From assembly GCA_017557405.1 (NCBI GenBank), contig JAFYYV010000020.1:1-43920 (forward strand): a stretch of DNA of 43,920 nt. Direction: 5' to 3'. Below are positions 1-43,920 of this stretch, in pieces. The stretch's first letter is position 1. Each line of letters starts with the position of its first letter. Under the pieces are notes generated by a model. The model did not search any database, was not told where the DNA came from, and saw nothing but the letters and a program-made list of their open reading frames with translations. Source of the DNA: Prevotella sp. (GTDB taxonomy: Bacteria > Bacteroidota > Bacteroidia > Bacteroidales > Bacteroidaceae). The position numbers and the translations under genes were made by a program.

Positions 1-105
1 ATATAATATATTATATATTTATATATAGTAGTAAACTACTATCTCCCTCTTTTTGCACACCTCCACACCGTTAATGTAACAATGTAACATTGTAACTATG
101 TAATT
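1..105 (-). repeat. Arm-repeat hairpin element, copy 3 (partial, cut by window edge)
   Basis: The segment holds an AT-rich core (1-25), a perfect TAGTAGT/ACTACTA hairpin (26-41), a TTTTGCACAC motif and a tandem arm at 74-105 made of four 8-base units close to ATGTAACA. Read on the minus strand the order is arm, ACATTAA, GTGCAAA, AT-rich core. That is the same order as the complete elements at 9801-10028 and 23565-23780. The other arm would lie upstream of base 1 and cannot be checked. It ends 8 bases from a 22-base tandem array. Confidence 0.6.
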
Positions 106-112
106 CTTTGTG

Positions 113-200
113 CCAAAGACCACAAATGAGGTTATCAAAGCTATGGAATGAGGCGGTCAAAAGCCCTCAATGACCGCATCATTTGTGGCCTTTCACAGTT
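113..200. repeat. 22-base tandem array, locus A (4 units)
   Basis: Four consecutive 22-base units start at 113, 135, 157 and 179. Units begin YCA and keep an ATGGNNNTTGA-like centre with imperfect internal dyad symmetry. The outer units are reverse complements of one another (CAAATGA versus TCATTTG), so the whole array could fold on itself; GCGGTCA at 152-158 also pairs with TGACCGC at 171-177. The array stops just before the -7 box of the small lipoprotein gene downstream. Confidence 0.7.
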
Positions 201-229
201 ATAAAGAAAAGAGGTATAAGATAAGTATT

Positions 230-237
230 TATCTTTG
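230..237 (+). promoter_or_regulatory. Bacteroidetes -7 box for the small lipoprotein gene
   Basis: TATCTTTG matches the TAnnTTTG consensus of the Bacteroidetes primary sigma factor. No TTTG is seen 19-21 bases upstream, so this is a weak or activator-dependent call. It lies about 57 bases before the chosen start codon and 30 bases after the 22-base array. Confidence 0.45.
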
Positions 238-294
238 AAATTTGGAGGATTCAAAATAAATGGTTATCTTCGCCGAATGGAAAGATTATGGATT

Positions 295-645
295 ATGAAA
301 CATTTTGCATTGGGATTGGTATTGACGGTCGTGCTGGTTTGCGCTTGTGGCTCGGGAGCCACGAAGAGCGAGATTACGGCGGAGATGGCGTATGAGGGTG
401 TGAGCAACTACTGCCACGAGACGTACGACTGGAGTGTGGCGGAGGAGAACCCTTCCATCATGTACGTGAAGATGGGCGAAGAGACGGACTCGACGTATCA
501 GGTGGTGTTCCGCAGCTACACGGGCGCCTTCGTGTATTTCTATGTCAATAAGGCGAGCGGAATGACGAGGATGGTGGAGCATGTGCCAGCAATGGATATT
601 GAAGAGGAAGCAGGGGAAATCGACGTGCAGAAGTATCTGCACTAA
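295..645 (+). CDS. Small predicted lipoprotein, function unknown
   Basis: 116 residues starting at the Met that opens a typical signal peptide (MKHFALGLVLTVVLVCAC). An upstream in-frame ATG at 235 exists but would put 20 non-hydrophobic residues before the signal. The VCA-C sequence fits a lipobox, so the mature protein is probably lipid-anchored. The rest is a short acidic domain with a run of aromatic beta-strand-like residues (YQVVFRSYTGAFVYFYVN), consistent with a small beta-rich fold. I do not recognise the family. A -7 box lies upstream at 230-237. The next gene follows 119 bases later on the same strand, with no clear terminator between them. Confidence 0.7.
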   Translation: MKHFALGLVLTVVLVCACGSGATKSEITAEMAYEGVSNYCHETYDWSVAEENPSIMYVKMGEETDSTYQVVFRSYTGAFVYFYVNKASGMTRMVEHVPAMDIEEEAGEIDVQKYLH

Positions 646-764
646 ATTATAAAGGAAAAAGGATAAAGGAAAAATCTTCACCGGAATTGAAGGGGAAGTT
701 AAAGGGAAATTATCGCAGTCTTTGACCGCTTGGAAGTTAAAGGGACAATAGTAGTGAAAATCAT

Positions 765-1733
765 ATGAAGAAAAAAGTTGCCATATTCCTTGTTGTGCTG
801 TGCGGCCTGGCTTTGCCTGTGTCTGCGCAGAACTTCTTTCAACGGGTGGACAGCACGTTGACGGCGAACTATAGGAAAGGCAACATCGACACGAACTATA
901 TCAGTCGGCCGACGACGAAGTGGACGCTGAAGGCTCGGTACAACCTGTCGGGGGCGAAGATTGAAGCGGAAGGCGTGGAGAATGACAGGCATTTCAGATC
1001 GGAGCTGACCGCCGACTACAAATCTACGCTGAGCATGGCGGTGAGCTATCTGGGCGTCTCGGTGAGCGCGGCCCTGAACCCTGCGAAGCTCATGGGGAAA
1101 TACAACGACTATGAGCTGAACATCAACGCTTACGGCAATCGATTCGGATGGGATTTTATCTACCAGAACGCGAAAAACTACACGGGGTGGCACGACCATG
1201 AGGGTGTGGGGCGCATCGAACTGCCTGCCGATATGCTTTCCGTGAAAACACTCAACCTGAACGCCTACTACGCCTTCAACAGCCGCCGATTCTCCTACCC
1301 TGCCGCTTTCTCGCAGAGCTATTTTCAACGGCGCTCTGCCGGCAGCTTCCTCTTGGCTGCTTCGGCTATGACGCAGCACGCTGAACTCGACTGGTTGCTG
1401 AAAACGGAGTTGAAGATGACGAATATCGGTATCGGTGCCGGATATGGTTACAACTACGTGCCTGCAAAGGGGTGGCTGCTGCATCTTTCGAGTCTGCCCA
1501 CGTTCATGGTCTCCAGCCATACATCGATGACTTTCGGTGGCTACCGCATACCGCTCGACTACCATTTTCCTGAGGTGATCATCACGGGTCGCGGGGCGGT
1601 GGTGAAGCAGACGAACAACCTGTTCTATGGCCTGTCGATGGTTTACAACTTCTCGAATATCGGCAACGAGAAGGAGCTGGCGTTGCACAACCAGAAATGG
1701 AGAATTCGATTGTTTGTCGGTCTTCGATTATAA
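765..1733 (+). CDS. DUF4421 family protein, predicted outer membrane beta-barrel
   Basis: 322 residues with a cleavable signal peptide ending VSAQ (residues 1-21). The body alternates polar and aromatic residues in repeated strands (for example LKARYNLSGAKIEAEG, IGIGAGYGYNYVP) and ends in an aromatic/aliphatic strand (WRIRLFVGLRL), the usual signature of an outer membrane barrel. Length and the NIDTNYI-type N-terminal motif agree with DUF4421 proteins found across Bacteroidales; their function is not known. It starts at the only Met before the signal peptide. Transcription probably ends at the hairpin at 1924-1964, shared with the convergent DUF3836 gene. Confidence 0.75.
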   Translation: MKKKVAIFLVVLCGLALPVSAQNFFQRVDSTLTANYRKGNIDTNYISRPTTKWTLKARYNLSGAKIEAEGVENDRHFRSELTADYKSTLSMAVSYLGVSVSAALNPAKLMGKYNDYELNINAYGNRFGWDFIYQNAKNYTGWHDHEGVGRIELPADMLSVKTLNLNAYYAFNSRRFSYPAAFSQSYFQRRSAGSFLLAASAMTQHAELDWLLKTELKMTNIGIGAGYGYNYVPAKGWLLHLSSLPTFMVSSHTSMTFGGYRIPLDYHFPEVIITGRGAVVKQTNNLFYGLSMVYNFSNIGNEKELALHNQKWRIRLFVGLRL

Positions 1734-1760
1734 CGAAGACCTAAATGAAAAATGAAAATT

Positions 1761-1838
1761 AAACTACGTTTGAATATCGGCTGCACCTCAGCATAGTTCA
1801 ATCAAGCTTGACTCTGCCTTCGGTTTGCACGATATTTG
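1761..1838. repeat. Dispersed 74-78 base repeat, copy 1
   Basis: Starts AAACTACGTTTGAATATCGG and ends CGGTTTGCACGATATTTG. A second copy with the same ends and a slightly shorter middle is at 6772-6845, in the same orientation. The ends are imperfect inverted repeats (TGAATATCG-GCTGCA against TCAAATATCG-TGCA when the right end is reverse-complemented), so the sequence could fold into a hairpin. It looks like a small non-coding palindromic repeat. Confidence 0.75.
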
Positions 1839-1923
1839 AAAAATGAAAAATTTAGATTGAAAAAAATCCTATTAACTCCCTATTAAATACTTATTACCTC
1901 CCTATTAACTACTAAAATGAAAA

Positions 1924-1964
1924 ACCATCGAACTGCATGAGTTCGATGGTCTCCACAATCTTTT
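1924..1964. terminator. Bidirectional intrinsic terminator
   Basis: A perfect 11-base-pair stem ACCATCGAACT/AGTTCGATGGT (1924-1934 with 1940-1950) encloses GCATG. A T run (1960-1964) follows on the plus side and an A-rich stretch precedes it. It sits between the convergent DUF4421 and DUF3836 genes and can serve both. Confidence 0.8.
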
Positions 1965-2076
1965 TAATTCCTTAAAATACTAGAGTTTTTATCTCGAAGG
2001 CTACTGACCCTTTAAGTTCTAACTCTCCAAAAAATGTTTTACCCTTTAAGCCCTTTTCATTAATCAATTACTGTGT

Positions 2077-2622
2077 TTATTTCTCGGCAAGGAGCACTGC
2101 AGGAGTAGACACTGTCATCTCGCTGACCAGCTGGAAACGGGAGGTTGGCTTGTCGCGATGGTAGTTGCTCACGTAGTTGATGCTGTTGTCGGGCAGCAAC
2201 GTGTAAACCATCTTGTCCACTGGCAGGTCGAAATTCTCGGTAGTGTGGTTGTAGCGGCTGTACTCAGCGAAATACTTGTCGAAATCGAGGTAGTAGTCGT
2301 AGCGACCTGTGCACATCCAACTGTCCTGGCCATCCATCCAGAGGTAAGCCACGCGGCTGTTCAGCATGCCATCGGTGGCGTAGGAATACTCGTACTTCAG
2401 ATACGGTGTCAAGTTGGCTGCGCCTTTGCTGTCGGCGGCTTTCTTGAAGACATACATCGTGTGGATGTCTCTGCCCGTGCGTTCGACGTTGAAAGCGAAC
2501 TTGCCATCGGTCTTGTTTGAAACTGTCTCGTAGACGTTGTTCACGGTCTCGGAGGTGAGAACTTGTGCCTTGGCGCTCATGGCGGCTACACACATCAGGG
2601 TTGCAAATACTAACTTTTTCAT
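2077..2622 (-). CDS. DUF3836 family exported protein
   Basis: 181 residues from the Met that opens the signal peptide (MKKLVFATLMCVAAMSAKAQ). An in-frame ATG 33 bases upstream would add a polar tail and is less likely. After the signal come TYR/ASP-rich short strands such as YLKYEYSY and CTGRYDYYLDFDKYFAEYSRYN, matching the DUF3836 family of small secreted Bacteroides/Prevotella proteins with YD-like repeats. Function is unknown. No strong promoter is visible; a near-match (CAATTTTG) lies at 2731-2738 on this strand. It stands alone, convergent with DUF4421 and divergent from pepD. Confidence 0.7.
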   Translation of the reverse strand: MKKLVFATLMCVAAMSAKAQVLTSETVNNVYETVSNKTDGKFAFNVERTGRDIHTMYVFKKAADSKGAANLTPYLKYEYSYATDGMLNSRVAYLWMDGQDSWMCTGRYDYYLDFDKYFAEYSRYNHTTENFDLPVDKMVYTLLPDNSINYVSNYHRDKPTSRFQLVSEMTVSTPAVLLAEK

Positions 2623-2792
2623 TGTTGTAGGGGTTTTGTTAAAAATGTTATTCACTCTTATAGACGCCTAACCTTGCCTTTTACTACACGTTGCGTCTTA
2701 TTTTTTTTGTTTCTTTGTCCGTTAGACGTACAAAATTGGTCGAAAAGTTGCACGGCGAATGAAAAAAATTTGAAAAAGTTGTGAGGGCATTG

Positions 2793-2823
2793 TTGCGATT
2801 TACAGGTATTATGACTATATTTG
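2793..2823 (+). promoter_or_regulatory. Promoter of pepD
   Basis: TTG at 2793-2795, 20 bases, then TATATTTG at 2816-2823, matching the Bacteroidetes -33/-7 consensus. It gives a leader of about 30 bases before the ATG at 2858. Confidence 0.75.
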
Positions 2824-2857
2824 CACTCAATAATTAGTGGTCTTAAACAATAATGAC

Positions 2858-4297
2858 ATGACGACACAACCCTCAACAGAACGAGTTTTCAGCATCTTCC
2901 GTGAGCTGAACAAGATTCCACGTCCCTCGCATCATGAGGAACAAGTGGCCAACTTCCTTTGCCAGTTTGCAGAACGACTGCATTTGGAGTACGAACGCGA
3001 CAAAGAGAACTGCGTGGTGATACGCAAGCCGGCAAGTCCCGGATGCGAGGGGGCTGAACCCATCGTGCTGCTGAACCACATGGATATGGTATGCGTGGGC
3101 ATGAACGACCCGCTGCACGATCCTATCGAGGCCTACGAGGAGAACGGGTGGATGAAGGCTCGCGGAACCTCATTGGGAGCCGACAACGGCATTGGGCTCT
3201 CGATGGCTCTCGCGGTGCTTGAAGACGACAACATCGTTCATCCGGCTCTGGAAGTCATCACCACCACAAACGAGGAGGATGGTATGTCGGGCGCCTCGCA
3301 GCTGAGCAAGGACTTTTTGAAAGGCCGCAAGGTGATCAACCTCGATTCGGAGGACTATGACACCATCACTACAGGTGCTGCCGGAGCCTGCCTGCAGTTC
3401 CACCGCATTCCCATGAAACGACTGCCTGCACCAGGTGGGAAGCACCGCTGGTATCGCATCCGCTTCGAAGGCGGATTGGGTGGCCACTCGGGTGTTGACA
3501 TCAACAAGGGCCGTTGCAGTGCCGTTGTCGCCATGTGGGCCATCTTGGCAGCCATCTACAACGAATATGACTTCCACGTGGCTTCTATCAACTTGGGTGA
3601 AGCCAATGCCTCGATTGCCTCATCGGCAGAGATTGTGGTTTGTGTCCCTTCGGGTGAGGCAAGCGAACTTGTCAAGGAGCAGCAGGATATGGTCAACGAA
3701 TGGTTGCAGGAGGAGTATCCTGACGACCCGAAGATGAAGTGCGTGATTGAGAAGTGTGAGAAACTCGAAACCGTGATTCCCACCGATACCTTCGTGGCGC
3801 TGATGGGTTGTCTGGAGCAGATTCCGCAAGGTGTGGTGAAGATGAGCGAATCGATGCCCGGAACGGTGGAGACATCGAATAATGTGGGACGTGTGGTGAC
3901 GGAGGAAGACCACATTTTCGTATCGACCCACACGCGTAGCTTCATCGATGAAGATATGGCGGCACTGAGCGAGGAGATTGCCAAGACGTTCACCGATGCG
4001 GGTGCTGAGAGCGAGGTTGTGATGTCGGCTCCTGCGTGGCAGGAAGACCAGCAGTCGAGCTTCCTGCAGTTGGTGAGCGACACATTCCAAGACGTATTGG
4101 GTTGGCGCCCTCGCATGGTGGCCATGCATTTCGTGCTCGAGGCAGGTTTCTTTGTGCAGCACTATCCTGGCATTCAGATTGCGAGCATCGGTCCTCGCAT
4201 CGTGGAGCCCCACTCCACCAGCGAACGCGTTGAATTGAAAACCATCGACGACATCTGGCAGGTGCTGCTCGAGCTGCTGAGACGCTTGTCGAAATAA
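2858..4297 (+). CDS. pepD: Cytosolic beta-alanyl/aminoacyl-histidine dipeptidase (M20C)
   Basis: 479 residues, the normal length for PepD. It hydrolyses X-His and other dipeptides in the cytoplasm using two metal ions. Metal and catalytic residues are visible: H74 and D76 in LNHMDMV, bridging D109 in GADNGIG, catalytic E139 and ligand E140 in NEEDG, and a late His in VEPHS. The central region with GGHSGVDINKGR is the M20 lid/dimerisation domain. The ATG at 2858 is chosen; a GTG at 2837 is in frame but falls inside the short leader of the promoter at 2793-2823. No signal peptide. It ends in a strong terminator at 4320-4358. Confidence 0.95.
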   Translation: MTTQPSTERVFSIFRELNKIPRPSHHEEQVANFLCQFAERLHLEYERDKENCVVIRKPASPGCEGAEPIVLLNHMDMVCVGMNDPLHDPIEAYEENGWMKARGTSLGADNGIGLSMALAVLEDDNIVHPALEVITTTNEEDGMSGASQLSKDFLKGRKVINLDSEDYDTITTGAAGACLQFHRIPMKRLPAPGGKHRWYRIRFEGGLGGHSGVDINKGRCSAVVAMWAILAAIYNEYDFHVASINLGEANASIASSAEIVVCVPSGEASELVKEQQDMVNEWLQEEYPDDPKMKCVIEKCEKLETVIPTDTFVALMGCLEQIPQGVVKMSESMPGTVETSNNVGRVVTEEDHIFVSTHTRSFIDEDMAALSEEIAKTFTDAGAESEVVMSAPAWQEDQQSSFLQLVSDTFQDVLGWRPRMVAMHFVLEAGFFVQHYPGIQIASIGPRIVEPHSTSERVELKTIDDIWQVLLELLRRLSK

Positions 4298-4319
4298 TCG
4301 GTTTTCGGAATCATATAAA

Positions 4320-4358
4320 GAGCCGCCAACGCATCTTGCGCCAGCGGCTCGTTTTTTT
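4320..4358 (+). terminator. Intrinsic terminator of pepD
   Basis: Stem GAGCCGC/GCGGCTC (4320-4326 with 4344-4350) with an inner CGCA-TCT-TGCG hairpin (4330-4340), followed by seven T (4352-4358). It lies between pepD and the convergent hydrolase gene. Confidence 0.85.
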
Positions 4359-4385
4359 ATCCATGCGATGTAATGCCCGGGGTGT

Positions 4386-5444
4386 TTAGAAGTTCTTGCG
4401 AACGCCCTGCCACTCGGGGAATTTCATCTTCAGGTACTCGTCGTCGAGGAAGAGGGCAGATTGTCCCACCTGACCTTTCAACTGCCAGTCGAGCCACTTT
4501 ACTACTGCCTTCGCGTAGTTGCCGCCATGCTTCTCGTAGTAGGTACCGCTATGGCCATCCTTCGAGTTCAGCATCACCACAGGAATGTTGTCGCCAATGC
4601 GCTCGTAGTCCTTCTGTGAATTACCGTAGGCGATGTCACCAGGACCGCCAATCATGTAGAACATCGGCTGGTGGAGGTTCTTCAGACACTCTTTAGTGGA
4701 GCCCATCATCTCCATATCGCCAATTCCCGAGTTCAGCATCACGCAGGTCTTGATACGTGGATCGTGAGCCACACCCAACACCTGGGCGCCACCACACGAC
4801 TGACCCATTGCTGCCACGTGGTCGAGGTCCAGACAATGGTAGTATTCCGACTTCGCATCAGCATTCTGGTCGGTCAGCCAACCCAGCACCTCGAGCAACA
4901 TCTTGGGATAGGTACTGAATACAGGTCCGGTAGGTGCTGCCTGCTGCTTCTTCGACTTCTTGGCCTTCTTCTGAGCCTCGGCTCTCTGCTTGGCCTGAGC
5001 CTCCTGCTGAGCCTTGCGCTCTTCGGCGGTCATCGGCAGAATTTTTTCTCCATTTGCCATCACCACCTCTCCCTTTGTCTCGGGGTAAGACGACCTCAGC
5101 ACACCTCTCCACTGGGCCATTACATCCGCCTCGTCGTACGGACCGATGGCAGCTGCCACATAACCATAACTGGCCACCTCGCTCAACAGCAGACGCATCT
5201 CCACATTGTTGTTGAAGCAGGCACCATTGGCATAGACAATCACGGGCAGCGCACCCTGCTTGGCCACCACCTCCTTCAGGTTCTGAGGGCGATACACCGT
5301 GAAGCCCGGGCAGGAAGCGTCGCCCACCACCTCCGACTTGAACGGTCCTGTACCACCTTCTTCCACAATCTGCTTTTGAGCGGTCTGGGCATTCAGCCCC
5401 ACACTTGCAGCGAACAACATCGCTGTCATCAACATTTTCTTCAT
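4386..5444 (-). CDS. Exported alpha/beta hydrolase with a charged helical insertion
   Basis: 352 residues with a signal peptide ending LNAQ (1-20). The fold and triad match the dienelactone-hydrolase/PET-hydrolase-like lipase group: nucleophile S216 in GQSCGG, a probable acid D270 in GGPGD, H298 in KDGHSG, and an early strand with the oxyanion region VIVYANGAC. Substrate is unknown; an ester in the periplasm is the natural guess. Residues about 139-172 form an insertion almost purely of Ala, Glu, Gln, Lys and Arg (EERKAQQEAQAKQRAEAQKK and onward), predicted to be a solvent-exposed helix or coiled coil, which is not usual in this fold. It follows the retropepsin gene by 48 bases and may share its transcript. 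Confidence 0.85.
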   Translation of the reverse strand: MKKMLMTAMLFAASVGLNAQTAQKQIVEEGGTGPFKSEVVGDASCPGFTVYRPQNLKEVVAKQGALPVIVYANGACFNNNVEMRLLLSEVASYGYVAAAIGPYDEADVMAQWRGVLRSSYPETKGEVVMANGEKILPMTAEERKAQQEAQAKQRAEAQKKAKKSKKQQAAPTGPVFSTYPKMLLEVLGWLTDQNADAKSEYYHCLDLDHVAAMGQSCGGAQVLGVAHDPRIKTCVMLNSGIGDMEMMGSTKECLKNLHQPMFYMIGGPGDIAYGNSQKDYERIGDNIPVVMLNSKDGHSGTYYEKHGGNYAKAVVKWLDWQLKGQVGQSALFLDDEYLKMKFPEWQGVRKNF

Positions 5445-5492
5445 AGTCGTTTTGTTTTCAGTTATATCTATTATCTGTTATCTGTTATCTCA

Positions 5493-6029
5493 TTATCTAG
5501 GGGAGTCCATCTTCAGATACATCCTCGAAGTCGAATAATCGATCACCGCCCGATGGCGTTCCATGAAATCGGTCCCCAACACGCCATCCACCTGCCGCGA
5601 ATGATTCTTCTTGAACTCCACGTTCAGGTAAGAGATGTCCATCAGGAAAAGGCTGTCCTCTCGGGTTTCCTGCTCGTTCACCCGCACGATGGCCGATGTA
5701 CGCACCAATCGTCTCACAGAGCCTATTCCAGCCGCATAATCGCCCGTCCGGAACGCCTCGAGACCATATCGTTCTTTCTTCTCCACATCAATCAAGGTCG
5801 CACCGCCACCCGTGTCGATGAGAAATACGCATGCCTTCCCGTTCACCCGCATGGTGGCTGTCAGGTGGCCCGTCCTCGTCTTGAACAAAGGCACCACCTC
5901 ATAACCGTTCTCCGCCATTACGCTGTCGTTCTGGCTGATGACAGCATCCCCCTCCACCTTCTTGTGGGTGTCCGTGCAACCCACCAAAGCAACAAGCATC
6001 ATCGCCATCATCAACGTCTTCTTCATCAT
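5493..6029 (-). CDS. Retropepsin-like aspartic protease lipoprotein
   Basis: 178 residues. The signal peptide ends in a clear lipobox (LVALVG-C18), so the protein should be anchored to a membrane facing the periplasm. A single aspartic protease half-domain follows: FLIDTGGGATLID carries catalytic D72-T73-G74, and VDGVLGTDFMERHRAVIDY is the conserved second flap/hydrophobic-Gly region. One motif only, so activity would need a homodimer, as in retroviral proteases (Asp_protease_2 type). The extended linker at 19-45 is typical of lipoproteins. It lies between a LUD gene and an alpha/beta hydrolase on the same strand; no link in function is obvious. Confidence 0.85.
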   Translation of the reverse strand: MMKKTLMMAMMLVALVGCTDTHKKVEGDAVISQNDSVMAENGYEVVPLFKTRTGHLTATMRVNGKACVFLIDTGGGATLIDVEKKERYGLEAFRTGDYAAGIGSVRRLVRTSAIVRVNEQETREDSLFLMDISYLNVEFKKNHSRQVDGVLGTDFMERHRAVIDYSTSRMYLKMDSPR

Positions 6030-6099
6030 CGCCTCGTTTCTCTATTCTCTTACGGGAAAAAGTTTTTTTAATTTTATCATTTTATAATTTTATAATTTC

Positions 6100-6116
6100 C
6101 TTCGCCTCCGGCGAAG
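6100..6116 (-). terminator. Hairpin after the LUD gene
   Basis: CTTCGCC-TCC-GGCGAAG is a perfect 7-base-pair stem that begins 3 bases past the stop codon of the LUD gene. Downstream on the minus strand the sequence is A/T-rich but lacks a true T run, so it may act as a weak terminator or as a 3' stability hairpin. Confidence 0.5.
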
Positions 6117-6118
6117 TG

Positions 6119-6754
6119 TCAGTATCCCCAACTCTCTCCCACCAACACCACTTGATGGCGTCCATTCGGCGAGTTTCTCAGGAAGTGCACGTAGTTGCAG
6201 ATGCAATCCGTGGAGTTGCAGTTGTGGCACACACCGTCCGTTTGGCAAGGCGTCTTGACGTCGAACCGTGCAGCATTCGTGGGCGAAGCGGTGCTCCTCA
6301 CCCTTGCGAGGGCAGCTTCCGGTGTCTGCGCCACCTTGTTCAAGCCGATGACGAAAATCACCTTCTTTGGGCCCCATGTGATGGCCGCCACGCGGTTTCC
6401 GTTGCCATCGATGTTCACGATGACACCATCCTCCGAGATGGCATTGGCGCTCGTCAGATACACGTCGGCCGTGAAAGCCTTGAGGTAGATGGCTAGCTTC
6501 TCCTCAGCCGTTTCCGCCAGATCGCGGTCGAGCACCTCCAACGTCCCTCGGTTTCTCAACGCATCAGGAATACCCAGGTCGCGCACGGTCATCGTGCCGC
6601 CCCACGTCACACTGCTTCCATCCGCTATCAGTTCCGAAACCTTCTTCACGGCCTCCTCAGCCGTAGGGCAATAGAAGGCCTCGATGTGGCGCCGTTTCAG
6701 ATTCTTGATCATCGTCTGCGCCAGCCGTTCATTCCTCAGTTCTTGTGGTGTCAT
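6119..6754 (-). CDS. LUD domain protein (LutC/YkgG-like) with C-terminal cysteine cluster
   Basis: 211 residues. Residues 10-160 match the LUD domain (DUF162), including VTWGGTMTVRDLGI and TSANAISEDGVIVNIDGNGN, as in LutC of the lactate utilisation system. LutA and LutB are not beside it. A Cys cluster follows at C170, C176, C179, C184 and C186, which could bind a metal or an iron-sulfur cluster and is a feature of stand-alone anaerobe LUD proteins. No signal peptide, so cytoplasmic. The role is unclear: metabolic, possibly redox. Its upstream region carries a dispersed repeat (6772-6845). Confidence 0.85.
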   Translation of the reverse strand: MTPQELRNERLAQTMIKNLKRRHIEAFYCPTAEEAVKKVSELIADGSSVTWGGTMTVRDLGIPDALRNRGTLEVLDRDLAETAEEKLAIYLKAFTADVYLTSANAISEDGVIVNIDGNGNRVAAITWGPKKVIFVIGLNKVAQTPEAALARVRSTASPTNAARFDVKTPCQTDGVCHNCNSTDCICNYVHFLRNSPNGRHQVVLVGESWGY

Positions 6755-6771
6755 AATTTTATTTACGATTT

Positions 6772-6845
6772 AAACTACGTTTGAATATCGGCTGCACCTC
6801 AGCAATTTAAGCAAGCTTGATTGCCTTCGGTTTGCACGATATTTG
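6772..6845. repeat. Dispersed 74-78 base repeat, copy 2
   Basis: Same outer sequences as the copy at 1761-1838 (AAACTACGTTTGAATATCGG at the left, CGGTTTGCACGATATTTG at the right), with small deletions in the middle. It lies between the LUD gene start and the 3' end of the acetyltransferase gene. Confidence 0.75.
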
Positions 6846-6890
6846 ACAATTTACAATTTGACTATTGATTTACCGATTTGGCTATTTCAT

Positions 6891-6929
6891 CCTCCCCTCA
6901 CCCTTTTGGGGGAGGCTGGGAAGGGGCTT
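6891..6929. repeat. CCCCTCCC/GGGGAGG palindromic repeat
   Basis: CCTCCCC...TTTTGGGGGAGG followed by CTGGGAAGGGGCTT. Related short copies are at 9061-9090, 12588-12623 and 25830-25860, and longer relatives at 6944-7012 and 30553-30618. All lie at gene ends. Confidence 0.65.
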
Positions 6930-6933
6930 CCAT

Positions 6934-7518
6934 TTACATTTTACTCCCCTCCCTACTTGGGGGAAGGCTACGGGAGGGCGAGCTTTGCTCGGGATGGGGG
7001 TCGGGGGTGAGGCTTTCATTTTTCTGAAACGCTTTCCTCTCATCCCCCGACGCCAGGTAGATGATGCCACAATACGAAAACCCATGCTTCTCGATGTTGT
7101 GTTGCATGATACGGTTGTCCTTGTGGGTGTCGATGCGTATGTTGCGGTCATGAGCGAAACAGAAATCCATGATGCACTTGAAGATGCCATGTGCCTCGGG
7201 AACGCTGGCAATGCGATGAACCACGTGGTACGGCAGGCTGTCATCCATCCACTCGCCCTCGTATATCTTCGCGTACGTAGGTTCAGGCGAGGGCAGGAAG
7301 GCGAAGTAGGCCACAATCAGCCCGTCATCCTCCACCACGAAACCTCCATCGCGTTCGATGTCCGACCTCACCGCCTCCAACGAGGGATAGCCATCGCCCC
7401 ACTGGCTCATATTGCCGTCGCTCCGCATGATACCCTTGGCAGCCGAGAAAACCTCCATGATTCTCTCCGCGTCTTCCGGCAGCGAAGCCCTGCGCACGAT
7501 TCGGTTTCTATCTGTCAT
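6934..7518 (-). CDS. GNAT family N-acetyltransferase with repeat-derived C-terminus
   Basis: 194 residues. The N-terminal 165 residues are a GNAT acyltransferase: IVRRASLPEDAERIMEVF opens the fold, AKIYEGEWMDDSLPYHVVHR holds the middle strands, NIRIDTHKDNRIMQHNIEKH is the C-terminal strand and CoA-proximal helix, and GFSYCGIIYL follows. Similar proteins in Bacteroides are uncharacterised. The last about 23 residues (PDPHPEQSSPSRSLPPSREG region) are translated from the G-rich repeat at 6944-7012, so the native stop was probably lost and replaced by one just past the repeat. A strong promoter lies at 7548-7578. Confidence 0.85.
   Translation of the reverse strand: MTDRNRIVRRASLPEDAERIMEVFSAAKGIMRSDGNMSQWGDGYPSLEAVRSDIERDGGFVVEDDGLIVAYFAFLPSPEPTYAKIYEGEWMDDSLPYHVVHRIASVPEAHGIFKCIMDFCFAHDRNIRIDTHKDNRIMQHNIEKHGFSYCGIIYLASGDERKAFQKNESLTPDPHPEQSSPSRSLPPSREGSKM
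6944..7012. repeat. GGCTACGGG hairpin repeat, copy inside a coding region
   Basis: CTCCCCTCCC...GGGGGAAGGCTACGGGAGGG, then a CGAGC-TTT-GCTCG hairpin (6979-6991), then GGGATGGGGG. Relatives at 30553-30618 and 10108-10140 share the GGCTACGGG core and have the same hairpin with different paired bases. This copy overlaps the 3' end of the acetyltransferase gene. Confidence 0.75.
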
Positions 7519-7547
7519 CGTTTAGGTCCATGTTGTCAACACGGGTA

Positions 7548-7578
7548 CAAAGATACGATTAAGCGAGGATAATTCAAA
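7548..7578 (-). promoter_or_regulatory. Promoter of the acetyltransferase gene (6934-7518)
   Basis: On the minus strand TTTG (7575-7578), 19 bases, TATCTTTG (7548-7555). The expected leader is about 25 bases. Confidence 0.75.
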
Positions 7579-7708
7579 ATGAAAAAAGAATTATTTCAAT
7601 TTTATTGTCGAGCATGAGTATCTTAGACCGAAGGTCAAATTTACTCATAAAAAATCATTTAATGAAATTTTATGGGGAGTTTCCATGAATTAAATAAAAT
7701 ATAATGAT

Positions 7709-7716
7709 TAATTTTG
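7709..7716 (+). promoter_or_regulatory. -7 box upstream of the acetyltransferase gene (7744-8286)
   Basis: TAATTTTG fits TAnnTTTG and lies 28 bases before the ATG. No -33 box is clear. A 17-codon reading frame starting at 7737 overlaps the gene start in another frame; it may be chance. Confidence 0.5.
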
Positions 7717-7743
7717 CGCCCAGAAATGACAACACGATGAAGT

Positions 7744-8286
7744 ATGGGGAGAAAAGAGAAGAACATAACGCTTCAGCCATTAGAGCCTGACGATCGGGAA
7801 CAGTTTGTTCTCGACAACCAGGAGGCGTTCCGTTATGGAGCCACACAAGAGTTCGGAATGCGCGATGACCATTTCGAGGAGGATGGCGAGATCATCTCCA
7901 GAGAAACCATAGAGAGGTCCATCGATGCCGAGAATGCCGAGACCTATCGAATCGTGCTCGATGGCAAGAAGGTGGGCGGAGCGGTCATCATCATCGATTC
8001 CGCCTCCAGCACAGGCCATCTGGAACTGCTCTTCGTTTCGCCCCACGCACACAGCCGGGGCATCGGACTCGCCGCGTGGAAGGCCATTGAGCAAATGCAC
8101 CCCGAGGTCAAGGTTTGGGAGACCGTGACCCCCTATTTCGAGAAGCGCAACATTCATTTCTACGTGAACCGTTGTGGCTTCCACATCGTGGAGTTTTTCA
8201 ACAGCCACCACCCCGACCCCAACGATCCCGAATCGGCAGAGGACGATATGGATGGCATGTTTCGTTTTCAGAAAATAATGGAATAG
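7744..8286 (+). CDS. GNAT family N-acetyltransferase
   Basis: 180 residues. The acetyl-CoA binding region is clear: HLELLFVSPHAHSRGIGLAA contains the R/Q-x-x-G-x-G/A type loop (SRGIGLAA), followed by VNRCGFHIVEFF near the end, the usual terminal strand of GNAT enzymes. The N-terminus is acidic and lacks a signal peptide, so it is cytoplasmic. The C-terminus carries an acidic, His-rich tail (HHPDPNDPESAEDDMDG). Acceptor substrate is unknown. greA begins 16 bases after the stop, so the two are probably cotranscribed. Confidence 0.85.
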   Translation: MGRKEKNITLQPLEPDDREQFVLDNQEAFRYGATQEFGMRDDHFEEDGEIISRETIERSIDAENAETYRIVLDGKKVGGAVIIIDSASSTGHLELLFVSPHAHSRGIGLAAWKAIEQMHPEVKVWETVTPYFEKRNIHFYVNRCGFHIVEFFNSHHPDPNDPESAEDDMDGMFRFQKIME

Positions 8287-8302
8287 TCAGAAATCGACCA
8301 AT

Positions 8303-8767
8303 ATGGAATATATGTCTCAGGAAGGCTACGACAAGCTGGTAGCCGAGCTACGTCAGTTGGAGAGTGTTGAACTGCCCCGTGTCAGGGAGGCGATTGCCGA
8401 AGCCCGTGCACAAGGCGACCTCAGCGAGAACTTCGAGTATCATGCCGCCAAGCGCGAGCAAGGTCGGCTGCTGGGCCGCATACGCTTCAAGCAGAAGGTG
8501 CTGGAGAACGCACGAGTCATCGACACCCATCTGCTGGCCTCCAACACCGTGGGATTGCTCTCGAAGGTCGAGATCACCAACCTTGCCAACAACCTCCGCA
8601 CCACATACACCATCGTGAGCCCCCACGAGGCAAACATCCAGGAACGGAAAATCTCCATCAAGTCGCCCATCGCCCAGGCGCTGACAGGAAAGAAGGTCGG
8701 CGACACCGTCGAGGTCCACGTACCCGCTGGCATCCAGCGCCTCCGTATCGAGAGCATCACGTTGTGA
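8303..8767 (+). CDS. greA: Transcription elongation factor GreA
   Basis: 154 residues, standard GreA length. The N-terminal coiled coil (residues 1-75) carries the acidic tip DLSENFEYHAAKREQ, which enters the RNA polymerase secondary channel and stimulates cleavage of backtracked RNA. The C-terminal FKBP-like domain (80-154) ends with SPIAQALTGKKVGDTVEV, a family hallmark. Start at 8303 gives MEYMSQEGY, matching the usual Bacteroidetes N-terminus. It follows an acetyltransferase gene closely. Confidence 0.97.
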   Translation: MEYMSQEGYDKLVAELRQLESVELPRVREAIAEARAQGDLSENFEYHAAKREQGRLLGRIRFKQKVLENARVIDTHLLASNTVGLLSKVEITNLANNLRTTYTIVSPHEANIQERKISIKSPIAQALTGKKVGDTVEVHVPAGIQRLRIESITL

Positions 8768-8776
8768 AGCCCTCCT

Positions 8777-8986
8777 TCATTCGATTCTTTCTATAATCAA
8801 TTCGGAAGAGCCATCCTCAAGTGAATTATACTCATCGTAATGGAGATGGCTTTCAACACTCTCATTTGCCAACGCCTTCAACTGGTTTGCCAAAGAGAGT
8901 AACCCTTCCCTATTGGCTGATATCACCACTTCCTTCTCTTCACCTCTCACTTTGATAGTGAATCCGTCTTCCCATATCATTTCCAT
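8777..8986 (-). CDS. Imm32-like immunity protein (orphan)
   Basis: 69 residues. The core ISANREGLLSLANQLKALA followed by HLHYDEYNSLEDGSSELIIE closely fits the Imm32 family, small proteins found as immunity partners in polymorphic toxin systems. No toxin gene is beside it: the neighbours are greA (convergent, 9 bases away) and a small basic protein. It could be an acquired defence against toxins of competitors, or a housekeeping member of a poorly understood family. No good promoter was seen upstream on the minus strand. Confidence 0.75.
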   Translation of the reverse strand: MEMIWEDGFTIKVRGEEKEVVISANREGLLSLANQLKALANESVESHLHYDEYNSLEDGSSELIIERIE

Positions 8987-9060
8987 AAATTCCGATTTTT
9001 CATTTTTACTCTTTATCTATTATCTGCACTCCTGCCTCCTGAATTTCAACTATTCAACAT

Positions 9061-9090
9061 CCCTCCCTTGGGGAGGGCTTGGGTAGGCTA
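9061..9090. repeat. CCCTCCC/GGGAGGG palindromic repeat
   Basis: CCCTCCCTTGGGGAGGG followed by CTTGGGTAGGCT, just past the stop codon of the small basic gene on the minus strand. It belongs to the same short family as 6891-6929 and 12588-12623. Confidence 0.55.
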
Positions 9091-9099
9091 TCAAAATGG

Positions 9100-9282
9100 T
9101 TATTTCCACCCTCCTTTGTGTTTTTTCTTGCGTGTGTAGGTCTTCTTCGACTTGTACGGTCGGTTGAGGGCATGGAAGCCTGGGCCCAGCAGTTCCCGTT
9201 CCGCCTCGCGTCCTCCACGTCTCATAGCCTTGACGGCATCCATTGCCGTAGGTGTTGGTTTTTTCAATCTTATCCTTTTCAT
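9100..9282 (-). CDS. Small Lys/Arg-rich protein, function unknown
   Basis: 60 residues, with roughly a third Lys or Arg, no signal peptide and no hydrophobic segment. The sequence (MKRIRLKKPTPTAMDAVKAM ... YTRKKKHKGGWK) suggests nucleic acid or ribosome binding, but I do not recognise a characterised family. The call is supported by a strong Bacteroidetes promoter at 9315-9345 with the right spacing and a 30-base leader, which makes a chance reading frame unlikely. Confidence 0.65.
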   Translation of the reverse strand: MKRIRLKKPTPTAMDAVKAMRRGGREAERELLGPGFHALNRPYKSKKTYTRKKKHKGGWK

Positions 9283-9314
9283 GACTTTAGATCATTATTA
9301 TTTGTTCCATGCGA

Positions 9315-9345
9315 CAAAGGTAGTGCAAATCGAGCACAATACAAA
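9315..9345 (-). promoter_or_regulatory. Promoter of the small basic protein gene
   Basis: On the minus strand TTTG (9342-9345), 19 bases, TACCTTTG (9315-9322). Confidence 0.8.
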
Positions 9346-9528
9346 GAAAAACTCTTTTTCTTTTATTGTCGAGATGCAGCCTACCTTCAACGCAGTTAAA
9401 GATACGAAATAGTATCAATAAATACCAGTTTTTTATACGTATACATATTCGTTTACATCTCTTATCCTTTATCTGCGCGCGCCCCCCTTGTTTTTACGCA
9501 TCCGATGCAACCCTATCTGAATGCATTA

Positions 9529-9560
9529 CAAAAGTACAACTTTTTTTCCGAACTGCCAAA
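9529..9560 (-). promoter_or_regulatory. Orphan promoter firing left from beside array B
   Basis: On the minus strand TTTG (9557-9560), 20 bases, TACTTTTG (9529-9536). Transcription would start near 9525 and cross about 180 bases with no convincing gene before the next promoter at 9315-9345. The 22-base array begins 25 bases upstream of the -33 box. Confidence 0.65.
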
Positions 9561-9585
9561 TTTCATGGTAAAAAATCTTTACATC

Positions 9586-9717
9586 CTTAAAACCGCAAAT
9601 GACATTCCCATTTGTGGCTTTTGAGGCTGCCAAAGACCATCTTTGACCCGCTCAAAACTATGCAATAAGCCGGTCATTGCTAGTCTTTTGCGCAATCAAA
9701 ACGAAGTTAGCGGAAAG
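9586..9717. repeat. 22-base tandem array, locus B (6 units)
   Basis: Units start at 9586, 9608, 9630, 9652, 9674 and 9696. The second and third are the clearest (CCATTTGTGGCTTTTGAGG and CCAAAGACCATCTTTGACC). Later units drift in sequence but keep the TCA start in exact 22-base phase. The element at 9801-10028 follows after 83 bases. Confidence 0.75.
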
Positions 9718-9800
9718 ACCAAAATTTTACGAGTAATGTAAAATGTGTTAATTTACGTGAGCATAAATCGGCGAAGCCAACTTGCGGAAGGGGAGCAATT

Positions 9801-10028
9801 GCTACATGCTACATGCTACATGCTACATTAAGGTACCTTAGCATGTGCAAAGCGCGCCCCTCTACCTATAGGTTATTATAATATATAATAAATTATATAT
9901 TATAATAAAATTATTTAATATTATACTCCATTAGTTTTCACAGCTCAAATCTGTCAATTTTCAACTCAAATCTCATCTCAGAAAAATGGAAACTACCTTA
10001 ATGTAGCATGTAGCATGTAGCTTGTAGC
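9801..10028 (+). repeat. Arm-repeat hairpin element, copy 1 (complete)
   Basis: The left arm is four GCTACAT units plus TAAGGTA (9801-9835); the right arm is TACCTTA plus three ATGTAGC and one TTGTAGC (9994-10028). The arms are reverse complements over 35 bases with one mismatch. Inside are the TAAGGTACCTTA palindrome, GTGCAAAGCGCGCCCC (9845-9860) and a perfect AT-only palindrome with 17-base arms (9873-9889 with 9892-9908). There is no coding capacity. Confidence 0.85.
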
Positions 10029-10107
10029 ATTTTCATGATTCGATTGACAGATTTGATTATTCTCAAAAAAGTTTGGCCTCTCATTTGCTTTCAGCGAACT
10101 CTGTCAC

Positions 10108-10140
10108 GAAAGGCTACGGGTAGGCGCTTTAGCGGGAATC
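10108..10140. repeat. GGCTACGGG hairpin repeat, short copy
   Basis: CGAAAGGCTACGGGTAGG followed by the hairpin CGCT-TT-AGCG (10125-10134) and GGGAATC. The paired bases differ from those at 6979-6991 and 30585-30596, but pairing is kept. Confidence 0.65.
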
Positions 10141-10291
10141 TCGGCCGAATACAAGCTAGCTTGCTTCGGCACTCGCTGCTCCATCGTTTGGCATTATTCA
10201 AAATCATCGTCGGAATTGACATTACGTCGATATTGGCAATCTTGTTTGTGCCCTCGCACTGGCATTACTGTAAAATCTTTTTACCTCGAAA

Positions 10292-10323
10292 TTTGGAGGT
10301 TTCAGAAATTTTTCGTAACTTCG
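10292..10323 (+). promoter_or_regulatory. Promoter of the M3 peptidase gene
   Basis: TTTG (10292-10295), 20 bases, TAACTTCG (10316-10323), one base off the -7 consensus. The leader is about 35 bases. Confidence 0.7.
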
Positions 10324-10362
10324 CAAACGAAACTAATAACATAAACATAAAACACTAACGAG

Positions 10363-12495
10363 ATGAGAACACTAAAAATCTTTAGCTTGACGGCAGTGAT
10401 GCTTGCAATGGTTGGCATGCTGTTCACGGCCTGTAACGAATCGCGTGAGAACCCGCTGTTGAAGGAGAGTCCCCTACCCTTCGGCGCCCCCGACTTCAGT
10501 AAGATCAAGACGGCTGACTACCAGCCTGCCTTCGAAGCGGGCATCGCACAGACGCGCGCGGAGATTGACAGTATCGTGGGCTACCCTGATTCGGCTACGT
10601 TCGAAAACACCATCCTGGCTCTGGAGGAGAGCGGAAAGGCTCTCGACCGCGTGAGCTACGTGTTCTTCAGCTTGCTGGAGGCCGACAAGACGCCCGAACT
10701 GAGCGACATCGAGAAGAAGGTGAAGCCCATGCTGACGGAGCTGGAGAACGAGATTTCGTTCAACAAAGAGTTATTCGCACGCATCAAGCAGGTGTACGAC
10801 CGCGACTTCGAGACCCTGCAGGGCGAGGACAAGAAGCTGCTGGAGGAGACCTACAAGAGGTTCGTGCGCAGAGGTGCCCTACTCTCGGAGGAGAAGATGG
10901 CGCGGATGAAGGAGATCAACCTGCGCATATCGGAACTGCAGACGCAATGGGGTGACACACTTGCCGACGCCACTAACGACGCCGTGGTGTGGGTGGAGAA
11001 GAAGGAGGACCTGGCAGGAATGAGCGAGGCCGACATCGCACAGTGTGCAAAAGATGCCGAGAGTCGCGGTGGAAAAGCCCCCTATGCCATCGTGATTGTG
11101 AACACCACCCAGCAGCAACCTTTGGCATCGCTCGACAACCGCGACCTGCGCAAACGGGTGTTCGAGGCCTCCGAGCATCGTGCTGACGGCACGGGCAAGT
11201 ACAACACCTTCCCCATCGTGTGCGAGATTGCTAAGCTGCGCGCCGAGCAGGCCGAGCTGATGGGCTATCCCAACTATGCCGCCTACTCGCTGGACAACAC
11301 GATGGCCAAGACACCGGAGAATGTCTATGATTTCCTGATGAACCTGATTAAGGCCTATGTGCCCAAGGCTGATGCCGAGACAAAGGCCATCGAGGAGTAT
11401 GCCCGCAAGACCGAGGGCCCCGAATTCCAGTTGCAGGCCTACGATTATTTCTACTATTCAGCCAAGATGAAGAAGGAACAGCTCGATGTGAGCGACGACG
11501 AGGTGAAGCCCTACTTCAACGTGGACAGTGTGTTGCAGAACGGTGTGTTCTACGCCGCCAACCGCGCCTACGGACTGACCTTCAAGGAGCGCACGGACAT
11601 TCCCGTGTATCACCCCGACATGAAGGTGTTTGAGGTGATGGACAAGGATGGCAAGACCATCGCCCTGTTCTATGGCGACTACTACCGCCGACCCACAAAG
11701 CGTGGTGGTGCGTGGATGGACGCCTTTGCCGAGCAGAGTCGCCAGCGCCAACAACTGCCCATCATCTACAACGTGTGCAACAACGCCAAGGCGCCCGAAG
11801 GACAGCCCTCGCTGCTCACGTGGGACGAGGTGACCACGATGTTCCATGAGTTCGGACACGCCCTGCACGGCATGTTGTCGGATTGCCAATACAACAGTCT
11901 GAGCGGCACCAGTGTGGCCCGCGACTTCGTGGAGATGCCCTCGCAGTTCAACGAGTCGTTTGCCTCCATTCCCGAGGTGTTTGACAACTACGCACGCCAC
12001 TACAAGACGGGAGAGCCCATGCCCGCCGATCTGAAGGAGCGCATGCTGAAGAGCATCAACTTCCAGCCGTGCTACGCCCTGGGTGAGAACCTCGCGGCCA
12101 CCTGCGTGGACTTGGCCTGGCACATGCTCGCCTCGAAGGATGTGCCCACACCCGACAAGGCTATGGCGTTCGAGACTGAGTCGTTGCGTAAGGTGGGACT
12201 GCTGAATCCTTTTATTCCGATTCCACCACGCTATCACACCAGCTATTTCAACCACGTGTGGGGTGGCGGCTATGCAGCCGGCTACTACAGTTATCTGTGG
12301 ACGGAGGTGCTGGCAGTGAACATCGCCGATGTGTTCGCACAGCGTGGTGCCTTGAAGCCCGAGACGGGTCAAGAGTTCCGCGAGAAGGTGCTGAGTCGTG
12401 GCAACACGGGCGACCTCATGCAGATGTTCGCCGACTTCACGGGAATGAAAGCGCCCGATGCCTCAGGGTTGCTGAGAGCGAGAGGGGTCGAGTAA
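10363..12495 (+). CDS. dcp: M3 family peptidyl-dipeptidase lipoprotein (Dcp-like)
   Basis: 710 residues, the usual size for Dcp/oligopeptidase A. The zinc site is complete: HEFGH at 495-499 and third ligand E524 in DFVEMPSQ. Conserved late motifs (PRYHTSYFNHVWGGGYAAGY) supply substrate-binding His and Tyr. Unlike E. coli Dcp it starts with a signal peptide ending in a lipobox (MLFTA-C), so it should be anchored in the envelope and process peptides in the periplasm. This lipoprotein form is common in Bacteroidetes. It has its own promoter (10292-10323) and a strong terminator (12538-12570), so it is a single-gene unit. Confidence 0.95.
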   Translation: MRTLKIFSLTAVMLAMVGMLFTACNESRENPLLKESPLPFGAPDFSKIKTADYQPAFEAGIAQTRAEIDSIVGYPDSATFENTILALEESGKALDRVSYVFFSLLEADKTPELSDIEKKVKPMLTELENEISFNKELFARIKQVYDRDFETLQGEDKKLLEETYKRFVRRGALLSEEKMARMKEINLRISELQTQWGDTLADATNDAVVWVEKKEDLAGMSEADIAQCAKDAESRGGKAPYAIVIVNTTQQQPLASLDNRDLRKRVFEASEHRADGTGKYNTFPIVCEIAKLRAEQAELMGYPNYAAYSLDNTMAKTPENVYDFLMNLIKAYVPKADAETKAIEEYARKTEGPEFQLQAYDYFYYSAKMKKEQLDVSDDEVKPYFNVDSVLQNGVFYAANRAYGLTFKERTDIPVYHPDMKVFEVMDKDGKTIALFYGDYYRRPTKRGGAWMDAFAEQSRQRQQLPIIYNVCNNAKAPEGQPSLLTWDEVTTMFHEFGHALHGMLSDCQYNSLSGTSVARDFVEMPSQFNESFASIPEVFDNYARHYKTGEPMPADLKERMLKSINFQPCYALGENLAATCVDLAWHMLASKDVPTPDKAMAFETESLRKVGLLNPFIPIPPRYHTSYFNHVWGGGYAAGYYSYLWTEVLAVNIADVFAQRGALKPETGQEFREKVLSRGNTGDLMQMFADFTGMKAPDASGLLRARGVE

Positions 12496-12537
12496 ATTGA
12501 CAATTTACAATTAAAGAATTAAAAAATTAAAAAATAT

Positions 12538-12570
12538 GGGAAGTTAAAGTCGACTTTAACTTCCCTTCTT
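12538..12570. terminator. Perfect palindrome terminator
   Basis: A 28-base perfect palindrome centred on GTCGAC (12538-12565; half-site GGGAAGTTAAAG) is flanked by A-rich sequence on the left and TTCTTTTT on the right. It lies between the convergent M3 peptidase and acyl-CoA synthetase genes and should work both ways. Confidence 0.8.
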
Positions 12571-12587
12571 TTTCCGCTAACTCCTTT

Positions 12588-12623
12588 TCCCCTCCCCCTT
12601 TTGGGGGAGGTTGGGAGGGGGCT
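12588..12623. repeat. CCCCTCCC/GGGGGAGG palindromic repeat abutting a stop codon
   Basis: CCCCTCCCCCTTTTGGGGGAGG then TTGGGAGGGGGCT. The final CT forms part of the CTA that reads as the TAG stop of the minus-strand acyl-CoA synthetase gene, so the repeat touches the gene end directly. Confidence 0.65.
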
Positions 12624-14241
12624 ATTGATACAAATACCTCTTGATACTCATTTTCGGAGTTTTCTCGAATGGTAGGTCCATCAGCTCCACCTTGCTGATC
12701 TTGCTATAGACAGGAAGGGCCTTGTTGGCAGCGGTACGAATCTCCTCGGGGATGGCGTTCCTTTCCTCTGCAGGCATGTCTTCGGAGAGGTCGGCATAGA
12801 CCAGCGCCACCAACTTACCGTTGCGTTCAACAACAATCGACTCCACCACATAGGGACAACCCGACAACACCGATTCGACCTCCTCGGGGTAGATGTTCTG
12901 CCCTGAAGAATTGAGAATCATCGACTTGATGCGGCCACGAATGAAGATGTTGCCCTCTTCGTCCATCGTTCCCAAGTCGCCTGTGCGGAACCATCCATCA
13001 TCGGTGAAAGCCACCGCATTGGCTTCGGGGTTCTTGTAATAGCCGATGGTGATGTTGCGCCCGCGTGCCTGAATCTCACCAGCAACGTTCTTCGGGTCTT
13101 TGGAGTCGATGCGGATGTCGTGAACAGGCTTTCCACACGAGCCTGGCACGAACTTGGTCCACCACTCCCATCCCAACAAAGGACAGGCCTCGGTCATTCC
13201 ATATCCTACCGTGAACGGGAGGCGCATCCTTTGGAAGCATTCCTCCACCTCGGGCTTCAAGGCCGCTCCACCCATGATGAAACAGCGCACCTGACCACCA
13301 AATGCGGAAATCAGTTTCTTGCGGATTGTACTGTATAAGATATTGTTCACATAGGGGATGCCGAGCAATGCCTTCATCTTCTCCAACGCGGGTTTGATGG
13401 AGCTGGCATAAACCTTCTCCATCACCAACGGCACCGTGACCACCATATAGGGCTTCACGTCCTGCATGGCCTTGAGAAGTGTTGTGGGAGAAGGCGTCTT
13501 GCCCAGGAAATAGACCGTCACACCATCCACATTGGGATGGATGAACTCGATGGCCAAACCGTACATGTGGGCCATAGGAAGCATCGAAACGATGGTCTCT
13601 CCCGGATGGTTGGGGAAATGGGTGTTGGAGAACTCATCGGTATCGGACATGGCTCCATAGGTGAGCATCACGCCCTTGGGGTTGCCTGTGGTACCCGATG
13701 TGTAGTTGATGATGGCGAGCTTGTCCCAGTTCTTCGTGGAATAAGACACCTTGTCGGGCGACATGCCGTTAGGATGATGATGATTGAAGATGCTCACACG
13801 ACTCTTCCAAGCTTTTGCCACCTGCTCATCGCGATGCCAAAGCAATTGTCCGTCCTTCACATTGATGGCTGCTTTGAGCCCAGGCATCTGTGCAGGAGTG
13901 AGTTTCTCCCAGATGTCATCATCTACAAAAAGAAGTACACTGTCGGAGTGGGTGGTCAGGGCGCAGACACTATTAGGATGGAAGTCGGCCAAGAGTGGAA
14001 CTGCCACACAACCATTGACATTGATCTGCCAGAAAGCAATGGCCCAACGGGCTGAATTACGGGCGCAGATGGCAATCTTGTTGCGCTTGGCGATTCCAGC
14101 TTCGTTGAGGAACAATCGGAATGTCTCAATGTGTACAGCCAGGTCGGCGTATGTAAATGATTCACCCTCGTAATCGCATAGGGCTTTATAGTCCCATCGT
14201 TCGCGGACTGTGTCCTCCAATTTCTTCAGATAATGTTTCAT
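12622..14241 (-). CDS. AMP-forming long-chain acyl-CoA synthetase
   Basis: 539 residues of the adenylate-forming (ANL) superfamily. It activates a carboxylic acid, most likely a long-chain fatty acid, to its acyl-AMP and then acyl-CoA. The P-loop YTSGTTGNPKG is at 180-190, GYGMTE at 346-351, the hinge and ATP motif GWFRTGD at 416-422, and the C-terminal lysine region (FEKTPKMSIKRYLYQ) provides the catalytic Lys. No signal peptide. Slightly shorter than E. coli FadD. It is a single gene, with a -7 box at 14345-14352 about 100 bases upstream. Substrate chain length cannot be read from the sequence. Confidence 0.93.
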   Translation of the reverse strand: MKHYLKKLEDTVRERWDYKALCDYEGESFTYADLAVHIETFRLFLNEAGIAKRNKIAICARNSARWAIAFWQINVNGCVAVPLLADFHPNSVCALTTHSDSVLLFVDDDIWEKLTPAQMPGLKAAINVKDGQLLWHRDEQVAKAWKSRVSIFNHHHPNGMSPDKVSYSTKNWDKLAIINYTSGTTGNPKGVMLTYGAMSDTDEFSNTHFPNHPGETIVSMLPMAHMYGLAIEFIHPNVDGVTVYFLGKTPSPTTLLKAMQDVKPYMVVTVPLVMEKVYASSIKPALEKMKALLGIPYVNNILYSTIRKKLISAFGGQVRCFIMGGAALKPEVEECFQRMRLPFTVGYGMTEACPLLGWEWWTKFVPGSCGKPVHDIRIDSKDPKNVAGEIQARGRNITIGYYKNPEANAVAFTDDGWFRTGDLGTMDEEGNIFIRGRIKSMILNSSGQNIYPEEVESVLSGCPYVVESIVVERNGKLVALVYADLSEDMPAEERNAIPEEIRTAANKALPVYSKISKVELMDLPFEKTPKMSIKRYLYQ

Positions 14242-14344
14242 CAGGTTTTTCGTTATTGTTTGATTGGTATGATTTCCTTATTCTGTTGAGTATGATCAGG
14301 GAAACGGTAGAAGAGTGAATCCCCTTTTTTTGAATATTTCTCGA

Positions 14345-14352
14345 CAAAGATA
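14345..14352 (-). promoter_or_regulatory. -7 box for the acyl-CoA synthetase gene
   Basis: TATCTTTG on the minus strand; the -33 position has no good TTTG. Confidence 0.5.
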
Positions 14353-14448
14353 ATAAAAAAACGCAGAACCATCACATATTTTATTTTTCTTTAGTAATTA
14401 TTAGACATTTAATGCTCTCTCCCACGCTCGAGAATAGAGACTTTTCCG

Positions 14449-14456
14449 TATCTTTG
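14449..14456 (+). promoter_or_regulatory. -7 box for the carboxylesterase gene
   Basis: TATCTTTG with no good -33 box at the expected distance. It gives a leader of about 105 bases. Confidence 0.55.
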
Positions 14457-14564
14457 CATTGTTGTAAAAAACACCCCCATCGCGTTAAACCAATCGCGGG
14501 TTTTGAAGTCTAAATAACATTAAATACCCTAAACAACAGAACTATTGTTTAATCACAACTTATT

Positions 14565-16166
14565 ATGAAAAAACTGTTTTTGCCTCTTCTGCTCCTGGTA
14601 GCAGTGTCTGCACGTGGTGCGGAAAACCCAGTGTTAACAATTGAAGGTGGTCAGGTTCAGGGCGTGTTTGCCGATGATCATCCTGACGTGTATGTCTATC
14701 GTGGCATTCCCTATGCTGCTCCTCCCATCCGTGAGAATCGTTGGAAGGCTCCCCAGCCCGTTGTGCCCTGGAAGGGTGTGAAGATCTGCGACACCTTCGG
14801 ACGCCCGAGTTATCAGGCTATCCAATATACGGGTGGTTACTACACTGAGTGGGGCTATGGAAAAGAGGCCGCTTTCAGTGAGGACTGCCTCTATCTGAAC
14901 GTATGGACAAAGGCTCCTGGAAAGGTTGGTAAGAAACTGCCTGTCGCCCTGTGGATTCATGGTGGTGGCTATCGTGAAGGTTTTGGCTCTGAGCCCGAGT
15001 TTGACGGTCAGGAGTGGGGTGCCAAGGATGTGGTGCTCGTCAGCATCAACTATCGTCTCGGCATCTTCGGATTCCTCACCCACCCCGCTTTGGCTGAGGA
15101 GAGTCCCAACCACGTTTCTGGAAACTATGGTATTCTCGACCAGATTGAGGCCCTGAAGTGGATCAAGAAGAACATCGAGCAGTTTGGTGGCGACCCCAAC
15201 AATGTCACTATTTTCGGTCAGAGTGCCGGTGGTGGTAGCGTTCGCACCCTTTGCGAGAGTCCGCTCGCTCGTGGTTTGTTCCACAAGGCTGTCATCATGA
15301 GCGCACAAGGTCTGAGCATCCCCAACCCCAACGGAGGTGGAATGATGGGCGGCCGTTATAGCGGTGGCTCTGTCGAGGATGCAGCCAACAACGCCAAGAA
15401 GATGTTCGACTGGGCTGGTATGACCGACCTGCAGAAGATGCGTCAGGCATCAACCGAGACTGTGTTCGCTCTGCCCACTATCTATCAGCAGTGGCAGCAG
15501 GCCAATAGCCCTCAGCAGCAACAGCAGGGCGGCTTCGGTGGCATGATGCGCATGGGAATGGGCTATATGCCGATGATCGACGGCTATGTCAGTGTGAAGA
15601 GCTTTGACGATGCTACTCGCGAAGGCACATTGGCCGACGTTCCTTATATGATTGGCTACACGCTGAACGATATGGGTAACATGGCTCCCAACATCGCCGA
15701 GTTCTGCAAGGTTCGCGCCGAGAAGGGTGGCAAGGCTTGGGCTTACGAGTTCGCTCGTCCTTTGCCCGATGATGGCTCTCATCCCGAAGTGAGCCAGCGC
15801 CTGCGTGGTGCTTTCCACTCCAGCGACCTCTGGTTCGTGTTCAAGAGCCTCAAGCACTGCTGGCGTCCTTGGACAAAGGGCGACTGGGACCTCTCTGAGA
15901 AGATGCTGACTGCATGGACCAACTTCGCCAAGTATAGCGATCCCAATGGTCCGAAGGGTGGTGATTGGAAACCTTGTACAGCCCAGAATCCGAAGTTCAT
16001 GGTGTTCAAGCTGAACGACAAGGACGCAGAGGCCTCTTTCTTCGGCGAGCCTGAGACTGCTCCCCAGCAGGGCTTTGGTGGATTCCCCGGAGGATTCGGA
16101 GGCGTACCTGGAGGCGCTCGTCCAGCTGGTGCTCCTGGCAGACCCGCTGCTCCAAGAAGCAACTAA
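14565..16166 (+). CDS. Exported type B carboxylesterase with glycine-rich tail
   Basis: 533 residues, signal peptide ending ARGA (1-19). Carboxylesterase type B hallmarks are present: RGIPYAAPP, EDCLYLNVW, oxyanion HGGGY, nucleophile S220 in GQSAGGG, a probable acid D369 in YTLNDMG, and H418 in AFHSSDL. It should hydrolyse esters in the periplasm; the physiological substrate is unknown. Two low-complexity parts are unusual: a Gln/Gly/Met stretch near residues 310-330 (PQQQQQGGFGGMMRMGMG) and a Gly/Pro/Ala-rich C-terminus (GGFPGGFGGVPGGARPAGAP). Similar Gly-rich patches occur in other exported hydrolases of this window. A strong terminator follows. Confidence 0.93.
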   Translation: MKKLFLPLLLLVAVSARGAENPVLTIEGGQVQGVFADDHPDVYVYRGIPYAAPPIRENRWKAPQPVVPWKGVKICDTFGRPSYQAIQYTGGYYTEWGYGKEAAFSEDCLYLNVWTKAPGKVGKKLPVALWIHGGGYREGFGSEPEFDGQEWGAKDVVLVSINYRLGIFGFLTHPALAEESPNHVSGNYGILDQIEALKWIKKNIEQFGGDPNNVTIFGQSAGGGSVRTLCESPLARGLFHKAVIMSAQGLSIPNPNGGGMMGGRYSGGSVEDAANNAKKMFDWAGMTDLQKMRQASTETVFALPTIYQQWQQANSPQQQQQGGFGGMMRMGMGYMPMIDGYVSVKSFDDATREGTLADVPYMIGYTLNDMGNMAPNIAEFCKVRAEKGGKAWAYEFARPLPDDGSHPEVSQRLRGAFHSSDLWFVFKSLKHCWRPWTKGDWDLSEKMLTAWTNFAKYSDPNGPKGGDWKPCTAQNPKFMVFKLNDKDAEASFFGEPETAPQQGFGGFPGGFGGVPGGARPAGAPGRPAAPRSN

Positions 16167-16192
16167 TCATCGTTCAACATATCAATAGCAAG

Positions 16193-16228
16193 ACCTCCCA
16201 TCACACTGAGTGGTGGGAGGTTTTTTTT
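16193..16228 (+). terminator. Intrinsic terminator of the carboxylesterase gene
   Basis: Stem ACCTCCCATCAC/GTGGTGGGAGGT (12 pairs, one G-U) with loop ACTGA, followed by eight T. Confidence 0.9.
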
Positions 16229-16294
16229 GTGTTTAACAAGTTCTTCAACTATCGCAAGTTGAAGTATAAAGGTCATATGTCCCTTTAAACCCCT

Positions 16295-16834
16295 TTAATA
16301 GTTGGATTTCATTGCTTGGTTCATCCCTTCCTGGAACTTCTGCTGCAGTTGTTGGGCGAGGGCGTTGTTGGGATTCAACTTCAAGGCCTTCTCGTAGTTC
16401 TGCATCACGGTGAGATAGTAGCGCTGACCGTTCTGGGCAGGGTTCTGCACGATGCGCACCATGTAGAGGAAACCACGAAGCGTGCAAATATCCGATTGGT
16501 CGGCATTCTGCATCTTCTCCATTCGCTCGATGGTCTGCTCGGTCTCAGTAAGCAGGTTCTCTGTCTGCTCGGCACGAGGATAGGTAACAGCATAGTTGAG
16601 ACTCTGCAAGGCCATATAATACTTCGGCTGAATGCTGTCGGGGAACATGGCGTCAATGCGTTTGAGTTCGGCCACGCAGTTGAGAATACTCTCTGGCGAC
16701 GACTGCTCAATCTTGCTGAGCGACTGGCCTACAAGCGCCTGCATGGGAACAGACTCTTGGGCGTTGATACTCACGGTTGCCATCAGGAAAAGAGCGATGG
16801 CGAGGAAACGATTCTTAAAAGTTTGAAATGTCAT
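16295..16834 (-). CDS. Exported TPR-like protein
   Basis: 179 residues, starting at the Met before a signal peptide that ends SINAQ. The remainder is helical, with one recognisable tetratricopeptide unit near the end (YLTVMQNYEKALKLNPNNALAQQLQQKF) and degenerate helices before it. It is probably a periplasmic protein-binding partner. Its start overlaps the stop of the TonB-dependent receptor by 20 bases, so translation is likely coupled and the two products probably act together. A longer in-frame extension exists upstream but lies entirely inside the receptor gene and is not used. Confidence 0.75.
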   Translation of the reverse strand: MTFQTFKNRFLAIALFLMATVSINAQESVPMQALVGQSLSKIEQSSPESILNCVAELKRIDAMFPDSIQPKYYMALQSLNYAVTYPRAEQTENLLTETEQTIERMEKMQNADQSDICTLRGFLYMVRIVQNPAQNGQRYYLTVMQNYEKALKLNPNNALAQQLQQKFQEGMNQAMKSNY

Positions 16835-18890
16835 AAGCTTTATTATTTTTAAGTGAAACAAATATTCCGATATAGAAGAAGCGGTCGCGGTTGGCTGTGA
16901 TAGCTGATCCATCGGTGTTGTAGCCGAAGATGTTGGTGCGACCCAGTATGTTGTTGAGCGAGGTATAGACAATCACCTTCGGACTGACCAACCAAGTGAT
17001 GTTGGCATCGAGACTATTGTAGGAAGGCGTGTTGCGAGTGGGATAATGGCGCGGACTTGCATACGACTCGGCCAATCCAATGATGGTTTTTCCGATGCCG
17101 TATTTCAACGTCAGTCGGAGGTTGTGGCGCGAGGCAAAATGGGGTGTCTGCCGACTCGTGTAGTCAAGATAGAAGCGCTTGGAATCGTTGAACGAATAAG
17201 AGAGCGTGGTAACAAGATTCTTGATCAAAGAATGGTTCTCGAGGAACACATCCACGCCCCGGCTCATTCCGTTTCCATCGCTTGTGTAAAGTCCATTGAC
17301 AAGAAGGGGCAAACGGTGGTATTTCTTGTAATAAGGCTCGATGCGAAGCAGCGTATTGTCCGTAGCATATTGCATGCTGAAAATAGCGTGATCGGCCGTA
17401 CTTTGAGCCAGACGTTCACCAGTCATCGCAATATAATCATCGTTGGCTGTCTGGCTGTATCTTCCCACCATCGCCGAGAGTTGGAAACGCTTGTTAGGCA
17501 CATAGCTCAATGTGGTGCGAGGCATCAGCAGCCATTCACCATCATAGCTGGCATTCTCGGCTCGGGCTGAGAGGTTCAGGAACAAGCGAGGAACCACGCG
17601 CACCTGGGCATCTACGTGGGTGGACAACAGATGATAGTCGAGATGATATTCATCCGTCTCATATCGCTTCGTGCTATTGCGAATGTAATCCTCAGCACCT
17701 GCCGACATCTTCAACACAGAAGAAAAAACCTTGCGAACCTCAGCCTTCAGATGCACCTCGTTGCGGAAATTGTGGTAGTGGTCGCCCAACGTCAGCGCAT
17801 CATTGATGTTGTTGACAACTGACGAATTGGCGATACCTGCAAAGAGGTTGTAGCCACGCCCGATGTTGGTCTTCAGCGTTGCATTGGCATAGATGTTGTG
17901 CTCGGCAAGAGACAAACTACGGCCGTCGATATGCTGGCCAATGGAAGTAAGGTCGTAGCCCACATAGGTCTTCAACACACTCGTTGATGAGAGGTCGGCC
18001 TTGTATTGAGCCTCACCCGAGAGTTTGCGGTAAGGACGACTCCAATCGTAGCGATCAGGGAAGAGCGCATTGTAGAGTCCCATACTGATGTAGTCGGCAT
18101 TGAACGAAAGACTGCTCTTTGTGTAGGCCTTCGTGCCACCCACATTCCAATCGACCAACGAGGCACTTACACCAAACTTATCTCCAATTGCAACATCAGT
18201 GGTTTCCATAGGCAGAACCGAAGAGAGCGCCTGCCCATATTCACCGCTATAGCCACCCAACGAGAAGTTGATGCCTTTGAACAGGAAGGGCGAGAAACGA
18301 CCACGAACAGCGTTGTTCTCCACGTTTGTGGAATAAGGTACAAGCACGTGCATACCATTGACAAACGTCTGACATTCATCGCTCTCACCACCTCGCACGT
18401 AAAGCTTGCCACTCTCCCCCACCTTCTGCGTACCAGGAAGGGTTTGCAAGGCAGCCACAATGTCGCCACACGAATTGCCAGACATCACGACATCGAGCGC
18501 ATTCATCGTCTTGAAATTCTCGCTCTTGCCGAAGCTATAGGTGCTGGCGGTAACGGTCACCTCATCAATCGACATCGCCCGTTCGTGCATGCGGATGGTT
18601 ATAAGAGGTAAGGATTGAGAGGTAAGAGGTAAGGAATCGGCGATGACCAGCGTATAATCATCAAAACCGATATACGTGGCACGGAGGGTCATCTCACCCT
18701 TCTTGGAGGTCTGGAAAGAGAACCTTCCAAGCGAGTCGGTCAGACAGCCATCGATCGTACCTACTATAAAAACGTTCACACCTGCGAGCGATTCGCGTCC
18801 ATCGGTCACGATGCCCTTCACTGTGGTCTGGCTGGCAGCGCTGAGGGCTACGAGCAACAGAAAAATGATATGTATCAGTCGTTGTTTCAT
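16815..18890 (-). CDS. TonB-dependent receptor with carboxypeptidase-like N-terminal domain
   Basis: 691 residues from the Met that opens the signal peptide (MKQRLIHIIFLLLVALSAAS). Residues about 23-110 form the CarboxypepD_reg-like domain (TVKGIVTDGRESLAGVNVFI, LGRFSF), then a plug domain (MNALDVVMSGNSCGDIVAAL, KLYVRGGESDEC) and a beta-barrel ending in FFYIGIFVSL. It imports an unidentified ligand across the outer membrane using TonB energy. No SusD partner is adjacent. The promoter at 18895-18926 is so close that the mRNA may be nearly leaderless. A LytTR membrane regulator lies directly upstream and a TPR-like protein downstream. Confidence 0.9.
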   Translation of the reverse strand: MKQRLIHIIFLLLVALSAASQTTVKGIVTDGRESLAGVNVFIVGTIDGCLTDSLGRFSFQTSKKGEMTLRATYIGFDDYTLVIADSLPLTSQSLPLITIRMHERAMSIDEVTVTASTYSFGKSENFKTMNALDVVMSGNSCGDIVAALQTLPGTQKVGESGKLYVRGGESDECQTFVNGMHVLVPYSTNVENNAVRGRFSPFLFKGINFSLGGYSGEYGQALSSVLPMETTDVAIGDKFGVSASLVDWNVGGTKAYTKSSLSFNADYISMGLYNALFPDRYDWSRPYRKLSGEAQYKADLSSTSVLKTYVGYDLTSIGQHIDGRSLSLAEHNIYANATLKTNIGRGYNLFAGIANSSVVNNINDALTLGDHYHNFRNEVHLKAEVRKVFSSVLKMSAGAEDYIRNSTKRYETDEYHLDYHLLSTHVDAQVRVVPRLFLNLSARAENASYDGEWLLMPRTTLSYVPNKRFQLSAMVGRYSQTANDDYIAMTGERLAQSTADHAIFSMQYATDNTLLRIEPYYKKYHRLPLLVNGLYTSDGNGMSRGVDVFLENHSLIKNLVTTLSYSFNDSKRFYLDYTSRQTPHFASRHNLRLTLKYGIGKTIIGLAESYASPRHYPTRNTPSYNSLDANITWLVSPKVIVYTSLNNILGRTNIFGYNTDGSAITANRDRFFYIGIFVSLKNNKAYDISNF

Positions 18891-18894
18891 GCTG

Positions 18895-18926
18895 CAAATA
18901 TATGCACGAAAAACGACACCTCCAAA
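18895..18926 (-). promoter_or_regulatory. Promoter of the TonB receptor gene (predicted leaderless)
   Basis: On the minus strand TTTG (18923-18926), exactly 20 bases, TATATTTG (18895-18902). The last base of the -7 box is only five bases from the ATG at 18890. A start site at the usual position, about four bases past the box, would leave no 5' leader. Confidence 0.8.
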
Positions 18927-19002
18927 TTTGGGGGACAGACGACTAAAAAGGCTGACAGACAACTAATCCGCCAGACGAATGACTAGAAAAAATGACGAAT
19001 GA

Positions 19003-19824
19003 CTAAGCGATGAACGAACGTAGTTTGGGCACATAAGTGCGCGAAACAGGCACGATTGTAGGGCATTGGCCAAGCTTGAGCTGATAGCCATTGGAATTGC
19101 CCTGGGCAGAGGTGATGTTGTTCAGGTTCACGACAAAAGAACGATGACATTGGAAGATATTCGCGTATGCCTGAAGGTCATCGAGAACGGCGGCAAGCGT
19201 GGTATGAAGCTCCTGACTCACCACCATTCCATCCTTCACGTAGTTCACTGCCACATTGTTCTTCTGCGCCTCGATATACAAAAGGTCGTTGATGGAGAGT
19301 TGGAGATCGTTTCCCCTGACGTTCGTATCGTGGATGGTCACTGTGATATCCGCCTGCTCCTCGGTGGTCTTGTCGAGCAATGTCTCGAGTTGGTTGCGCA
19401 GATGGCGGTGATAGTTCAAACCCACCGAGAAGACGGTGATGAAAACGCCAATGACCAGGGTCCAATAGAGAAACATCAGGAAGAGCAGGCCCGTTATCGG
19501 ATAGTGGAAAACCCAGGAGAACACAAGGAAGTTGCAGATGCTAATCCACAAAATCATCAGCAATATAGACATCGCCTCGTGCCAGATGCGCCAAGGCTTG
19601 AAAAACTGACGAAGAAATCGTTCGACATATCCGTAAACCAGACAACAAGCGAACGTCACAGCTCCGAACAACAACGAAACCAGCAACTTGCTGCCCCCAT
19701 ACATGCTGAACCCGAATGGTTGCAACAGATAGAGGATGAGGAAAACAATCGCACTATACACCACGCAGTCTCTCAACCAATGGCTGCTCAGCGGAAACGG
19801 ATATTTACGCGTTAAGAATGACAT
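19003..19824 (-). CDS. Membrane-bound LytTR family transcriptional regulator
   Basis: 273 residues. The N-terminal half has four hydrophobic segments (about residues 20-40, 47-67, 83-106 and 110-135). A short helix with DKTTEEQADITVTIHD leads to a LytTR DNA-binding domain (about 165-273) with IEAQKNNVAVNY, FQCHRSFVVNLNNI and a final VPVSRTYVPKLRSF, all standard LytTR positions. No histidine kinase or receiver domain is fused, so the membrane part may itself sense a signal. It lies 112 bases upstream of the TonB receptor gene, a plausible target. A tandem 18-base repeat precedes its start. Confidence 0.9.
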   Translation of the reverse strand: MSFLTRKYPFPLSSHWLRDCVVYSAIVFLILYLLQPFGFSMYGGSKLLVSLLFGAVTFACCLVYGYVERFLRQFFKPWRIWHEAMSILLMILWISICNFLVFSWVFHYPITGLLFLMFLYWTLVIGVFITVFSVGLNYHRHLRNQLETLLDKTTEEQADITVTIHDTNVRGNDLQLSINDLLYIEAQKNNVAVNYVKDGMVVSQELHTTLAAVLDDLQAYANIFQCHRSFVVNLNNITSAQGNSNGYQLKLGQCPTIVPVSRTYVPKLRSFIA

Positions 19825-19838
19825 CGTTTTTGCGTTCG

Positions 19839-19874
19839 AATCTAACTATTCTTTGAAATCTAACTATTCTTTGA
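19839..19874. repeat. Two perfect tandem copies of an 18-base sequence
   Basis: AATCTAACTATTCTTTGA occurs twice in a row at 19839-19856 and 19857-19874, 15 bases upstream of the LytTR start codon and just past the esterase stop. It may be a regulator-binding site, perhaps for autoregulation, or a simple duplication. Confidence 0.7.
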
Positions 19875-19885
19875 ATGGATGGTCT

Positions 19886-21067
19886 CTACTTGAACAAATA
19901 CTGTGCGAATTCATGCAACGACTTGCGCCACACCTGCCATTCGTGGTCGCCCGGATAGGAGTTGAACTTCACCTCCACTCCGCCTTCGCGCATCTTCTTC
20001 ACAATGTTGCGGGTGTACTCGATGCGTGGGTCCTGCTCACCACAACTCAAGAAGAACACATCGAACTGCTTGTTGAACGTCTTCGTATCGGTCAGCATGC
20101 CCGGCACCTCTTTCTCCAAATCGAAGTTGGAAGCACCTCGAATGCCACCGAACATACCTGTTGAGAACACACCTACGTTGGCAAACACTTCAGGGTCGCG
20201 CAAGCCAATGTAGAACGACTGGCCACCACCCATGGAGAGGCCACACATGGCACGGCTCTTGCGGTCTTTCTTCACACGATAGGTCTTCTCAACAAACGGA
20301 ATCACGCTCTCAATCAGCTCGCTTCGGAAGGTCTGCATACCTTGCCAGCTATATCCGCCTCCACCGAATCCACCGCTGGAAGAGCGCACGTTGCTGTTCG
20401 AGCTCACCACAATCATCGGCACCGCCTTGCCAGCCGCAATCAGGTTGTCCATGATCTGAGCCGTACAACCCTGCTCCATCCAACCACGATGGTCCTCGCC
20501 GCCACCATGCTGAATATACACCACGGGATAGTCCTTCTTGCCCTCGTCGTAGCCAGCGGGCGTATAGACCATCAGCGGGCGCCACTTCTTCTCCACGTTC
20601 GAGAAATAGTGAACAGTGCGCACCTCGCCATGCGGCACATCCTGCACCTCGAAGTCGTCCATACCAACTTCAGGAATATCGATGGCACTCGACCAGCGGC
20701 TGCAACCATAGAACGTCTGACTGGCGGGATCGGCCGTAGAAACGCCATCGACCACCAACGAATAATAATGATATCCTGGCACTTGCGGCTTCGTGGTTAC
20801 CGTCCATACACCATTCTCCGACTTCTGCATGTCGTACTTCACACCTCCGAGGTCTATCTGCACCAGCTGCGCCTGAGGAGCATTCACGCGGAACATCACG
20901 CTGTTGTCGGCCAACACACGTGGATAGGAATCGCGATTGATGTTAGTCACTGGAGAGTACGACCCTTCGGGGAAGCTCTCCCTGCGAAACCCCTGTGCTA
21001 CAATCTGAGTGCAACAAACGGCCGATAGCAACGCGGCCAATATCATCTTCTTTGTTCTCATTGTCAT
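19886..21067 (-). CDS. CE1-type esterase (feruloyl/acetyl xylan esterase-like)
   Basis: 393 residues. A signal peptide ends IVAQ. Residues about 35-130 form an immunoglobulin-like CBM48/E-set domain (VMFRVNAPQAQLVQIDLGG ... YHYYSLVVDG), followed by an esterase D/CE1 catalytic domain: oxyanion region YIQHGGGED, nucleophile in GLSMGGGQS, acid in SCGEQDPR, His in PGDHEWQVW. This layout is typical of Bacteroidetes enzymes that remove feruloyl or acetyl groups from arabinoxylan. It starts eight bases after the GH51 stop, so it is in an operon with an arabinofuranosidase, which fits. A start two codons later (21061) is equally possible. Confidence 0.92.
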   Translation of the reverse strand: MTMRTKKMILAALLSAVCCTQIVAQGFRRESFPEGSYSPVTNINRDSYPRVLADNSVMFRVNAPQAQLVQIDLGGVKYDMQKSENGVWTVTTKPQVPGYHYYSLVVDGVSTADPASQTFYGCSRWSSAIDIPEVGMDDFEVQDVPHGEVRTVHYFSNVEKKWRPLMVYTPAGYDEGKKDYPVVYIQHGGGEDHRGWMEQGCTAQIMDNLIAAGKAVPMIVVSSNSNVRSSSGGFGGGGYSWQGMQTFRSELIESVIPFVEKTYRVKKDRKSRAMCGLSMGGGQSFYIGLRDPEVFANVGVFSTGMFGGIRGASNFDLEKEVPGMLTDTKTFNKQFDVFFLSCGEQDPRIEYTRNIVKKMREGGVEVKFNSYPGDHEWQVWRKSLHEFAQYLFK

Positions 21068-21074
21068 ATAAAGT

Positions 21075-23258
21075 TTAGTTTTTCTTCAATCGCAATACGC
21101 CGACAGAGTTCTCGGGCATCAGGAATTCAAACTTCCCCTTCACCGCTCCGAGGCTCTTGGTTTGTGGCGTGATGGCCTCTGCATAGCTGAAGTCGGCTGG
21201 CACATCGGGATGACTCGAATAGTAGTTCTGGTCGCCCTGGTTCTTCACGTTGGTGTCGTGCGAGGTCATGAATTCCACCTCGGCAGTGTAGGCATCGTTG
21301 CCTGTGAGGCTGATGCTGACCTGCTTGCCCTTCGCCTCGGCATTCACGAACTTCAAGTAGATGGTGCCCGTCTGGGTGTCGATGGTGGACGATGTATAGA
21401 TTTTCCCATCCACCTCCTCGCCGTTCTTGACTTCCTCGTGCTTCAGCGCCCGGTTGCCACCCAACGAGAAGAGCTGCTGGTAATAATAGTTCGTGGTGCG
21501 CCACAAGCCTCGGTTGTCAAACCAGATGAGGTTCGAGTTCCACTTGTTGTAGCCTTTCTTGCAGAACAGCGGAGCATAGGCGGCCATCACCACCATATCG
21601 GAATTGCGCTCCAGGCTCAGCCAATAGGCGGCCTCGGCAAGGGTGCTGCGATAGGCGTTGTTGGTGTTGTTGTTGGCAAACTCACCCACGAACACACGTG
21701 TAGGACGGCTACGGTCGTAGGTCAATCCCTGACCACCACGCTTGGCATCGGGTGCATAGCGGTTGCCCTGACTGAAGAACCAGTCGTCGCCTTTGTAATA
21801 GTGCTCGTCCACGTAGGTATCGGGATATTTGGCATCAATCTCGGCGTAGTTGTTATCGAACTCACGACCAGCATCGCGGGCTCCGGCGGTGGAAACGATG
21901 ATGATATCAGGATACTGCGCCTTGATGGCCTTGTACATGATGTCGAAACGCTTCCAGAACTCCTTGCCTTGGTTCTCGTTGCCCACACCCAGATACTTCA
22001 GGTTGAACGGTGCGGGATGGCCCATCTCGGCACGAATCTTACCCCATTTGGAGGTCACAGGACCATTGCAGAACTCAATCAGGTCGAGGGCGTCCTTCAC
22101 AAAGATGTCGTGGAAACGCTTGCGGTCGGCCTCTGTCTCGAGCGGAGCGATATACGAATGTCTCACAAACTGGCAGGTCACACCGTTGTTGAGCACGGGC
22201 AGCGGACTTGCTCCGAGCGACTCAGCCATGAGGAAATACTCGTAGAAGCCCACGTATTGCGATGTCCAATAGCCCCAGTGGTTGCGGAAACCGATACGCT
22301 CCTCGGGTGCTCCGATGGAGTTCTTCCAGAACACCTGACCGAAGTAGTTGGGACCCTCCGATGCACAACCGCCCGGGAATCGCATGAACTTGGGATGAAG
22401 TGCGGCGAGGGCTTCCATCAGGTCTTTTCTGAAAGGTCCGTCCTTGCCACCCTTCCACAACCGTGAGGGCTCGGGCAGCAAGGTCACGAAATCGAGGTAG
22501 AAGGTGCCTGCTTTGTCGCCCACGATGACCAACCGGCTGTCCTTCGAGCGCAAAGCCTTCAGGCATCCCGTATATTTCTTCCATTCGTTCTTCAGCTTCG
22601 AGATCTTGATGACGTTCGAGTTCACGTTGCCATCAACATCTTCCAGCCAAACGCTCACCTTGCCCTTGTACTTCTCGCCCTGCAGATAGAGCCCGAGGTC
22701 GTAGCTCACACCAGCCTCCACGGCCAACGAAGGGCGCTGGGTGTTATTGCTATAGGTGGCATTGCGATCGCGCGTGCTGGGGGTGATTCCGTATCCGTTG
22801 GCAGCAATGCCATAGCCTGCGCCAGCCTTCTCGATGTCGAACCTCACGCAATACTGCACATAGCGCAGTTCATCGTCGTATTTGTCGTTGGGGTCGTAGT
22901 CGTACTTGCGCTCGAGCTTCACCAGCGGATGGTCGCTCACGGCACGAGCCTTTCCCACGGCTCCACCCTTGCCCACAACCGTCCATCCAAAGAAGATGGT
23001 GTCGCTCTGCGAGAATTCGTTGGCAGGACCGTCGGGCACGTTGTAGGCCTGGAACGAGTTGTTCTGAATCATCTGCGCACAGATGCCTCCATCGAGCGAC
23101 TGGTTGATGTCCTCGAAGAAGATGCCGCTCAGTGTGGGGCTGATTTCGATGCCCAGCGTCTTGGTGTCGATGCTGAGTTGGCGTTGTTCTGTCTGCGCCC
23201 AAGCCTGGGCCAGTACGAATGTCAGTAAAACGGCGAATGCCAGAAGGTTCTTTTTCAT
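21075..23258 (-). CDS. GH51 alpha-L-arabinofuranosidase
   Basis: 727 residues with a signal peptide ending AWAQ. GH51 signature parts are clear: LSGIFFEDINQSLDGG at the N-terminus, a carbohydrate-binding-like insert (about 150-260), RFPGGCASEG, acid/base E428 in GNENQG, nucleophile E526 in VGEFANN, and a C-terminal beta-domain. It releases arabinose from arabinan or arabinoxylan in the periplasm. The downstream CE1-type esterase is in the same transcript. The best promoter (23454-23485) places the 22-base tandem array C inside its 5' leader of about 190 bases, an unusual arrangement that could affect expression. Confidence 0.95.
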   Translation of the reverse strand: MKKNLLAFAVLLTFVLAQAWAQTEQRQLSIDTKTLGIEISPTLSGIFFEDINQSLDGGICAQMIQNNSFQAYNVPDGPANEFSQSDTIFFGWTVVGKGGAVGKARAVSDHPLVKLERKYDYDPNDKYDDELRYVQYCVRFDIEKAGAGYGIAANGYGITPSTRDRNATYSNNTQRPSLAVEAGVSYDLGLYLQGEKYKGKVSVWLEDVDGNVNSNVIKISKLKNEWKKYTGCLKALRSKDSRLVIVGDKAGTFYLDFVTLLPEPSRLWKGGKDGPFRKDLMEALAALHPKFMRFPGGCASEGPNYFGQVFWKNSIGAPEERIGFRNHWGYWTSQYVGFYEYFLMAESLGASPLPVLNNGVTCQFVRHSYIAPLETEADRKRFHDIFVKDALDLIEFCNGPVTSKWGKIRAEMGHPAPFNLKYLGVGNENQGKEFWKRFDIMYKAIKAQYPDIIIVSTAGARDAGREFDNNYAEIDAKYPDTYVDEHYYKGDDWFFSQGNRYAPDAKRGGQGLTYDRSRPTRVFVGEFANNNTNNAYRSTLAEAAYWLSLERNSDMVVMAAYAPLFCKKGYNKWNSNLIWFDNRGLWRTTNYYYQQLFSLGGNRALKHEEVKNGEEVDGKIYTSSTIDTQTGTIYLKFVNAEAKGKQVSISLTGNDAYTAEVEFMTSHDTNVKNQGDQNYYSSHPDVPADFSYAEAITPQTKSLGAVKGKFEFLMPENSVGVLRLKKN

Positions 23259-23294
23259 TTTTTCTTTTAGGTTTGTTTGATGAACATGTTTTTG

Positions 23295-23448
23295 TCAGAG
23301 TTGCCTTTTGAGGCTGCCATTTGTGGTCTTTGACCGCGTCAGATGCATGCTCTGGGCTTGTCAGATGTGGCTTCTGAGGCTGTCAGATGTGGTCTTTTAG
23401 CCTGCTGGTGTTGCCCCCACCGACCGTCAAGGCCACTCTCCCCGACTA
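23295..23448. repeat. 22-base tandem array, locus C (7 units)
   Basis: Units start at 23295, 23317, 23339, 23361, 23383, 23405 and 23427. Five begin TCA and one CCA; two are close to TCAGATGTGGCTTCTGAGG. The sixth unit is degenerate but the seventh returns in phase (TCAAGGCC). It lies 36 bases upstream of the GH51 start codon. Confidence 0.8.
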
Positions 23449-23453
23449 CATTG

Positions 23454-23485
23454 CAAAATTACAAATAATCTCTCCAACCTCCAAA
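23454..23485 (-). promoter_or_regulatory. Promoter of the GH51-esterase operon
   Basis: On the minus strand TTTG (23482-23485), 20 bases, TAATTTTG (23454-23461). The start site would be near 23450, so the transcript leader would begin at the edge of array C and include all of it. Confidence 0.7.
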
Positions 23486-23564
23486 AAACACCCCTCGATA
23501 ACTCGTAAAAATCTGTTAAGAAACGGGGCGCTCGGCGTTAATAAATGCAAAACGACCGAAAAGA

Positions 23565-23780
23565 TGACAAAGTGACAAAGTGACAAAGTGACATTAAGCA
23601 CCTTCCACATGTGCAGAGCGCGCCCCTCAACTATGGGTTATTATAATATATAATATTTATATTATAATAAAATTAGTAATATTACACTCTAGTAAATTTA
23701 CCCTATTGTTTTATTGCAATCTGTAACCACAGGAAATGCGAAACACCTTATTGTCACTTTGTCACTTTGTCACTATGTCA
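23565..23780 (+). repeat. Arm-repeat hairpin element, copy 2 (complete)
   Basis: The left arm is three TGACAAAG units plus TGACATTAAG (23565-23598); the right arm is CTTATTGTCA, two CTTTGTCA and CTATGTCA (23747-23780). The arms are reverse complements with two mismatches. Inside are GTGCAGAGCGCGCCCC and an AT-only palindrome TTATTATAATATA/TATATTATAATAA (23638-23650 with 23658-23670). The core aligns with the element at 9801-10028, but the arm repeat is entirely different. Confidence 0.85.
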
Positions 23781-23792
23781 CGATTTGCCTGG

Positions 23793-24356
23793 TCACTCGC
23801 CTTGGATGCTCCGGACAACGCGACAAGGATTGCCCACTGCCACCGAGTTGTCGGGGATGTCGTGCACCACCACCGAACCCGCTCCGATGGTCACATTGTT
23901 GCCGATGTTGACGCCAGGCAGGATGGTCACACTGCCACCAATCCACACATTGTCGCCTATCGAGACAGGCAGCGCCCACTCCTTGCGATTGTTGCGCTCC
24001 ACGGGGTCGGTGCTGTGGCAGGCGGTGTAGATGCTCACGTTGGGGCCTATGAAGCAGTCGTCGCCAATGGTGACACACGCCTCATCGAGCACGGTGAAGT
24101 TGAAGTTGGCAAAGAAACGGCGACCCACGCTGATCTGCTTGCCGTAGTCGCAACGGAAAGGTTGGTTGATGATGATGGCATCGTCGCCCACATGCCCGAG
24201 CAACCCTTTCAGAATCGCCCTCATCTTGGGCAACTCCGAGGGGTGCAGGGCATTGAACTCATGGAGAACCGCTCTGGTTTCCATCAATTCGGATAGCAAT
24301 TGGGCGTCGAGGGCTGAATAAATCTCTCCAGCCAGCATTTTCTCCTTCTCAGTCAT
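23793..24356 (-). CDS. maa: Maltose O-acetyltransferase-type sugar acetyltransferase
   Basis: 187 residues. The N-terminal maltose acetyltransferase cap (MTEKEKMLAGEIYSALDAQL) is followed by a left-handed beta-helix of hexapeptide repeats (VTIGDDCFIGPNVSIYTACH, VSIGDNVWIGGSVTILPGVN, IGNNVTIGAGSVV). The catalytic His lies in YTACHSTDP. It transfers acetyl from acetyl-CoA to a sugar or similar hydroxyl group in the cytoplasm. It is three bases downstream of the DUF3237 gene and therefore cotranscribed with it. An arm-repeat element starts 12 bases past its stop. Confidence 0.92.
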   Translation of the reverse strand: MTEKEKMLAGEIYSALDAQLLSELMETRAVLHEFNALHPSELPKMRAILKGLLGHVGDDAIIINQPFRCDYGKQISVGRRFFANFNFTVLDEACVTIGDDCFIGPNVSIYTACHSTDPVERNNRKEWALPVSIGDNVWIGGSVTILPGVNIGNNVTIGAGSVVVHDIPDNSVAVGNPCRVVRSIQGE

Positions 24357-24359
24357 CCC

Positions 24360-24875
24360 CTATTTCACTTCCCACACGTTGAGCACGATGCCGTTGAACT
24401 GGCCACCCATAGAGGGCTCACACACGAAGATGGAGTTGTTCAACCAGTTGTATTTGCTGTTGGCAGGAGCCTCGAACTTGGGAGCGCACTTGAAATAGAA
24501 AGAAGGACGTCCATCGGCTGAATTGCCCGTGCGAATAATGCCACAATTGCGGATATGGATGTAAACGCCGTCGTCGGTCTTGATGCAATAGATGGCCTCA
24601 ATCTCCGTGCGACCACCATTTGCCATCTGGTAGTCGGCTCCGCCAGGAACGATGGTTCCTTTGATGTTGGGACCTTCGAACGTTCCGCCCGTGATGGGGA
24701 TGATGGTGCGGCGTCCGCGGGGTGTCTCGCCCACAGAATAGGCTTTGTCGAGCGTCACTTTCAGTTGCATCACAAACTCCAACTGCGGTCCTTTTGGAGC
24801 TACTTGATTGTCGGTTTGGGCACTGGCATTCAGCGTCATAATGGCCATGATGACCAGAAAAAACATTTTCTTCAT
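24360..24875 (-). CDS. Exported DUF3237 (UPF0311) family protein
   Basis: 171 residues with a signal peptide ending NASAQ. The body fits DUF3237, a small beta-barrel family: RRTIIPITGGTFEGPNIKG, VPGGADYQMANGGRTEIEA and GVYIHIRNCGIIR are conserved blocks. Function is unknown; the barrel may bind a small molecule. Most family members are cytoplasmic, so the signal peptide is worth noting. A TATCTTTG -7 box lies at 24916-24923 on the minus strand, about 40 bases upstream. It heads a two-gene operon with the sugar acetyltransferase. Confidence 0.85.
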   Translation of the reverse strand: MKKMFFLVIMAIMTLNASAQTDNQVAPKGPQLEFVMQLKVTLDKAYSVGETPRGRRTIIPITGGTFEGPNIKGTIVPGGADYQMANGGRTEIEAIYCIKTDDGVYIHIRNCGIIRTGNSADGRPSFYFKCAPKFEAPANSKYNWLNNSIFVCEPSMGGQFNGIVLNVWEVK

Positions 24876-24954
24876 AGTGATAATAAGTTTATATGTTTTG
24901 GTTTTTAATTGAGTGCAAAGATAGTCATTTTTTTGAATATTAGAACAAGAAAGT

Positions 24955-24985
24955 TTTGATTATTTGGAAAGAATCTGTATCTTTG
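24955..24985 (+). promoter_or_regulatory. Promoter of the flavodoxin lipoprotein gene
   Basis: TTTG (24955-24958), 19 bases, TATCTTTG (24978-24985), giving a leader of about 33 bases. A divergent -7 box (24916-24923, minus) serves the DUF3237 gene. Confidence 0.8.
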
Positions 24986-25021
24986 CAACCAAATCATTTT
25001 AAACCAAACATTATTAAACTC

Positions 25022-25822
25022 ATGAGAAAACTCTTATTATCAATGACATTCATCGCATCACTCACAACAAGTTGTGCTCAGAAGACGCTGGTGCTCTACT
25101 ACTCGGAGACCGGCACTACGAAGGCTGTGGCCGAAGAATTGCAGAAACAACTGGGTGCTGACATCGAGAGCATCGAGGCTGTTGAACCCTACTCGGGCGA
25201 TTTCCAGAAAACCATGCAACGCGGACAACGCGAGATGCAAAGCGGAGAGACACCCGCCATCAAACCTCTGAAGAAGAAAATCGCCGACTACGACGTCATC
25301 TTCCTAGGCTACCCCATCTGGTTTGGCACATACGCCATGCCGATTGCCACCCTCGTGAAGGAGAACGATTTCGCTGGCAAGACCATCGTGCCGTTCTGCA
25401 CATTCGGAAGCGGAGGTCTGAACACTTCCTCTGACGCACTCAAGAAAGCCCTGCCGAAGGCTAAGATTGTGGAGGGCTATGGTGTGCGCACAGCACGAGT
25501 AAAGGCTGCTGAAAAGGAGCTCGACCGATTCCTGAAGGAGAACGGATACAAGGAGGGAAGCGTGAGCAAACTGCCCGAGTATTCGGCTCAGAAACCTGTG
25601 ACCGACGAGGAAAAGGCTATCTTCAACGCCGCTTGCTCAAGCTATCAGTTCAACCTCGGAACACCTTACACAGTTGGCAAACGCGAGACGCCTGATGGCA
25701 CCGAATACAAGTACGAGGTGAAAAGCCGCGGTTTCGATGGAACAGAATCCACCTCTACCATCTACGTTGTTGTAGGCAAGGAACAAGGAGCCAAACCTGA
25801 ATTCACGCAGGTGGTTCGTTGA
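25022..25822 (+). CDS. Exported flavodoxin-domain lipoprotein
   Basis: 266 residues from the Met at MRKLLLSM; an earlier in-frame ATG (24956) lies within the promoter. The signal peptide ends in a lipobox (LTTS-C). The flavodoxin fold follows: LVLYYSETGTTKAVAEELQ is the FMN phosphate loop, then VIFLGYPIWFGTYAMP and VPFCTFGSGGLNTS, which contact the flavin ring. The domain ends near residue 175. The last 90 residues (VTDEEKAIFNAACSSYQFNL onward) form a separate beta-rich part that I do not recognise. Flavodoxins are normally cytoplasmic; this one should work at the membrane facing the periplasm. Confidence 0.88.
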   Translation: MRKLLLSMTFIASLTTSCAQKTLVLYYSETGTTKAVAEELQKQLGADIESIEAVEPYSGDFQKTMQRGQREMQSGETPAIKPLKKKIADYDVIFLGYPIWFGTYAMPIATLVKENDFAGKTIVPFCTFGSGGLNTSSDALKKALPKAKIVEGYGVRTARVKAAEKELDRFLKENGYKEGSVSKLPEYSAQKPVTDEEKAIFNAACSSYQFNLGTPYTVGKRETPDGTEYKYEVKSRGFDGTESTSTIYVVVGKEQGAKPEFTQVVR

Positions 25823-25829
25823 TAGATTA

Positions 25830-25860
25830 GCCCCCCTCATTCCCCCCAGAAAGGGGGATG
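25830..25860. repeat. CCCCCTC/GGGGG palindromic repeat
   Basis: GCCCCCCTCATTCCCCCC-AGAAA-GGGGG, just past the flavodoxin gene stop. It is a short relative of the G-rich repeats at 6891 and 12588. Confidence 0.5.
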
Positions 25861-25886
25861 AACAATTATTACAAACCATACAAAAC

Positions 25887-25921
25887 AAATGGGCAGTTAT
25901 CATTTCGATAGCTGCCCATTT
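25887..25921. terminator. Bidirectional terminator hairpin
   Basis: Stem AAATGGGCAGTTATC/GATAGCTGCCCATTT (15 pairs, one G-U) with loop ATTTC, followed by a T-rich run. It lies between the convergent flavodoxin and GH3 genes. A second, imperfect hairpin (AAAGAGC...GCTCTTT, about 25936-26003) lies between it and the GH3 stop. Confidence 0.85.
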
Positions 25922-26003
25922 ATATTTTTAAAGGTTTAAAGAGCTTAAAGAGGAGTGAACCCTTTATGCCCTATCACTCCCCTTTATACCCTTTATGCTC
26001 TTT

Positions 26004-28994
26004 TTATAATTTCACTTCGAAATCCAGGCTTTGCAGATCCTTGTCGAGCGATGAGCTGCCATAGAGAATCTGATAGCGACCCGGACGAGTGGAGAGCTCG
26101 TCGATGGATGCATCATAGTATTCGAAAGCTTCTCCATCGAGTGTGATGACTGCCTGAGCTGTTTGTCCCGGCTGGATGTTCAACTTCTGGAATCCACGCA
26201 GCGACTTGATGGGAGCCTCGGGATAATCGAGTGCCTTCACATACACCTGCACAATCTCATCACCGGCACGTTTGCCAGTATTGGTAACAGGAACGGTGAG
26301 GGTTACCTTGCCATCAGCCTTCATGGCCTTCTTCGAAAGCTTACCCTTGCCATAGTTGAACGAGGTGTAAGACAATCCAAAACCGAATGGATACTGAGCC
26401 TCACCCTTGAAATAGCGGTAGGTGCGGTTGTCCATCGAGTAGTCTTGGAAGTCGGGCAGGTCGTTGTTCGAACGATAGAAGGTCACAGGAAGTTTTCCAC
26501 CTGGATTGTAATCGCCGAAGAGCACATCAGCCAATGCCTTTGCACCACCCTGACCAGCATACCAAGCCTGCAACAGGGCATCATATTCACCCTCAACAGG
26601 GCCGAATGCGATGGCAGAACCTGAGCAGTTGACGAAGATGACGGGCTTGCCTGTCTTGTGCATAGCCTTGACCAACAGTTGCTGAACCACAGGCAGGTCG
26701 ATGGTCTGCTTGTCGCCTCCCTCGCCTTCCATACGGGCGGAGATACCACCAATGATGATGATGGCATCGGCTCCACTGACCTCGTTGGCCAAATCGGTGA
26801 AGTCAGCCAACTTGCGCTCGCAGATATCGCCACGCAACATCGCGAAATTGCCTGAACCACGACGATATTCGATGACAACATCGTAGGTCTCACCCTCTTT
26901 CACGGGGAACGACTTGTAATCTGCACCACGACGTCCGAAACCGAAACCGCCAAATCCACGACGTCCGCCGCCGCCCTTGTTCTCCTCAACGACCTCGCCA
27001 TTCACCTTCAGAATGTATCCGTTGTCGGTGGAGAGCGTGTATTTCATATCGCCCGTGAAGGTTGCGGTGTACTTACCAGAGACGCGCACAGAGAGATTAT
27101 CATTGTCAACGCCCTCTGCAAAGCCCCAAGCTCCGAAGGTTGAGAAGTTCAGTTCGTTGTCATAGTAGTCGGTCTTTACGGGGTCGCCCTCGAGATTCTT
27201 ATTGTTCCAGAACTCCACGAACACACCCTTGCCATCGTTGAAGTCCTGGATGTGATGCACGGTAGTGTATTCATCGTTCAGTTCGCAAGCCTTGTTGTAG
27301 ATGATTTTGGCGCCAGGAACAGCTGCCTTGATGCCACTGAGCAACGAGTGCTTGTGCTCATCGGTAGGCGTGCCACCATAGTTTCCGTTCAGCAACTCCA
27401 CATCGTCGGCATTCGGACCGAGCACTGCCAATGTCTTGATGCTCTTCGAGAGGGGCAGCACATTACCCTTGTTCTCCAACAACACCATCGATTCGCGAGC
27501 GGCTTGGGTTGCCAAGTCGTTGTTTTTCTCGCTACTGATCACTTCAGGTGCGAGGTTTGCCCACGGACTCATCTCTGCAGGGTCGAACATACCCAATTCA
27601 AAACGTCCATAGAGGGTCTTACGCAGATGGTCGTCGAGGGTGCTCTCTTTGATGAGACCTTTTTCCAAAGCCTCAGTCAGCACCATGAACACCTTTCCGC
27701 ACTCGAGGTCGGTACCGTTCAACACAGCATCTACAGAAGCCGACAGTGGGTCTTTATGCGTCTCGTGTTGACCACGATTGTAGAAGTTGTTGATGGCATC
27801 GCAGTCGGTCAACACAATGGCCTCATAATCCCACTTACGACGGAGGATGTCAACCAAAAGACGGTCGCTGGTGCAGCAGGGTACACCTTCATAACGGTTG
27901 TAGGCGCACATCACCTCGCGTACATTACCTTTCTTTACCAATGCCTTGAAAGCGGGAAGGTAGGTCTCCCACAGGTCGCGCATAGAGACGGAGGCGTTGA
28001 AGGTATGACGCAATGGTTCAGGACCACTATGCACAGCGTAGTGCTTTGCACAAGCATGTGTCTTGAAATACTTGTCGTCGTCGCCTTGCATTCCGAGAAC
28101 CGTCTGCACACCAAGCACGGCATTCAGATAGGGGTCCTCACCGCAGGTCTCCTGACCACGGCCCCAACGGGGATCGCGGAAAATGTTCACATTGGGACAC
28201 CAGAAGGTGAGCTCGGGGTTGCCTGGATAATAGGTAACACCCATCGGAACGTTGAAGATATTGTGGTCAGAACGATTCCAGTTGGCGCGAGCCTCATCTG
28301 AGACCTGTGAGAACACATCGTACACCAGTTTCTCACTGAAAGCGGCTGCCATACCAATAGGCTGTGGATAGACGGTATAACCGCCCTGACGAACTCCATG
28401 ACAAGCCTCGCTCCACCAGTTGTAGGAAGGAATGCCCAGACGATCGACTGACACCGACTTGTTCATCATCAATCCCACTTTCTCTTCGGGAGTGAGCAGG
28501 GAGATGAGGTTCTCCACGCGCTCGGCAAACGAGAGGTTGGGGTTCTGGAATGGATATTGTACAGGTGGCTCTTGGAAACTTGACTTGAGAGCCGTTTGCA
28601 CCAATGCCTTGATAGACAAAGCACCGAGGGTGGCTCCGTTTTGGTCGAGCAGTTCCACACTGCTAAAGCTCTTGATTTCGGAAGCATCGGGCTGATAGCC
28701 AGCGGTCTTTGTTGGAGTGAAGACCACCATCACCTCACCCTTCTCACCAGGTTGGATGGCCTTGGTGGGATAGACAGCCTGAACACAATCGCAACTGGGG
28801 ATGCTTTTGGAAATGACTACGGGAGCCTTCGACTTGTTCTGCAATGTAAACGTGTGGCAGACGGCTCCCAGCGAACCTTTCACCTTGCCGAAATCCCACT
28901 CGTAAGCATCGAACGAGACGGCGCTCTTCTTCTGTGCCGACAGTGTTCCTACTGTCAGCAGCGCACAAATAGTGATAATAATGGATTTTTTCAT
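26004..28994 (-). CDS. DUF1573-GH3-PA14 glycoside hydrolase
   Basis: 996 residues with a signal peptide ending LSAQ. Three parts are joined. Residues about 24-132 match DUF1573, an Ig-like domain (FDAYEWDFGKVKGSLGAVCH ... SIPSCDCV ... IQPGEKGEVMVVF). A GH3 catalytic domain follows (about 150-590) with WWSEACHG, KHYAVHSGPEP and nucleophile D397 in VLTDCDAI. The third part, within the C-terminal GH3 domain, is a PA14 insert (about 593-727), followed by a fibronectin-like end. The GH3 part resembles xylan 1,4-beta-xylosidase or beta-glucosidase. Within the PA14 part is a Gly/Arg/Phe-rich loop (GGGGRRGFGGFGFGRRG). It may complete breakdown of oligosaccharides released by enzymes such as the GH51-esterase pair. 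Confidence 0.93.
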   Translation of the reverse strand: MKKSIIITICALLTVGTLSAQKKSAVSFDAYEWDFGKVKGSLGAVCHTFTLQNKSKAPVVISKSIPSCDCVQAVYPTKAIQPGEKGEVMVVFTPTKTAGYQPDASEIKSFSSVELLDQNGATLGALSIKALVQTALKSSFQEPPVQYPFQNPNLSFAERVENLISLLTPEEKVGLMMNKSVSVDRLGIPSYNWWSEACHGVRQGGYTVYPQPIGMAAAFSEKLVYDVFSQVSDEARANWNRSDHNIFNVPMGVTYYPGNPELTFWCPNVNIFRDPRWGRGQETCGEDPYLNAVLGVQTVLGMQGDDDKYFKTHACAKHYAVHSGPEPLRHTFNASVSMRDLWETYLPAFKALVKKGNVREVMCAYNRYEGVPCCTSDRLLVDILRRKWDYEAIVLTDCDAINNFYNRGQHETHKDPLSASVDAVLNGTDLECGKVFMVLTEALEKGLIKESTLDDHLRKTLYGRFELGMFDPAEMSPWANLAPEVISSEKNNDLATQAARESMVLLENKGNVLPLSKSIKTLAVLGPNADDVELLNGNYGGTPTDEHKHSLLSGIKAAVPGAKIIYNKACELNDEYTTVHHIQDFNDGKGVFVEFWNNKNLEGDPVKTDYYDNELNFSTFGAWGFAEGVDNDNLSVRVSGKYTATFTGDMKYTLSTDNGYILKVNGEVVEENKGGGGRRGFGGFGFGRRGADYKSFPVKEGETYDVVIEYRRGSGNFAMLRGDICERKLADFTDLANEVSGADAIIIIGGISARMEGEGGDKQTIDLPVVQQLLVKAMHKTGKPVIFVNCSGSAIAFGPVEGEYDALLQAWYAGQGGAKALADVLFGDYNPGGKLPVTFYRSNNDLPDFQDYSMDNRTYRYFKGEAQYPFGFGLSYTSFNYGKGKLSKKAMKADGKVTLTVPVTNTGKRAGDEIVQVYVKALDYPEAPIKSLRGFQKLNIQPGQTAQAVITLDGEAFEYYDASIDELSTRPGRYQILYGSSSLDKDLQSLDFEVKL

Positions 28995-29026
28995 GAATAG
29001 AACAAATTATAAATGATTTTGTGAAA

Positions 29027-29057
29027 CAAATTTACCCTTTTTTACAGAAACAGCCAA
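29027..29057 (-). promoter_or_regulatory. Promoter of the GH3 gene
   Basis: On the minus strand TTG (29055-29057), 20 bases, TAAATTTG (29027-29034), giving a leader of about 30 bases. Confidence 0.65.
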
Positions 29058-29126
29058 CTTCCGTTAATGATTTTTAAGTCGGCAACCCCCTTTTGTTACA
29101 TTATCGAAATTCCATGTAACTTTCGC

Positions 29127-29158
29127 TTCGCTAAATTCAAAAATTATAACTAACTTTG
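29127..29158 (+). promoter_or_regulatory. Promoter of the histidine phosphatase gene
   Basis: TTCG (29127-29130, one base off TTTG), 20 bases, TAACTTTG (29151-29158). The leader is about 93 bases. Confidence 0.65.
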
Positions 29159-29254
29159 CGCTTGGTAATAACAATGGGAAAACGAAACCATACCCCAATT
29201 AAAATAACTAATTAAAATAACTAAAAACAAGAAAATAACGTAAACAACATTTCT

Positions 29255-30532
29255 ATGAAAAAAATCATCACCCTCCTACTCCTCGTGTGCTCTGTCATGA
29301 CGGCATGGGCGCAAAACCGCAATGTGCTCAATGAACTGAAGGCCGACCCAAGGAAAGCCTACGGAACCGACTATCCGTATTCGTTCGAAACGACAAAGAT
29401 GACAAAGGCACCAAGCGGATACAAAGCTTTCTACATCAGCCATTATGGTCGACATGGTTCGCGCTACTATTGGAATGCGCAGCTCTACAACGAAATGGCA
29501 AACCTGCTGACCACTGCCAACGAGAAGAACCTGCTGACCGCCGAGGGTAAAGCCTTCTACACCAAGTTCATGGCTGCCAAAGACGAGCTGCAGACGGGTG
29601 TCAGCGAACTGAGCGACCTGGGATGGGAGCAACATCAAGGTATTGCACGGGTCATGTACAACTCTTTCCCTGACGTGTTCAAGAAGGGTGGCAATGTGTA
29701 CGCCATCTCCTCGCTGACGGGTCGTTGTGTGTTGAGTATGGCTTCGTTCTGCCAAGAACTCGTACAATGCAATCCGAAGATTGAGATTCGCGAGGAGTCG
29801 GCACGCAAAGTGCTCGATGGTGTGAAGCCCGATGATCGGCAGAACCCACATATCAAGAAATTCCCGAAGTCGAGACCTCGATTCGAGGATAACCGCAAGA
29901 ACTTCCAATTCCAGGACAACCTGCGCGAGAGAATCGTGGCACGTGTATTCAACAACACCGATAGCTTACCTGGCAATTTGCACCACATTGGTAGCAACTT
30001 CATCAATCTCTACACCTCGCTGCCCAGCATCGGACATGAAGGCATGATGGGTAATATCATCACCGATGAGGAAATCGCCGCTGGTTGGGAAAATGACAAT
30101 CTTGGTTCTTACACTTGGGTGTTCGAACCTCGCTACGACATGATTCCTATTCTGCAAGACATTATCAAAAAGGCTGATGCCGTATTGAATGGAAGCAGCG
30201 ACAATATCGCTGACTTGCGTTTCGGACACGATACTTGTCTGGGTCCTTTGACAGTGCTGATGGGCATCAACGGAGCCGACATCGACCCAGTTGATCCCTA
30301 TGAGGTGAAATACTGCTACCAGAACTGGGAGACGGGCAAGGCTTCTAATATGCAACTCATCTTCTATCGTAGCAAGAAAGCGCCGAACGATATTCTTGTA
30401 AAGTGTCTCCTCAATGGTTTGGAGGCAACCCTTCCCCTGCCCGCTCAGCAGGCTCCCTATTATAAATGGTCGGACTTCCGCCAATTCTACACCGCCCGTT
30501 GCAATAGTGTGCAGCCGGAATCGGCCAAGTAA
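29255..30532 (+). CDS. Exported histidine-type acid phosphatase (clade 2)
   Basis: 425 residues with a signal peptide ending AWAQ. The histidine phosphatase motif RHGSR is at 66-70 (nucleophile H67), and the proton donor pair H325-D326 is in RFGHDTCLGPL. The order and spacing match the clade 2 branch, which includes phytases and MINPP-type inositol phosphatases secreted by Bacteroides. An HD rather than an HAE donor is closer to acid phosphatase/phytase enzymes. It should release phosphate from organic phosphates in the periplasm. It is a single gene with its own promoter. Confidence 0.88.
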   Translation: MKKIITLLLLVCSVMTAWAQNRNVLNELKADPRKAYGTDYPYSFETTKMTKAPSGYKAFYISHYGRHGSRYYWNAQLYNEMANLLTTANEKNLLTAEGKAFYTKFMAAKDELQTGVSELSDLGWEQHQGIARVMYNSFPDVFKKGGNVYAISSLTGRCVLSMASFCQELVQCNPKIEIREESARKVLDGVKPDDRQNPHIKKFPKSRPRFEDNRKNFQFQDNLRERIVARVFNNTDSLPGNLHHIGSNFINLYTSLPSIGHEGMMGNIITDEEIAAGWENDNLGSYTWVFEPRYDMIPILQDIIKKADAVLNGSSDNIADLRFGHDTCLGPLTVLMGINGADIDPVDPYEVKYCYQNWETGKASNMQLIFYRSKKAPNDILVKCLLNGLEATLPLPAQQAPYYKWSDFRQFYTARCNSVQPESAK

Positions 30533-30552
30533 TCATCCTACCCCAACCATCT

Positions 30553-30618
30553 TCTCCCCTACTGGGGGAAAGGCTACGGGTAGGCGAGTTTACTCGGGAA
30601 TGGATGGGAGGGGGGCTT
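30553..30618. repeat. GGCTACGGG hairpin repeat, intergenic copy
   Basis: CTCCCCTACTGGGGGAAAGG then CTACGGGTAGG, a CGAGT-TT-ACTCG hairpin (30585-30596), GGGAATGG and a G-rich end. It is the best relative of the copy at 6944-7012, with compensating changes in the stem. Confidence 0.75.
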
Positions 30619-30631
30619 ATTCTTTACACCC

Positions 30632-32152
30632 ATGCTGCGTGCGCTCATGAATTTGATTCCGCCTGCGAGTTGGATTTGCGCGGCTTTGATGATTTCTTTG
30701 ATGAATATGAAACCTGAGTCACAACACCCAACACCCAACAGCCATCACCAAGTACGCCCTGCCACCCAAGCTGGACGCTTCTACGAAAGCGACCCTAAAG
30801 AGCTGAGTCAGCAAGTCGATGGTTACCTTCAAGGCCATACAAACGAGGGCTCCTACGACAACGTAGCTGCTCTCATCGTGCCTCATGCCGGGCATTATTA
30901 CTCGGGAAATGTGGCTGCTGCCGCCTACATGGCCCTCAATCCCGACAAGCATTATAAACGGATATTCCTGATTGGCCCTAGCCATTACGAATGGCTCAAT
31001 GGAGCATCTGTCAATAGCGAGGTGGATGCGTATGCAACGCCATTAGGATTGGTACCTGTTGACCGAGAGACGGCTCTCCAACTGATGGCTGCCGATAGTG
31101 TGTTCTCATACTACGAGAAGGCTCACGACCGCGAACATTGTTTGGAGGTACAACTGCCTTTCCTTCAACGGCGTATGAAGGATGTGCCTCCCATTGTGCC
31201 CATCATCATCTCCACCAACAATTACGCCAAACTCAGAAGGATGGCTGAGGTGCTGAGCGCTTATTTCAACGACGACAATCTGTTTATCATCAGCAGCGAC
31301 TTCTCCCATTACCCATCCTACGAGGATGCTTGCAAGGTGGACGGTGAAACGAAAAAGGCCATCATGAGCAGCGATGTAGAACAATTCATCGCCACGATAG
31401 AAGCCAACAGCCAAAGCGGAATACGCAACCTTTCCACTAGCGCTTGTGGAGAGTTTCCCATCATCACACTGATGCTGATGCTTAATCATGATTATGAAAT
31501 CAAGCATCTGCTCTACCAAAACTCTGGCGACATAGACGCCCAAAATCGTCGGTGTGTGGTGGGTTATCATTCGTTTGCCATTCTTCGAAACGCACAAAAC
31601 AAAACCTCCACGTTCAGCCTCTCTGAATCCGAGAAACAACTGCTGAAACAGATTGCGCGTGAAAGCATTGCCACAGCCTTCGACAAACGGAGTTTCTCGT
31701 CTTCAACACTTTGCCAACAATACCCCGCCCTGAATCAGAAATGCGGGGCATTTGTAACACTCACTCAACAAGGTCGATTGCGTGGTTGCATCGGACTTCT
31801 CACGGGTACGTTGCCTCTTCATGAAACCATCTACAAGATGGCGAGAGCTGCCGCCTTTGAAGACCCTCGCTTCCAACAACTACGGCGAGACGAATTGGAT
31901 AAGACTGACATCGAGATTTCTGTCATCACCCCCATGAAGCGTATACAAAGCATTGATGAATTCGAATTGCATCGCCACGGAATCTTCATCAAGAAAGGAC
32001 ACCGCAGTGGAACATTCCTGCCACAAGTGGCCGATGAGGTAAATTGGACGAAAGAGGAGTTCATCGGTCATTGCTCACGCGACAAGGCTGGTATTGGTTG
32101 GGATGGATGGCGCGATGCAGAATTATATGTTTATGAGGCCATCGTTTTTTAA
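30632..32152 (+). CDS. AmmeMemoRadiSam system proteins B and A, fused
   Basis: 506 residues with two domains. The first (about 40-310) is the Memo-like B protein: RPATQAGRFYESDPKELSQQ, IVPHAGHYYSG, LIGPSHYEW and ISSDFSHYPSYEDA. The second (about 328-506) is AMMECR1 (A protein): GAFVTLTQQGRLRGCIGLL, AAFEDPRFQQL and ISVITPMKRIQ. The radical SAM partner gene follows 14 bases later. The system is widespread in anaerobes and archaea, and its reaction has not been settled. The start is uncertain: the first 25 residues (MLRALMNLIPPASWICAALM...) are hydrophobic, and ATG codons at 30647, 30701 and 30707 (MKPESQHPTP) are alternatives. Confidence 0.92.
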   Translation: MLRALMNLIPPASWICAALMISLMNMKPESQHPTPNSHHQVRPATQAGRFYESDPKELSQQVDGYLQGHTNEGSYDNVAALIVPHAGHYYSGNVAAAAYMALNPDKHYKRIFLIGPSHYEWLNGASVNSEVDAYATPLGLVPVDRETALQLMAADSVFSYYEKAHDREHCLEVQLPFLQRRMKDVPPIVPIIISTNNYAKLRRMAEVLSAYFNDDNLFIISSDFSHYPSYEDACKVDGETKKAIMSSDVEQFIATIEANSQSGIRNLSTSACGEFPIITLMLMLNHDYEIKHLLYQNSGDIDAQNRRCVVGYHSFAILRNAQNKTSTFSLSESEKQLLKQIARESIATAFDKRSFSSSTLCQQYPALNQKCGAFVTLTQQGRLRGCIGLLTGTLPLHETIYKMARAAAFEDPRFQQLRRDELDKTDIEISVITPMKRIQSIDEFELHRHGIFIKKGHRSGTFLPQVADEVNWTKEEFIGHCSRDKAGIGWDGWRDAELYVYEAIVF

Positions 32153-32166
32153 TTGATAATTGACAA

Positions 32167-33042
32167 TTGACAATTAAGGAGTGCAAATACTATCAACACT
32201 TGGACGACGAAGCAGTAAAATGCCTGCTTTGTCCGCACCATTGTCGTATAGCACGTGGCAAGACGGGAATCTGCAAAAGCAGACGAAACATCGAAGGAAC
32301 CCTCTATAGCGACGTCTATGCCCACCCCTGTGCACTCGCCATCGACCCCATCGAGAAAAAGCCTTTGTACCATTTCCATCCTGGAACAACTTGTTTGTCC
32401 ATTGCTTGCACAGGTTGCAACTTCCGTTGTCTGAACTGCCAAAACCACGACATCTCACAAGCAACGCCCATGCAGGTGGAACACTACGACCTCTCTCCCG
32501 AGGCTGTTGTCGCCCTCTGTCTGAAACACAAATGCCCAGGTATCGCCTACACCTATACCGAACCACTCACATATATTGAATATGTCATTGACATCGCCCG
32601 TCTGGCTCATGAGAACGGGCTTTGGAACATCCTTGTTACAGCTGGATATGTTTGCCAAGAACCACTGCGCGACCTCCTTCCCTACCTTGATGCGGCCAAC
32701 ATCGACTTGAAATCATTCAGCGATGAAATCTACCAACGTGTAAGCGGTGGAAGGTTGCAAACAGTACTCGACACCATCCTCGCCATGAAAGATGCTGGCG
32801 TATGGATAGAATTGACCAATCTTGTCATTCCTGGAGTAAACGACAACATGGACATAATACGCCGCATGTGCCGATGGATGGTGGAAAACCAACTTGCTGA
32901 AACGCCACTTCATTTCAGCCGCTTCTTCCCTCAATATCGAATGAAAGACATCCCGCCCACTCCAATCCGAACATTGGAATCAGCAAAAAGAATCGCACAT
33001 GAAGAAGGTGTCAAAAATGTATATTTAGGGAATGTGCATTGA
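32167..33042 (+). CDS. amrS: AmmeMemoRadiSam system radical SAM enzyme
   Basis: 291 residues with a TTG start at 32167; no ATG occurs in frame before the first conserved Cys block, so a rare start is required. The N-terminal CLLCPHHCRIARGKTGICKS block and the radical SAM motif CNFRCLNCQN (CxxxCxxC, binding the 4Fe-4S cluster) match the pyruvate-formate-lyase-activating-like AmrS family. YTYTEPLTYIEY and IDLKSFSDEIYQRVSGG are further family motifs. It is cytoplasmic and forms an operon with the fused B-A gene. It ends 12 bases from the convergent gene. Confidence 0.93.
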   Translation: MTIKECKYYQHLDDEAVKCLLCPHHCRIARGKTGICKSRRNIEGTLYSDVYAHPCALAIDPIEKKPLYHFHPGTTCLSIACTGCNFRCLNCQNHDISQATPMQVEHYDLSPEAVVALCLKHKCPGIAYTYTEPLTYIEYVIDIARLAHENGLWNILVTAGYVCQEPLRDLLPYLDAANIDLKSFSDEIYQRVSGGRLQTVLDTILAMKDAGVWIELTNLVIPGVNDNMDIIRRMCRWMVENQLAETPLHFSRFFPQYRMKDIPPTPIRTLESAKRIAHEEGVKNVYLGNVH

Positions 33043-33054
33043 CTCACAATAAAC

Positions 33055-33594
33055 TCACTCAATCCAAAACAAACGCTCGTAATTGAAACGAGTCAAAGGC
33101 GATTGTTTGTCATCGAGCGCCTTCATCTGGAGAGGGATTTCTTCAAGCCCGTAATGGTTGATGCAGAAAGTCAACCGGCGGGCGAACTTATCAAGCTCCT
33201 CCACCAATTCTTTTTGCGTTGTGGAAATATCATATAAAGCCGCCTCGTCCATCTCCGAGATGATCATGCCAGAAAACAAACCATGCAAACCATAACGACG
33301 AGCGAACTCATCTGCTCGACACCAAATGCCTACACACTGTTTCCCTCGCAAGAACTCCACATGGCGACCACTCACCAACAAACGCTCATATTTTCCTCGC
33401 GAATTGGGATTCGAGAATAGCCCGTATTCATTTCCGTGGCCCAACATCATCAACGAGTCAGCATTGGCAATTGCATGTACGACCTCAGCGTTCGTGGCCG
33501 TCTCAGTCAAATGACACACCACGTCCTCGCGCTTTTCATACAAATGCCTCAGCGCTTGCGTTGTCGGGTCTGTTGTATGGATTACAGTCAACAT
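33055..33594 (-). CDS. Uncharacterised protein, possible caspase-like fold
   Basis: 179 residues, no signal peptide. I do not recognise a named family. The pattern is suggestive of a small caspase/CHAT-type peptidase: a hydrophobic strand ending LMMLGHGNEYG (H53), then after 38 residues a second strand ending VGIWCRADEFA (C92), the order and spacing of the His-Cys dyad in that fold. The rest alternates strands and helices. It starts one base past the NUDIX gene stop, so the two are cotranscribed. The enzyme idea is an inference from two motifs only; a non-enzymatic protein is equally possible. Confidence 0.55.
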   Translation of the reverse strand: MLTVIHTTDPTTQALRHLYEKREDVVCHLTETATNAEVVHAIANADSLMMLGHGNEYGLFSNPNSRGKYERLLVSGRHVEFLRGKQCVGIWCRADEFARRYGLHGLFSGMIISEMDEAALYDISTTQKELVEELDKFARRLTFCINHYGLEEIPLQMKALDDKQSPLTRFNYERLFWIE

Positions 33595-33595
33595 C

Positions 33596-34042
33596 TCATT
33601 TACGAACTAACATCAGCGCCATTTTCAACATTTCGTCGTGGTCAAAAGCCAATGCTGGCACATTGTCCACATCGAACCATTCGGCTTCCACTGCATCATC
33701 GCTACCTTTCACATCCTCCACATCACTCAATTGGACGACCGTCCAAAAAGCTATTGAAATAGTCCAACCACGTGGATCACGACCTGGAGCGGAAAACGTA
33801 TGCAACTGCTTGACACTCAAGCCGCTCAAACCAGTTTCCTCCTCCAACTCGCGCAATACTCCTTCCTCGGCAGATTCGCCCATCTCCAAGAATCCACCAG
33901 GAAACGCCCAACGGCCTTTGAATGGCTCAAAGCCTCGCTTGATGAGCAGAATCTTCAACCGCGAGCCATCTTGTCCAAAGACCAAACAATCTGTCGTCAC
34001 ACTCGGGCGCGGATATTTATAATGGTATTTCTTTTCTTCCAT
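33596..34042 (-). CDS. NUDIX hydrolase
   Basis: 148 residues. The Nudix box is complete (GGFLEMGESAEEGVLRELEE followed by TGL: GX5EX7REUXEEXGU), binding the metal that hydrolyses a nucleoside diphosphate linked to another group. The N-terminus YKYPRPSVTTDCLVFG resembles the ADP-ribose pyrophosphatase-like NUDIX proteins in Bacteroidetes that are often found with NAD metabolism. The substrate cannot be read from sequence. A -7 match (TAATTTTG) lies at 34113-34120 on the minus strand. It heads a two-gene operon with the possible caspase-like gene. Confidence 0.9.
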   Translation of the reverse strand: MEEKKYHYKYPRPSVTTDCLVFGQDGSRLKILLIKRGFEPFKGRWAFPGGFLEMGESAEEGVLRELEEETGLSGLSVKQLHTFSAPGRDPRGWTISIAFWTVVQLSDVEDVKGSDDAVEAEWFDVDNVPALAFDHDEMLKMALMLVRK

Positions 34043-34185
34043 CTTTCTTCAAACTTATAAACTTATAAACTCAATAACTAAAAAACTTATAAACACACCA
34101 ACCTTTCAAACGCAAAATTAAGGAAAAAAAACGAGACCGAACACCCTTTTGCATCTTTTTCATCTTTAATTACCTATTTTATTCG

Positions 34186-34193
34186 TATCTTTG
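34186..34193 (+). promoter_or_regulatory. -7 box for the GNAT-zinc ribbon gene
   Basis: TATCTTTG, 59 bases before the ATG; no clear -33 box. Confidence 0.5.
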
Positions 34194-34251
34194 CATGATG
34201 ATTCTTTACAGGAAAAGGATTTCCAATCGAAAAAACAATAATTAGGAAAAA

Positions 34252-35133
34252 ATGCATATCAGATTAGAACAACCACAAGATTGGCATGAGGTGGAAAACC
34301 TCACAAGAGAGGCATTCTGGAACGTTTATCGCCCAGGTTGCACAGAGCATTATGTGCTCAATCAATATCGTACGAACCCCGATTTCATCCCTGAGTTGGT
34401 TTTTGTGATGGAAGAAGATGGTCGCATCATCGGCCATGTAATGTTCTCGAAAGCCGAGATCATTCTCGATGATGGCAGCCGTTTTCCATCGTGGACATTC
34501 GGCCCCATCAGTATCCACCCCGATTACAAGCGCAAGGGGTATGGGCTCCAGCTGCTGCAATATGCGTTGGAGAAAGCAAAAGAAATGGGTGTCGGTCTGC
34601 TTTGTATGGAAGGAAACATCGGGTTCTACAAGCATGCTGGCTTCGACCTCGCCAGCAAACTGAAGATTCACTATCATGCTGAGCCGAGAGAGTCTGAAGT
34701 GCCTTATTTCCTTGCCCAAGAGTTGATTCCCGGCTACTGGGGAAACCGAGAAGGAACCTATTGCCCACCCAAGGGTTATTTCGTGGCAGATGGGAATCCT
34801 GAAGCTTTCGAGGCCTACGAAGCTACCTTCCCGAAGAAAGAAAAGGCATTTTGTGAAGGACAGCTACCTCAGTTCTGTCAAAGTTGCGGAATGCCACTCA
34901 CAAAGATTGAAGACTGCGGCACAAACGAAGATGGCAGCACAAACTTCGACTATTGCCAATATTGCTATAAGGACGGCCATTTCCTACAGGAGTATACGAT
35001 GGATGAGATGATTGAGCATTGTGCCCAGTTCGTGGATGAAGTGAACAAACAGATGCCAAAACCCATGACAAAGGAAGAGTACAAGCAGATGATGCAAGGC
35101 TTCTTCCCGATGCTTAAGAGGTGGAGAAAATAA
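34252..35133 (+). CDS. GNAT acetyltransferase fused to a zinc ribbon domain
   Basis: 293 residues. The first about 165 are a GNAT domain: WTFGPISIHPDYKRKGYGLQ is the acetyl-CoA loop (RKGYG) and NIGFYKHAGFDLASK the terminal strand. Residues 205-293 match the putative zinc ribbon family (zf-ribbon_2): FCQSCGMPL with C209 and C212, then YCQYCYKDG with C235 and C238 as four metal ligands, followed by a helical tail (EYTMDEMIEHCAQF). Each part exists alone in Bacteroidales. The zinc ribbon may recognise the substrate. No signal peptide. It stands alone, with a -7 box upstream. Confidence 0.88.
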   Translation: MHIRLEQPQDWHEVENLTREAFWNVYRPGCTEHYVLNQYRTNPDFIPELVFVMEEDGRIIGHVMFSKAEIILDDGSRFPSWTFGPISIHPDYKRKGYGLQLLQYALEKAKEMGVGLLCMEGNIGFYKHAGFDLASKLKIHYHAEPRESEVPYFLAQELIPGYWGNREGTYCPPKGYFVADGNPEAFEAYEATFPKKEKAFCEGQLPQFCQSCGMPLTKIEDCGTNEDGSTNFDYCQYCYKDGHFLQEYTMDEMIEHCAQFVDEVNKQMPKPMTKEEYKQMMQGFFPMLKRWRK

Positions 35134-35180
35134 GTTGAATTAATCGACTGACATGATGTAATGAAAAAAGTTTACAGATG

Positions 35181-35312
35181 TCAAAGATGGCAAATGACAA
35201 GATGAAAGCATCTCTTTGAGCGAGTCAAATGTGGTCTTTGAGTTGATTAAAGATGGCTTTTGACAAGCCCATTTGTGGTCTTTGACCCAGCAATGGCAGA
35301 AAGTAAGAAATC
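35181..35312. repeat. 22-base tandem array, locus D (6 units)
   Basis: Units start at 35181, 35203, 35225, 35247, 35269 and 35291; the last is degenerate. The middle ones (TCAAATGTGGTCTTTGAG, TTAAAGATGGCTTTTGAC, CCATTTGTGGTCTTTGACC) show the consensus best. Several units are small palindromes (TCAAAG...CTTTGA type). Confidence 0.8.
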
Positions 35313-35493
35313 TTTACAAACGCGTTATTTAAATAGCCATTTTACTTTACATATTGTCAGCAAATCGACGTTTCTGATTGCATTTTGATTTCCCGCTATT
35401 CTTCTCTCATGTGAAAAAACTTGACAAAATGGAATTGAAAAGGGCAAATTGTTCCTTCAAACCCTCACAAAACCATATAGAAAACCTCAAAAA

Positions 35494-35525
35494 CTTGCAG
35501 AAATAGACAGAAATAGTTATCTTTG
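35494..35525 (+). promoter_or_regulatory. Promoter of the TonB receptor/peptidase/acetyltransferase operon
   Basis: CTTG (35494-35497), 20 bases, TATCTTTG (35518-35525). The leader is about 80 bases to the ATG at 35610. Confidence 0.75.
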
Positions 35526-35609
35526 CAAACAAATTGGAATTATAGGCAAAGCTTCGGCGATGAAGCGGAGTTTGACAATACAGTAATTAGATAATTGATA
35601 AAAGGAAAG

Positions 35610-37973
35610 ATGAAGAAAATTGTTTTCTGGATGATGGCCTTGGTGGTTGTCATGTCGATGGCCGTGAAGGCCCAGGCTCAGACTAAAACTCTAACCACTC
35701 AAACGGTTCGCGGACAAGTAAGCGATGTGGCTTCTGGCGAGCCTATGACGGGTGTGACGATTCAAGTGGAGAACGGAATTACTATGACGACCGTATCGGA
35801 CGTGGACGGTAATTTCGTGATAGAAAACGTTCCTGTGGGCCGCCACTCTGTAAGGGCTACCTACATCGGTTATGAACCGCTGGAGTTGAAGGAGCAGTTG
35901 CTCACGTCTGGTAAGGAATTGGTATTGAATCTGAAAATGACAGAAAGCCTCTCAGAACTGTCGGAAGTGGTCGTAAAACCGCGCGTGAACAAGCAGATGC
36001 CTCTCAACGAGATGGCTCAGGTTGGCGCCCGTATGTTCAGCGTTGAGGAGGCTACTCGATATGCTGGCGGTATGGCCGACCCTGCCCGAACTGCCTCGAT
36101 GTTTGCAGGTGTGGCAACAGGTGGAGCAACAAACGGAATCAGCATTCATGGCAACTCGCCGCAGATGCTTCAATGGCGTGTGGAGGGCGTGGAGGTGAAC
36201 AATCCCAACCACTTCGCTGAGATTACCGAGGCTGGTGGTGGCATTTTCACATCGCTCAACGGAACAGTGCTTGCCAACAGCGATTTCATGACGGGTGCGA
36301 TGCCTGCTGAGTTTGGAAACGCCCTCTCTGGTGCCTTCGACATGAAGATGCGAGCTGGCAACAATACCAAACACGAGCATGCCATACAAGTGGGTACGTT
36401 AGGAGTGGACTTCGCTTCGGAGGGTCCGCTGGGCAAGAACACCAAGGCCTCCTACCTCGTGAACTACCGCTACAGCTTCCTCGAGATTGCAAAAAAACTA
36501 CACGCCATCAATATGGAGCACGAAACGCTCGACTATCAGGACTTGAGTTTCAAATTCAACTTCCCCACTGCCAAAGCTGGTACGTTCGCGGTGTGGTTCA
36601 CGGGTCTCATCGACAACTATCGGAACGATGTCATCGACCCCTCGGAATGGGAAACCCTGTGGGACTCCAACGACTCATGGTCGCGCCAAAGAAGTTGGGC
36701 TGGCGGACTGACTCACACGCTGCGTTACAGCTCGGGTGGTACACTCACCTCGCGCGTAGCCTATACTGGCGCTTACACAAAACTGGGGATGAACGATTAT
36801 GATGAGCAACTGACAAAGATGCCTGGAGGACTTGGACGCAATATGTCGTGGAACGTGATTATTAGCGCTGAACAGAAGCATAAGTTCTCATCGCGCTACA
36901 CGATGCAGAATGGTTTCGAGCATCGCCATATGGACTTCACAACGTGGTTCGACTTTGTGGAGGAGATTGGCGGTCCATTGTATCGTGTCTATGAGTCAGA
37001 AGGCAACACTGGCCTCACCCGCCTCTACACAAACCACAAGCTCGCCCTGAATCAGCGCCTTACGATGGTGGCAGGTCTCAACACGATGTGGTTCAACCTA
37101 AACAACCAATTCCTGATGGAGCCACGTGTCAGCCTGCAATACAAGACATCACCCTCGAGTACCGTCTCTCTGGCCTACGCACTGAACAGCCGCAAGGAGA
37201 CCACCGACACCTACTTCGTGCTCTTGAAAGACAATCCCACATATGTAAACCAGGATCTTGGTCTTACGCGCTCGCACCATATCTCCGCCTCGTTTGCACA
37301 ACGCTTGGGCGACAACGCAATGCTGAAAATTGAACCTTACTGGCAGTGGTTGTTCGATGTTCCCGTTGAAATGGGTACCACCTATTCTATTATTAATCAC
37401 AACCTGTTCTATCAGGATCGTGCGCTGGTCAACGAAGGAGCTGGACGTAACTATGGAATCGACTTCACGTTGGAGCGCTACCTGAAGGACGGGCTCTATG
37501 GAATGCTGACGGCAACTCTCTTCAAGTCGGAGTATCGCGATGCACAAGGCGAGTGGCACAACTCGCGCCACGACCGCCGATACATTACCAACATCCTTGG
37601 CGGTAAGGAGTGGATGGTGGGAAAGGCCAGGAAGAATGTCTTTGGTATGAACGGCCGACTCACCCTGATGGGTGGCGATCGCTATACACCGATGGCCGAG
37701 GGTGCAACCTTCGAGGAAGTGTCCATTCTTCCAGACAAGACGATTCCTGAGGATGGAAGCCAACCCTTTAGCAAGCAGATGAAAATGAACGTGGGCTATG
37801 CTTTTTCAATAAAGTACACCATCAACAAACGCCACACCGCCCACCACTTCATCCTCGAATACCTGCAGATGCGTTCGTTCCACGGGAAGACCTACGATGT
37901 CCGTACGCACGACATTGTTGACCAATACACCTCACTCACCTTCCCGAACATCGCATATCGAGTGGAATTTTGA
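35610..37973 (+). CDS. TonB-dependent receptor
   Basis: 787 residues from the ATG at 35610 (MKKIVFWMMALVVVMSMAVK, signal peptide ending AQAQ); five codons upstream is only a TTG. Residues about 35-120 are a carboxypeptidase-like regulatory domain (TVRGQVSDVASGEPMTGVTI ... YIGYEPLEL), then the plug (ISIHGNSPQMLQWRVEGVEV) and a barrel ending TFPNIAYRVEF, with the terminal aromatic needed for outer membrane assembly. Ligand is unknown. No SusD homologue is adjacent, so it is unlike a polysaccharide locus. It heads a run of closely spaced genes; an M28 peptidase follows 19 bases later, suggesting a peptide-like ligand. Confidence 0.92.
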   Translation: MKKIVFWMMALVVVMSMAVKAQAQTKTLTTQTVRGQVSDVASGEPMTGVTIQVENGITMTTVSDVDGNFVIENVPVGRHSVRATYIGYEPLELKEQLLTSGKELVLNLKMTESLSELSEVVVKPRVNKQMPLNEMAQVGARMFSVEEATRYAGGMADPARTASMFAGVATGGATNGISIHGNSPQMLQWRVEGVEVNNPNHFAEITEAGGGIFTSLNGTVLANSDFMTGAMPAEFGNALSGAFDMKMRAGNNTKHEHAIQVGTLGVDFASEGPLGKNTKASYLVNYRYSFLEIAKKLHAINMEHETLDYQDLSFKFNFPTAKAGTFAVWFTGLIDNYRNDVIDPSEWETLWDSNDSWSRQRSWAGGLTHTLRYSSGGTLTSRVAYTGAYTKLGMNDYDEQLTKMPGGLGRNMSWNVIISAEQKHKFSSRYTMQNGFEHRHMDFTTWFDFVEEIGGPLYRVYESEGNTGLTRLYTNHKLALNQRLTMVAGLNTMWFNLNNQFLMEPRVSLQYKTSPSSTVSLAYALNSRKETTDTYFVLLKDNPTYVNQDLGLTRSHHISASFAQRLGDNAMLKIEPYWQWLFDVPVEMGTTYSIINHNLFYQDRALVNEGAGRNYGIDFTLERYLKDGLYGMLTATLFKSEYRDAQGEWHNSRHDRRYITNILGGKEWMVGKARKNVFGMNGRLTLMGGDRYTPMAEGATFEEVSILPDKTIPEDGSQPFSKQMKMNVGYAFSIKYTINKRHTAHHFILEYLQMRSFHGKTYDVRTHDIVDQYTSLTFPNIAYRVEF

Positions 37974-37992
37974 TAATATAACACTTTCAAAA

Positions 37993-39255
37993 ATGAAGAT
38001 GAATATTCGAATACCATTGATGTTGTTGGCATTCACAGCCATGCAACTTCAGGCACAGGACCTGGCACATTACAAACGGGTGATCAAGGAAATCACTTCC
38101 TCTAAGTATCAAGGACGTGGTTACGCCAAGGGCGGTGCCAACAAAGCTGGCAAGTTCCTGCAGAAGGAATATAAAAAAGCTGGTGTTGACGAAGTAACGC
38201 TTCAACCGTTCACTATCGATATCAATACGTTCTGCGGAAAGATGGAAATGTGGGCAGATGGCAAGAAGCTGCAGGCTGGCGTGGATTTCTCCATGCGCGA
38301 GTATTCACCTGGTGTTCATGGCGAATTCCCTGTTTATCATGTGGATACGCTGAACTTCGATGCTGACAAGATGTTTGCAGACCTGCAGAAACCTGAATAC
38401 GCCAACGCCCTAGTATGCTGCGACTTCTGGTTCTCTTACAATCACCGCAAAGAGTTCTCACGCCTGCAAAAGGCTGGTGAATGCTCCAATGCTGGACTCC
38501 TCCAAACTTGGACTTCGCCTATCAAATTCTACAAGGCCTATGGCGAGAAAGTGGTGGCAAAGCCCATTATCTGGGTGACACCAGAGGCTATCGAAGGAGT
38601 CAAGAAGGTTCGCATGAATGTGGACAACAAGTTCCTGAAAGGCTACGAGTTATTCAATGTCATCGCCAAAGTTTCTGGTGAACGCCACGACAGTTGCTAT
38701 GTCTTCACGGCTCACTACGACCATCTGGGCAACTTAGGCAAGAAGATTTTCTATGCCGGCGCTAACGACAACGCTTCAGGCACAGCTGCCATCGTAACAT
38801 TAGCCGCCTATTATGCCAAGCATCGCCCTCCATACGACATGTATTTCCTGGCTTTCTCAGGCGAAGATGCCAATCTCAGAGGTTCCGAGTTCTTCGCTGA
38901 ACATCCCATCGTACCGTTGGAACAAATACGTTATCTCTTTAACATTGACATGATTGGCGACAACAATCCTGTGCAATATTGCGAGGTGAGCGACGAAGGC
39001 ATGCGAGGCTATCAACTTTTTGAGCAAATCAATGGCGAGAAGCTATATTTCAAGGCGTTAAACAAAGGTGACTTGGCTGCCAATAGCGACCACTATCCCT
39101 TTGCCAAACGTCATATACCATGTATCTTCCTCGAGAACCAGGAAGGCACCGCATTCCCCTATTACCACACTATTTACGACAACTGGCAACACGCAGTTTT
39201 CGACAGTTACGAGCCCGTCTTTCGTTTGGTGACTGATTTCATAGAAAGGTATTGA
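37993..39255 (+). CDS. Exported M28 family zinc aminopeptidase
   Basis: 420 residues with a signal peptide ending QLQAQ. The two-zinc site of M28 peptidases is complete: H241 in FTAHYDHLG, bridging D259 in NDNASG, catalytic E291 with neighbouring ligand D292 in SGEDANLRGS, D319 in FNIDMIGD and H367 in SDHYPF. It should trim N-terminal residues from peptides in the periplasm. An in-frame start at 37897 lies inside the receptor gene and lacks the signal peptide. It is tightly linked to the TonB receptor upstream, so the pair may import and degrade a peptide, and to an acetyltransferase six bases downstream. Confidence 0.92.
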   Translation: MKMNIRIPLMLLAFTAMQLQAQDLAHYKRVIKEITSSKYQGRGYAKGGANKAGKFLQKEYKKAGVDEVTLQPFTIDINTFCGKMEMWADGKKLQAGVDFSMREYSPGVHGEFPVYHVDTLNFDADKMFADLQKPEYANALVCCDFWFSYNHRKEFSRLQKAGECSNAGLLQTWTSPIKFYKAYGEKVVAKPIIWVTPEAIEGVKKVRMNVDNKFLKGYELFNVIAKVSGERHDSCYVFTAHYDHLGNLGKKIFYAGANDNASGTAAIVTLAAYYAKHRPPYDMYFLAFSGEDANLRGSEFFAEHPIVPLEQIRYLFNIDMIGDNNPVQYCEVSDEGMRGYQLFEQINGEKLYFKALNKGDLAANSDHYPFAKRHIPCIFLENQEGTAFPYYHTIYDNWQHAVFDSYEPVFRLVTDFIERY

Positions 39256-39261
39256 GCATAA

Positions 39262-39831
39262 ATGCAACGAATAATGGAAACTGCAAGGGTTAAGTTACGT
39301 CCTTGGCAGGATAGTGATGCCGAGACGTTGTATAAATACGCCAGCGACCCAGAAGTAGGACCTCGTGCAGGTTGGCCGCCACACAAGTCGGTTGAGGAAA
39401 GCCTGGAGATTATCCGAACCATATTCAGTTCCGAGGGTATGTGGGCTGTGATTTGGAAAGAGACTGGCGAGGCCATAGGTTGTGTGGGATACCTCACTGC
39501 ATCCTCATCGAATCTGAAGATTGCTGACGACGAGTGTGAGGTGGGTTATTGGATAGCTCGTCCGTATTGGGGAAAAGGCATCTGTACTGAAGCACTTCAA
39601 ATGGTCATCGACAATTGTTTCAACGAGAAAGGGTTCACGACTATCTGGGGGGACTATTTTCCGTCAAATCCTGCTTCAGGTCGCGTGATGGAGAAATGTG
39701 GATTTGTTGATACTGGCGTGGAAACACTATGTCCCAATCTGGAAGTTGGTGCAGATTGCCCTGTAAGGGTGATGAAATTAGGGAGCAACGAGAGAAAAAA
39801 GCCTCATGGCAATAAAACGAATATAAAATGA
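39262..39831 (+). CDS. RimJ-type GNAT acetyltransferase
   Basis: 189 residues. TARVKLRPWQDSDAETLYKY is the usual start of the RimJ/RimL branch of GNAT enzymes, which acetylate protein N-termini or small amines including antibiotics. The CoA loop is GYWIARPYWGKGICTEALQM (W-G-K-G-I), and NPASGRVMEKCGFVD is the conserved C-terminal Asn/helix. No signal peptide. The start at 39262 is six bases after the peptidase stop; an ATG at 39274 is also possible. The stop overlaps the start of the CatA-like gene by four bases (ATGA), so translation is coupled. Confidence 0.9.
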   Translation: MQRIMETARVKLRPWQDSDAETLYKYASDPEVGPRAGWPPHKSVEESLEIIRTIFSSEGMWAVIWKETGEAIGCVGYLTASSSNLKIADDECEVGYWIARPYWGKGICTEALQMVIDNCFNEKGFTTIWGDYFPSNPASGRVMEKCGFVDTGVETLCPNLEVGADCPVRVMKLGSNERKKPHGNKTNIK

Positions 39832-40445
39832 AAGAGGAAATCAATCCACAAGAAAGTATCCGTGCCAATGCATTCAATATGTGGATGTCATCGCCCATGC
39901 CAATGGTGACGTTGGTGAAAACGTTTGATGTCACTCGTTTGGTAAAGGTCAGCAAGAAGAGCGGTGTAAAGTTTAACGTGTTGATGTGTTGGTGCATAGG
40001 CAGAGCTGCTAAGGATATCAAGGAGTTTTACCTACTGCCGGAGCAAGGAAAATTGTTCCAGTTCGATAGACTTGCTATCAATGTTATCGTGGAGAATAGA
40101 AAAGACGGTATCAGCTCATGTGATATTCCTTACTCGGACGACTTGCAGCAGTTCAATCATGATTACCAGAAGTTGACCACTCAGGCTGCTAGTGAATGTA
40201 AGAGCACTTTCCTTGAGGATTACATGATTATTGGCACGTCCACCCTCGTACAGACAGGAATCGATTGTATAGTAAACCAATATAGCGGTAAGTTCAATAA
40301 TCCGTTCTTGGTTTGGGCCAGATATCGTAAAGGGTGGTTCAAAACTACTCTGCCTGTATCTTTCCAATTCCATCACGTTCAGATGGATGGTGGTCAGGCA
40401 GCCAAGTTCCTCCAGCGCCTGCAGGAAGAAATCAATAAGTTATAA
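39828..40445 (+). CDS. CatA-like (chloramphenicol acetyltransferase family) acyltransferase
   Basis: 205 residues, about the size of type A chloramphenicol acetyltransferases (about 215). The catalytic motif HHVQMDG is at 182-188 (HHxxxDG), and PMVTLVKTFDVTRLVKVSKK with FNVLMCWCIGRAA matches the N-terminal half of the family. Many chromosomal CatA homologues in Bacteroidetes do not give chloramphenicol resistance, so the acceptor is unknown. Translation is coupled to the preceding acetyltransferase by a four-base overlap, and the next acetyltransferase starts three bases after its stop. Confidence 0.9.
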   Translation: MKEEINPQESIRANAFNMWMSSPMPMVTLVKTFDVTRLVKVSKKSGVKFNVLMCWCIGRAAKDIKEFYLLPEQGKLFQFDRLAINVIVENRKDGISSCDIPYSDDLQQFNHDYQKLTTQAASECKSTFLEDYMIIGTSTLVQTGIDCIVNQYSGKFNNPFLVWARYRKGWFKTTLPVSFQFHHVQMDGGQAAKFLQRLQEEINKL

Positions 40446-40448
40446 AGA

Positions 40449-41420
40449 ATGGCAATAGACACGACCATGAAATTAGAATTAGCCACACAGCAGGACTTTG
40501 AGTCCATCATCGCGTTCTACGATGATGTTATGGACAGGACTCCTAAGATAGAACTATATGCCCGTTGGCAAAAGGGTAAACACCCCACAGAAGAAGGCAT
40601 CAGAGTCTATATTGAGGAGGGAAGCATGTACCTATATAAAGAGAATGACACTATTGTTGGGGCGATGGCTGTTACGATGTATCAAGGCGAGGACTATCAT
40701 TCCATCGAGTGGTCTCAACAGGTAGAAGATAACGAGGTGGCTGTGATTCATATCCTTGCGGTGAGTCCTAATGCTCAAGGTAAGGGCATTGGTTCTGAGA
40801 TGATTCGCGAGGCTATCCGACTTGCTCAGACAAAAGGCATGAAAGCTATACGCCTTGATGCACTCGCCTCAAACACACCTGCCCATGAGATATACAAGTC
40901 TTTAGGTTTTGAGTACAGAGGGAAGCAGCATCTTTATGCCGAGAATACAGGATGGACAGACTTTTATTTCTTTGAATACAAAGAAGTAACTCATATCCGT
41001 TTTATAGAGGAAGAAAAATGGGACGAAGCACTCAAACTCGTGAAAGAAGTATTCATGGAGTTTGAAGCACCAGACTATTGTGAAGAGGGCATCGCAGACT
41101 TCATGCATGCCATTGGCGACGAATCATACTTGAACATGCACCGCTTTTATGGAGCGTATCAGGATAACAAGCTAGTGGGAGTAATTGCCACCCGTAATGA
41201 CCATCACCACATCGGATTGTTGTTTGTTGACAAGAGCTATCAGCAAAAGGGCATTGGGAGACAATTGATCCAACATATCCTTCTTATGAAAGACGAAGAG
41301 CCAATCACGGTAAATGCCTCTCCCTATGGTCACGAGTTTTACAAGAAACTGGGATTCGCGGATACCAATGAGGAACAGATTACGAACGGAGTACGTTATT
41401 ATCCGATGAAGAGATATTAA
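40449..41420 (+). CDS. Protein with two tandem GNAT acetyltransferase domains
   Basis: 323 residues. Domain 1 (about 9-180) has the CoA loop VSPNAQGKGIGSEMIREAIR and NTPAHEIYKSLGFEYRG. Domain 2 (about 182-323) has HHIGLLFVDKSYQQKGIGRQ and GHEFYKKLGFAD. Both keep the Q/K-G-x-G signature, so both may be active. Tandem GNATs are known among antibiotic-modifying and mycothiol enzymes, but close similarity to any of these cannot be judged here. It is the third acyltransferase in a row in the operon, with the DUF3795 gene ten bases downstream. Confidence 0.88.
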   Translation: MAIDTTMKLELATQQDFESIIAFYDDVMDRTPKIELYARWQKGKHPTEEGIRVYIEEGSMYLYKENDTIVGAMAVTMYQGEDYHSIEWSQQVEDNEVAVIHILAVSPNAQGKGIGSEMIREAIRLAQTKGMKAIRLDALASNTPAHEIYKSLGFEYRGKQHLYAENTGWTDFYFFEYKEVTHIRFIEEEKWDEALKLVKEVFMEFEAPDYCEEGIADFMHAIGDESYLNMHRFYGAYQDNKLVGVIATRNDHHHIGLLFVDKSYQQKGIGRQLIQHILLMKDEEPITVNASPYGHEFYKKLGFADTNEEQITNGVRYYPMKRY

Positions 41421-41430
41421 TACATAATTT

Positions 41431-41772
41431 ATGAAAGAAATAACTGTTGATACAAAAATGATTGCCTCTTGCGGACTCTACTGCGGGGCATGCAGGAAAT
41501 ACCGCATGGGAAAATGCCCTGGTTGTCATGAAAACGAAAAGGCTTCATGGTGTAAAATCCGCAAGTGCTGTATGGAGAAAGGATATCATACCTGCGCCGA
41601 GTGCAAGACAGACGTCAAGGATTGTCGGCTTCACAATAATCTGATAGGCAAGTTCTTCGCTTTCGTCTTCAGGAGTGACCGACCTGCCTGCATCCGTTAC
41701 ATTAGCGAGAACGGTGAACAGGCCTTTGCTGAAGAGATGACAAAGCGAGGTGAACAAACAATTCGCAAATAA
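41431..41772 (+). CDS. DUF3795 cysteine-rich protein
   Basis: 113 residues with at least ten Cys. The first block ASCGLYCGACRKYRMGKCPG matches DUF3795, a family of small proteins in anaerobes thought to bind zinc or an iron-sulfur cluster; CKIRKCCMEKGYHTCAECK and DCRLHNN are the following conserved Cys blocks. Cytoplasmic, function unknown. It lies ten bases after the double acetyltransferase and four before the GyrI-like gene, so it belongs to the same operon. Such genes often travel next to GyrI-like and acetyltransferase genes in Bacteroidales and clostridia. Confidence 0.88.
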   Translation: MKEITVDTKMIASCGLYCGACRKYRMGKCPGCHENEKASWCKIRKCCMEKGYHTCAECKTDVKDCRLHNNLIGKFFAFVFRSDRPACIRYISENGEQAFAEEMTKRGEQTIRK

Positions 41773-41776
41773 AAAT

Positions 41777-42331
41777 ATGAAACACGAGATTATTGAGCTG
41801 CATAATGTGCAGATTATTGGCATGGCCAAGAAGATAGCCTTCAATGAGGCGAAGGAAGAATGCCCAAAGTTCTGGGGTGAGTATGTGGAAAAGATTATCA
41901 AGCCCGTGATTTTCGAGAAGCAAGAACCCAATACTTTTCAGAAAGCAGCTTTTGACAACGGCGTTGGCGAGTTCGGGCTCTGCACTTGTGACATTCCCAA
42001 TCACAATTGTGCTACCTGTTGGGAAGCTAACTTCGGTGCATGCTGTGAAAACACCTTTACTTACGTCATCGGTGGTATTTATAAAGGAGGCGACGTACCT
42101 GAAGGCATGCGGCTATTCCCCATTCATAGCGGAACGTGGCTGAAGATGCATTTCGAAGGCGGCATGAAAGCCTTTCAAGAGCAGTACATGAAGTTCCATA
42201 AGGAATGGTTGCCCACTCATCCAGAATACAAATGGGCTTCGAATTCTTGTTGCATGGAGTGGTATCATGGTACAGACATCCATTCGCCCGACTATCAGTG
42301 TGGTGTGTTGATGCCGTTGGAGATGAAATAG
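41777..42331 (+). CDS. Stand-alone GyrI-like effector-binding domain protein
   Basis: 184 residues, starting at the ATG four bases after the DUF3795 stop. The pattern VQIIGMAKKIAFNEAKEECP, CATCWEANFGAC, YVIGGIYKGGDVPEGMRLFP and HSGTWLKMHFEGGM is that of the GyrI-like small-molecule binding domain found at the C-terminus of AraC-type regulators (integron-associated effector-binding type), here without a DNA-binding part. Such domains bind or hydrolyse drug-like cations and cyclic compounds. A Cys-rich insert (CTCDIPNHNC) is present. The next gene starts two bases after its stop. Confidence 0.85.
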   Translation: MKHEIIELHNVQIIGMAKKIAFNEAKEECPKFWGEYVEKIIKPVIFEKQEPNTFQKAAFDNGVGEFGLCTCDIPNHNCATCWEANFGACCENTFTYVIGGIYKGGDVPEGMRLFPIHSGTWLKMHFEGGMKAFQEQYMKFHKEWLPTHPEYKWASNSCCMEWYHGTDIHSPDYQCGVLMPLEMK

Positions 42332-42333
42332 CC

Positions 42334-43164
42334 ATGTTACGTATCTTAATCATAATCTTTGAACTTGTATCCACACTTTCTGTGGATGCTCAGAATGAGG
42401 AGATTGGCGACTGCATCAAAAAAGACGGAATGATAAGTGGTATCAATGCTACAAGCCGTTTCCCCATGTATAGCGTCATGAAATTTCCTCAGGCTCTATA
42501 CGTAGCAGACTTTCTTACTAGGAGCAACATCGATTTGAATACAGAGGTGATGGTCAGGAAGGATGAATTAGTGCAAGACACATGGTCGCCAATGTTGAAG
42601 ACTTTTGAATATCAAAAGACTTTCACATACTCAGAGTTGTTGGCTTTGTCGATTCAACAGAGTGACAACAACGCCTGCGATATTCTCTTCGAACGATGCG
42701 GAAGTCCGAGAAATGTAGAAAAGTACATCAGAAATCTTGGATTCAAGGACATTCGTGTTCAGAAGACTGAGAAGCAGATGCACGCCAACCCAACACTGAG
42801 TAATAAGAACTGGTGTACGCCTCAAGCGATGGTTGCCCTCCTTGAGTGGTTTACAGTACATCACAACGATAACGAATCTCTCCGCTACATTTGGAAACTG
42901 ATGGAGGAATGTCAAACGGGTGACGACCGTCTGCCTGCTGCAATCCCTGCTTCTGCCAAAGTCGTTCACAAGACGGGCACCGGATATCCATTGCCATCAG
43001 GTCAGCCATCAGGCATCTGCGATGTGGGTATTATCATATTGGAGGATGGTCAGCAGCTCCCAATCGCCGTTTTCATTACCAACCCCTCATCGCAATCACG
43101 GATCTCTGATGTAGCGAAACAATTACTTGAACAACAAATGACTGTCCGCTTATCTCATTTTTAA
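42334..43164 (+). CDS. Class A beta-lactamase, subclass A2-like, short N-terminus
   Basis: 276 residues, signal peptide ending VDAQ. All active-site motifs are present: SVMK at 47-50 (Ambler 70-73), SDN at 110-112 (130-132), E146 in TEKQMHAN (the 166 position) and KTG at 213-215 (234-236). The spacing and the ExxMxA form of the omega loop resemble the Bacteroidetes A2 group (CfxA, CepA, CblA). The segment between signal peptide and SVMK is only about 26 residues, roughly 16-20 short of normal, so the first alpha-helix appears to be missing. Activity is therefore uncertain. It is the last gene of the operon. Confidence 0.88.
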   Translation: MLRILIIIFELVSTLSVDAQNEEIGDCIKKDGMISGINATSRFPMYSVMKFPQALYVADFLTRSNIDLNTEVMVRKDELVQDTWSPMLKTFEYQKTFTYSELLALSIQQSDNNACDILFERCGSPRNVEKYIRNLGFKDIRVQKTEKQMHANPTLSNKNWCTPQAMVALLEWFTVHHNDNESLRYIWKLMEECQTGDDRLPAAIPASAKVVHKTGTGYPLPSGQPSGICDVGIIILEDGQQLPIAVFITNPSSQSRISDVAKQLLEQQMTVRLSHF

Positions 43165-43181
43165 GCAGAATATCCCAGATG

Positions 43182-43213
43182 TTTGGTGTAATTTGCAACT
43201 CTTTGTAATTTTG
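43182..43213 (+). promoter_or_regulatory. Promoter of the cysteine hydrolase gene
   Basis: TTTG (43182-43185), 20 bases, TAATTTTG (43206-43213), with a leader of about 30 bases. It separates this gene from the operon upstream. Confidence 0.8.
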
Positions 43214-43247
43214 CAGCGTCAAACTTATAAAATAAATCCGTGTTTAT

Positions 43248-43721
43248 ATGCAAACAAAAGCACTAGTCGTTATTGACATCCAGAACGACATCACAAAGCA
43301 CTACCGCGACATCATTGACAATATCAATGCTGCTATCGAATGGGCTGTATCTGAAGGGATGCACGTCGTCTATATCAAGCACAACAACATCACCGCCAGC
43401 ACCCGTACCTTTAAGCCTGGTACTCGAGGAGAGGAGTTAGTACCGGAACTGAAGGTTGTATCGGATAACTTTTTTGTGAAAACAAAGAGTAACGCATTGA
43501 CGAGTGAGGCATTTACCACGTTCATTGCGGAGAACGGAATCACAGAGTTCTATATTACTGGTGCTGATGCTACCGCCTGCGTGAAGTCCACCTGCTTCAA
43601 CATGCGGAAAGCGGGCTACACGGTCCACGTCCTCTCTGACTGTATCACCAGCTACGATCTGAAGAAGTTGCCAGAGATGCTTGCATATTACGCAAAACAA
43701 GGTTGCGAACTGATAAATTAA
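43248..43721 (+). CDS. Isochorismatase-family cysteine hydrolase
   Basis: 157 residues, no signal peptide. The catalytic triad of the family is visible: D10 in VVIDIQND, K78 in FFVKTKSNAL and C111 in GADATACVKSTC. The cis-peptide region before the Cys (ITGADATA) also fits. Members include nicotinamidases, isochorismatases and ureidoacrylate hydrolases; this one is short and lacks the metal-binding His cluster expected of nicotinamidase, so the substrate is unknown. It has its own promoter and is followed 74 bases later by a partial gene. Confidence 0.9.
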   Translation: MQTKALVVIDIQNDITKHYRDIIDNINAAIEWAVSEGMHVVYIKHNNITASTRTFKPGTRGEELVPELKVVSDNFFVKTKSNALTSEAFTTFIAENGITEFYITGADATACVKSTCFNMRKAGYTVHVLSDCITSYDLKKLPEMLAYYAKQGCELIN

Positions 43722-43795
43722 AAATAGAAGGAGAGTATTTAACATTCCTGCCTTTTTAGTGTGGTGCTATTATCCTGGTTTAAATATTTATCGTC

Positions 43796-43920
43796 ATGGA
43801 AATATCAAATTGGTTTAAGGGTTTCGAGAAAGGTATAGCACGGCTCTCTCCAGAGGAGCGGTCTGCATTCTTCTCGGAATGTGGGAAAAACTGTGTAAAT
43901 GGCGGCACGCTTTCTGTTTA
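43796..43920 (+). CDS. Hypothetical protein, N-terminal fragment
   Basis: An open frame from ATG at 43796 runs off the window end (41 codons visible). It reads MEISNWFKGFEKGIARLSPE then ERSAFFSECGKNCVNGG, a soluble, helical start with a Cys pair. I do not recognise the family from this piece. No signal peptide. Confidence 0.65.
   Translation, partial: MEISNWFKGFEKGIARLSPEERSAFFSECGKNCVNGGTLSV

Follow-up and report, generated by a model that had tools for sequence, protein, structure and literature searches.

The element at 23564 to 23781 of the window, by which we mean the whole 43,920-nucleotide stretch of Prevotella sp. DNA analysed here, belongs to a family of repeats about 230-250 bp long which is best read, with moderate confidence, as a non-autonomous mobile element of foldback type, its ends self-matched and specific to the copy, in which the arms are rewritten from each other. 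On this reading the ends are terminal inverted repeats of about 34 bp, usually comprised of four like pentamers and TAAG, and the core usually carries an AT palindrome. The copies are dispersed and their arm boundaries are sharp; the two arms of a copy match, the pentamer from which they are built is particular to the copy, and it has changed in both arms together many times over.

The first-pass annotation had placed the target copy at 23565 to 23780 and described it as sharing its core with the copy at 9801-10028, the arm repeat being wholly different and left-right complementarity retained. The observation as a whole is confirmed; the genome of the window (G000) contains at least 17 copies that have their two arms on a single contig, the target among them, and also 15 left halves and nine right halves at or near contig ends (all by hand count). 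Both window copies do carry a GTGCA(A/G)AGCGCGCCCC motif as well as the AT palindrome; their parts are as follows.

23564 to 23598, forward strand: left arm of the target copy; pentamers ATGAC and then GTGAC three times, 8 bp spacing (23564-23592), and TAAG (23595-23598)
23599 to 23628, forward strand: left inner segment of the target copy (CACCTTCCACATGTGCAGAGCGCGCCCCTC), aligned with other copies
23638 to 23670, forward strand: AT palindrome of the target copy; predicted 13-bp stem, 23638-23650 with 23658-23670
23671 to 23746, forward strand: right inner segment of the target copy, up to GAAACAC
23747 to 23781, forward strand: right arm of the target copy; CTTA (23747-23750) and then GTCAC four times, the reverse complement of the left pentamer (23753-23781)
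9801 to 9832, forward strand: left arm of the other window copy; GCTAC four times, then TAAG
9871 to 9910, forward strand: AT palindrome of the other window copy
9997 to 10028, forward strand: right arm of the other window copy; CTTA, then GTAGC four times

The pentamers of the two copies do differ, but "wholly different" is too strong, as both arms have a common layout, in which NNNNC with a spacer of 2-3 nt is repeated four times ahead of TAAG, and GCTAC and GTGAC are only two positions apart. Complementarity is likewise retained but imperfect: when the left arm was aligned with the reverse-complemented right arm, 32 of 34 positions matched in the target copy (score 29, against a maximum of 10 in 300 shuffles) and 34 of 36 in 9801-10028 (31 against 14). 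The left and right arms of the target copy differ in their outermost units, in a single spacer and just before TAAG. The predicted RNA folds of the two copies have z scores of -11.1 and -8.3, respectively. The AT palindrome has 13 consensus pairs; for five of these, one or more of 20 sequences are changed at both partners. An open reading frame (ORF) with maltose-acetyltransferase domains has its stop 11 bp from the end of the right arm of the target copy and the start of an arabinofuranosidase ORF faces its left side. A nearby M3 peptidase has its best named relative in the plasmid collection in Prevotella nigrescens (67.7%), which suggests a Prevotella-like host. Tandem repeats with a degenerate unit of about 22 bp (GTGGTCTTTGAC...AAGCTATGCAATGAG type) occur at 23351-23392 and at about 9600-9700; they adjoin many copies in the window genome and apparently constitute a second dispersed repeat family.

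Across the family, a typical arm consists of four NNNNC pentamers with 2-3 base separators, hence spaced at 7-8 bp, and ends in TAAG; four units were counted on both sides in 29 of 56 copies, with single arms ranging from 0 to 5 units in a strict count. Copies with unit sizes other than 7-8 had been proposed as something to look for: this spacing is the usual one, single 9 bp spacings occur in some copies (L244, L258), and the arms of L256 are matched yet not built of repeats at all. Covariation analysis, also proposed in the first pass, was run at copy level over many copies, and it carries the covariation well beyond the original two. The arm pair scored above all 300 shuffles in 84 of the 85 copies with both arms readable, at a median identity of 0.97 in the aligned part, and the large number of unmatched arms that would have counted against the idea was not seen among the copies examined. 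The sole pair not above its shuffles was that of L272, those of L270, L269 and L273 being weak; L272 (G195:C9) has arms of two types and is possibly a recombinant or an assembly chimera.

As the right junction was chosen as the best match to the left arm, a choice which favours matching, an unanchored comparison free of it was made with 64 of 105 candidate rows, and here a copy's own score exceeded the mean of its other partners in 63 of the 64, the exception (L229) running off the contig end. The rows omitted were opposite-strand palindrome rows, a second match of L251, loci already used, contig-end half copies and, near contig starts, L140, L141, L242 and L254; the copies compared are a subset of the matches from the genus scan described below. 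With 58 non-redundant copies, from which near-duplicates had been removed although a few related copies remain, the mean left-right score was 24.1 for own arms and 8.0 for swapped arms, the former reached by 0 of 5000 permutations; the true partner ranked in the top tenth in 57 copies and was the very best in 27. The junction search did not pick up L249 and L273, and the analysis of mismatches excluded L264, L269, L270, L272 (dropped) and L289 (too short); the 85-copy shuffle test restored these copies, except L249 as well as L229.

The extent of the match was profiled in 59 copies chosen for matched arms. Outward from the junction, in 50 of the 59, arm identity was 0.76 at position 1, 0.80-1.00 at positions 2-23, 0.54-0.58 at 30-32, 0.32-0.42 at 33-36 and about 0.26 beyond; inward, in all 59, it was 0.98-1.00 over TAAG and 0.22 at the next inner base. 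CA-TAAG is the near-constant part across copies. The AT palindrome is not essential, since a compact copy lacking it (L366, G000:C23:1470) has irregular arms that still match at 33 of 36 aligned positions. In L249 (G016:C1:2106455), a copy not parsed by the junction search, the inverted repeat continues beyond the arms into unique sequence. Two further hairpins, X/X' and Y/Y', enclose the arrays in several G000 copies and seemed persuasive on inspection. In 57-58 copies, X/X' had a value reached by 258 of 5000 permutations, much like the controls (192 of 5000 for X' with Y, one of four), and Y/Y' had a value reached by 0 of 5000, but its four highest scores all came from one flank subfamily (L166, L167, L186, L258). 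For these reasons neither is counted as a general feature.

Pentamers were parsed by script, which misphased L176, L178 and L243, and the set of 56 copies excludes L176 and L256. It contains 18 left-arm majority pentamers: GTGAC (14 copies), ATTAC (7), GTTAC (6), GCAAC (6), GTAAC (5), GCTAC (3), GTCAC (3), GTCCC (2), and ten that occur once each. In 52 of the 56 copies both arms had the same majority pentamer, where the maximum in 10,000 shuffles was 15, and at least eight classes (GCTAC, GTTAC, GCAAC, GTGAC, ATAAC, GTAAC, GTCAC and GTCCC) occur within one genome. On a maximum-likelihood tree of 55 cores, from which L178 was also left out, a fewest-changes count requires at least 34 pentamer changes in the left arm and at least 34 in the right; 13 of the 52 inner branches of this tree are starred and 25 open, the bootstrap being not settled. 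In four starred sister pairs (L235/L241, L285/L286, L278/L282 and L277/L281) the words differ between the sisters and are matched on both sides. The pentamer has thus undergone repeated coordinated change in the two arms.

How such change comes about can be suggested from the architecture of the copies. The palindrome and the matched arms would let one strand fold back, and a polymerase switching template between the arms, at times slipped by one unit, could then overwrite either arm with a copy of its partner, and a variant would spread inside an arm by slippage or unequal exchange, with the result that the arms would evolve in concert while their sequence drifts. Template switching between inverted repeats is reported to homogenise their arms (PMC8604942, PMC8794818).

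The first-pass annotation had concluded instead that pairing of the arms matters, which the copies bear out only in part. The covariation is very strong, but functional pairing does not follow from covariation alone. If the element were transcribed or single-stranded at some step, the left-right stem might be functional and mutations in it compensated. We regard selection of this kind as a rather unlikely account of the family, despite the stable predicted stems of the window copies, the preference for four units, and L256, in which non-repetitive arms are nonetheless matched. Whole sets of units switch together between sister copies, which compensation one by one would hardly yield, and a search of four loci against Rfam gave one match far below the gathering score (20.9 of 110 bits, E 0.34) and no known structured RNA.

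The minor pentamers bear on this choice: of these, 15 are common to the two arms of their copy and 38 are confined to a single arm. At least one common register was found for 11 of the 15, as both copying and selection for pairing predict, so that these prove neither. The other four are shared only out of register, by one unit in L261, L235 and L255 and by one to two in L278; such sharing makes mispairs, which slipped copying explains and selection for pairing does not, in what is a small sample. Nor is there any wobble bias in the mismatches, counted over 30 positions in copies with at least 20 matches: those tolerated by G-U pairing number 32 on the plus strand (GA+TC) and 33 on the minus strand (AG+CT), and A/T swaps make up 111 of the 247.

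Copying of whole arms is not a sufficient description either, as the spacer bases of L192 and L283 consistently differ between left and right, which plain whole-arm copying does not predict. Non-uniform spacing patterns are mirrored between arms in only 7 of 22 cases (29 of 44 agree overall); since some irregular spacings are mirrored (L240, L244, L257), few as they are, a telomerase-like addition of one repeat to both ends is less likely. In three presumed orthologue pairs with shared flanks (L246/L290, L275/L287 and L284/L288) the arm mismatches are common to both members, thus suggesting that rewriting is rare rather than continuous. Inter-arm copying accounts for the data no less well than selection for pairing does; rewriting is, we conclude, episodic, and both forces may be at work.

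That the family moves is suggested by its ends, which were mapped in 142 homologous copy pairs (at least 200 bp, 74%). Homology ends peak 32-35 bp outside the junction on the left (32 of 142 pairs), with a second cluster within the arm, and 32-39 bp outside it on the right (62 of 142); both arm edges coincide with the ends of homology in 45 pairs, the other 97 extending beyond or stopping inside an arm. Copies thus commonly cease to be homologous just where the arms end on the outside, so that the arms act like terminal inverted repeats. One pair, L257 and L260, is 97% alike across 247 bp, ends at -32 and +39, and carries the same arms at unrelated sites. The signal for a target-site duplication is weak (mean shared word 4.47 against 4.19 permuted, a value reached in 26 of 2000 permutations), and on inspection runs of A or T are common in the flanks. 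In a search for an empty site with the flanks of the target copy, the matches listed held either gene alone and no place with both. The motif GTTTGCCCTCTCGTTT lies near several copies and is a putative element end only; a repeat of the TTTCCTGANNNNGTTGACA form adjoins several copies in several genomes (flanks of L213, L258 and L176).

The arms might instead derive from the target, the core inserting into, or replacing, the loop of inverted repeats already present, as reported for IS1272. Replacement of inverted repeats by transposition is in print (PMC5678879), it would account for matched arms specific to each copy, and the copy at the start of contig C13 of G000 (L196) is itself enclosed by another inverted repeat, of about 45 bp. 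Such an origin nevertheless seems very improbable: a single scaffold underlies nearly all parsed copies, the recently dispersed L257 and L260 have arms of identical type at unrelated sites, and sister cores differ by small pentamer changes. A half copy at the start of contig C38 (L203) has the same left flank as the C13 copy.

Neither a transposase nor an autonomous relative was found in searches with PF01797, the Y1 transposase family of IS200/REP, and with one junction pattern in the window's own genome. PF01797 had no matches in the element-rich genomes G285, G195, G071, G118 and G203, one partial match in G000 (24.9 bits, cut-off 23) and matches in the carriers G164, G016 and G165, being present in 10 of 24 genomes overall; an IS200/REP-type mobiliser was rejected, as this distribution does not track the element. 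An ordinary MITE (miniature inverted-repeat transposable element) with a sequence-specific transposase, its arm diversity reflecting many subfamilies each with a transposase of its own, is also improbable. Terminal inverted repeats, occurrence in multiple copies, mostly intergenic position, the lack of visible coding capacity in the element and the recurrence of some arm classes across several copies would all suit it, whereas eight or more pentamer classes in one genome, 34 or more arm changes on a tree of homologous cores, and the behaviour of PF01797, the one transposase family examined, do not. To move a foldback-type element with rewritten arms, a mobiliser would have to rely on the brief stretches that stay constant (CA-TAAG and what adjoins it on the inner side) or on the shape of the hairpin, and not on the whole arm sequence. 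We tentatively raise the possibility that mutual complementarity, a hairpin shape and not a sequence, is how the ends of this bacterial transposable element are recognised, and that its repeats are a freely drifting, self-copied word rewritten in both arms.

The distribution of the family was followed with a model of the inner core (R1; 140 positions, beginning at CA-TAAG and excluding the arms). At E <= 0.001 it was detected in 33 of 299 genomes of the genus, with 10 candidates scored and hence at most 10 matches in each; in an order-wide sample of 295 genomes at the stricter E <= 1e-5, the window's own genome matched and the other 294 gave none. Within the data scanned, with these differing thresholds and with strict filters, the family was seen in this genus only. 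Carriage by plasmids or phages was dropped as an idea, no place having 80% query coverage and no viral contig carrying the two exact patterns searched. A 16-mer alone was an unspecific marker (scans gave at least 117 stretches and 11), and only the G000 copies were left once an AT-rich downstream sequence was required. Allowing up to three mismatches, the AT palindrome pattern had 24 and 21 matches on the two strands of G000, many of which are paired halves of a single palindrome; the reversed control had 2 and 2 matches.

Copies are predicted to be mostly intergenic, apart from 15 of 75 overlapped by an unchecked ORF of 83-115 aa, ORF calling being crude. In the 32 of 75 copies with both neighbours readable, the gene arrangements were +- 9, ++ 9, -- 8 and -+ 6, and a main role as a bidirectional terminator was set aside, there being no excess of convergent pairs among them. 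A practical consequence concerns the assembly of G000, which the element appears to fragment, since 23 of 108 contig ends (hand count) fall inside it, mostly at the AT palindrome (C1, C3 (both), C4 (both), C10, C13, C14, C16, C19, C22, C25, C26, C28, C35, C38, C40, C41, C42, C48, C50, C52 and C53).

The family was compared with several known systems. It shares with MITEs a dispersed multicopy unit with defined ends (both arm edges in 45 of 142 pairs) and terminal inverted repeats (84 of 85 matched), but these are not conserved across the family (18 majority pentamers in 56 copies), and we therefore call it a variant rather than file it as a member of an ordinary MITE family. REP and REPIN elements, which are associated with RAYTs, are also short, intergenic inverted-repeat elements with hairpins; their arms, however, follow a genome-wide consensus, and the Y1 family that would be expected in carriers is absent from the five element-rich genomes above. 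FB of Drosophila and its relatives have terminal inverted repeats with internal tandem repeats, and in this family too, L256 excepted, the terminal inverted repeats consist of tandem subrepeats around a middle. Foldback elements (FB, Tetris, Galileo) are nonetheless eukaryotic and have much longer arms, and their subrepeats have a family sequence, whereas here the arms are about 34 bp and no subrepeat sequence is common to the copies, the word being copy-specific. Tetris is apparently non-autonomous, with repeats of about 220 bp (PMC4079207; further papers cited are PMC3573991 and PMC10969869).

The nearest bacterial precedent found in print is BrickBuilt of Porphyromonas gingivalis. BrickBuilt and MITE464/PgRS are also non-coding, intergenic elements of the Bacteroidales with tandem repeats and around 10-20 copies, but their repeats, of 23 or 41 bp, form a single internal array that is not mirrored at two ends, and the ends of BrickBuilt are of IS5 type (PMC4596501). 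In place of an internal 23-bp array with leader and tail, the present arrays are terminal and mirrored, with periods of 7-8 bp. Quasipalindrome correction by template switching likewise renders the arms of inverted repeats identical, yet the accounts cited concern single inverted repeats and not a dispersed family built on a tandem word (PMC8604942, PMC8794818). Among the matches listed in open-access literature on Prevotella and Bacteroides repeats, MITEs and foldback elements, no title or opening lines of an abstract described such an element.

Normally, the transposase that recognises the terminal repeats of a mobile element keeps them constant. A copy-specific word matched at both ends is out of the ordinary among mobile elements and points to the copying of one arm from the other. 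The matched ends also serve as a caution that copy-level covariation alone is no proof of a functional RNA stem. As the arms vary within one genome yet match in each copy, the family is a natural record of the rewriting of inverted-repeat arms, in which the question of template switching versus compensatory selection is testable with sister copies.
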